From contig JAICGJ010000036.1 in the NCBI GenBank assembly GCA_025923195.1, forward strand, positions 1 through 37,878: DNA of 37,878 bases. Reading direction: 5' to 3'. The stretch's first letter is position 1; the number at the start of each line of letters is the position of its first letter. This document shows positions 1 to 37,878 of this stretch, piece by piece. The stretch is from Chryseolinea sp. Lineage in GTDB: Bacteria > Bacteroidota > Bacteroidia > Cytophagales > Cyclobacteriaceae. The notes under the pieces were generated by a model, which saw nothing but the letters and a program-made list of their open reading frames with translations, was not told where the DNA came from and searched no databases. A program made the position numbers and the translations under genes.

Positions 1-1
1 A

Positions 2-244
2 TTCACCATTGCCAAGGGACACTATGTGGTGGTCGGTGTGTTTAGCATCATGGACCATTCAACGAAGTTCACCAAACAACTTCTAAGAGAGGGTTATGAT
101 GTGAATGTTGCCTTGAATCCTAAGAATAAGTACTACTACGTGTACATTTTCTCAACGTATGACCTGGAGGAGGCACGCAAAGTGCGAAATCAATACAGGT
201 GGAAAAACTTATTTAAGGAAGCTTGGGTGTTTACCATGGAGTAA
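2..244 (+). CDS. SPOR-domain protein, C-terminal end (5' truncated by window)
   Basis: The frame is open from the window edge and ends at a stop at 242-244, so only the last 80 residues are present. They read GHYVVVGVFSIMDHSTKF followed by the pattern of a SPOR domain: two beta-alpha-beta halves, with NKYYYVYIFSTYDLEEARK as the second half. SPOR domains bind denuded peptidoglycan glycan strands. In Bacteroidota, domains of this kind are often fused to the C-terminus of PorP/SprF-type T9SS membrane proteins or OmpA-like proteins. That identity is inferred, because the diagnostic N-terminal part lies outside the window. The T9SS substrate at 7057 fits such a neighbour. Confidence 0.7.
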   Translation, partial: FTIAKGHYVVVGVFSIMDHSTKFTKQLLREGYDVNVALNPKNKYYYVYIFSTYDLEEARKVRNQYRWKNLFKEAWVFTME

Positions 245-267
245 ATGCTCCTCGAAGGGCTGCCAGT

Positions 268-296
268 GCTATCACCAACGTTAATAAGGTGATGGC
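268..296. terminator. Possible hairpin between convergent genes
   Basis: Arms 268-276 and 288-296 form a 9-bp stem with one T-G wobble around an 11-base loop. It lies 24 bases after the stop of the SPOR gene and before the converging gene ending at 364. There is no T-run, so it is at most a weak or factor-assisted terminator. Confidence 0.25.
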
Positions 297-363
297 GTAC
301 CGAGCCCGCGAGCGATGTGTTCATTCGGGTAATACCACCCCTGTCTGGGGCTGCTATCATGAC

Positions 364-948
364 TCATATTCTTTCTATATCTTCAATTAATTTTTTAATA
401 TCATTCAAGAAACATTCGTGATATCGCTCGAAGTTGCTTGCTACGTCTATGGTCGAAGTAATGACGGTCTCGAGCAGCGAAATTTTTCTTGCTATTTGTT
501 CGAAAGAATCTTCATATTCCGCAAGTGATTTTGTTTGGCCGCTTTGCTTATTCTTGCCATCCAAAATTGTTTCTTTTATTTCATTCCGCTTTGCATGAAA
601 TTTTTCTTTCAACTTGGTCATATGGGTTTCGATCAACAGTTTTTGTTCTTTGGAGAAACCGATAAATGCTTCCAAAACAAGCTGCCTATTCAAATTCATT
701 TTGGAACTCAGTACTATTTTAGGAAGTAAGGTGTGGTCCTTCAGTTCAAGAACTAGATCACCAAAGTCTTCAATTCTAGTCTTAAGAACTATCTTATCTT
801 CTGTTTCTTCAATCGAATACGGAACGAGTTTAGCGGGCCTCGCATATTTTTTGATTAAGATTACGGATTCATGGAATTGCCAGGTGTTAAAATTTTCCTG
901 CCAGGTGTTTGATAATAGAATTTTAATGAGACTAGAGTGGCTTTTCAT
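364..948 (-). CDS. Hypothetical coiled-coil protein, 194 aa
   Basis: Not recognised. The reading frame has an ATG start and a normal amino-acid profile. It has no signal peptide and no membrane segment, so it is probably cytoplasmic. The first 80 residues look like a mixed alpha/beta region. Residues 85-194 are rich in Lys and Glu with heptad-like spacing (KLKEKFHAKRNEIKETIL, then FEQIARKISLLETVI), predicting long helices and possibly a coiled coil. It stands alone, convergent with the SPOR gene and preceded by almost 600 bases with no clear gene. An overlapping 79-residue frame at 932-1171 on the same strand is not convincing. It could be a lineage-specific orphan or part of a degraded accessory insertion. 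Confidence 0.55.
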   Translation of the reverse strand: MKSHSSLIKILLSNTWQENFNTWQFHESVILIKKYARPAKLVPYSIEETEDKIVLKTRIEDFGDLVLELKDHTLLPKIVLSSKMNLNRQLVLEAFIGFSKEQKLLIETHMTKLKEKFHAKRNEIKETILDGKNKQSGQTKSLAEYEDSFEQIARKISLLETVITSTIDVASNFERYHECFLNDIKKLIEDIERI

Positions 949-1523
949 AACTTACATTTCTTCCCGTCGTATGCAAATGTTCAAGTGCCGGCGTAACACT
1001 GAGTAGTTCTAGTGACTTCAGTGCAAATAGTAGTGCATGCAATCCAGCAAACTTGCTCATGAAAAGCAGCCTTGGACGTTGAGCGTCCTTGCCCAAATAC
1101 GATCGGTTCCAGTTCCTGAGTCTCGTACAACGTCCTGATTTTTCAAGGAATACCTTTAGCACTGCAAACATCTATGAAAAAATATATGTGATGGATTGAC
1201 AATAAGGTTTCCATAGGAAGGAAACCTACCTAGCAATGGGAGGACCCCAATTATACTTTAACTCAGTCCTTGACTAACAGGTAATTCATTACTTAAACAT
1301 AAAAAAACCAATTGTTATTTCAAAAATTAGATGGATTGTTCAATTTCTGGTACCCAATAAACCGACTGGGATGTAATCTACACTCCTACTTGAACTAACT
1401 TCATAATAAAACAAATCGAACCGTTAGAAATAATATTTCTCACACTGTGGAAATTTTGATAAGTTATAAAAGGTGATTATTATCTTTACCACAGTTAATA
1501 ATATTCATTTGGGTTGATTACTA
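949..1523. other. Intergenic stretch without a convincing gene
   Basis: AT-rich DNA. A 79-residue frame at 932-1171 on the minus strand is basic, overlaps the next gene and resembles nothing known. On the minus strand AACATTTG at about 970-977 is one mismatch from a TAnnTTTG -7 element for the gene starting at 948. No tRNA, repeat or IS end was seen. Confidence 0.4.
1456..1488 (+). promoter_or_regulatory. Possible Bacteroidota-type promoter
   Basis: TTG at 1456-1458, 22 bases, then TATCTTTA at 1481-1488, one mismatch from TAnnTTTG. It lies 35 bases before the GTG of the small frame at 1524, which is the main reason to keep that frame. Confidence 0.25.
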
Positions 1524-1748
1524 GTGGACGGCCTTAAACATATAGAAATCGATACGTCTTGGGTTATAGAGTATGATAACTATCTCAGGCATTTCTCATT
1601 GGAGCATAAAACATTCAAGGAAAAGCTAGACCTTGCATCGTATAAACAAATGCCTGTCTCAGATGCTCATACTCTAACACTGACAAATGTGTATCATGTG
1701 ATTAAGTCAAAAAGGCCCGTTCAGAATATTTATAAACGTCCCATATAG
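1524..1748 (+). CDS. Small hypothetical protein, 74 aa (doubtful)
   Basis: GTG-started frame of 74 residues. It has no signal peptide, membrane segment or recognised motif. The composition is mixed and plausible for a protein (contains SWVIEYDNYLRHFSLEHK). Support is limited to its length in an AT-rich region and a possible promoter 35 bases upstream. It could equally be a remnant of a larger decayed gene or chance. Confidence 0.22.
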   Translation: MDGLKHIEIDTSWVIEYDNYLRHFSLEHKTFKEKLDLASYKQMPVSDAHTLTLTNVYHVIKSKRPVQNIYKRPI

Positions 1749-1862
1749 GGCCACAGGTCGATGATCATACGAGCGTTCGTGCAACGCAATATGGATACGT
1801 CCAAGTCTAGGATTTAGTATCTGCAGCACACTGCCAGGTTAAAAATAGGGAACTTCATTACA

Positions 1863-1994
1863 ATGAGGCCACTGAATAATCTATTATATATTCCATTGGG
1901 TGCGATAATCATGTTATTAGCTATGGCGTGCTTGTCTGCGCATCAATTTCAGACAGATTTGCTACAACGTTCCCAATTGTATTGCTCTCGATAG
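1863..1994 (+). CDS. Very small membrane/exported peptide, 43 aa (doubtful)
   Basis: An ATG frame of 43 codons encodes two basic or polar residues, then a hydrophobic segment (LLYIPLGAIIMLLAMAC), then a short polar tail. This resembles a signal anchor or a weak lipobox (LAMAC, with Met at -2, which is unusual). No promoter or homologous family is visible, and the frame is short enough to occur by chance. It is recorded because the hydrophobic/polar layout is typical of small exported peptides. Confidence 0.2.
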   Translation: MRPLNNLLYIPLGAIIMLLAMACLSAHQFQTDLLQRSQLYCSR

Positions 1995-2061
1995 GGGGAT
2001 GATACAATTTTGAATTCCAGCTCGCACAATAAAAACGATAGCCTGTCGATTATTGGGATAC

Positions 2062-4530
2062 TCACCTGTAGTAGATCACATTGCAATCAGGGATCCTGCT
2101 TTTGAACTTATCCACTTCCTTGCTATTCACTCTTGTGTTGTAACATTTCAGTGTCTTCAAGGGCAGACCAAAAAGTGGCTCTAGCTTCTTCACATTTGTG
2201 TTGGAGCAATCCAAGGACTCTAGCGATAAGTTTTCCAGCGGACCTAAATTGCTTGCCTGAGTACCTGAACAGTTTAACTCCTTCAAATTCTCAAGTGAGC
2301 TTAACGGCCGTAAGTCTTCCACAGCGGTATTCGATATGTCAAGCCGGCTGAGATTTTTTAAACTGCTCAAAGGCGTGAGGTCGTTTAGGGGGCTGTTAGT
2401 GGCATGTAAAACCCTTAGCGACTCCATAGAGGCAAGTGGTGTAATGTCGGAAAGGGAGGTGCCTGAAAAATTTAATTCTTCAAGTCTAACGAACACTCCT
2501 AATGTTGACAGCTCATCAATCGCTGCATCTTTAAATTGAATGGTCTTAAGTTCTACAAGTTTGTGTAAGTCTTCCTTCCTAGACTTATTGTTAATCTTTA
2601 CCTGGGCATTGAACACTCCCTTCCAGTTCTCTGGCAACTCATTCCACCAAGTTAACAATGTATCAGTTTTGTAAACCACAAGACAATCAGAATTCTTTGT
2701 TAAGAATTCCCGAACGTGATCATCTTGAATCCCTGTTCCATCGGCGTAAACAGTTTTAAGTGCTCTCAGATCATAGAGTGGATCCAACGCCTGAATTTTG
2801 CTGTTGTCGGCTTTGAGAACCAACAAATTACTGAATTGTCGTGCTATCGAAATATCACTGATGTCAGTATTGCTGATATCAAGAATCTTAATTCGTTTAT
2901 GCTCTTGTAAGGGCGATAAATTAGTAGTGCCGGTTCCGCTAACCACAATTGATTGTAGCTTCTGCAGTCTTTGCAACGGCTCTATATCCTTCACTCCACT
3001 ATTGTCAGCAACATTGATAGAATCAAGATTTGTTATTTTTGCCAACTCTTCGTTGGTAGGAACTGAGCCGGTCTTTGCTGCATCTCGCAAAACCTGTTGC
3101 CAGGCTATGGGCAAGGAATCCCACCACCCTTTCAAATCTTTGGAGTCATAAATCACTAGTACTCCCTTTTTGCCTGCCATAAAGGAATCGGCCATAGCGC
3201 GGTTGATCTGCGTTTGATCGCAATAAATTCTCTCAATATTCGGTAAGTCCTGGAGTGCACTTAAATCCGTGATCATAGTCTGATTCACATGAAGGATTCT
3301 CAAGTTCACTAGTTCACTAAGCGGTTTGATAAAGGAAACCTGCGTGCTGTCGAGCCTCAACACTGTCAAATTTTTCAAGCCCCTCAGAGGACTTACATTC
3401 TGGACAAGCGATCTTGATGCATTAACTTCGCTCAAATTCGTTAATGAATCTATTGGCGATAAATTGGCGATCTGAGTAGCCTCAAGATTCAAATATTTTA
3501 ATGCGACTTGATTGCTAAGAACGTTAAAATCCGTCACCAAAGTCTTACTGATATCCAGGTGCTCTAGCCGTGTCATTCTTTCGAGCACCGAAATGTCAGA
3601 AACAGGTGTTCGATCAAGTTTCAGCTTTGTTAATTTATCAGAATACTTCAGGGCGGAGATATCGTCAACATTAGTATTCGACAGATCGAGTTCTACGAGC
3701 TCAGTTAGGTTTCTGATGGGACTAAGGTCCGTTACGTTGGTATTGGCCAGACTTAGAACCTGCAAACTGGAGAGTTGCGATAGTGGCTCGATATCCGTGA
3801 TGTATTGATTGTTGCTAAGATCTAGCGCTTCAATAGACGAAATGTTTTTTATATCAGCAAGATCGACACTATCAGTGATATTCAACTTTCGCTGAAATAT
3901 GGATTGCCATTCGAACGATAATTCCTTCCACCAATTAAGCAATGCTTCCTTCTCATCAAATTCGTTGGTGTAAATACTCACTATTTTCAGATCCTGATCC
4001 TTAGGATCGAAGTTCACTTCCACATAACGAGGAATGGTATTATTGACCAGCTTACCTTCCACCGAGGTGCCCTGCATGTTGCGCAGGAGTGAAACTTTAT
4101 AAAACAGGCGATCGTTGGCATTGACCTTTCCCTGGATGTCTTTAATGGTGAATTCAAACTTCAGATCCTCGTAGAAAAAATCCACATCCTTCAGGTATGC
4201 TTGCACATCTTTGTTCGTGATTACGTTGCGTTTTTCTACAAGATCGTCTTCGATTTGAACTTTCGCATCTCGAAATATCTTTGTATAACTCTCCGTGATA
4301 AGGACATCTTTGTCACGGGCTGACGTAGTTGCACTTCCAAGTGTATTGAGAACATACTCGAGAAAAGCTATCATGTCTTTCACTTTTTGTTCGTGTTTTT
4401 TTGTATCAGGCTTTGCCTGTTGAGCCTGAATATCCGCGACCAGGATCAACACAAAAAAAACAGACAGCATCCACCATCTATTTTGTCTCATAGTAGACAT
4501 ACTTTCTGAGAAGGTTTTTTTCAGACTCAT
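2062..4530 (-). CDS. Exported leucine-rich repeat protein with three WW-headed modules, 822 aa
   Basis: A signal peptide or anchor lies near residues 15-37 (RWWMLSVFFVLILVADIQAQ). It is followed by an unknown domain to about residue 195 and then SDS22/internalin-like leucine-rich repeats of about 22 residues, of the type LxxLxxLxLSNTxVxDISPL. The LRRs come in three blocks. Each block is introduced by the same short module, W-W-x-x-L-x-x-x-W-x-x-[IV]-[FL], at residues about 200, 469 and 628. LRR surfaces of this type bind proteins or glycans, but the partner is unknown. It is the last gene of a four-gene operon and overlaps the 3' end of the gene before it. Three ATGs are possible (4530, 4500, 4491): the two inner ones give a more usual signal-peptide length and a shorter overlap. 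It probably acts in the periplasm or on the outer membrane. No T9SS sorting domain is visible. Confidence 0.85.
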   Translation of the reverse strand: MSLKKTFSESMSTMRQNRWWMLSVFFVLILVADIQAQQAKPDTKKHEQKVKDMIAFLEYVLNTLGSATTSARDKDVLITESYTKIFRDAKVQIEDDLVEKRNVITNKDVQAYLKDVDFFYEDLKFEFTIKDIQGKVNANDRLFYKVSLLRNMQGTSVEGKLVNNTIPRYVEVNFDPKDQDLKIVSIYTNEFDEKEALLNWWKELSFEWQSIFQRKLNITDSVDLADIKNISSIEALDLSNNQYITDIEPLSQLSSLQVLSLANTNVTDLSPIRNLTELVELDLSNTNVDDISALKYSDKLTKLKLDRTPVSDISVLERMTRLEHLDISKTLVTDFNVLSNQVALKYLNLEATQIANLSPIDSLTNLSEVNASRSLVQNVSPLRGLKNLTVLRLDSTQVSFIKPLSELVNLRILHVNQTMITDLSALQDLPNIERIYCDQTQINRAMADSFMAGKKGVLVIYDSKDLKGWWDSLPIAWQQVLRDAAKTGSVPTNEELAKITNLDSINVADNSGVKDIEPLQRLQKLQSIVVSGTGTTNLSPLQEHKRIKILDISNTDISDISIARQFSNLLVLKADNSKIQALDPLYDLRALKTVYADGTGIQDDHVREFLTKNSDCLVVYKTDTLLTWWNELPENWKGVFNAQVKINNKSRKEDLHKLVELKTIQFKDAAIDELSTLGVFVRLEELNFSGTSLSDITPLASMESLRVLHATNSPLNDLTPLSSLKNLSRLDISNTAVEDLRPLSSLENLKELNCSGTQASNLGPLENLSLESLDCSNTNVKKLEPLFGLPLKTLKCYNTRVNSKEVDKFKSRIPDCNVIYYR

Positions 4531-5308
4531 TTTTTACCTTAACGAGATTGGATATCAGCCACCCCGTGTTGTAGCCCGACCTGTTGAATTGAGAAACCTC
4601 AAAATACCACCCATCGATTTGAAAGAAGTGAAATTTTACCTCATTGACGGTTCTGAATTTAAGATTGCCCTTCTTGACTTCATACAAAAAGACAGAAAGG
4701 TGATCGGGCACGAACTTTTTGAGGGTAAACTGCCCTACGCTATCTGCATTACTAAAGGCCTTTCTAAGGTTCATGAAGTCCAGTTCATGACTTAAGGGGT
4801 GCAGAAATTTTCCAACCTTAACAGTATCCCTGTCAAATGAAGCTTTGAATATATCGGCGTAGACTTTTCCAATCACCCAACGGGTACCCTGATGGTGTTT
4901 TTCCAGCTCCATAAACAGGGTGACGGGCACATCCTTTCCATTCATCACAAACGTGGTATGAACCTCTGAAAACCAATTGCCCCCATGAAAATTTAGGATA
5001 ACTGGTTTGTCCTTATTAAGGACATCCTTCGCGAATTGTACCTTCAAGTCCTGCGCAATACCGCTGTTGCTTGCATCGAACAAAATCCCAATATACTTGC
5101 GCCTTAATCTTTCACTTCTATATTGTTTGTCCTTTGGATAATAACGTTCACCTTTTTCATCTTCCTCTCCATTGAATCGCCGGAAAAACTGATTGACCTG
5201 CTTATTTTCCGCGTAGAGTCTGCTCTCGTCGTCCATATCGTCCACAAGCTGGGCTTGCAGACCATGGGACAAAAACAATGTTGTGATAAAGACAAAACTT
5301 AACTTCAT
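4478..5308 (-). CDS. Exported protein of unknown function, 276 aa
   Basis: An N-terminal signal peptide (KLSFVFITTLFLSHGLQAQ) predicts export, and the mature part is soluble and rich in charged and aromatic residues. No known domain was recognised. The start ATG overlaps the stop of the preceding gene as ATGA (5305-5308), so translation is coupled. Its own 3' end overlaps the start of the LRR gene. Blocks such as KYIGILFDASNSGIAQDLK and WYFEVSQFNRSGYNTGWLI look conserved and structured. In the operon it probably works with the lipoprotein and the LRR protein in one envelope complex, which is inference from gene order only. Confidence 0.75.
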   Translation of the reverse strand: MKLSFVFITTLFLSHGLQAQLVDDMDDESRLYAENKQVNQFFRRFNGEEDEKGERYYPKDKQYRSERLRRKYIGILFDASNSGIAQDLKVQFAKDVLNKDKPVILNFHGGNWFSEVHTTFVMNGKDVPVTLFMELEKHHQGTRWVIGKVYADIFKASFDRDTVKVGKFLHPLSHELDFMNLRKAFSNADSVGQFTLKKFVPDHLSVFLYEVKKGNLKFRTVNEVKFHFFQIDGWYFEVSQFNRSGYNTGWLISNLVKVKNESEKNLLRKYVYYETK

Positions 5309-5889
5309 GCACTAGTTTCACTCACCCTGATATCACCCAGCAACACATCCCAAAACTCGATCGTCCTTCCTTGAATTTGAGTCTTCTTTCTTTCAACGTA
5401 AATGGTAATGTCCTTTTTGGTAGTATCCTTATACTTTAAGCCGTCATCGGATTCGCCTTCGAATCGCTGATAAATTGTTACGACTCCAACATACCGGCCG
5501 TCGGGTTGTCTCTCGAGATCACTTATATAGTGGATGTCATACCACGAAATAGTAACGCGATCATAGTTCAACGCCATGAGTCTCTCAAAATATTTCCGGA
5601 CCTTGTAATAATTGATCTCCTTCCTGTTCAACGAAGAAACACCCATCTCGCTGTCAGGCGCAAATAGCTCTTCGGCCCGGTCCATCACCCGGGTTGCTTC
5701 TGAGAACGGAGTCTTTTTATTTCCGATAATGCTAATGTATTTGCTTAGGTCCCTGACTTTTTCCAGGGCCAGGGAATCGATTGCTTGTTTTCTTGCCGGG
5801 CTTATGTCAGCGTTCTGCGCTGATGCAAAGGATGCGATGGCCAGAACAATCAACAGAGAGGAAATAGATTTATAATTAAGCATGTTCAT
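5305..5889 (-). CDS. Exported protein of unknown function, 194 aa
   Basis: A signal peptide (residues about 5-25, ISSLLIVLAIASFASAQ) precedes a small soluble domain. The central part (FERLMALNYDRVTISWYDIHYISDLE) and the beta-rich C-terminal part (GRYVGVVTIYQRFEG) suggest an alpha+beta fold of the NTF2-like or cystatin-like kind, but this is only an impression. It lies 17 bases after the lipoprotein gene and overlaps the next gene by ATGA. An export signal on each of the four gene products argues for a shared periplasmic role. Confidence 0.75.
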   Translation of the reverse strand: MNMLNYKSISSLLIVLAIASFASAQNADISPARKQAIDSLALEKVRDLSKYISIIGNKKTPFSEATRVMDRAEELFAPDSEMGVSSLNRKEINYYKVRKYFERLMALNYDRVTISWYDIHYISDLERQPDGRYVGVVTIYQRFEGESDDGLKYKDTTKKDITIYVERKKTQIQGRTIEFWDVLLGDIRVSETSA

Positions 5890-5906
5890 TGTTTGTTTGA
5901 ATATAA

Positions 5907-6440
5907 TTATTGCTGTTTTACCAGTTCCACTTCGGTTATTTTACCCGATGGATCAAACTGAAGATTTCCAATTTTGTCGGCGGGCTTCTTCTGATCCTTT
6001 AAATAATTGAGATAATTTTTGATTGTTGTTGGCTTGTCGTAGTCTTTCTGACCACCCGCTTCATGGATAACGATAAGGACAGGCGTATCGGGAGACGCAA
6101 AGAGGGTCAACGCCTCATTGATGCTGCTATTAGCCGAGGCCGCATTACCTGAGCCTGAAATTGCACCGAAGTATTCCTCCAGTTTAGCCTTAGGATTTTT
6201 CGTGTTCGCTTCTGCTGCCGCTCGCTTGGCAGCCTCCTCTTCAGCCTCCCTCTTGCGCCTCGCTTCTTCCTCCTGTTGCTTCTTTAAGGCAGCAGCTTCC
6301 TGTTCCATCCTGGCTTTCTCTGCTGCAGCCGCAGCCTCAGCGGCCTTCTTTTTACTTTTACAACCAGCCCCTACTGCCATAAGCGTGACAAACAGGGCCA
6401 GCATTATCAATCTTGAAGAATTACGAATTACTTGTATCAT
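5907..6440 (-). CDS. Lipoprotein with Ala/Glu/Lys-rich coiled coil, 177 aa
   Basis: A signal sequence ends in a lipobox (VGAGC, Cys at residue 27) and is followed directly by SKKK. A long, almost uninterrupted helix rich in Ala, Glu, Lys and Arg spans residues about 30-80 and resembles a TolA/OmpA-associated stalk. The C-terminal domain (residues about 90-177) is small, with a clear beta strand (TPVLIVIHEAG) and a helix (TTIKNYLNYLKDQKK). It is the first gene of the four-gene operon. The lipid anchor plus extended stalk suggests a spacer that presents the C-terminal domain to partners in the periplasm. Function unknown. Confidence 0.75.
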   Translation of the reverse strand: MIQVIRNSSRLIMLALFVTLMAVGAGCKSKKKAAEAAAAAEKARMEQEAAALKKQQEEEARRKREAEEEAAKRAAAEANTKNPKAKLEEYFGAISGSGNAASANSSINEALTLFASPDTPVLIVIHEAGGQKDYDKPTTIKNYLNYLKDQKKPADKIGNLQFDPSGKITEVELVKQQ

Positions 6441-7056
6441 CTCTGGTTCTGGTTTTATTATATTATAGTGGACGTTATGTTTTAATAATTATTATGCCAA
6501 GTTTTGAACGCTCGAAGGTAAAAAAACTAAACGAACTCGCCGCCATGCTGTTACATATGCGCAATATGCGAAAAGATGTGCTGAAAAAATTAGCACACAC
6601 AATAATTTATGCTTAGCCGCTATCGATTGACCGATTTGCTTCTCGCACTTAGCGGATAGGCGGCCATTACGACTGATTTGCCACTTGCATTTAAGAAAAA
6701 TTCTGCAGTCTTAATGTGATCGAAGCAATAAAAAATGACACAAAATACAAAAAGGTGAGATAGGTGATTTCACATACATCAAATGGCCTGGCGCTAATTA
6801 TTTTGGTCCCAATTATATGCCGTTGACCCTAGTATAGGGCATCTTATCGATGCGTATTTTTTATGTAGCCCCGTACAAGCGAAATTGGAATTCGTTAGCA
6901 CATATATTTTTTTGATTCCTGTTACTGAAACAGCGAGAAAGATCTGGTGTTAACAGACCCGAAAAATATTAAGTTAATATCGCATGTTCTACTTCCCATT
7001 CAACACTTTATAAGTGTTAATGAATTTCACTAAAAATTTTATTAAACTTAAGAGAG
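6441..7056. other. Divergent intergenic region
   Basis: About 600 bases between the divergent LRR operon and the T9SS substrate gene, so it should hold promoters for both. No clear TAnnTTTG element was found on either side. A TATAAT-like stretch on the minus strand near 6463-6472 is the best candidate for the LRR operon. A 67-residue frame at 6413-6616 overlaps the lipoprotein start and is not convincing. Confidence 0.4.
7002..7018. promoter_or_regulatory. Inverted repeat upstream of the T9SS substrate gene
   Basis: AACACTT, TAT, AAGTGTT: a perfect 7-bp inverted repeat with a 3-base centre, ending 38 bases before the ATG at 7057. Its symmetry and position suit an operator for a dimeric regulator. 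No regulator can be assigned. Confidence 0.3.
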
Positions 7057-10000
7057 ATGAATAGGATACTACTGGTAATATTGTTTGTAGTCAGCGTTTG
7101 TGAATTACTTGCAAGAGATTATTTCGTGGGTGGACCGGGAGCCTCTGATAACAATCCGGGTACTGCCGCACAACCGTTTGCAACAATACAAAAAGCAGCA
7201 AGTGTAGCAGTAGCGGGTGACGTCGTTAAAATCCGTTCTGGTATATATCGCGAAACCATAGTTGTAGCAAATTCAGGAAGTGCGGGAAATCCCATAACTT
7301 TTCAACCGGACCAAAGTGCCACCGTACTCATCAGCGGACTCAACGTGATAGATAACAACGGATGGACGGTACATAATGGAAATATTTATAAGAAAACGAT
7401 TACCCTGCCTGTTAACGGGTTTAACACTTCAACGACCAGGCCGGCAGGGCTAGAGAATAGCAATACGATTATTTACGCCAACCAGATTTTCAAAGACGGC
7501 GAAATGATGTTTGAAGCCAGGTGGCCTAAGGTTAATACATTCGCTGACCTATTTGATAGAAGCAAACTCAGACAACGGTCGGATATACTTGTTTGGGAAC
7601 CTGGATATCTGCAGGATAATGGATTGCCGCTTCCCGCTCCAGGATTAGTAGGTGCTACAATAGTTTCAAACGGTTGGTTTATGACGGAAACTAAGACCAT
7701 TACATCTCATTCGGGAAACCAGCTTAACCACGCCAACATTTGGGATAATACTATGACGGGAAAGTGGAGCCGTAAACGTTATTATCTCACGGGCAAACTT
7801 GCCTTGCTCACACAAGCTAAAGAATGGCATTACGAAAATGGCACGCTCTACTTCTGGCAGCCCGGCGGAGGCATGCCTTCCGGAACAATCGAATATAAGG
7901 CGAGAAACTGGGCTTTTGATATTCGTGGTAAGTCTAATATCACAATTGCCGGATTGACATTCAAAGGTTGTGACCCGGCGGTTGGTAATGGCGCAAGTGT
8001 TAACACTATTATTGATAATATTCGCGCATCATACATGAATCACCATGTAAGGCATGACGTTTGGGAGTGGCAGGGTGTCGGTATGTCAAAGATGTTTGGT
8101 ATCAAATTGTTGGGCGCGAACAGCGTAATCAAGAACAGTGAGTTGCATTCCTCCGGCTCGTCGGGAGTATGGTTAGGTCCAAATTGCAGGGCTGAAAACA
8201 ACTTAATGCACGATATCGGTTACGTTGGTTATTGGGCTAATCCAATAAGTTTGTGGGATCGGGACGGAGGACAGGTTATAACCAAAAATACCATATATCG
8301 AACCGGAAGATCGTGCTTTGACTTTGGTTACAACTGGAACGGACAACATTTAAACGTTGAGGTAAGCTATAACGATTTCTCGCAATATGGTCTCATTAGT
8401 CAGGACGTCGGAGCTACGTATGTTTGGGGTCAATGCGTTTTGACTGGATTGAACTATCATCATAACTGGATACATGACAGCGGTGCTCCCGATGGACCTG
8501 AGGTGGGTATCAACGTTGGTATTTACTTTGACCAGTCCACGGGCCCTGGAAATATCCATCATAATGTAACATGGAATTGCGGGGCTGCTGATTTGTATCA
8601 CGAAACAAATAATGAGACCCGTCATTCAGGCGCAGAGTTGAATATATATAACAACACCTTTGCAAACGTCGGAGGCCCTTACCCAAGATCTTACGTGACT
8701 TACAGAGCGACTCCACTGGATGTTCAAAGAAACAATATTTACAGGAGTCAACTCATTTTTGCAACAGGATCTTCGGGAAATGTCGCATACGCATTATTCC
8801 CACAAGTAAATCCGCAGTTTGTTGGTACCGGGCAAGGTGGTTTAGTATACCAATTGAGAGCCGGTTCTCCGGCGATCAACGCCGGTGTAGTAATACCAGG
8901 ATACACAGACGGCAGCGTAGGTGCACCTGATATAGGAGCTTATGAATTCGGTGGTCCAGCCTGGGTTCCGGGATATACGCCAGTTCCCTTTGGTAACCAA
9001 GCTGCAAATACACCTCCCACTGGCGCGATCACTGCTCCAGCCAACAATGCAACGTTCGCGCAAGGTTCACCCATTACTATCACTGCAAGTGCTTCGGATG
9101 CCAATGGATCGGTAGCTAAGGTAGAATTCTTCAGTGGTACCACAAAACTGGGAGAAGATGCTACCAGTCCTTATAGCTTTGTATGGAATGGCGCAGCTAC
9201 CGGAACTCATTCACTTACCGTAAAAGTAACCGATAACCAAAACGCCGTAGGAACTTCCGCGGCTATATCAATAACTGTTAACACGAATACCACTCCTACT
9301 GTGGCGATAACTGCGCCTGCCAACGCTGCAACATTTGACACCGGCGTACCCATTACGATTTCTGCAACGGCTGCCGATGCTGATGGCTCTGTGACCAAGG
9401 TGGAGTTCTTTAGCGGAACGACGAAGCTTGGTGAAGACCTAACAAGTCCTTACAGTTTCGTTTGGAATACTGCAACAGCGGGAGGCTATTCCATAACAGC
9501 GAAGGCCACCGACAATCAAAATAGTGTTGCGACATCAACTGCGATAGACATCACGGTCATTAATGTAGCTAAGAAGCCTAAGGTATCAATGTCACGTCCG
9601 GGTAACAGCGCCAAGTTCACAATCGGTGAGCCCATCACACTCACTGCGCTAGCCACGGATGATGATGGTACTATAACCAAGGTTGAATTCTTTAGTGGGA
9701 CAACAAAGTTGAGCGAGGATTTAACAAGCCCCTATAGTTTTATCTGGGGGAACGCGGCGGCCGGTGACCATAGCCTTACTGCAAAGGCCACTGATAATGA
9801 CAACAATACTACAATCTCTGCCGCTGTTTTGATCAATGTTGGTACCAATAGCCCTCCAGTTGTATTAATTACTGCCCCTTTAACTGGCGCTCAAATTATG
9901 AGCGGGAACGCAATTTCAATTACAGCATCAGCGTCAGATGCCAATGGAGCGGTAGCAAAGGTCGAATTCTTTAGCGGTACCACCAAGCTGGGTGAAGACT

Positions 10001-10671
10001 TGACAAGTCCATATGGCTTTATCTGGTCAGATGCACCTGCAGGGGACCATGCCCTGACAGCCAAAGCAACGGACAACCTTGGTGCTACCAGTACTTCTGC
10101 CATAGTAAACATATCTGTAGTTAATCCTGTGAGTCCTACAGTTGACGCTGGTGAAGATCAGGTCTTGACACTTCCGGATAATTCGCTGACATTGACTCCA
10201 TCAATTGTTGCAGCCTCACCTGTTGAATACAACTGGATTCAAGTCGAAGGACCGACTACGGTGTCGATGTCCAGTCCAAACAGCGAACAACTCAGCCTTA
10301 CGGATCTGATTGAAGGTACTTACGTATTTGAGCTTTCAGTTACGGACGATAATGGGCTCACGAGTGCCGACGAGATTAGGGTAACCGTTGTTTCCCCGGC
10401 CGAAACAACTGCGACAGCTATACCCAGATTCTTTTCACCTAACGATGATGGCAATGGCGACCTGTGGGAATGGCAAGATACAGAGACGTACGAGAATTCA
10501 TTATTGACTATATTCAACCGAGCAGGTCAGAAAATATTCGAAACAGTTTCCTATAACAATACCTGGGATGGAAAATTGGATGGTCAGCCCCTTCAGGCAG
10601 GTGATTACTATTACGTCATACGACTGGCCGACCTTACCGATATCAGAGGTGCAGTACGGATCATACGCTAA
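7057..10671 (+). CDS. Secreted beta-helix protein with Ig-like repeats and T9SS type-B sorting domain, 1204 aa
   Basis: Residues 1-19 are a signal peptide ending in LLARD. Residues 20 to about 640 form a right-handed parallel beta-helix of the polysaccharide-lyase/DUF1565 kind: it opens with DYFVGGPGASDNNPGTAAQP and contains many Asn- and Gly-rich coils such as NYHHNWIHDSGAPDG. Four Big-type Ig-like domains follow at about 651-744, 745-838, 838-930 and 931-1024, all sharing KVEFFSGTTKL. A PKD/REJ-like domain (GEDQVLTLPDNSLTLTPS) lies at about 1027-1118. The last 84 residues (FFSPNDDGNGDLWEW to DYYYVIRLAD) match the gliding-motility-associated C-terminal domain, i.e. a T9SS type-B signal. The protein is therefore expected at the cell surface or in the medium, and a polysaccharide is the likely target. 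Catalytic residues could not be assigned. It is monocistronic, with a start 38 bases after an inverted repeat. Confidence 0.9.
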   Translation: MNRILLVILFVVSVCELLARDYFVGGPGASDNNPGTAAQPFATIQKAASVAVAGDVVKIRSGIYRETIVVANSGSAGNPITFQPDQSATVLISGLNVIDNNGWTVHNGNIYKKTITLPVNGFNTSTTRPAGLENSNTIIYANQIFKDGEMMFEARWPKVNTFADLFDRSKLRQRSDILVWEPGYLQDNGLPLPAPGLVGATIVSNGWFMTETKTITSHSGNQLNHANIWDNTMTGKWSRKRYYLTGKLALLTQAKEWHYENGTLYFWQPGGGMPSGTIEYKARNWAFDIRGKSNITIAGLTFKGCDPAVGNGASVNTIIDNIRASYMNHHVRHDVWEWQGVGMSKMFGIKLLGANSVIKNSELHSSGSSGVWLGPNCRAENNLMHDIGYVGYWANPISLWDRDGGQVITKNTIYRTGRSCFDFGYNWNGQHLNVEVSYNDFSQYGLISQDVGATYVWGQCVLTGLNYHHNWIHDSGAPDGPEVGINVGIYFDQSTGPGNIHHNVTWNCGAADLYHETNNETRHSGAELNIYNNTFANVGGPYPRSYVTYRATPLDVQRNNIYRSQLIFATGSSGNVAYALFPQVNPQFVGTGQGGLVYQLRAGSPAINAGVVIPGYTDGSVGAPDIGAYEFGGPAWVPGYTPVPFGNQAANTPPTGAITAPANNATFAQGSPITITASASDANGSVAKVEFFSGTTKLGEDATSPYSFVWNGAATGTHSLTVKVTDNQNAVGTSAAISITVNTNTTPTVAITAPANAATFDTGVPITISATAADADGSVTKVEFFSGTTKLGEDLTSPYSFVWNTATAGGYSITAKATDNQNSVATSTAIDITVINVAKKPKVSMSRPGNSAKFTIGEPITLTALATDDDGTITKVEFFSGTTKLSEDLTSPYSFIWGNAAAGDHSLTAKATDNDNNTTISAAVLINVGTNSPPVVLITAPLTGAQIMSGNAISITASASDANGAVAKVEFFSGTTKLGEDLTSPYGFIWSDAPAGDHALTAKATDNLGATSTSAIVNISVVNPVSPTVDAGEDQVLTLPDNSLTLTPSIVAASPVEYNWIQVEGPTTVSMSSPNSEQLSLTDLIEGTYVFELSVTDDNGLTSADEIRVTVVSPAETTATAIPRFFSPNDDGNGDLWEWQDTETYENSLLTIFNRAGQKIFETVSYNNTWDGKLDGQPLQAGDYYYVIRLADLTDIRGAVRIIR
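9008..10130 (+). repeat. Four tandem Ig-like domain repeats inside the secreted protein gene
   Basis: Four direct repeats of about 280 bases. The core encoding KVEFFSGTTKL recurs at about 9118, 9399, 9681 and 9958. Protein identity is complete in the core, while the DNA differs at many third positions. Confidence 0.85.
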
Positions 10672-10689
10672 GTTCGGATGCAACAATAG

Positions 10690-11409
10690 CTAACGGTTTG
10701 AGGTGGGTAGTGCGTCCATCATACTTCTGAGCGCCTGCATGGGGAGCAAAGTAGATGGTGGACCTTCATTTACTATTTCACCGTGCTCAATTAAGAATAC
10801 CCGCTTCGAAAGCGTTATAACCTCGAGGATATCGTGACTGACCAATATCGTTGTCAGTTGGTATTGTTGATGGACCTTCAGGATATATTCCTGAATTTTG
10901 AACCTTAGGGTTGTATCCAACGCCGACATGGGCTCGTCGAGTAGCAAAATTTTGGGTTGACGTACGATAGATCTCGCGAGGGCTACCCGCTGTTGCTGGC
11001 CGCCGGACAGCACGTCCGGTTTCTTATCAGACAAACTCGAGAGTTCCATGAGTTCAAGGAGTTCGTCAATTACAGAATGGGATTGATTTCTTCTAATGGC
11101 GTACTCGAGGTTTTCCTTAACTGTCATATTTGGAAAGAGGGCATAATCCTGGAAGACAATGCCAACATTGCGGACCTGAGGCTTGAGATCTATTCTCTGT
11201 GACGAGTCGAACCATGTCTCGCCAGCGACGGAAATTGTGCCCTCATCTGGCACCGCCAGTCCACAAAGCATTCGGAGTATAGTGGTTTTTCCGGCGCCCG
11301 AAGGACCATAGAGTGTTACCAATTCACCAGGTTCAACTTTGAACGCTACGTTCAGCTGCATTTCGCCCTTCGCGGAAAACAACCTTTTTTTGACGCTAAC
11401 CTCAATCAT
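10690..11409 (-). CDS. modC: Molybdate ABC transporter ATP-binding protein
   Basis: ABC ATPase with Walker A GPSGAGKTT (35-43), Q-loop VFQDYALFP (about 85-93), signature LSGGQQQR (134-141), Walker B ILLLDEP (154-160) and switch His in VSHD (192). The order with a ModB-type permease and a ModE-like regulator identifies the substrate as molybdate or tungstate. At 239 residues it has only the nucleotide-binding domain and lacks the C-terminal TOBE/mop domain of the longer ModC proteins. Its ATG overlaps the modB stop by four bases. It energises oxyanion uptake at the cytoplasmic face of the inner membrane. Confidence 0.88.
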   Translation of the reverse strand: MIEVSVKKRLFSAKGEMQLNVAFKVEPGELVTLYGPSGAGKTTILRMLCGLAVPDEGTISVAGETWFDSSQRIDLKPQVRNVGIVFQDYALFPNMTVKENLEYAIRRNQSHSVIDELLELMELSSLSDKKPDVLSGGQQQRVALARSIVRQPKILLLDEPMSALDTTLRFKIQEYILKVHQQYQLTTILVSHDILEVITLSKRVFLIEHGEIVNEGPPSTLLPMQALRSMMDALPTSNR

Positions 11410-12080
11410 ACTACTCTGTTTACGCGCGATGGTGAATTGACAAAGTATACTATGGAAAGTGTAAGCAGCGCAAAAATGAGCAATGTAATGGCGTACATAT
11501 TCGCTTGGCTATAATTCATGGCTTCCACTTCATCATATAATGCAATGGAAACCACACGCGTTTCGCGCGGAATATTCCCCCCCACCATCAGGACTACACC
11601 AAATTCGCCAACGGTATGTGCAAAGGCAAGAACAATCCCGGTTATCACTGAAGCACGGACGTTGGGAAGCAGCACTCTGACAAGCGTTGTTAGCCTGCCC
11701 TTTCCTAATGTATATGAAGCTTCGATAATGGATTGAGGAACCATTTTCAACCCATTATAAATCGGCTGAACCATGAATGGAAGACTGTACAGTATCGAGG
11801 CAATGACGAGTCCTTCAAATGTAAATACAAGGCGAAGGTTGAAATAACGCTCGAGAAAACTTCCAAATACGTTCTGCGGACTGAAGGCCAAGAGCAGATA
11901 AAATCCCAACACCGATGGTGGTAAGATCAGCGGCAGGCTTACTAGGGCCTCAGCAACGTATTTTATTTTATGACGGCTAAACGTCAGCCAATAAGCGAGC
12001 GGTACACTCACAAAAAATAAAATGATAGTCGTGACGGTGGCAAGTTTAAATGTCAGAAAAATGGGATGGGCATCAATCAT
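11406..12080 (-). CDS. modB: Molybdate ABC transporter permease
   Basis: A 224-residue protein with five or six membrane helices. It carries the permease coupling (EAA) loop as EASYTLGKGRLTTLVRVLLP, followed by HTVGEFGVVLMVGGNIP, which is typical of ModB/CysT permeases. The start is the ATG at 12078-12080. It is translationally coupled to modC (4-base overlap). Normally a periplasmic ModA precedes it; here only about 200 bases of non-coding DNA separate it from the ModE-like gene. Confidence 0.88.
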   Translation of the reverse strand: MIDAHPIFLTFKLATVTTIILFFVSVPLAYWLTFSRHKIKYVAEALVSLPLILPPSVLGFYLLLAFSPQNVFGSFLERYFNLRLVFTFEGLVIASILYSLPFMVQPIYNGLKMVPQSIIEASYTLGKGRLTTLVRVLLPNVRASVITGIVLAFAHTVGEFGVVLMVGGNIPRETRVVSIALYDEVEAMNYSQANMYAITLLIFALLTLSIVYFVNSPSRVNRVV

Positions 12081-12127
12081 GAAAAATAATTTAAGGCACC
12101 TGCAATTCTACAATTCAATAATGGAAG

Positions 12128-12135
12128 CAAAGGTG
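12128..12135 (-). promoter_or_regulatory. Possible -7 element for modBC
   Basis: On the minus strand CACCTTTG, one mismatch from TAnnTTTG, lies 47 bases before the modB ATG. No good TTG was seen at the usual distance. Confidence 0.25.
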
Positions 12136-12192
12136 CGTAATTTCCGCCTTATTTCAGGAAAGAAAAAAATGTTTAACAGTTGATGACATTGC

Positions 12193-12214
12193 GATATGTA
12201 AGTTCGGCTATATC
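12193..12214. promoter_or_regulatory. Possible ModE-type operator
   Basis: GATAT and ATATC half-sites separated by 12 bases, in the only gap between the ModE-like gene and modB and about 60 bases upstream of the candidate -7 element. The classical ModE site is also an AT-rich palindrome with TATAT-like arms, but the match here is short, so this is tentative. Confidence 0.22.
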
Positions 12215-12289
12215 CTTTGTTTGAAGAAACCAAACCGTGGGTGAGAGGGGCACAGGCCATGATACTTGTCTTGTTTATGTTCCCCAAGC

Positions 12290-12643
12290 CTATATCAGCT
12301 TGAGAATACGCATGTTTTTATCGACAATAGTATGCAACTTATCGTTTAGCTTTTGATATGCCTTCAGCATAGCTAAGCCGCGCTCCGTCAACTCAGTTCC
12401 TCCTCCTCTTTGTCCTCCTTTATGTGCAATCACGTAGGGCTTTTGTGCCTGTGTATTGAGACCTTCAATCATTGCCCATGCTTTCTTATATGACATTCCC
12501 ATCGATTGTGCAGCCTTGGAAATCGAACCTGTTTGTTGTATGAGCTGTAAAAGTTCAGCCCGACCGGGACCGAAGAATCGCTCGCCGTCGATGTCGATCC
12601 AGCATCGGACCCTGAGCTGTTTACCCCTAGATTTTGTGCGCAT
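12290..12643 (-). CDS. ModE-like winged-helix molybdate regulator (DNA-binding domain only)
   Basis: About 117 residues with the LysR/ModE-type winged helix. GRAELLQLIQQTGSISKAAQ and MGMSYKKAWAMIEGLN form the helix-turn-helix, and GGQRGGGTELTERGLAML forms the wing. This is the N-terminal domain of ModE. The molybdate-binding TOBE/mop domains are absent, as in many short ModE homologues, so how it would sense molybdate is unclear. The frame extends to a GTG at 12664, but the ATG at 12643 is preferred. It precedes modBC on the same strand by about 210 bases and probably controls them. Confidence 0.8.
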   Translation of the reverse strand: MRTKSRGKQLRVRCWIDIDGERFFGPGRAELLQLIQQTGSISKAAQSMGMSYKKAWAMIEGLNTQAQKPYVIAHKGGQRGGGTELTERGLAMLKAYQKLNDKLHTIVDKNMRILKLI

Positions 12644-12711
12644 TACGTATACTTTCTTTGACACTTAAAGCATGCCTATCCAACTGACCAGACTTCAAAA
12701 GTTAACTTATA

Positions 12712-13047
12712 TTATCTCTGTTTCTCTATTTTGCTTTCGTCGAGCTCGATGCTAAAACCTCGTTTGGCTGGGAGTTTCAATACTGCATTGGAGGTGAGCA
12801 GAGGTTCCTTTTGAAAGTGCATTCTATGCGCCACATGCAATACCGGGTACTCTATAAGGGCGCAAACCTCTGATGATCGGCTCCCGACCACATGCAGCGC
12901 CACATGAACGCTAGGGTCACTGGGAAATACCTTTACCTCGAACGCCGGTGCAATACTGCATATCTTAGCCAATTCACTCACACGGTGGACATTTGCAAGC
13001 GCGCACGCATGCGTCAACTTTGAAACAAATTGCCGGAGGGAACTCAT
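12712..13047 (-). CDS. Hypothetical protein, 111 aa
   Basis: Not recognised. ATG start, no signal peptide. The C-terminal half shows two likely beta strands (VHVALHVVGSRS, CALIEYPVLHVAHRM) and ends in a charged helix. The protein has several Cys and His residues (two Cys near residues 15 and 31, another near 82). It lies between the ModE-like gene and the cyclase gene on the same strand, about 70 bases from each, so it could belong to either transcription unit. A molybdenum-related role is possible from position alone but unsupported. Confidence 0.5.
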   Translation of the reverse strand: MSSLRQFVSKLTHACALANVHRVSELAKICSIAPAFEVKVFPSDPSVHVALHVVGSRSSEVCALIEYPVLHVAHRMHFQKEPLLTSNAVLKLPAKRGFSIELDESKIEKQR

Positions 13048-13115
13048 GATGCAACAGCAATGTATAAAACTTTGCCCTTATTTTCCGTATAGGTTTGGTG
13101 CCGCCGACTCCCGGG

Positions 13116-14201
13116 TTATACGCTTAGTGTACTGAGCAGAACTTCCTTCTCTTTTCCTCTCAGCTTGATTGAACCCAACTGCCGGGCTGCATAATTGTTA
13201 GGGAGTCCCAATACAGCGAGCAGGTCTGCAGATGTCAAGATCTCAGCATTAAATTCCTTGCACATTGTTAAAATCCTGGACGTGGTATTCAAGACGTCGC
13301 CGGAATAGGTAATGTCCCGTTTGATCAGCCCTACTTCTCCGGCCACAACTTTACCATAGTGGAGCCCAGCTTTAAATGAAGGAACAAGCCCATAGCGTTC
13401 TATATACTTCTTCTTGATCTTTTCTAAATACACCTTAATATCAAAGAAGCATTTCACACATTGGCTGTTCTTGATACCATCTTCATATTTCCATGCCACG
13501 ATTACTTCATCGCCAACATATTGGTATATCTCTCCGTTGTTATCAAGGATTGGATTGGTGATATCAGAAAAGAAATCCTTCAAGAGCTCGTGGTATTTCT
13601 CATCTCCAAGTTGTTCCGCAATGGAAGTTGAAGAATTGAGGTCAAGGAACATAAAGATTCTTTTTTCCTCTTTGGGCGTGTTGTATTTGCCACGGATTAT
13701 ATTCCCCAAAGCACCTTGTCCGAATTTGCTGTTGATCTGTAAAAGCAATTGCGTCAGCGCCACCACTATGGACCAGCTTAAGACATTTTTGGCTCGAGAA
13801 GTGTCCATCAAAAAGGTTTTAAGGGCACTTATAGAAGCAGGGTCTGAAATAGGTTTACCTGTGCGAATAGGAACAGTAATTATTCCCAGGGCAGCAATGA
13901 TAAGGAGGATGACAACGACAAAGGAAACACTTACCGCTATCAGCGTGTAGCCATATGATTTATCTTGATATTTTACATTGACAAAAAAAATAAGAAAGGT
14001 CCCACCGAGCATCGAGCCCATGAATGCAGACCCCATATTCGTTGCTAACGAAAAGGCCAGAGAATATTCCGCAGTCGGCCCTCGCGAATAACCAGTGTGG
14101 AGAACCAAATGATCATAGACGGCCATCATAAAGCCAACTATCAGCCAGGCCAAAGTAAGTATCGCCAGTTGTTTCAGCTTGATTTGAGTCCGTCTATTCA
14201 A
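13116..14201 (-). CDS. Membrane class III adenylate/guanylate cyclase
   Basis: The N-terminal part (1-155) has about four membrane helices with short loops. A class III cyclase domain follows at about 180-361. The metal-binding Asp are D187 (FMFLDLNSST) and D231 (YVGDEVIVAW). The transition-state residues N305 and R309 are present in DVLNTTSRI, and the KAGLHYGKVVAGEVG strand-helix is intact. At the base-recognition positions the canonical Lys is Gln (Q227) and the canonical Asp is Thr (T298), so substrate preference (ATP or GTP) cannot be taken for granted. It probably converts a nucleoside triphosphate to a cyclic monophosphate at the inner membrane. A Crp-type regulator lies about 5 kb away. 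It follows the 91-residue gene by 13 bases, so the two probably form an operon. Confidence 0.85.
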   Translation of the reverse strand: MNRRTQIKLKQLAILTLAWLIVGFMMAVYDHLVLHTGYSRGPTAEYSLAFSLATNMGSAFMGSMLGGTFLIFFVNVKYQDKSYGYTLIAVSVSFVVVILLIIAALGIITVPIRTGKPISDPASISALKTFLMDTSRAKNVLSWSIVVALTQLLLQINSKFGQGALGNIIRGKYNTPKEEKRIFMFLDLNSSTSIAEQLGDEKYHELLKDFFSDITNPILDNNGEIYQYVGDEVIVAWKYEDGIKNSQCVKCFFDIKVYLEKIKKKYIERYGLVPSFKAGLHYGKVVAGEVGLIKRDITYSGDVLNTTSRILTMCKEFNAEILTSADLLAVLGLPNNYAARQLGSIKLRGKEKEVLLSTLSV

Positions 14202-14214
14202 AGCTGCAACGTTA

Positions 14215-14490
14215 TCAGCTGTTATTCAATTCGGTGTCATGAGCAATCAAATTCCCATCGAAAAATGAATCATCGTCGGGTAAGATATGGGCTTGAAATC
14301 CAAAGTTCTTCACAAGCCCTATAATCTCATAGACCTCCGTCTCACTCTGAATGCCTTTTACACGGAGAATCCTATCGCAATCATCAAGGTCAAAGTTAGC
14401 GTGACAATGATCAAAATACTCATGGATCTTATTGACAAGTAACCTTGCAAGATCTCTATTGTCAACATCGGTTTTAAAAACTTCTATCAT
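14215..14490 (-). CDS. Small conserved-looking protein, 91 aa, cyclase partner
   Basis: Starts MIEVFKTDV and contains FDLDDCDRILRVKG followed by a helix and a strand. This beta-alpha-beta layout is like the ferredoxin-like fold of small metal-chaperone (HMA) domains, but the CxxC metal motif is absent. Function unknown. It ends 13 bases before the cyclase start and is probably cotranscribed. A perfect -7 element ends only eight bases before the ATG, so the mRNA may be almost leaderless. Confidence 0.65.
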   Translation of the reverse strand: MIEVFKTDVDNRDLARLLVNKIHEYFDHCHANFDLDDCDRILRVKGIQSETEVYEIIGLVKNFGFQAHILPDDDSFFDGNLIAHDTELNNS

Positions 14491-14497
14491 TGTACTA

Positions 14498-14505
14498 CAA
14501 ATTTA
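14498..14505 (-). promoter_or_regulatory. -7 promoter element for the small gene/cyclase operon
   Basis: Minus-strand TAAATTTG, a perfect TAnnTTTG. No TTG lies 17-23 bases upstream. Transcription would begin at or within a few bases of the ATG at 14490. Confidence 0.4.
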
Positions 14506-15355
14506 GTCTATCAAATCTCAAATACTGTGACACACAATTTAAAATGATGGTTGTAATTGTATTTTCTTGCTGTTCATCGCCAGGCCTTTATAATTCTGAA
14601 GCGCCAACACCATTCATAACAATGTGAACCGTGAGTGGTTTCTTGCCGCGAGGAAATTTCACAGTATCCAAAGCGTTTTAAAGTCCCATTCACACATTTT
14701 CATTTTCAAGACGTGCTTCCTAAACTCAACCGATAAGCAAACCGTTGTACCTACAAGTAACGATACGGTCAATTTTCCAGCACACCATAATTCATTCATT
14801 ATAACGCAGTTTTATTTTTACTGTTACTTGTTTTCCCTTATCACCACTTCCCCCACTCTATCCGGCAATAATGGATTAAGGCGACGCTGTCCATTGGGGC
14901 TCATTGTGCCTATGCATCCTGTCTAAGAAGTGAGGGGCTGCCACAATATCCGGACCTGTTTCAAAATTCCTACGTATAGGCCAATCGTGATTACAGTTCA
15001 GCTTTCTTCAAACGGCCATGAGCAAGTTCGTTTCATTTTAGGTCACTTTCGGCCAATCGTCGAGCCCTCAAACATCGTATCCAGTGTGGAAATTTTCTTC
15101 GTCCCATGTGAGCGGTAATGCACTTGTTCTTCGATATTTCCCAATTCATGTTTTATTGTCCTATAGCATCGATACTTAACAGCGACCCTATTAACATTCA
15201 ATGACTTATAAATAAGAAGTCAAATTTCCCGGATTGCAGCAGCTCCGCAATTTCCTGAAATACGTTCCTTGCCGTGCGTGCAACCTTATGGTTTTCAAAA
15301 TTATGGGAATCGTTTTGGTTTGGTGGCGTGCAAATCCGACATTGTGTAGGGTCGA

Positions 15356-15386
15356 TTGCGACAATTGACCTTATCTTCTAAATTTG
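15356..15386 (+). promoter_or_regulatory. Bacteroidota-type promoter of the GlxA-like gene
   Basis: TTG (15356-15358), 20 bases, TAAATTTG (15379-15386): a full match to TTG-N17-23-TAnnTTTG. The expected transcript start is about 25 bases before the ATG at 15419. Confidence 0.5.
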
Positions 15387-15418
15387 TAAATCAAGGCCGT
15401 TAAAAAATGTCGTGATGT

Positions 15419-16399
15419 ATGAAACACATAAGTATTTTAGTCCCAAATGAGGCTGTTCTGGCAAGTATCGACGATCCTCGTTATATGTTTACGGCTGCAA
15501 ATGAATTTTTGGAAGCTGCAGGAAAGCCCCCATTGTTTCAAGTTAAGCTGGTCGGATTGTCGAAAGAAGTAAAGTTGCATAAAGGGTCTTTTACGGTCCA
15601 CACCGACCATTTAATATCAGAGGTAAAAAAGACGGATCTCATTTTCGTTCCCGCGGTGATTGGCGACATCCCGTCTGCGCTGGAGCTAAACAAGGATTTT
15701 GTGCCCTGGTTAATAAAGCAGTATCGCCAGGGTGCAGAATTGGCGAGCTTGTGTATAGGTGCATTTCTACTAGCATCCACGGGGTTATTGAATGGTAAGA
15801 AGTGCTCGACGCATTGGAGATCGGCGAATCTTTTCAGGAGCATGTTTCCGGAAGTCAATCTGGTGGACGACAGAATTATTACCGAAGAACAAGGCCTTTA
15901 CTCAAGCGGAGGGGCGAACTCATACTGGAATTTGCTTCTGTACCTTCTCGAAAAATACACCGATCGTGAGATTGCAATTGTTGCATCGAAGGTATTTGCT
16001 GTGGAGATTGATCGGAAGAACCAGTCGGCATTCATAATGTTCAATGGCCAAAAGACACATGAAGATGAGCCCGTAAAAAAGGCGCAGGAATTTATCGAGA
16101 ATAATATTTCGGATCGGATTTCTGTTGAGGAACTGGCCTTGAAATTCGCTATTGGAAAGAGAAATTTTGAGCGCCGTTTTAAAAAGGCTACTAACAATAC
16201 CCCTGTGGAATATATGCAGCGCGTAAAAATTGAGGCAGCTAAGAAGTGTCTCGAAACCAGCAGAAAAAATGTTAACGAGGTAATGTATGATGTCGGCTAC
16301 ACAGATACGAAGGCATTTCGAACAGTATTCAAAAAAATTACGGGCCTATCCCCTATCGACTACAGAAATAAGTACAACAAGAAGTTGGCAGTGGCATAA
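15419..16399 (+). CDS. GlxA-like AraC-family regulator with DJ-1/PfpI domain, 326 aa
   Basis: Residues 1 to about 195 are a DJ-1/PfpI (class I glutamine amidotransferase-like) domain, with the nucleophile-elbow Cys at 112 (ASLCIGAF) and a His at 132 (STHWRS). Residues about 215-320 are an AraC HTH pair: ISVEELALKFAIGKRNFERR as the first helix-turn-helix, and NEVMYDVGYTDTKAFRTVFK as the second, closing with LSPIDYRNKY. Such GlxA-like proteins are one-component regulators of transport or catabolic genes, but the ligand here is unknown. The gene has its own promoter and converges with the monooxygenase gene, with 12 bases between them. Confidence 0.88.
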   Translation: MKHISILVPNEAVLASIDDPRYMFTAANEFLEAAGKPPLFQVKLVGLSKEVKLHKGSFTVHTDHLISEVKKTDLIFVPAVIGDIPSALELNKDFVPWLIKQYRQGAELASLCIGAFLLASTGLLNGKKCSTHWRSANLFRSMFPEVNLVDDRIITEEQGLYSSGGANSYWNLLLYLLEKYTDREIAIVASKVFAVEIDRKNQSAFIMFNGQKTHEDEPVKKAQEFIENNISDRISVEELALKFAIGKRNFERRFKKATNNTPVEYMQRVKIEAAKKCLETSRKNVNEVMYDVGYTDTKAFRTVFKKITGLSPIDYRNKYNKKLAVA

Positions 16400-16411
16400 T
16401 GGAGATTAATA

Positions 16412-17506
16412 TCAATGGGTCTGCAGGCGCCCGAAGCGAAAAAGACTGTGCTGACCTGCGGTATGAAAATTTCGCCAGACGCGATTAATCTCGTTTCTGG
16501 TATCAGCAGCCTCCAATCCACAGAAAGGATAAAGCTCGTTGATAATCTGCCTGCAGCTATTTGCCAGGTTGTGGCTAGCAAGACTTAGCTGTTCCAGCAT
16601 ATAGTTTGAGATAGCTGAGCGAGACGCTAGTGTATGCCAGACCAAGTCCGCCTGCCCGTAAAACTGGTACCGTGACAGATCCAGAGATGTGCGAGAATCA
16701 AGAATTTTTTTTATGATCATTTTGTGTTCCTTCTTTGGAACGATTTCCTCACAGAGATCAACAAACCTGCAAGTCATGCCAGACAGGTTCACCGCCAAGG
16801 TAGTTTCAGCAAGTTGTAAGAAGGGAAACTGAAAAACAGGATCACCTATCCATGCCTTTGATGGATCTATGATGAAAGCCCTATTCGATGGGATTGTCAT
16901 ATTTGTTACCTCAAATGAATGGCTGGCGGTCGCGATCATTCCCATAGAGCTCCAGGTAGAATGAATCTTAACCTCGTCCCTCTTCAAGACGAATGATTTT
17001 ACCAAACGACTACCGTCGTTGTTATATAATTGCGTTCCATTTTCTTTTACAAAGCAGTTGACCGTAAAAAAAGAAGCCAACGTCGCACCCGTTGCAAATC
17101 GCCAATAGCCATTGATTTCATATCCCGCATCCGTCTGGTTACTAATGCCAGTCACGGACCCACTGCCTGCAAAACAAATCTCGTCGGATGCAAATAGTTC
17201 GTGAGCCAGACCGGGATCAAGAAATCCGACGAACCATGCAGCGCCACTGCAGAGTGTCACAACCCAAGCGCTACTGCCATCTGTCCAACTTAGGCCCTCC
17301 TCTATCCTCAGAATCTCCGTGATGGGTAGCCCGAGCCCTCCAAATGATTTAGGCACATAGAGGTTAAACCAGTTCTGTGATTTTATGATAGCAAGTTGCT
17401 TATCATGTAGCTTCCTTAGCTGCTCTGCTTCATAACCAGCGTCTCGTATTTCGCTGGCCAGGGAAGCCGATATAAATTCACGAGGATGGTCGACGATTAC
17501 TTTCAA
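16412..17506 (-). CDS. Acyl-CoA-dehydrogenase-fold flavin monooxygenase, TPP-riboswitch operon
   Basis: A 364-residue protein with the acyl-CoA dehydrogenase fold: N-terminal helical domain (LYVPKSFGGLGLPITEILRI), middle beta domain (GYWRFATGATLASFF, MGMIATASHSFEV) and C-terminal helical domain. The C-terminus has R-x-W-R-N (342-346) and His353. These correspond to the R-x-W-R-D...H signature of two-component flavin monooxygenases such as HsaA and DszC; the catalytic Glu of true dehydrogenases is not evident. It probably uses reduced flavin and O2 on an unknown substrate and needs a reductase not encoded here. Translation starts at a TTG that overlaps the transporter stop (TTGA), with no ATG nearby, so the two are coupled. 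The upstream riboswitch implies control by thiamine pyrophosphate. The link to thiamine chemistry is inference. Confidence 0.82.
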   Translation of the reverse strand: MKVIVDHPREFISASLASEIRDAGYEAEQLRKLHDKQLAIIKSQNWFNLYVPKSFGGLGLPITEILRIEEGLSWTDGSSAWVVTLCSGAAWFVGFLDPGLAHELFASDEICFAGSGSVTGISNQTDAGYEINGYWRFATGATLASFFTVNCFVKENGTQLYNNDGSRLVKSFVLKRDEVKIHSTWSSMGMIATASHSFEVTNMTIPSNRAFIIDPSKAWIGDPVFQFPFLQLAETTLAVNLSGMTCRFVDLCEEIVPKKEHKMIIKKILDSRTSLDLSRYQFYGQADLVWHTLASRSAISNYMLEQLSLASHNLANSCRQIINELYPFCGLEAADTRNEINRVWRNFHTAGQHSLFRFGRLQTH

Positions 17507-18138
17507 ACCGTAACTGGATTGTCGTTCAATAAATTCTTTCTGGCAATCTTCAACCAGTCAAAATACCCTATACACGCCACTACGAATAAGAAGATAGTCA
17601 ATAGTGCAAGCAACGGCAACGCCTTGAAAAACAATAGTGGAATAGCAAATGCATTCGATATGTTTAGTAGCAACCAGTTCTCAATCTTTCTTCTGGCAAG
17701 GAGCCACATCCCTGCCCAACCCGTCGCACTTACCCATGCATCCCATGCTGGTACCTCTGAATCAGTCAGGGAAGAGAGAAATAAGAACAGAATTAGAAAT
17801 CCGCCAAACACGATGCTCAAAGTAATGATCCACTCCGTGCGTGACGAAAAAGATACCCTTACAGGCTTCTGGTCTTTCTTTCTTGACCAATACCACCACC
17901 CGTATACACTCATCACCAAATAATAACCATACAACAGACATTCTGCATAAAGGCCGACGTTGAACAAACTGTATATCGCGAGTACCGTTGCAGCTATACC
18001 AGTTGGATACAAATAAATACTATTTGCCCGTGCCAGCAAAACCTCAGAAACGCCAAGCACCAAGACTGCAACCTGGATGCCGTCAATGTGCAAAAGCTCC
18101 TGCCTAAAAATTTCAAGCCATTCACTGAAATTGTGCAT
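17503..18138 (-). CDS. pnuT: PnuC-family vitamin transporter, probable thiamine transporter PnuT
   Basis: About 211 residues with seven or eight membrane helices and the PnuC pattern (YGYYLVMSVYGWWYWSRKK, WLLLNISNAFAIPLLFFKA, ending IGYFDWLK). PnuC proteins carry nicotinamide riboside, while riboswitch-linked versions (PnuT) carry thiamine by facilitated diffusion. The TPP riboswitch 54 bases upstream is the reason for choosing PnuT. The frame can be extended to a TTG at 18144, but the ATG at 18138 is the natural start. It overlaps the following monooxygenase gene by four bases. No TonB-dependent receptor or thiamine pyrophosphokinase, the usual partners in Bacteroidota, is adjacent. Confidence 0.85.
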   Translation of the reverse strand: MHNFSEWLEIFRQELLHIDGIQVAVLVLGVSEVLLARANSIYLYPTGIAATVLAIYSLFNVGLYAECLLYGYYLVMSVYGWWYWSRKKDQKPVRVSFSSRTEWIITLSIVFGGFLILFLFLSSLTDSEVPAWDAWVSATGWAGMWLLARRKIENWLLLNISNAFAIPLLFFKALPLLALLTIFLFVVACIGYFDWLKIARKNLLNDNPVTV

Positions 18139-18192
18139 AGTCAATCGTTGTTACCAGCTCTCGACGTGCATGAGGATGCGCTTTAGATAGAC

Positions 18193-18318
18193 TCTCCCTA
18201 CGCTGGTATTATCCAGATCAGGTATATGGAAGACTTAAATACCTGTCTTCCATCGGGTATAATCTCAGCCTGTTTTTCAGGGATTGCGCTTAAAATGCAA
18301 TCCACTAGGCACCCCTTG
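18193..18318 (-). promoter_or_regulatory. TPP riboswitch (THI element)
   Basis: Read on the minus strand, the landmarks come in the right order. GGGGTGCC (18308-18315) comes first. An extra P3 hairpin follows, with 7-bp arms at 18297-18303 and 18281-18287. The pyrimidine-sensing CTGAGA (18263-18268) and ACCCG (18254-18258) come next, and the highly conserved ACCTGATCTGGATAATACCA with GCGTAGGGA closes it (18193-18223). This matches the thi-box consensus almost perfectly. The 54 bases between it and the pnuT ATG show no clear terminator with a T-run, so control may be translational. A TACATTTA (18330-18337, minus) is one mismatch from a -7 element and ideally placed just upstream. Confidence 0.95.
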
Positions 18319-18602
18319 AGCAAGTTTTGTAAATGTACACCATTTTAGTGTCACTTACAGCTGCACAACTTAAATTACTGCCGAAGGGTTCATAGATGCC
18401 CACAAATTTCTGTCTGGTCATAAGGAGAAACCACCGTTAAAAAATATACCCAGCCCGAGCGCCGGCGTTAATTCTGCAAGAACAAATTTAGAACTCAGTT
18501 CGCAATAGGAACTATTAAGGAGCTCTCTGTCGGCCGCCTGCCAGTGGTTTACATAGCAATCTAATTTTTACCCGCCAGTAGTCGGACACGGTCTTCGGTC
18601 TA
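18319..18602. other. Intergenic region upstream of the TPP riboswitch
   Basis: It separates the riboswitch leader from the end of the HhH-protein gene. Apart from the weak -7 element at 18330-18337 (minus) nothing was recognised. Confidence 0.4.
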
Positions 18603-18923
18603 TTACAGATTGCGGGCCCTACCACGACTCGATGATGAACCTTCCTTTTTAAAAGCTAGTCCCTGGCCTTTTAGGACCTTGCGCAATTTGGGAATAGAAC
18701 TTGGTCCCATCCCGTGCAACTTCAAAAGCTGTTCTTCGCGGTAGTCACTCAGTTTCGCAACGGTGTCAATACCCGCATTCTCAAGCGCCCGGCGCGCTGG
18801 GGCACTAACGGCAGCAAGAAAGTCCGAATCAGGTTTCCTCAAGCCCTCACATATCGGGCATACCGGGCAGTCACTACTTTTGTAGTACTTGTGACCCTTC
18901 TCGCAGACCCGTAAGTCTCTCAT
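18603..18923 (-). CDS. Zinc-ribbon plus RNA polymerase alpha-CTD-like HhH protein, 106 aa
   Basis: Residues 1-26 look like a small zinc-binding knuckle: Cys7, His11, Cys19, Cys22, Cys25, with CPVCPIC at its core. Residues about 40-90 (ARRALENAGIDTVAKLSDY, then LLKLHGMGPSSIPKLRKVL) are a helix-hairpin-helix domain like the C-terminal domain of RNA polymerase alpha, with the conserved GMGPSSI turn. The tail is basic and Ser/Arg rich (SSSSRGRARNL), so it probably binds nucleic acid. It lies 17 bases after the DinB gene and is probably cotranscribed. Its role is unknown; similar stand-alone alpha-CTD-like proteins are annotated in Bacteroidota without function. Confidence 0.75.
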   Translation of the reverse strand: MRDLRVCEKGHKYYKSSDCPVCPICEGLRKPDSDFLAAVSAPARRALENAGIDTVAKLSDYREEQLLKLHGMGPSSIPKLRKVLKGQGLAFKKEGSSSSRGRARNL

Positions 18924-18940
18924 GGTTCGACTCTATAAGT

Positions 18941-19525
18941 TTAATTATGATAATGAGAAGCGGGCGCATTTAATTTTTGTTCTTTCCAGATGCGCTCTGC
19001 CTGCCAAATGTGTCGTTCAATGTGGTATGTATAAAAACGCAACGTATCGCCGAGTCTCAGTTTTATTAACCTTGTCAACGAAAGCGATGTTTTTACTTTC
19101 GTCAGGTCAATATCGAGGCATTTGTCCAATAAAAAAACAAGCTGCTCCTGCTGTCTCAGAAACCGGCTGATCGTTGTAACCGTAAGGTTAGAATTTTTTG
19201 GATTCTTATCCTTTGGTGCTTTCATTTTTTTTACTTTCCCGTCCTTCACCTCCATTAAATTTGCAAAGTAGTTTCCTATCAGTCCGCTCCTGAAAATCCT
19301 GGAGCCTGGCAAATGTTGGTGCGACATAATTTGTTTTTCAATTTCAACGAGGTAAAAGTCCCCGTAAAGATTCAAATGTTCCAGACATTGCAGTATATTC
19401 CATTCATCCCCTTTTTTATAGCGAAGTTCGTCAATCGTCAACCGCTCAAAATTCTTAACTTTTTCAGTCGACGCCGCTGTCCGTTTCAATAGGTCATCGA
19501 TCAGGCCCCTGTTCGTTATCTCCAT
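18941..19525 (-). CDS. DinB-family protein
   Basis: About 194 residues with the DinB/YfiT four-helix-bundle pattern. WNILQCLEHLNLYGDFYL supplies the first metal-binding His, and a C-terminal YTYHIERHIWQAERI supplies the others. DinB-like proteins bind a divalent metal and are often thiol transferases of unknown substrate. A longer version could start at a TTG at 19552, but that TTG lies inside a perfect -7 promoter element (19550-19557), so it would not be in the mRNA. The ATG at 19525 is therefore chosen, giving a leader of about 20 bases. The next gene (HhH protein) follows by 17 bases. Confidence 0.82.
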   Translation of the reverse strand: MEITNRGLIDDLLKRTAASTEKVKNFERLTIDELRYKKGDEWNILQCLEHLNLYGDFYLVEIEKQIMSHQHLPGSRIFRSGLIGNYFANLMEVKDGKVKKMKAPKDKNPKNSNLTVTTISRFLRQQEQLVFLLDKCLDIDLTKVKTSLSLTRLIKLRLGDTLRFYTYHIERHIWQAERIWKEQKLNAPASHYHN

Positions 19526-19549
19526 ATGCTTTTTTTGCAAAGCTTCAAC

Positions 19550-19581
19550 CAAATTTAGAATTCATACTTGATTAAAGTCAA
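19550..19581 (-). promoter_or_regulatory. Bacteroidota-type promoter of the DinB gene
   Basis: On the minus strand TTG (19579-19581), 21 bases, TAAATTTG (19550-19557): a full match to TTG-N17-23-TAnnTTTG. It overlaps the end of the Crp-type gene. It decides the DinB start codon. Confidence 0.55.
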
Positions 19582-20114
19582 GAATTTCGGATTCTGCTCA
19601 ACGTTTCAGGAGTCATTCGCAAGTACGACGCGATGTATTTGAGTGGGATTTCCTGGAATAAGTTTGGACTTCTTGTCAGAACGCGTTGCAATCGTTTTGT
19701 TGGTGACTCTGTCAGAAGGTCGATTTCCCGTTCCATTTGCTGGACAACCAGACTCTCAAGCAACTTGATATACTGGCCCAAGTTCTCGGCACTCGCATTC
19801 GCAATCTCATAGAGGTGCTGCTTGGGGATGATCCGCAGCTCAGTTTTTCTGAGTGCTTCGATGAATAATTCGGAGGGCTTGCCTGTAACAAAAGATGACA
19901 GTGAAGTTATGATGGAGCCCTCATAACCAAAACGGATGGTTTGCTCTTCAAATTCAGTAACATGGAATACTCTTACAGCTCCGGCTGTGATAAAATACAG
20001 AGCCTGCTCAACCTGTCCTTCTCTAATAATATACTCACCTTTCGATAGTATCTTCACCTCGGCCGATGAAATGTCGTCCAGCAGTTTTTTTATAAACAAT
20101 TCCTCCGGTTTCAT
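19578..20114 (-). CDS. Crp/Fnr-family transcriptional regulator
   Basis: About 178 residues. Residues 1-115 form a cyclic-nucleotide-binding jelly roll (GEYIIREGQVEQALYFITAG, then RVFHVTEFEEQTIRFGYEGS). After the dimer helix (YIKLLESLVVQQMEREIDLL) a short HTH (LKYIASYLRMTPETLSRIRN) ends the protein with no wing, which is usual for this Bacteroidota subgroup. The phosphate-binding Arg of cAMP receptors (RxS motif) is not evident, so the ligand is doubtful. The frame also has a TTG at 20123, but the ATG at 20114 (MKPEELF) is preferred. It probably controls stress or respiration genes; targets are unknown. Confidence 0.85.
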   Translation of the reverse strand: MKPEELFIKKLLDDISSAEVKILSKGEYIIREGQVEQALYFITAGAVRVFHVTEFEEQTIRFGYEGSIITSLSSFVTGKPSELFIEALRKTELRIIPKQHLYEIANASAENLGQYIKLLESLVVQQMEREIDLLTESPTKRLQRVLTRSPNLFQEIPLKYIASYLRMTPETLSRIRNS

Positions 20115-20278
20115 TGGCAACAACTAGGATGACAGACTACCTTTCAAAATTGACCCGCGTCGTATTTAAAATTAGGAAAAACGAATAAGATATCTTGGTT
20201 GTGAAAAAAACACCTCTGTCCCCTGTCCAATTAACCAGCTTCAAACGAATTAACATTTAAATTTCTGCTCAGAACATT

Positions 20279-20286
20279 TATATTTG
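20279..20286 (+). promoter_or_regulatory. -7 promoter element of the ABC-F gene
   Basis: TATATTTG, a perfect TAnnTTTG, 20 bases before the ATG at 20306. No TTG was seen at the usual upstream spacing. Confidence 0.4.
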
Positions 20287-20305
20287 CCGCCTTATTTTAG
20301 AAATC

Positions 20306-21943
20306 ATGATTTCAGTGGACGCGGTGAGTGTCGAGTTTAACGGGTCGGCGCTGTTTAGCAACATCACTTTTAACATAAACGAAAACGACAGAATTGCCCT
20401 TATGGGTAAGAACGGCGCGGGGAAATCCACTCTGCTTAAGATTCTGGCGGGAGTCAACAAGCCTACACGAGGTAAAGTAAGTGCCCCGAAAGACGCCACT
20501 ATTGCCTATTTACCTCAGCACCTCTTGACAAAAGACGACGTAACTGTATTCGAAGAGGCATCAAAGGCATTCTCAAAAATATTGGGGATGAAACAAGAGA
20601 TGGAGGAACTCAACCACCAGTTGGAAACCCGTACGGACTACGAGTCGGAAGAGTACTCTCAAATAATTGAACAGGTATCGGAGTTAAGTGAGAAATATTA
20701 TTCAATCGAAGAAATAAATTTTGATGCGGAAGTAGAAAAAACACTTATGGGCCTCGGATTTCTCCGGTCTGATTTTGCAAGACCCACGTCTGAATTCAGC
20801 GGAGGATGGCGTATGCGCATAGAGTTAGCCAAGATCCTTTTACAAAAACCCGATCTTATCCTGCTGGACGAGCCCACGAATCATATGGACATTGAGTCAA
20901 TTCAATGGCTTGAGGAATTTCTCATTCAGAACGCCAAAGCTGTGATAGTGATTAGTCACGACAAAACATTTGTTGATAACCTGACAAATCGCACGATTGA
21001 GATAACGATGGGTCGTATTTACGATTATAAAACCAACTATTCCCATTATCTCCAGCTGCGCAAGGAAAGACGCGAACAGCAACAAAAACAGTTTGACGAC
21101 CAGGCGAAACAAATCGCGGAAATTCAGGAATTCATTGAACGCTTCAAGGGAACATATTCCAAAACCCTTCAGGTGCAGTCGCGGGTGAAAATGCTGGAGA
21201 AAATGGAAATTGTAGAAGTTGACGAAGTGGACACATCCGCGTTGAACCTCAAGTTCCCTCCGGCCCCCAGGTCGGGAAGTTATCCGGTGATCGTTGACGG
21301 GCTTACAAAAAAGTATGGCGACCACGTTGTATTCAGAGAAGCCGCTTTCACTATCGCACGGGGCGAGAAAGTGGCATTTGTCGGAAAAAACGGTGAGGGG
21401 AAATCAACCCTCGTTAAGGCTATCATGGGCGAAATTGACTTTGAAGGCAAACTTCAGGTTGGCCATAATGCCATGATCGGATATTTTGCTCAAAATCAGG
21501 CATCACTCCTGGACGAAGATCTTACTGTCTTTCAAACAATAGACCAAGTAGCGGAGGGAGATATTCGCACGAAAATCAAGGACATTCTAGGGGCATTTAT
21601 GTTCAGCGGGGATACCATTGACAAAAAAGTAAAAATGCTATCCGGCGGAGAAAGAACCCGCCTTGCCATGATCAAACTTCTGTTACAGCCAGTCAACTTG
21701 TTGATTCTGGATGAACCTACCAATCACCTGGATATAAAAACGAAAGATATCTTGAAAGATGCCCTCAAAGCATTTGATGGGACGCTTATTTTAGTTTCAC
21801 ATGACCGCGACTTTCTCGATGGACTTGCCAATAAAGTATTTGAATTCGGCAATAAACGCATCAAAGAACACTACGAGGATATCGCCGGATTCCTAAGAAA
21901 CAAGAAGTTGGAGAATCTGAAAGAGATAGAGCGTAAAGCGTAA
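20306..21943 (+). CDS. ABC-F family ATPase (ribosome-associated)
   Basis: 545 residues with two ABC cassettes in one chain and no membrane segment. Cassette 1 has Walker A GKNGAGKST (34-42), signature FSGGWRMR and Walker B LILLDEPTNHMD. Cassette 2 has GKNGEGKST (360-368), LSGGERTR and LLILDEPTNHLD. The charged helical linker between them (RKERREQQQKQFDDQAKQ) is the P-site tRNA-interaction motif region of ABC-F proteins. The family acts on ribosomes to relieve stalling, gate translation or protect against antibiotics; this one looks most like the YbiT/YkpA housekeeping group. The stop is followed immediately by a heptad repeat array. Confidence 0.92.
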   Translation: MISVDAVSVEFNGSALFSNITFNINENDRIALMGKNGAGKSTLLKILAGVNKPTRGKVSAPKDATIAYLPQHLLTKDDVTVFEEASKAFSKILGMKQEMEELNHQLETRTDYESEEYSQIIEQVSELSEKYYSIEEINFDAEVEKTLMGLGFLRSDFARPTSEFSGGWRMRIELAKILLQKPDLILLDEPTNHMDIESIQWLEEFLIQNAKAVIVISHDKTFVDNLTNRTIEITMGRIYDYKTNYSHYLQLRKERREQQQKQFDDQAKQIAEIQEFIERFKGTYSKTLQVQSRVKMLEKMEIVEVDEVDTSALNLKFPPAPRSGSYPVIVDGLTKKYGDHVVFREAAFTIARGEKVAFVGKNGEGKSTLVKAIMGEIDFEGKLQVGHNAMIGYFAQNQASLLDEDLTVFQTIDQVAEGDIRTKIKDILGAFMFSGDTIDKKVKMLSGGERTRLAMIKLLLQPVNLLILDEPTNHLDIKTKDILKDALKAFDGTLILVSHDRDFLDGLANKVFEFGNKRIKEHYEDIAGFLRNKKLENLKEIERKA

Positions 21944-21999
21944 AGCTTACAGCACACAGCCGACAGCTGTATGCTGTGAGCTGTATGCTGTCAGCTTTC
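21944..21999. repeat. Period-7 repeat array, self-complementary, at a convergent junction
   Basis: Eight heptamers in exact phase, each beginning AGC or TGC (AGCTTAC, AGCACAC, AGCCGAC, AGCTGTA, TGCTGTG, AGCTGTA, TGCTGTC, AGCTTTC). The left part (AAGCTTACAGCACACAGC) is nearly the reverse complement of the right part, so the RNA could form an 18-bp stem with two mismatches. It starts right after the ABC-F stop and provides the stop codon of the converging DUF2167 gene, so it may serve as a two-way terminator. Confidence 0.8.
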
Positions 22000-22881
22000 A
22001 ATGTTTCTCACCGTAGGAGTCTCAGTCTTCTTTTTATACCATCTCCAAGCAGCGGTAGCTACGCCGCCGATGGCGAGTGCAATAAGCTTAATGTTTTTGA
22101 GGAGTAGCGCAAAAATACCTGCCTTGGCAAGCACCTTACCCGCCACAAGTCCCCCGATCGTCCATGCAGCGACATCATCGATATCAGGATTAAAGTCAGC
22201 ATATTTGTTACCGTCAGCGTAGCTGAACGATGCAAGAACGGGTTCAATATTTTTTTGGACATCCGGCAACTCCATCATCGAAGAGACTGCATTCAATACA
22301 AGCACGCCCTTTCTTCCCAAGATTCTCACATTATAATTCAGCGTTGTACCCTCCGTTTCTCCAAATTTTATTTCTTTTGCCCAGTGTAATACCTTTTTTT
22401 CACTGTCATAATATGGTTTTGCGGCCCATCCGATAATCGAGATCGATTCATACCCTTCTTTTACTCGCTCTTCATTTGCTGCGGCAGCATCGCTTTGGAT
22501 CTCTTTAAGAAGTTCATCATAATCAATGTCCCCGGCATCATCGTCCTTTACGTAACCCATTTCCTCATAGGTAATGATGAATGCCCAGGAACGTTCATCT
22601 GTTATACCAATATCTTCTGGAACGATCATACCGAGCGTACCTTGGCCATGCGGATTTCCCCACAGATCATGGATTACATAATCTGCCTGGGCGGCATCCA
22701 GGTACCGGAATCCCTTAGGAACATTCAAGGTCCCTATTCCGTCTTCCAGGATGATCTGACCCTGCTGATACTTAAAAGAAGCTTCAAGGCTGTCGAAGAA
22801 TAGCTTTGCGCTATCCATTTCGTTCGCTGAAACTGTGTGCATGAATGACATGCACAATAGAAGCGCGATAACATTTTTCAT
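21991..22881 (-). CDS. DUF2167 membrane protein
   Basis: About 296 residues from the ATG at 22881. A signal peptide (NVIALLLCMSFMHTVSAN) is followed by the DUF2167 signature: GIGTLNVPKGFRYLDAAQAD, HDLWGNPHGQGTLGMIVPED, and a later GWAAKPYYDSEKKVLHWAKE. A C-terminal membrane segment (GIFALLLKNIKLIALAIGG) anchors it, with WYKKK facing the cytoplasm. The frame remains open to 23064, but the extra 61 residues lack conservation features and the signal peptide fixes the start. Function of the family is unknown; it is found in the envelope of many bacteria. Its last codons lie in the heptad repeat. Confidence 0.85.
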   Translation of the reverse strand: MKNVIALLLCMSFMHTVSANEMDSAKLFFDSLEASFKYQQGQIILEDGIGTLNVPKGFRYLDAAQADYVIHDLWGNPHGQGTLGMIVPEDIGITDERSWAFIITYEEMGYVKDDDAGDIDYDELLKEIQSDAAAANEERVKEGYESISIIGWAAKPYYDSEKKVLHWAKEIKFGETEGTTLNYNVRILGRKGVLVLNAVSSMMELPDVQKNIEPVLASFSYADGNKYADFNPDIDDVAAWTIGGLVAGKVLAKAGIFALLLKNIKLIALAIGGVATAAWRWYKKKTETPTVRNIES

Positions 22882-23257
22882 AGGAGTTAAGTTGTGGTGT
22901 TGAGGTTCGGAGTATTCAAGTTTGAAACGCATTCTCGTAGTGATGGACGAGGCAATGCTTCTCTGCTGTTGATTTTTTTTATACTGAAGAACGCAAAATG
23001 ATAAGGAAAATGGAAGGCATTGTAAGGTTAATAGACACCTCAAAAAAATTCGTAATAGAGGCAAGATGAGTTGCCATTAGCGCATATAAGCAGCATCTAT
23101 AAAGCTTGAATGACATCCATTCGAACCTTCAAAAACCACCAAAAACATACGTGAGAGTGAAAGGTTCTGGAAATTTGAAGATTTGAGATTTTAACATGAC
23201 CGGAATCTCAAAAAATGGCCGTAGGTTGAAAAGTTCAAAAAATGTGATGAGATTGTA
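22882..23257. other. Divergent intergenic region
   Basis: Between the DUF2167 gene (minus) and the oxidoreductase gene (plus). It contains a short imperfect direct repeat (AAATTTGAAGATTTGAGA near 23171-23188) and the inverted repeat at 23182-23212. No full TAnnTTTG promoter was identified. Confidence 0.4.
23182..23212. promoter_or_regulatory. Inverted repeat upstream of the Gfo/Idh/MocA gene
   Basis: TTTGAGATT (23182-23190) and AATCTCAAA (23204-23212): a perfect 9-bp inverted repeat around 13 bases, 45 bases before the ATG at 23258. It could be an operator or a leader hairpin. Confidence 0.3.
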
Positions 23258-24430
23258 ATGAAAAAACTAACGATGGCAGGCAGGCGCAATTTTCTCAAGC
23301 AATCACTGGCAACGGCAGCCGGATTAATTTCATCCGCAGAACTCTCCGCGGCATCGCTGGGGAGCACGGTAAGACCAGTCGCAAATAAGCACGCTCAAAG
23401 TAACACCAAAAGTGTGGCACCAATTCGATTTTCCGTGATCGGCCTTAATCATGGTCATATTTATGGACAAACGGAGGCGGTCATCAGGAACGGTGGACAG
23501 CTGGTCTCCTTCTACGCTAAGGAAGCCGAGCTCGTAAGTGCCTTCAGCAAGCGCCATCCCGATGCAAAACTAGCTCGCAGTGAGAAAGAGATTCTTGAAG
23601 ACAGTTCTATCCAGCTGATCGTAAGCGCATCCATTCCAATTGATCGCGCTCCACTGGGAATTCAAGTCATGAAACATGGTAAGGATTTCATGGTTGACAA
23701 ACCGGGAATTGTTACACTCGAACAGCTTGCCGAAGTCCGGAAAGTTCAGAACGAAACCAAGCGCATTTACTCTATCATGTACAGCGAGCGGTTTGAGAAT
23801 AGGGCGACCGTAAGGGCAGGCGAGCTGGTTAAGGCCGGCGCCATCGGAAAGGTCATTCAGACCATTGGTCTCGGACCACACCGTATAAATCTGAAATCGA
23901 GACCAGAATGGTTTTTTGATACGAAGAATTATGGTGGGATAATATGTGATATAGGTTCACATCAATTCGATCAGTTTCTTTTTTTTACGGAATCAACATC
24001 CGCCGATGTCGTTGCATCACAGGTTGGTAATGTACATTATTCGCAGTATGCAAAGTTCGAAGACTTTGGTGACGTGATCGTACGGGGGAACGGAGGCACT
24101 GGCTATATACGAGTGGATTGGTTTACTCCGGATGGACTTAATACCTGGGGCGATGGAAGATTGACCATTCTTGGTACCGAAGGGTATATTGAGTTGCGTA
24201 AGAATGTCGACATTGCCGGACACGCTGGAGGGAATCACCTCTTTCTGGTCGATAAAAAAGAAACCCGATATATTGATTGCAGTAAAGATCCACTCCCCTA
24301 CGGTGAGCAGCTTATCAACGACATAAATAACCGCACAGAGACGGCCATGACCCAGGCCCATTGTTTTTTAGCCACGGAGCTAGCGCTGAAAGCACAGGCG
24401 AGTGCTCAAAAACTTAGCCTTAAAAAATAA
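23258..24430 (+). CDS. Tat-exported Gfo/Idh/MocA-family oxidoreductase
   Basis: 390 residues. The N-terminus carries a twin-arginine signal (GRRNFLKQSLATAAGLISS), so the folded, cofactor-loaded enzyme is exported. A Rossmann domain begins FSVIGLNHGHIYG and includes HGKDFMVDKPG, where the usual EKP is DKP. The C-terminal beta sheet domain has GGIICDIGSHQFDQFLF, whose D-x-x-x-H is the expected catalytic/binding pair. Family members oxidise or reduce sugars or related polyols with NAD(P), and exported ones in Bacteroidota sit in glycan-use loci. The substrate is unknown. An inverted repeat lies just upstream, and the gene converges with the next one. Confidence 0.88.
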   Translation: MKKLTMAGRRNFLKQSLATAAGLISSAELSAASLGSTVRPVANKHAQSNTKSVAPIRFSVIGLNHGHIYGQTEAVIRNGGQLVSFYAKEAELVSAFSKRHPDAKLARSEKEILEDSSIQLIVSASIPIDRAPLGIQVMKHGKDFMVDKPGIVTLEQLAEVRKVQNETKRIYSIMYSERFENRATVRAGELVKAGAIGKVIQTIGLGPHRINLKSRPEWFFDTKNYGGIICDIGSHQFDQFLFFTESTSADVVASQVGNVHYSQYAKFEDFGDVIVRGNGGTGYIRVDWFTPDGLNTWGDGRLTILGTEGYIELRKNVDIAGHAGGNHLFLVDKKETRYIDCSKDPLPYGEQLINDINNRTETAMTQAHCFLATELALKAQASAQKLSLKK

Positions 24431-24513
24431 TCGAAGACAGACATCAACGGCGTGTCAACACGGATAAGATCGTTTCGATAGCCATTCCATCCTGTGATAT
24501 AAGGATGACGAGA

Positions 24514-25059
24514 CTAAAAAGGTGTACTTTCTCTTAAACGGCGTGACTGATGAAATTCTTCTTTAACCTGCCAGGATATTAGTGAAAATACAATTAAAAT
24601 TTCCGCAAACGCGTATAAGAAGGCGATGAAGGCTTGAGAATACTCCCATTGAGTTCTTAATATTTCCCAATACGGTGACCCGACCGTCCATTCGTTTGTA
24701 ACCTGGCTTGCAGGCCATGCGAACATAAAAAATACTACTAACGAAACACCTATACAAAACACTGAGCCCAACGCAAATCGAAATACCCGGCTGTTTGCCC
24801 TTGCCAGGATTGAAAGAATGATTGTCGATACAAGCGCAGGAAAGACAAGGATTCCTGAATAAGGCCAAGTAACATCAGTCTGTTGTGCAATAAAGTATTC
24901 TTGCTCACTCATGCCCAATTTACCAGGCATTGCCAACAAATGGGTGATATATGGATACATAGCAAGACCCATGAAAAAAAGACTTACAAAGCTCACAACT
25001 CGTACCCTGGCTGACATATTCGATGTTTTCAGATTCCTGCATTCTACTGATTCGATCAA
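24514..25059 (-). CDS. Small integral membrane protein (four helices), 181 aa
   Basis: Four hydrophobic helices are visible: VVSFVSLFFMGLAMYPYI, GILVFPALVSTIILSILA, FALGSVFCIGVSLVVFFMF and FIAFLYAFAEILIVFSLI. The motif EILRTQWEYSQAF before the last helix recalls DUF1772/anthrone-oxygenase-like membrane proteins, but the match is too weak to name it. An internal ATG at 25017 (MSARVRVV) would give a more typical N-terminus. It converges with the oxidoreductase gene; the 83-base gap has only a 6-bp inverted repeat (24488-24507). No function is proposed. Confidence 0.65.
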   Translation of the reverse strand: MIESVECRNLKTSNMSARVRVVSFVSLFFMGLAMYPYITHLLAMPGKLGMSEQEYFIAQQTDVTWPYSGILVFPALVSTIILSILARANSRVFRFALGSVFCIGVSLVVFFMFAWPASQVTNEWTVGSPYWEILRTQWEYSQAFIAFLYAFAEILIVFSLISWQVKEEFHQSRRLRESTPF

Positions 25060-25401
25060 AAAATCATACCACTAGCTCCAGGACGGCATTTTCGGTACCC
25101 AAAACGCATTTATATCTGCCTCTTGAATTGCGATCGCGATGGCTTGTAGACTTTTTCATCAGATACAATGATACAATGTGAGGCAGATCTGAGCGGGATT
25201 ATGTTCAATCGTTCCTTGCCATTGTCTCGCGCAAAAGAAGATGATTCCAGGGATCTCCCTAATCGTACGTTCGGGTGGAAATAACGTCGCAATCGTTTGG
25301 TCAAGCGAATTGTCGCCTTAATTGTGACGATTTGAAAGAGAATAAATTTTAACTTTCAAGACACGTCCCCCGTATAAGCTACGTCCTTACAACCAGAAAT
25401 A
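25060..25401. other. Divergent intergenic region
   Basis: 342 bases without a convincing gene; a 64-residue frame at 25110-25304 (minus) has no protein-like features. It ends in the likely promoter of the acyltransferase gene. Confidence 0.4.
25322..25350 (+). promoter_or_regulatory. Probable promoter of the HGSNAT-like gene
   Basis: TTG (25322-25324), 18 bases, TAAATTTT (25343-25350), one mismatch from TTG-N17-23-TAnnTTTG; 51 bases before the ATG at 25402. Confidence 0.3.
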
Positions 25402-26619
25402 ATGACTTTGAGTACTACGACAACTACAACCTCCACCACGTTGGTTGCAAAGCCACGTGTTGCGTCTATTGATATCATGCGTGGTATCGTCATGGTTATA
25501 ATGGCATTGGATCATACCCGTGATTTTTACCACGCCGACGTGGCATTGTTTGATCCAACGGACTTGACAAAGACAAATCCCATCCTGTTTTTTACCAGAT
25601 TCATTACTCATTTTTGTGCACCTACGTTCGTTTTTCTGTCAGGAGTTTCCGCCTATATCAGCCGCCAGCGAAAATCACCAAAAGAATTGTCATTGTTTCT
25701 ATTTACCAGAGGTTTGTGGCTTGTTGTGTTGGAATTTACAGTGGTTCGCTTTGGACTGGTATTCAACCTGTATTATGACTTCGTAATCTTCCAGGTTATT
25801 TGGGTTATCGGAGCTTCAATGATGGTGTTGTCCGTCCTTACGTACTTGCCTCAAAAATTTATTCTTGCTCTGGGGCTAGTGCTTATTTTTGGTCACAACC
25901 TACTCGATTTAGTAAGACTTAAGCCAGATGACCCCGGCCATTTCTGGTGGGCAATCCTCCAACAGGGAGGATTTTTTCCAACGGCATCGGGAACTGTCGT
26001 GCTTGCAGCCTATCCTTTGATACCTTGGCTGGGTATCATGTTAGCGGGTTATGGAATTGGGTATATATATGACCGAAATTTTGATTCAGAAAATCGTAAA
26101 AAAATATTGCGCATCGCTGGTGTGATTGCTCTCTTAATATTCATCGTGTTGCGAGCTACCAATGCGTATGGAGATCCCACGTCGTGGAGTTCCCAGAAAA
26201 ATCCAGTATTTACGTTTATGAGCTTTATCAACGTTACCAAGTATCCCGTGAGTCTGCTATATACATTGGTTACGTTGGGACCCGTGCTCATTCTCCTTCC
26301 ATGGATGGAGAGACTACGAATCGGCTCGCTGGAGCCATTGAGGATCATAGGGCGCGTACCTTTGTTTTATTACATTCTTCATTTTTTCCTGATCCACATA
26401 ACGTCAGTTTGTATTTATTTGATCGACAACGGACTCACTTGGAGTGACCTTGATTTTCATTTCTCAAAAGGTTTTGGCGGAATACCACCCGGCGCCGGTT
26501 ACACTTTGGTATGGGTTTATGTCGCCTGGATTTCCATCGTCATTGCCCTCTATCCCGTTTGTAGATGGTACTATCATTACAAAAGCCATCGTGGTCATTG
26601 GTGGCTGGGGTACGTTTAA
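25402..26619 (+). CDS. DUF1624/HGSNAT-like membrane acyltransferase
   Basis: 405 residues, with 10 or so membrane helices. It opens with a polar Thr-rich tail and then RVASIDIMRGIVMVIMALDH, the typical start of heparan-alpha-glucosaminide N-acetyltransferase catalytic domain (DUF1624) proteins, with the DHTRDFY loop next. Other family-like parts are FCAPTFVFLSGVSAYI and PLFYYILHFFLIH. Eukaryotic HGSNAT passes acetyl groups across the membrane to glucosamine; bacterial members probably acylate sugars or envelope glycans. The substrate is unknown. It has its own likely promoter, and its 3' end runs into a period-7 repeat. Confidence 0.85.
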   Translation: MTLSTTTTTTSTTLVAKPRVASIDIMRGIVMVIMALDHTRDFYHADVALFDPTDLTKTNPILFFTRFITHFCAPTFVFLSGVSAYISRQRKSPKELSLFLFTRGLWLVVLEFTVVRFGLVFNLYYDFVIFQVIWVIGASMMVLSVLTYLPQKFILALGLVLIFGHNLLDLVRLKPDDPGHFWWAILQQGGFFPTASGTVVLAAYPLIPWLGIMLAGYGIGYIYDRNFDSENRKKILRIAGVIALLIFIVLRATNAYGDPTSWSSQKNPVFTFMSFINVTKYPVSLLYTLVTLGPVLILLPWMERLRIGSLEPLRIIGRVPLFYYILHFFLIHITSVCIYLIDNGLTWSDLDFHFSKGFGGIPPGAGYTLVWVYVAWISIVIALYPVCRWYYHYKSHRGHWWLGYV

Positions 26620-26630
26620 TGACGCGCGGA

Positions 26631-26686
26631 GGTAGATGGTTAGCAGGTAATCAGGTAAGCGGTAAGCGGTAATCGGTAATCGGTGG
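26631..26686. repeat. Period-7 repeat array, consensus GGTAAKC
   Basis: Seven heptamers: GGTAGAT, GGTTAGC, GGTAATC, GGTAAGC, GGTAAGC, GGTAATC, GGTAATC, then GGTGG, with single extra A bases after the second and third units. It begins 11 bases after the acyltransferase stop. It is not self-complementary, unlike the array at 21944. Confidence 0.85.
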
Positions 26687-26871
26687 AATTTCATAGGCCG
26701 GCGTTGATGGCTTTGCTAAGGTTATCATTTGCGCGGGTCTCTCAAATGTGCAGATTGAGAAAGAAGTATTGAACCCGCATAAAATTCATAAACAAAATTC
26801 GCCACACATGTTTAATTTGTGTTGCGCTGTTACGGATTGTTGTACATTATGTCACCGACCGTCGGACCATT

Positions 26872-29490
26872 ATGACAAGAATTCCTGTCCTTCTCCTACT
26901 GTTCGTCTGTACACAGGTTGTTGCCCAACGTGCAGCCTATGTATTTTTTCCAAAATCATCACCAGTCGAATTCGCGGCCGATAAAATTAACAGAAGCTTG
27001 TTGAAAGAGGGGTTTAGGGTCAGCGCATCACAAATTACGGCTGCAGACAAACCGGATGTAAAAATTGTGCTGTCGCTAACAGGTGATAGTTCCTGGATCC
27101 GCTCCGTGGCTGATACCGTGCCGACGTTAGTACATGGCGTGGGACCCGAGGGATTCAGCATTCAGAAGCTGAACAATAGTGAAACAATATTAATTTTTGT
27201 CTCAGCAAAGGATGCTGGCGGATTGATGTATGGAGGATTGGAGCTTGCGGAAATAATAAGATCTCACGGCTTCGACGCTGTGACAGATCAGGTCCAGAAC
27301 CCTTATATGAAAAAAAGAGGAGTAAAAATGAATATTCCTCTTGATGTCCGTACCCCTAGCTACACCGATGTATCCGATGCGGCCCAGAACAACATACCTG
27401 AAATGTGGAACATGGATTTCTGGAAGGAATATCTTGACAGCCTTGCCAGCTACAGATTCAACTTTGTTTCGCTTTGGAGCCTTCACCCGTTCCCGTCACT
27501 TGTCAAAGTGCCGGAATACCCGGATGTGGCGTTGAATGATGTACATCGCTCCAAAGCCACGTTCAAAGAATACTATTCCACGAGGGCAACAGGTTTTGAT
27601 GCGCCTGAAATTGTAAACAATTACGAGGTGGTGAAAAAAATTTCTATCGACGAAAAAATAAAATTCTGGCAGGAAATAATGCAATACGGCAAAGACAGGA
27701 ACATCAGCTTCTTCATTGTGACTTGGAATATTTACACAGGTGCAGCCAAAGGAAAACACGGCATCACGGATGATATCAACAACCCGGTTACAATAGATTA
27801 TTACCGCAAAAGTGTGAGGCAGCTATTTATTACGTACCCCCTATTGGCTGGCATTGGGCTAACCACAGGAGAGAATATGCCAGGTTCTGATTTTCAGACA
27901 AAAGAGGATTGGGCGTTCGATACCTACGGGCAGGGAGTAATAGATGTAACCAAAATTCAGACCGGTCGAAAGATCACCCTTATCCACCGGCAGCATGAGG
28001 CCGGAGCCAGAGATATAGTAAAAAGGTTTGCCCCTTTGATCGCAAACAGGAATATCAATTTTGTATTCAGTTTCAAATATGCCCAGGCACATGTGTACAG
28101 CGCGACCACTCAAATACACCATCATGAATTTGTAAAGCAGATTCAGGGAACAAAGGGGTTTAAGACACTATGGACCCTTCGCAATGACGACGTCTATTAC
28201 TTCCGTTGGGGTTCGCCGGATTTTGTGCGGGAGTTTATGAAGAACATGCCTACCGATGTCACGGAGGGATACTATTACGGATCGGACCAGTATGTCTGGG
28301 GTCGAGAATTTTTGGACAAGTATCCTGCCGGGAAAAGACAAATCGAGATTGCCAAACACTGGTACCAATGGATGTTGTGGGGGCGGCTGGGCTACAATCC
28401 AGAAATAAGCAATGAACGTCTTATCGCGCACCTGCAAATAATGTTTCCGCAGACTGATGCCAAGCGACTTTTTGACGCCTGGCAATCCGCATCTAATATT
28501 TACCCATTGACTACCGGATTTCACTATGGCGCACTTGATTTTCAATGGTACATCGAAGCTTGTAAGTCACGACCGGAACCGGCTCAAACACCATCGGGTT
28601 TTCATGACATCAATCGTTTTATTACACTGCCTCCATATAAGGCGACAGGATTTATTTCCATTCCCGACTATGTTAAGATGAAGATGGAGAATAAGGCGTT
28701 GCAGGGCAAGACACCCCTGGAGGTTGCCAACACCATTAACACATTATCAGACCATGCGCTTCGACTTGTTAAAAGTCTTTCCACTGCGGGTAGCGACGAA
28801 CTCTACAAAACCATTGAGGATATTAAAGCAATATCATACTTGGGAAAATATTATGCCCATAAGATCAACGCTGCAACTAACCTTGGCTTGTACAATAGCC
28901 AAGAGAGTTCTGCTCGACATGAATCCATAATCAGTGAGTTGAATACCTCGGCATTGTATTGGAGGTATTTTGCATCGACGGCTTTGGCGCGTTACAAAAA
29001 TCCTCTTTGGACCAATAGGGTCGGTCACGTGGATTGGAAGAACCTTTATCAATATGTTGTTAAAGATATAGTGGATCAGCACGGCGAGGTTAACCTTCCA
29101 AATATGGACCCGACACCAGGCGGAAAGATACTTGAATCCGAATCGGCGGAGCTGGAAAATCTGAGAGAAATGAGTGACATTAAGGGATTTACCGGATCCG
29201 GATATGTCTCTCCTACTAATGCAGATAACAAAATCTCATGGAAGTATCAGGCGCCTGTCACGGGTGATTACGTATTGGAATTCAGGTATATTTCTGATAA
29301 CAGGATAGCCAAGGTGCCCGTTATCATCAACGACGCTCCATCTTCGGAAATAATTTTATGGTCAAGTGGCAGCGCAGAAAACTGGGTATGGGATAAAGCC
29401 GAAGTTAATCTCTCAAAGGGAGATCACAATATCTCAATAAAAATTCCGGAAGAAATTATTCTCGATCACATTAATATTTATAGACGATAG
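26872..29490 (+). CDS. Exported glycoside-hydrolase-like protein with C-terminal CBM6/35-type domain, 872 aa
   Basis: A signal peptide (residues 1-19, ending VVAQR) is followed by a small alpha/beta domain (about 22-145) like the non-catalytic N-terminal domain of GH20/GH67/GH84 enzymes (AADKINRSLLKEGFRVSASQ, GGLMYGGLELAEII). A probable TIM barrel spans about 150-560 (MKKRGVKMNIPLDVRTP, FNFVSLWSLHPFPSL, TTGENMPG, DVTEGYYYGSDQYVWG). A helical region follows to about 740. The last 125 residues (ILESESAELENL, GFTGSGYVSPTN, ISIKIPEEIILDHINIYR) form a CBM6/CBM35-like beta-sandwich. It is probably a glycosidase acting on uronic-acid or amino-sugar glycans, but no catalytic pair can be assigned with safety. 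It belongs to a carbohydrate-use neighbourhood with SusD and regulator remnants. Confidence 0.8.
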   Translation: MTRIPVLLLLFVCTQVVAQRAAYVFFPKSSPVEFAADKINRSLLKEGFRVSASQITAADKPDVKIVLSLTGDSSWIRSVADTVPTLVHGVGPEGFSIQKLNNSETILIFVSAKDAGGLMYGGLELAEIIRSHGFDAVTDQVQNPYMKKRGVKMNIPLDVRTPSYTDVSDAAQNNIPEMWNMDFWKEYLDSLASYRFNFVSLWSLHPFPSLVKVPEYPDVALNDVHRSKATFKEYYSTRATGFDAPEIVNNYEVVKKISIDEKIKFWQEIMQYGKDRNISFFIVTWNIYTGAAKGKHGITDDINNPVTIDYYRKSVRQLFITYPLLAGIGLTTGENMPGSDFQTKEDWAFDTYGQGVIDVTKIQTGRKITLIHRQHEAGARDIVKRFAPLIANRNINFVFSFKYAQAHVYSATTQIHHHEFVKQIQGTKGFKTLWTLRNDDVYYFRWGSPDFVREFMKNMPTDVTEGYYYGSDQYVWGREFLDKYPAGKRQIEIAKHWYQWMLWGRLGYNPEISNERLIAHLQIMFPQTDAKRLFDAWQSASNIYPLTTGFHYGALDFQWYIEACKSRPEPAQTPSGFHDINRFITLPPYKATGFISIPDYVKMKMENKALQGKTPLEVANTINTLSDHALRLVKSLSTAGSDELYKTIEDIKAISYLGKYYAHKINAATNLGLYNSQESSARHESIISELNTSALYWRYFASTALARYKNPLWTNRVGHVDWKNLYQYVVKDIVDQHGEVNLPNMDPTPGGKILESESAELENLREMSDIKGFTGSGYVSPTNADNKISWKYQAPVTGDYVLEFRYISDNRIAKVPVIINDAPSSEIILWSSGSAENWVWDKAEVNLSKGDHNISIKIPEEIILDHINIYRR

Positions 29491-29545
29491 GACTACTTAA
29501 AAAATTTCAATCGAGGACGGTAGGCAGTGCAGGTGGCCGCTTATG

Positions 29546-29735
29546 CTACAGATCAACTTCGCTGTCGATTGTGGACATGTACTCAGATGGACTCACACCG
29601 AATAATTTCCTAAAGCAAGTTCTGAAGTATTGCAAATCATTGAAGCCAACCGCTGTACGTTACCTCGGCCACCGTAAGCTTTTGTTGTTTGAGTAGCTGT
29701 GCAGCGCGTTTAAGCCGAATCGTGCGAATAAATTC
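29546..29735 (-). pseudogene. AraC-type HTH end of a hybrid two-component regulator, frameshifted
   Basis: The minus strand reads EFIRTIRLKRAAQLLKQQ and TVAEVTYS, then shifts frame by one base (an extra G near 29648-29655), then reads VGFNDLQYFRTCFRKLFG and VSPSEYMS before a TAG at 29546. This is the conserved C-terminal AraC domain of Bacteroidota hybrid two-component systems. It has no start and its beginning meets an inverted fragment at about 29736. Non-functional. Confidence 0.8.
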
Positions 29736-29925
29736 CACCGATCAAAAAGGGTTTATGTGGTTTGGTACTAGAAATGGGTTGAATCGTTATGATGGCGTTG
29801 AGTTTAAGATCTATGAATATGTTTATGGCGATAGCACCAGCCTGAGCGGAAATTTTGTCAATTCTTTGGTTGAAGATAGCGTTGGAAATATTTGGGTGGG
29901 AACTCTTGACGCAGGATTGTCCGTC
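29736..29925 (+). pseudogene. Inverted Reg_prop fragment of a hybrid two-component regulator
   Basis: The plus strand reads DQKGFMWFGTRNGLNRYDG, then DSTSLSGNFVNSLVED and GNIWVGTLDAGLS. These are the first two blades of the periplasmic Reg_prop propeller that normally follow the signal peptide of a hybrid two-component sensor. Both flanking pieces of the same kind of gene are on the minus strand, so this piece is reversed relative to them. After about 29930 the frame runs into unrelated sequence and stops. Confidence 0.75.
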
Positions 29926-30048
29926 AGAAAAAAGCTGCTCAAACTTAATGTTGCCTATAGTATTATACGGCTGCGCATGTAACGTGGCCGTAGTAACTGC
30001 TAACATCGATTTGAAAATTACTAACGCTACTACAATTGCTGATTTCAT
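29922..30048 (-). pseudogene. Signal peptide and first residues of a hybrid two-component regulator
   Basis: From an ATG at 30048 the minus strand encodes a signal peptide (AIVVALVIFKSMLAVTTATL), then HAQPYNTIGNIKFEQLFSDG, the usual lead into the first Reg_prop blade (xFExLSxxDGLS). It then enters the inverted fragment and loses similarity. Together with the two pieces to the left it represents one decayed regulator gene, from which about 1100 residues are missing. Confidence 0.6.
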
Positions 30049-30261
30049 ATTTACAATTATATGCACGTTATGTGGTCGGTATATTATTGTATCTTATAAA
30101 ATAAGAATAAAAATACCTCTTTAAACCATGAATTGACGAACAGAAGTTGATACATCTTAAGTCTATATAAACCATACGATTTTCTTCCGCAAAAAGAATT
30201 TTATTACCGTTCAAACCACGCTCCTGCAGGAGGATCCCGGCAAAAAAATGCGAAAAGTAAA

Positions 30262-30285
30262 AGCAATAGGCCGAAGCCTATTGCT
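30262..30285 (-). terminator. Intrinsic terminator with UUCG loop, after the TolB-like gene
   Basis: On the minus strand AGCAATAGGC, TTCG, GCCTATTGCT form a perfect 10-bp stem with a very stable UUCG tetraloop. It is followed by TTTTACTTTT. It starts 68 bases after the stop of the gene ending at 30353. Confidence 0.8.
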
Positions 30286-30352
30286 ACTTACTCATCACAA
30301 AACCCAATTAACGTGATGATAGACCTGTAATTCAATCATGGGGTTAGATATT

Positions 30353-31879
30353 TTACTTGCCTGAATTGCTCACGAAAGCAATGCTTTTACTGTCGGGCGA
30401 CCATGAGGGAACATTGATCGTTCCCTGGCCACCATATAGATAAGCAATTACTTTCGGAGCTCCTCCAGCCGTTGGCATTAACTTCAAGGTTACCCTTTTA
30501 TAAGAAGGGTGGCTGTTCACGGGTATATCATATGGAAATGATATGTATGCAATCCATTTTCCATCAGGCGAAATGTGTGGAAACCAGTTGTTGTATTGGT
30601 CGAACGTCAATTGCTCATGTCCAGTACCATCGGGCTTCATACGCCAGAGCTGCATCGTTCCTGATTGGCTGCCATTGTAATAAATGTATTTGCCATCAGG
30701 CGAATATTCGCAACCGTCAACATGTTCCCCTTTTCCAGTATTGGTAAGCATCACTTCTTTACCTTTTCCGTCGATCGATTTTTTGTATATATCATACGTT
30801 GGATTATCGGCCCGTGTGGCGACGTATACTACCTCTTTGTTATTCGGCGCCCACCCGTGCAAATACGATGGCGTTTCTTCTGTGATTAGTTTGGGTTCAC
30901 CTCCCTCAATGGGTAACACATATACCGATGAACCTCCTCCTGGCAATCCCTCGCGGTGGTGACTGATTGCAATCAGTTTTCCATTGAAAGAAATGACGTG
31001 ATCGTTATTAAGCCTGTTAGCGGTACCGGTATTCAATTTCTGCGGCTCACCGCCTTCAATGGGAACGGTATAAAGCGAGCCGTCCATATTGATTAGCAGT
31101 TTTTTTCCATCGGGCATAAAATTGGGAGCTTCAAAGCGTCCATTTTTTTCATAAATGACTTTGCGCTTTCCATCAAACACATTCATAGTTTCAAGGCGGC
31201 ACCCAAGCCAACCCTCCTTACCTGGATTGTAAGTGTCTGGGACCGGCCTGTCAATACGGACATTGTATGCCCTCGCCTGTTCAACGACGTCTTCGTTGTG
31301 CGAAGAAATAAACAATCCAACCAACACGGAATCCTTAAAACTCGTCATCATATGCGACCCGATCGTCTGCAATGGTTCTCCCGGGTGGGCTGCACGCATA
31401 ATGATATTCTTGCCTATTCGTTCAAGCTGGAGGATCGTGTAGTTGTTTTTTGGGGGAAAAATTTCGTCTTCAGGGTCGCGCATAAATGCACCTCTTAGCT
31501 CACGCCATTGAAGAACTGTCAGCCCGTCGCCGTGAAGTGTCGCGTTAATGCTGGCTGCCTTTTCATCATCAGATTCCCTGATCATCAGCCCGATCTTCCG
31601 GTGAGCATCGGTACCCTTTCCGATAAATTCAAAGTTGGCCGTGATGACAAAATCGCCAGTCATCTTGTTGTACAAGTAATTGAATTCGTCTCTCTCGAAC
31701 CAAATGTTGTAACCGGCACCTTTTAAGGTGTAAGACTGGGTGGCTTCATCATATGTAGCACCTCCTGCATTGGCGGGTTTACCGATGTCCTTGTTGTTCT
31801 TGAATATTCCAATGCTTTCCTGTTGTGTAAAAGCGATGCTGCTTACAAAGCACAACGCTATAACGAGTACGTATTTCAT
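30353..31879 (-). CDS. Exported TolB-like beta-propeller protein with N-terminal lectin-like domain
   Basis: About 508 residues from the ATG at 31879, which opens a signal peptide (VLVIALCFVSSIAFTQQ). The 21 residues upstream in frame are unlikely to be translated. Residues about 30-200 form a concanavalin-like jelly roll (YLYNKMTGDFVITANFEF, RKIGLMIRESDDEKAASIN) of the DUF1349 kind. Residues about 220-500 hold at least five TolB/WD40-like (PD40) blades with the SPDGKYIYY pattern (FSPDGKYIYYNGS, ISPDGKWIAYISF, WSPDSKSIAFVS). It is probably periplasmic or surface-bound and may bind a glycan or process a peptide; it lacks a peptidase domain. Its strong terminator (30262-30285) makes it a single-gene unit or the last gene of one. 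Confidence 0.85.
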   Translation of the reverse strand: MKYVLVIALCFVSSIAFTQQESIGIFKNNKDIGKPANAGGATYDEATQSYTLKGAGYNIWFERDEFNYLYNKMTGDFVITANFEFIGKGTDAHRKIGLMIRESDDEKAASINATLHGDGLTVLQWRELRGAFMRDPEDEIFPPKNNYTILQLERIGKNIIMRAAHPGEPLQTIGSHMMTSFKDSVLVGLFISSHNEDVVEQARAYNVRIDRPVPDTYNPGKEGWLGCRLETMNVFDGKRKVIYEKNGRFEAPNFMPDGKKLLINMDGSLYTVPIEGGEPQKLNTGTANRLNNDHVISFNGKLIAISHHREGLPGGGSSVYVLPIEGGEPKLITEETPSYLHGWAPNNKEVVYVATRADNPTYDIYKKSIDGKGKEVMLTNTGKGEHVDGCEYSPDGKYIYYNGSQSGTMQLWRMKPDGTGHEQLTFDQYNNWFPHISPDGKWIAYISFPYDIPVNSHPSYKRVTLKLMPTAGGAPKVIAYLYGGQGTINVPSWSPDSKSIAFVSNSGK

Positions 31880-31985
31880 AAAATGGACTTGGGTTTTGTG
31901 AAAAAAAAATGAAAATGCTTCGGTAATGATAACAAAATGCAAGGATTAAATAGGCTTTAAGATACTCCATACGTTTTCGACATTT

Positions 31986-32360
31986 TTACTGCCACTCAGG
32001 ATTTTGTTTCAAAACGCCACGACTCAAATCAATAGCGTCAAGTGGAATAGGAAACACAAGATGTTTCGGCTGCGCAAGAGCACCTGTGTTTATATTTGGA
32101 ATTGTCCTTTCCTCATTGGGAAAATACGCTTTGATCGTCTCGGACAGCACTTCCCACCGCATAAGATCAAATAATCGGTGCCCTTCCATTCCCAGCTCTA
32201 TCCTGCGTTCAAACCGTACCGCCTTTCTTGCAAAATCCTGGTTGGGAAAGGAAGGAGCAGTTTCTTGTGAGGTGCCTTTCTTAACAACGGCTACCCCCGG
32301 GATGGGCTGCCCGGGCTGAACATGCCGTCGTCCAAAAATTTGTGTAAAGAATTTTATCAT
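31986..32360 (-). pseudogene. C-terminal stub of a RagB/SusD outer-membrane lipoprotein
   Basis: About 124 residues match only the end of SusD proteins: FERRIELGMEGHRLFDLMRW, then a long gap-like section and HLVFPIPLDAIDLSRGVLKQ ending NPEWQ. SusD proteins have about 500-600 residues with a lipoprotein signal; here the first 400 or more residues and the signal are missing, and no SusC lies upstream. The first 15-20 residues (MIKFFTQIFGRR) do not look like SusD and may be from the junction. It is probably a remnant of a deleted SusCD pair and non-functional. Confidence 0.8.
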
Positions 32361-32634
32361 AGCTGGGTGTTTTATTTACTCATCGGTCTGACCGGACCGG
32401 AATGCATCAAAATTGGAGGGAACTTTCAAGAAACAGCGATGGCAGAATCAGCAATTGTAGGGGGTATTTTTACAAAAAAGCCTGATAAAGGGCTTTCAAT
32501 CGGTTTAAGGAGTCGGAACATGCCGTGGTATCCTCGTATCCAAAATTTTAATCAGCTGACTGGATGAAAGTAAATGCATTAGCGCCCATCTGGCTTAAAA
32601 TTTTAACTTAGTCGTTTAAAATCGAGCTGAGTCC
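32361..32634. other. Region between the SusD stub and the esterase gene
   Basis: It should hold the promoter of the esterase gene, but no TAnnTTTG was found. An 81-residue plus-strand frame (32322-32567) has no recognisable features. The break where the SusD gene was lost is likely near 32300-32360. Confidence 0.35.
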
Positions 32635-33510
32635 ATGAAGAATTTGACGACCATCCTGATTGCCTGTATTCTCATTTCAGGCAAGAACAACGCGGAAATA
32701 CTTACTGATTCCATAAGGATCGATGCCAATCAGAGATCATTCCATTTTATCAAGCCCGAAATCTTGGCGCCCGGTGCCAGCCTGGTTTTTGTCCTGCATG
32801 GTTCTGGTGGAAATGGGATTGATATGTTGAAGTCGACGACGAAGATGGCGCAAAGAGCTTCCTCGGAAAACACGCTCCTGGTGTACCCCAATGGTTACAA
32901 GAAATATTGGAACGAGTGCCGTAAGGCGGCCAGCTCGCTTGCGAACAAGGAAAATATAAACGAGGAAGCATTCTTCATCGCAATGATTGACTATTTCCGG
33001 AACAAATATAAAATCAACGATCGCCAAGTATTTGCAATTGGGACTTCTGGTGGTGGACACATGTGTTATAAGCTCGCGCTAACCATTCCTCAGAAGTTCA
33101 GGGCGATCGCTGCGATCATCGCCAACCTTCCCGACGACAATAATTTAGATTGTAAGGAGGCAGGTGTTGCCATCCCTGCGATGATAATTAATGGCACGGA
33201 CGATCCTGTTAATCCGTATGGGGGCGGTATGATGAAGGGTGGAAATTTTATTATGGGCACGGTGCGGTCTACAGAAATGACTTTTCAATATTGGGCACGG
33301 CTTGCAGGCTATTCAGGAGAACCTGTAAAAGAAAATATTCCAGACAATGACAAGTCAGATGGAAAAACAATCGAGCGGTATACCTATGACGCGCCCGGCA
33401 AACCTGAAGTTGTGTTGTTAAAAGTTATTGGCGGGAAACATGACTATCCAAATGATATAGATGTCCATATTGAGGGTCTTGAATTTTTTAGGCGTCAACT
33501 GAAAAAATAG
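32635..33510 (+). CDS. Exported PHB-depolymerase/LpqC-like esterase
   Basis: 291 residues with an alpha/beta-hydrolase fold. The oxyanion-hole strand is VFVLHGSGGNG. The nucleophile is Ser138 in GTSGGGHM, the acid is Asp189 or Asp190 in NGTDDPVNPYGG, and the base is His269 in GGKHDYP. This matches polyhydroxybutyrate-depolymerase/feruloyl-esterase-like (LpqC) enzymes, which cleave esters on plant polysaccharides or polyesters. The N-terminus has a short hydrophobic stretch (TTILIACILIS) that may be a lipobox (LIAC, Cys11) or a weak signal peptide. The VOC gene follows with one base between them, so they are cotranscribed. Confidence 0.85.
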   Translation: MKNLTTILIACILISGKNNAEILTDSIRIDANQRSFHFIKPEILAPGASLVFVLHGSGGNGIDMLKSTTKMAQRASSENTLLVYPNGYKKYWNECRKAASSLANKENINEEAFFIAMIDYFRNKYKINDRQVFAIGTSGGGHMCYKLALTIPQKFRAIAAIIANLPDDNNLDCKEAGVAIPAMIINGTDDPVNPYGGGMMKGGNFIMGTVRSTEMTFQYWARLAGYSGEPVKENIPDNDKSDGKTIERYTYDAPGKPEVVLLKVIGGKHDYPNDIDVHIEGLEFFRRQLKK

Positions 33511-33511
33511 C

Positions 33512-33892
33512 ATGCCATTCGCAAAGATTGTTCCATTGATGAAGTGTGTCGACATGACGGAGTCATTATCGTTTTACACAAACATTCTTGATTTTGAACT
33601 AATCGGAAGATGGCCCGAGAGCGGTTCCCCATCATTCAGTATAATTGAAAAAGATGGTATTGCCATACAGCTCTCCACCCATAGCGGGGACGGAGTAGTG
33701 GGCAATGCAGTCTATATTATAGTGAACGATATCGATAAGCTTTTCGATAAATACTTAGCAAGAGGATTGGATACCACAAAAAAAAGTGAATCACCTGTTC
33801 ACCAGGGTCCGTTGGACCAGACGTGGGGATGGCGTGAGTTCTACGTCACAGATCCCTCTGGTAATACAATCAGATTTGGCGAAAAACTTTAG
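33512..33892 (+). CDS. VOC-superfamily (glyoxalase/bleomycin-resistance-like) protein
   Basis: 126 residues, a single VOC domain with two beta-alpha-beta-beta-beta modules: VPLMKCVDMTESLSFYTNIL at the start, GIAIQLSTHSG, GNAVYIIVNDIDKLFDKYLA and WGWREFYVTDPSGNTIRFGE at the end. Members are metal-dependent lyases, dioxygenases or binding proteins. The C-terminal EFYVTDPSGN pattern and the Glu near the end fit metal binding, but the substrate is unknown. It starts one base after the esterase stop and lies 36 bases before an AraC gene on the same strand, so the three could form one operon. Confidence 0.88.
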   Translation: MPFAKIVPLMKCVDMTESLSFYTNILDFELIGRWPESGSPSFSIIEKDGIAIQLSTHSGDGVVGNAVYIIVNDIDKLFDKYLARGLDTTKKSESPVHQGPLDQTWGWREFYVTDPSGNTIRFGEKL

Positions 33893-33928
33893 CGACAAGT
33901 GATCCGTTAATCTGTTTATAAGAAGTTT

Positions 33929-34729
33929 ATGGAGTACCGTGAAATACCACCACCACGTCAGCTTAAACAATGGGTCCGCTATTTCTGGGTGCTAGAAAGT
34001 GATGGGGTCAATAATTCCAGCCAGCTACTTAGTCCGTTGGCGGACGGATGTCCCGGAATTATTTTTCAACATTCATCGAAGGGACATTTTTATGATCCTC
34101 TTAAGGAAAAACTACCAGAGATTTTTCTTTATGGTCAGACCATCAAGCCGTCTGAGCTTTATCTGAAGGGGCAATTCAAAACCATTGGTGTTTGCTTCTA
34201 TCCTTCAATGTTAAAATCTCTTTTTCAATTTGACGCACACGAGTTGACAGATTCGTGCATCGATTTGAGTTTGCACTTGTGTCACCTAAAAGAAGCACTC
34301 TTGAACTCGCTCTCGACTGTCGGTCAGATAGAAGTACTTTCTGCTCATCTTCAATCCCTCCTTAGGAAAGAAAATTTAATCGTTGACGGGGTTGCCGAAT
34401 ATGCAGTTAGGAGAATTGCTGAATCAAATGGCAGCATGCCACTCAGGACTTTGCAGAAGGAATTGCAGCTGTCGGAACGGGGCCTTGAGCGCAAATTCGA
34501 GCAGCATGTTGGCATCTCTCCAAAATTGTTTTCGCGTGTTTGCCGTTTCCAGGCATCGTTAATTCAATTGAGAAACAACAATTTTGATAACCTTTCAGAT
34601 ATTGCTTTTGATAATGGATATGCGGATCAATCGCACTTCATCCGGGCCTTTAAAGAGTTCGCAGGATTTTCACCTCTACAATTCCAGAAAAGCAAGCGCA
34701 AGCTAACATCAAACTTCAGCGTAGTATAG
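33929..34729 (+). CDS. AraC-family transcriptional regulator (DUF6597-like sensor)
   Basis: 266 residues. The N-terminal half (YREIPPPRQLKQWVRYFWVL, LADGCPGIIFQHS, KTIGVCFYPSMLKSLF) matches the small beta-rich DUF6597-type domain. The C-terminal AraC domain has the first HTH in MPLRTLQKELQLSERGLERK and the second in LSDIAFDNGYADQSHFIRAF, closing with GFSPLQFQ. Both HTHs look intact. It probably regulates nearby genes: the preceding esterase-VOC pair or the following SDR gene. The ligand is unknown. Confidence 0.88.
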   Translation: MEYREIPPPRQLKQWVRYFWVLESDGVNNSSQLLSPLADGCPGIIFQHSSKGHFYDPLKEKLPEIFLYGQTIKPSELYLKGQFKTIGVCFYPSMLKSLFQFDAHELTDSCIDLSLHLCHLKEALLNSLSTVGQIEVLSAHLQSLLRKENLIVDGVAEYAVRRIAESNGSMPLRTLQKELQLSERGLERKFEQHVGISPKLFSRVCRFQASLIQLRNNNFDNLSDIAFDNGYADQSHFIRAFKEFAGFSPLQFQKSKRKLTSNFSVV

Positions 34730-34774
34730 ATTCGAATTGTCGGTTTCGTTCTATTTCCGGATTCTCGACTCCAA

Positions 34775-34782
34775 TAATTTTG
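34775..34782 (+). promoter_or_regulatory. -7 promoter element of the SDR gene
   Basis: TAATTTTG, a perfect TAnnTTTG, 16 bases before the ATG at 34799, giving a leader of about 10 bases. No TTG at the usual spacing. Confidence 0.35.
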
Positions 34783-34798
34783 AGGCAAAAACTAAACT

Positions 34799-35422
34799 AT
34801 GCGAGTCATTATTTTCGGATCGACAGGTAGTATAGGGCAACTGTTAGTGCAACAAGCGCTAGACGACAATCATATCGTAACCGCTTTTTTGCGCGACCCC
34901 GCGAAACTCAACAATAAGCATTCAAACCTTAAACTTTTTCAAGGTGATGTGATGAGATATGACGATGTCGAGACTGCAATAAAAGATCAGGACGCGGTGT
35001 TTTGCTGTCTGGGCGCTGGACGCAAAGGCAAAGTCAGGGCTGAAGGGACACTTCATATCGTTAAGGCCATGGAGAAGTCTGGGGTAAAACGTTTTATTTG
35101 CCAGTCCACGCTGGGGGCTGGTGACAGCCGCGGCAATCTCAATTTTTTCTGGAAGCATATTATGTTCGGGCTATTGTTGCGCAAAGCCTACGAAGACCAT
35201 GAACTGCAGGAGAAATATGTAATGCAAAGCAAACTGGACTGGACCATTGTTCGTCCAGCTGCATTCGTAGATGGCTCACGGACCCGTAGTTACCGTCATG
35301 GTTTCGGTGCTAAAGAGAAAGGGTTAACCCTCAAGATTTCCCGAGCCGATGTTGCGGATTTCATGCTGCATCAATTGAACACTAACATCTATCTTCGAAA
35401 GGCAGCTGGCCAGTCTTATTAA
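34799..35422 (+). CDS. Atypical SDR, NAD(P)H-binding (NmrA-like) protein
   Basis: 207 residues. The Rossmann signature GSTGSIGQ (7-14) is followed by the strand-helix LVQQALDDNHIVTAFLRDPA. DAVFCCLGAG and KRFICQSTLGAGDSRGN continue the fold, and WTIVRPAAFVDG is the usual DWTIVRP of atypical SDR5/NmrA-like proteins. The Tyr-x-x-x-Lys catalytic pair is not evident, so it may be a redox sensor or a reductase of another type. The gene has its own -7 element and is probably monocistronic, with about 250 bases of non-coding DNA after it. Confidence 0.87.
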   Translation: MRVIIFGSTGSIGQLLVQQALDDNHIVTAFLRDPAKLNNKHSNLKLFQGDVMRYDDVETAIKDQDAVFCCLGAGRKGKVRAEGTLHIVKAMEKSGVKRFICQSTLGAGDSRGNLNFFWKHIMFGLLLRKAYEDHELQEKYVMQSKLDWTIVRPAAFVDGSRTRSYRHGFGAKEKGLTLKISRADVADFMLHQLNTNIYLRKAAGQSY

Positions 35423-35670
35423 AAACTGGAAGGCTGGCTGGACCCTGCAAATCTTCCCCGATGGAGGAAATTATCATCTGCGATAAACAAACGTTAGCGC
35501 AAATCGTTTTCAGTAATTTTTTTTTCTTAGGATGGATGAAAATCTGAAATAACTCATATCTTATGCTTGTCAGTTGAATGTTCTCTGTTCGATAAACGCA
35601 GCACATCAACGCTTAGGTCCGCGAACACTTATTCGAGAGATTTCTTTTGACAAACATTAAACCCCCTGTT

Positions 35671-36456
35671 ATGAGTAGCCTTAAGACCAAAAATATTGTC
35701 TTTGTAACTGGCGCCTTTGTGAATAGCAGTTCATGGGATGACTGGAGGTTATACTTCGAAGGAAAAGGCTATCAGACCATTGCTCCTGCGTGGCCGTTTA
35801 AGAACGCATCAACAAGTGAATTGAGAAGGAGGCAACCTCATGATACCGATCTGGCCAGGCTAACATTGAATGAAGTAATAGACCACTACATCAAGGCTGT
35901 AAAAAGCTTTCCAGAAAAACCTATCGTAATAGGTCATTCTCTTGGAGGCCTTATGACTCAGATAATTGTCAACCGCGACTTAGCAGCAGCGGGAGTTGCT
36001 ATCCATCCTGTCCCGCCGCTTGGAGTTTTTCCTTATGAGTTTTCCTTTTTGAAAGCGGGCTGGAAGGCTCTTGGATTGTTTTCGTCCCTTAAGAAAACTT
36101 ACTTGATGTCATTTAAAGATTGGCAATATGCATTTGTAAATGGTATGGCCCTGCAAGATCAATTGGATGCATACGAAAAATATACCATTCCGGAATCCAA
36201 GACCGTGGCACGAGGTGGCTTGACAAGTGCTGCGAAAGTGGATTTTAAAAAACCTCATCCACCGTTGTTAATAACCTCTGGGAGCGAGGATACTATCATA
36301 CCCGTCCATCTCAACGTGCGGAACTATAAGAGATATGTTCCGAATGGTTCCGTCCTGGATTACAAGGAGTTTCCCGGGCGCAACCATTTTGTCTTGGGAC
36401 AACCCACGTGGAAAGAGGATGCCGACTATATCATTGAATGGCTAAACAAGCAATAA
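35671..36456 (+). CDS. Alpha/beta hydrolase
   Basis: About 261 residues from the ATG at 35671; the frame extends to a TTG at 35647, which is less likely. The fold has VFVTGAFVNSSSWDDW as the first strand and lid, PIVIGHSLGGLMTQIIV with the nucleophile Ser, the acid in ITSGSEDTIIP and the base in PGRNHFVLGQ. It is cytoplasmic, with no signal peptide. The substrate is unknown (ester, lactone or haloalkane-like). Convergent with the DUF4199 gene. Confidence 0.88.
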   Translation: MSSLKTKNIVFVTGAFVNSSSWDDWRLYFEGKGYQTIAPAWPFKNASTSELRRRQPHDTDLARLTLNEVIDHYIKAVKSFPEKPIVIGHSLGGLMTQIIVNRDLAAAGVAIHPVPPLGVFPYEFSFLKAGWKALGLFSSLKKTYLMSFKDWQYAFVNGMALQDQLDAYEKYTIPESKTVARGGLTSAAKVDFKKPHPPLLITSGSEDTIIPVHLNVRNYKRYVPNGSVLDYKEFPGRNHFVLGQPTWKEDADYIIEWLNKQ

Positions 36457-36466
36457 TTCTCTTCAC

Positions 36467-36478
36467 CTCAGCGCTGAG
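36467..36478. terminator. Perfect 12-bp palindrome between convergent genes
   Basis: CTCAGCGCTGAG lies 10 bases after the hydrolase stop and 60 bases before the DUF4199 stop. The outer bases (CAC and TG) suggest a longer symmetrical element with one extra C. There is no T-run, so terminator function is uncertain. Confidence 0.25.
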
Positions 36479-36537
36479 TGCGAGTTAGTTGGAGCAATCC
36501 CCAACCACATTCTTGTGCAATTGATCACCCTATCTCT

Positions 36538-37077
36538 TTAAGCTACTGACGCAGCAGGTTGCTTTGGCTTTCGTTTCAAGATCAGCGAACTCACCAACGC
36601 AATAATCAGACCCACTGGGAAAACTTCAAGAAAAGTGATCACGATGACAAACAGAGGGTTTTTATACATTTCCTTGAACTTCGCCATTTCAGCAGCCTTT
36701 TCCTGAAGTTCCTGCGCCGTTGCCCCGTCCCTGGTGGCCTCTTTCATAACATGCGATATATACTTATCGAGAAAATCTGGAATAAAGACGTAGTAATCAA
36801 CCAGCCATACCAGCACATAAATGGCTGAAGCGATGAGGGTAATATAAACTCCCGTCTTAAATGCTTGTCCGAAGGAAATGATCCCACCTTTGAACTTGTC
36901 CCGGTAATTCTTGATGCCAATGAATACAAGCGAAAAAACCGCGATCATACCCGCATAGCCAACGATGTCGTTCGCTTCCATATCCGGATTTGTATAACAC
37001 TGCGCGGCCGCATAAACCATAAATAAAGTGATAATCAATCCAGCGATTGATCCAAAAATCCATACGTTCTTTTTCAT
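36538..37077 (-). CDS. DUF4199 membrane protein
   Basis: About 179 residues from the ATG at 37077 (MKKNVWIFGS). The frame reaches 37125, but the extra 16 residues are unlikely. It has four membrane helices: FGSIAGLIITLFMVYAA, IVGYAGMIAVFSLVFIGI, TLIASAIYVLVWLVDYYVF and LFVIVITFLEVFPVGLII. The family marks are NYRDKFKGGIISFGQAFKTG between helices 2 and 3, and the long charged loop (KEATRDGATAQELQEKAAEM) before the last. Family function is unknown; in Bacteroidota it is often next to a LuxR-type membrane regulator, as here (about 105 bases away). Confidence 0.88.
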   Translation of the reverse strand: MKKNVWIFGSIAGLIITLFMVYAAAQCYTNPDMEANDIVGYAGMIAVFSLVFIGIKNYRDKFKGGIISFGQAFKTGVYITLIASAIYVLVWLVDYYVFIPDFLDKYISHVMKEATRDGATAQELQEKAAEMAKFKEMYKNPLFVIVITFLEVFPVGLIIALVSSLILKRKPKQPAASVA

Positions 37078-37182
37078 AGAAAATATTTTTTTGAACAAAA
37101 ATCGGAGCGTGAGAGGAATTTCCACTCAGCCTTTAGGATGATTTTTCAAGAATGGATCAGGTTTCAACCAAAAGTATGAGCA

Positions 37183-37653
37183 TTATGGAATCAGCGAAAG
37201 CTTTTTTGCTTTATCTATTGCCTGTGTCCTTCGCGTAACACCCAATTTTTCAAAGATGTTTCGGGAATGAGTTTTAACAGTGCTCAGCGAGACAAACAAC
37301 CGGTCAGCTATTTCATTGTTGCTTAACCCCTCAGACATCAATTGCAAAACTTCCAGTTCCCGCCTGCTTAGGTTAAGTTTGTTAAGCTCCGTTTCGTTTA
37401 GCGAAAACGACTCATTCCGCACGAAAACCTCTCGTTCAACCACGACCGTTTCGACCTTTGGTTTCGACAATTTTAGCGCCAGCCAAACGCCAAGCGCAGT
37501 GAAGATTAGCGCGATTGCACCGATGTATACTTCGAGGGCGTGATTAAAAATCACTAGACGTAATTCAAGCCATTTCAGCAAAAACAAGAATGCAGCCATC
37601 GAAAGACCGTAAAAAAAGATACGGCTATATCTCGCAAAAAAATCCTTCAACAT
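37183..37653 (-). CDS. Membrane-anchored LuxR-type transcriptional regulator
   Basis: 156 residues. Two membrane helices come first ([20 protein letters not shown] and [20 protein letters not shown]). A charged linker follows, then a complete LuxR/GerE HTH (about 90-156): [40 protein letters not shown] and [15 protein letters not shown]. It has no receiver domain, so it is not a classical response regulator; the membrane part may sense an envelope signal. The downstream DUF4199 gene is the likely partner. A perfect promoter lies just upstream and carries two direct repeats that may be its own binding sites. Confidence 0.88.
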
Positions 37654-37673
37654 ACCAGTTCGACTTGTTGCTA

Positions 37674-37702
37674 CAAATCTACAATCAATGATTAATCTAC
37701 AA
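37674..37702 (-). promoter_or_regulatory. Bacteroidota-type promoter of the LuxR-type gene
   Basis: On the minus strand TTG (37700-37702), 18 bases, TAGATTTG (37674-37681): a full match to TTG-N17-23-TAnnTTTG, 20 bases before the ATG at 37653. Confidence 0.55.
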
Positions 37703-37704
37703 TC
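37676..37704. repeat. Two 11-bp direct repeats over the LuxR promoter
   Basis: AATCTACAATC occurs at 37676-37686 and 37694-37704, 18 bases apart. One copy covers the -7 element and the other the -33 TTG. The spacing and placement suit a bound regulator. Confidence 0.6.
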
Positions 37705-37878
37705 TAAATCAATACCGTTTAGTTAGCAATACATCTAAAGATTGCATTTCCATTTGGAGGAAATCTTTACCGCAGAGTATCCCAATAAGAAGGTGATGTT
37801 TTGGTGGTGGTAACTTTGAAGAAAAGCCGCTTGCATCAGGCTACTGAATGAGTTGTAGTAGCATTTATGTTCTTTTTG
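37705..37878. other. Window edge, no gene recognised
   Basis: 174 bases upstream of the LuxR-type gene up to the end of the window. No open frame of note or structured element was seen. A further partial motif, ATCTAAAGATTG (37732-37743), resembles the repeat weakly. Confidence 0.3.

Follow-up and report, generated by a model that had tools for sequence, protein, structure and literature searches.

The window, the whole 37,878-nucleotide stretch of Chryseolinea sp. DNA analyzed here, carries a minus-strand operon in which a TPP riboswitch aptamer (THI element; 18179..18326) is followed, after 40 bases, by a gene for a pnuT-like inner-membrane transporter (17503..18138) and then by a gene for a flavin monooxygenase of the acyl-CoA-dehydrogenase fold (16412..17506). 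The oxygenase gene begins with a TTG codon that overlaps the pnuT stop (TTGA), as the preliminary description of this DNA had stated. For the transporter, the ATG at 18138 was picked from the equivalent start in the relative at locus L021; the list of open reading frames gives a TTG at 18144 (17503-18144). An AraC/DJ-1-type regulator gene (15419-16399) is convergent to the operon, and upstream lie genes for an RNA-polymerase-alpha-C-terminal-domain-like protein, a DinB-like protein and a CRP-like regulator. Outside the operon, no thiamine-related gene was found among the window neighbors scanned, nor a flavin reductase among the neighboring proteins scanned.

The aptamer matched RF00059 over the whole model (positions 1-105 at 18326..18179, minus strand) with 45.5 bits (E = 1.2e-7; E = 2.6e-7 in a whole-genome search), a value below the Rfam gathering score of 54.3, at which no match was obtained. 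Alignment to the model revealed the conserved core in place and long insertions in both side loops. The initial characterization of the riboswitch as nearly perfect thus holds for the core but not for the whole aptamer, and the span first given for the operon (16412-18318) leaves out 8 bases of it. The folded leader of the window had a z-score of -1.62, and no expression platform emerged from it. Two further TPP elements occur in the same genome, one of them ahead of a TonB receptor gene.

Domain analysis placed the transporter in PF04973 (E = 9.3e-45), the family that also holds the PnuC nicotinamide riboside transporter, and it is 73% identical to the PnuT of L021. In a phylogenetic tree of 45 PF04973 proteins, a branch (100/99) separated 27 oxygenase-linked copies (chosen from 77, with the fusion protein of L099 left out) from 15 NadR-linked PnuC proteins, each adjoining nadR in the panel genomes. 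Three proteins (L164, L166, and L171) belonged to neither group, L166 being placed among the oxygenase-linked copies. The window's protein is 21.5-35% identical to the NadR-linked copies. A riboswitch core lies near 3 of these 15 copies (L162, L167, and L175). It follows the nadR-type gene and, in the case of G118 (L139), precedes a receptor gene. The tree rules out a PnuC engaged in nicotinamide riboside uptake and bears out the earlier reading of a PnuT-like member of the PnuC family. As a PF04973 protein behind a TPP riboswitch and apart from NadR-linked PnuC, the transporter is supported as PnuT-type, with thiamine as its predicted cargo.

The second gene encodes a protein with a PF08028 match (E = 2.2e-10), which we take to belong to the group D flavin monooxygenases. 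Profile searches retrieved Rv3094c (2.5e-40) and HsaA (3.8e-35). A structure model, computed with 79 relatives in the input, reached a pLDDT of 95.3, and Foldseek aligned it with Rv3094c (7f72; TM 0.88), HsaA (3afe; 0.87), XiaF (0.85) and p-hydroxyphenylacetate hydroxylase C2 (HPAH-C2; 0.85-0.86). The top 20 matches were chains of these four proteins, of the Rhodococcus 3-HSA hydroxylase and of the putative hydroxylase 2or0; the first match described as an acyl-CoA dehydrogenase appeared at rank 22, which rules out a plain acyl-CoA dehydrogenase. R345 and H353 were invariant in all 80 aligned sequences, and H353 aligned with H351 of Rv3094c, the C-terminal catalytic histidine. Alignment A4 leaves out the fusion of L099. 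The enzyme class first proposed is therefore correct. The suggested comparison with HsaA confirmed a shared fold, yet the protein scored only 87.3 bits against the NCBIfam HsaA equivalog NF045629, whose cut-off is 450, so that identity with HsaA is rejected.

Rv3094c is a flavin monooxygenase that sulfoxygenates ethionamide, a foreign compound, and the accessible part of its report lists twelve flavin-contact residues, eight ethionamide-pocket residues and the gate residue Phe221 (PMC9904262). In a residue map made by hand from the profile alignment with Rv3094c, the listed flavin contacts correspond to W81, G114, S115, G116, F137, T139, W185, M190, S195, T349, H353, and S354 of the window's protein, 7 of the 12 being identical. 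Six of the eight listed pocket residues could be placed, Q353 just one position beyond the end of the alignment as printed (P158 and M375 lie where the alignment is gapped or missing), and all six differ: W115, P117, V202, F218, F352, and Q353 correspond to G116, V118, I213, L230, S354, and L355. The gate Phe221 corresponds to Ala233. Because the flavin site is largely kept and the pocket residues differ, the enzyme probably shares the flavin chemistry of Rv3094c and acts on a different substrate.

We scanned a genome collection of 84,980 species with a seven-row alignment and found 408 stretches encoding a relative of the oxygenase, from which the best 80, ranked by likeness to the window's protein, were taken. 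Among these best 80 of 408, a PnuT homologue (46-73% identical) lay directly upstream of the oxygenase gene in 73, a proportion that overstates the linkage in the wider family. A strict pattern located a TPP-riboswitch core upstream of PnuT on the same strand in 67 of the 80 and on the opposite strand in none (an earlier, first pattern had found 43/80); 43 of the 67 cores were no more than 400 bases away from PnuT, the other 24 at 2.5-2.7 kb. Four loci carried PnuT without the core (L045, L051, L053, and L110), two ended at contig borders that left no room for a riboswitch (L058 and L064), and the seven oxygenase genes without an adjacent PnuT also had no core. None of 20 mononucleotide shuffles of the 85 sequences produced a match to the pattern, which, together with the 67 related loci, rules out a chance riboswitch. 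These sequence patterns support the prediction that the operon is under TPP control.

An even class sample yielded the oxygenase in 31 of 396 genomes (E <= 1e-60). PnuT stood beside it in 20 of the 30 loci examined and not in the other 10; among matches at E <= 1e-140, 16 of 19 were PnuT-linked. Within flanks of roughly 1.5 kb, the riboswitch core was present in 12 of the 20 linked loci and not found in 8, and the pair spanned three families (f1, f36, and f40). A family sample of 148 genomes gave 17 matches in 16 genomes, 5 linked to both PnuT and riboswitch and 12 without an adjacent PnuT. A pair private to one genome, the outcome that the preliminary description had set against its own proposal, is ruled out by the 73/80 related loci and the 20/30 class-sample loci, and the riboswitch recurs with the pair. 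What does not stand is the portrayal of the oxygenase as an unusual TPP-controlled partner: it is common in this group of Bacteroidota.

Phylogenetic analysis of 95 oxygenases paired the window's protein with that of Chryseolinea sp. H1M3-3 (L042; 100/96). Loci labeled as PnuT-linked with riboswitch were clustered on the resulting tree, which needed 10 changes against a shuffled mean of 20, with L058 and L064 counted as riboswitch-linked despite their contig ends and several long branches of unsure place. The 18 PnuT-less rows were scattered, requiring 7 changes. In Mucilaginibacter sp. L294 (L099), PnuT and the oxygenase form one reading frame of 580 residues, a single case on one draft contig.

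At some loci the pair is part of a larger thiamine cluster. Mucilaginibacter and a few of its relatives have a TonB-dependent receptor gene between PnuT and the riboswitch, which is then about 2.5 kb upstream. Within flanks of up to 6 kb in the best 80 of 408 loci, a receptor resembling the TonB receptor of the window's own genome occurred in 25, a PF01663 phosphatase in 23 (3 on the other strand), a ThiE-like gene (PF02581) in 14 and a TPK-like gene in 7. Six loci (L056, L065, L066, L070, L102, and L104) unite riboswitch, TonB receptor, PnuT, oxygenase, phosphatase, ThiE-like and TPK-like genes. Separately, the ThiE-like protein at L132 (5907-6530) has NHYH at the place of the Asn-Asp metal motif that ThiE carries and may not be a normal TMP synthase.

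We then consider the thiamine pathways of the hosts. The panel comprised 20 genomes, 13 with the pair, and the class sample 20 with the pair; 3 are shared, giving 30 distinct hosts. A gene family is called absent here if its search of the draft genomes gave no match at E <= 0.001 or, where so stated, no match over cut-off. By this measure, ThiE (PF02581), ThiC (PF01964) and TenA (PF03070) were not found in the window's genome, a draft of 379 contigs rated 100% complete. Panel hosts with the pair had ThiC in 2/13, the ThiE family over cut-off in 7/13 and TenA in 0/13; class-sample hosts had ThiE in 13/20 and ThiC in 4/20. Across the 30 hosts, ThiC was found in 6 and ThiE in 19; the 11 without ThiE over cut-off include the window's own, and 3 of the 11 have weak matches.

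None of the 13 panel genomes carrying the pair, G000 (the window's own) among them, matched PF04263, the TPK family. The apparent lack of a TPK in G000 was resolved by a divergent homologue of the TPK-like query at C73:16649-17170. We call this family TPK-like because the query finds the same Flavobacterium gene (G157) as PF04263, the panel's one PF04263-positive gene; the query itself has no Pfam, NCBIfam or PDB match, and two members, the C73 protein among them, have no Pfam match. Such proteins occur in 11 of the 13 panel genomes with the pair (not G149 and G154) and in 16 of the whole panel of 20; another copy lies at L139 (4217-4864, minus strand).

With ThiE, ThiC and TenA not found, the window's genome cannot rebuild thiamine from its parts by any known route, and in the 11 hosts without ThiE over cut-off, which have no known enzyme to join pyrimidine and thiazole, only intact thiamine or one of its phosphates could be a product that supplies TPP. 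In the window's genome, therefore, either the oxygenase supplies TPP synthesis with intact thiamine or it has another function. Parts salvage by known enzymes is rejected for this genome only, and the release of a pyrimidine or thiazole, as originally envisaged, finds no footing there or in the 11 of 30 hosts without ThiE over cut-off. This is the chief argument against that chemistry. In G093 and G136, two genomes of the same genus that gave no oxygenase match, a riboswitch is followed by ThiM, ThiE and TenA genes, ThiD being confirmed in G136. Among the four Chryseolinea genomes (G093, G136, G000, and G015), TenA and ThiE occur only in those two.

Several other TPP-linked elements were observed. 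A TPP-aptamer match precedes an HSP20 gene in two Chryseolinea genomes, at L038 1501-1363 (C209 of the window's own genome; 47.3 bits) and at about L135 5364-5502 (G015; 48.1 bits), each followed, as judged by eye, by an apparent terminator hairpin and T run. In G136 (L138) the CTGAGA core of a similar element is altered, and an HSP20 gene was not seen there. It would be odd for a TPP switch to control a small heat-shock protein. A further thiamine-type operon encodes an AIRS-type protein, a ThiE-family protein and a Trm112-like protein in L130, L131, L025, and L026, where it is known to be preceded by a riboswitch, and also in L134. It includes a PF08241 methyltransferase in L130, L131, and L134, and no methyltransferase frame is listed in L025 and L026; ThiC is lacking in all four tested genomes with this operon. 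At about 7.2-8.6 kb in L025 and L026, a 32-34%-identical oxygenase gene without PnuT is convergent to a riboswitch-preceded operon, with a MATE-family gene (L025) or a look-alike (L026) between them.

The layout of the operon, its recurrence and the class of the enzyme are established by these results. We strongly infer a role of the operon in thiamine acquisition, which is almost certain, and read it as a TPP-repressed scavenging operon. When cellular TPP is low, the leader would permit joint production of PnuT and the monooxygenase, a direction assumed from known bacterial TPP riboswitches. The TonB receptor, whose gene lies at another place in the genome and has its own TPP riboswitch in front, would bring thiamine compounds across the outer membrane, PnuT would carry them inward, and the divergent thiamine pyrophosphokinase would trap thiamine as TPP. 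The monooxygenase, with reduced flavin and O2, might then convert an otherwise unusable imported modified thiamine to thiamine. Provided that TPP represses the operon, the enzyme is produced during B1 shortage, which makes destruction of thiamine unlikely. The most economical reading, and our best guess, is that an imported derivative is repaired. As a general proposal, that an O2-dependent flavin enzyme restores usable B1 from modified or damaged thiamine imported by PnuT, in many Bacteroidota mostly unable to make B1, is tentative and falls somewhat short of an even chance; that the monooxygenase turns the imported compound back to thiamine by oxidative repair is a more doubtful possibility, its putative substrate and reaction being a guess. 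One candidate substrate is 2-(1-hydroxyethyl)thiamine, which TPP enzymes form as a side product; its oxidation could give an acetyl adduct that falls off. Several findings count against repair: ThiE is present in 13/20 class-sample hosts, so work on thiamine parts is possible there; the oxygenase occurs without an adjacent PnuT in 7/80, 10/30, and 12/17 loci of the three samples; 8 of the 20 linked class-sample loci show no riboswitch core within their flanks of roughly 1.5 kb; and the neighbors scanned include no flavin reductase. In the accessible part of PMC5613172, the riboswitch-preceded pnuT-tnr3 and receptor genes of Bacteroides thetaiotaomicron show no significant change with thiamine in RNA-seq. 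Repression of such operons is thus not to be taken for granted.

Other roles for the oxygenase were weighed against repair. Thiamine antagonists include 2'-methoxythiamine from bacimethrin, pyrithiamine and oxythiamine; derepressed uptake would import these as well, and the enzyme might destroy or convert them. A guard enzyme of this kind would fit the overlap with the importer gene and the hosts in which ThiC and ThiE were not found, and the nearest solved relative, Rv3094c, does oxidize a foreign compound, ethionamide, according to the accessible part of PMC9904262. The spread over three class-sample families, however, points to nutrition more than to sporadic defense, and we regard anti-vitamin defense as unlikely. 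The salvage of parts suggested by the preliminary description, taken here to mean that a pyrimidine or thiazole is released or mended by the oxygenase and that ThiD, ThiM and ThiE rebuild thiamine phosphate from it, draws on the ThiE-like genes near 14/80 loci and the ThiE family over cut-off in 19/30 pair genomes. It sits poorly with the 11/30 genomes, the window's included, that have none over cut-off (3 of the 11 with weak matches) and with TenA in 0/13 panel hosts, and appears rather improbable.

The enzyme might also act off thiamine altogether. B12 riboswitches control cofactor-free isoenzymes, and by this parallel the oxygenase could provide a TPP-sparing bypass or another activity useful at TPP shortage, placed in the operon for regulation only. 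PnuT-less oxygenases at several places in the tree (7 changes for 18 rows) are consistent with such independence. Its position directly after pnuT, where Bacteroides has tnr3 in the accessible part of PMC5613172, speaks against it, and the one PnuT-oxygenase fusion (L099) points to a shared substrate; we give this explanation only a small chance.

Thiamine auxotrophy shapes microbial communities, and a B1-sensing switch over an importer and a flavin enzyme in many Bacteroidota points to an undescribed vitamin-scavenging step. A TPP-controlled oxygenase in hosts without a detected part-joining enzyme suggests that an unconsidered form of B1 may be a real nutrient. The salvage enzymes known to us (TenA, YlmB, and ThiM) act on broken thiamine parts; repair, if true, would be an oxygenase step of thiamine salvage. 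In searches of 5.39 million open papers, with subscription journals mostly outside this scope, no title or abstract retrieved connects an oxygenase of this kind to PnuT or to a TPP riboswitch, and the pair is not named in the accessible parts of PMC5613172, PMC9870897, PMC2771747, PMC6281302, PMC6593275, and PMC2848557.

Compared with Rv3094c (7f70 and 7f72), the window's oxygenase shares the fold, the 7 of 12 listed flavin contacts and the catalytic histidine, and differs in its 20% overall identity and in the six placed pocket residues. Rv3094c, as far as the accessible part of its report extends, is co-transcribed with a reductase gene, whereas the window's oxygenase has no adjacent reductase and is instead preceded by a TPP riboswitch. 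For the operon as a whole, the nearest known system is the OMthi-pnuT-tnr3 thiamine uptake of Bacteroides. Its tnr3, the gene after pnuT, encodes the thiamine pyrophosphokinase, and the hosts of the oxygenase pair presumably live aerobically. Thiamine transport by the PnuT of B. thetaiotaomicron is reported in work cited by PMC5613172, according to its accessible part. In that same part, the Bacteroides system likewise combines a TPP riboswitch, a TonB receptor and PnuT in one or in split operons, and most hosts tested here differ from it in having no ThiC (found in 6/30). Where tnr3 follows pnuT in Bacteroides, the window and its relatives carry the flavin monooxygenase.
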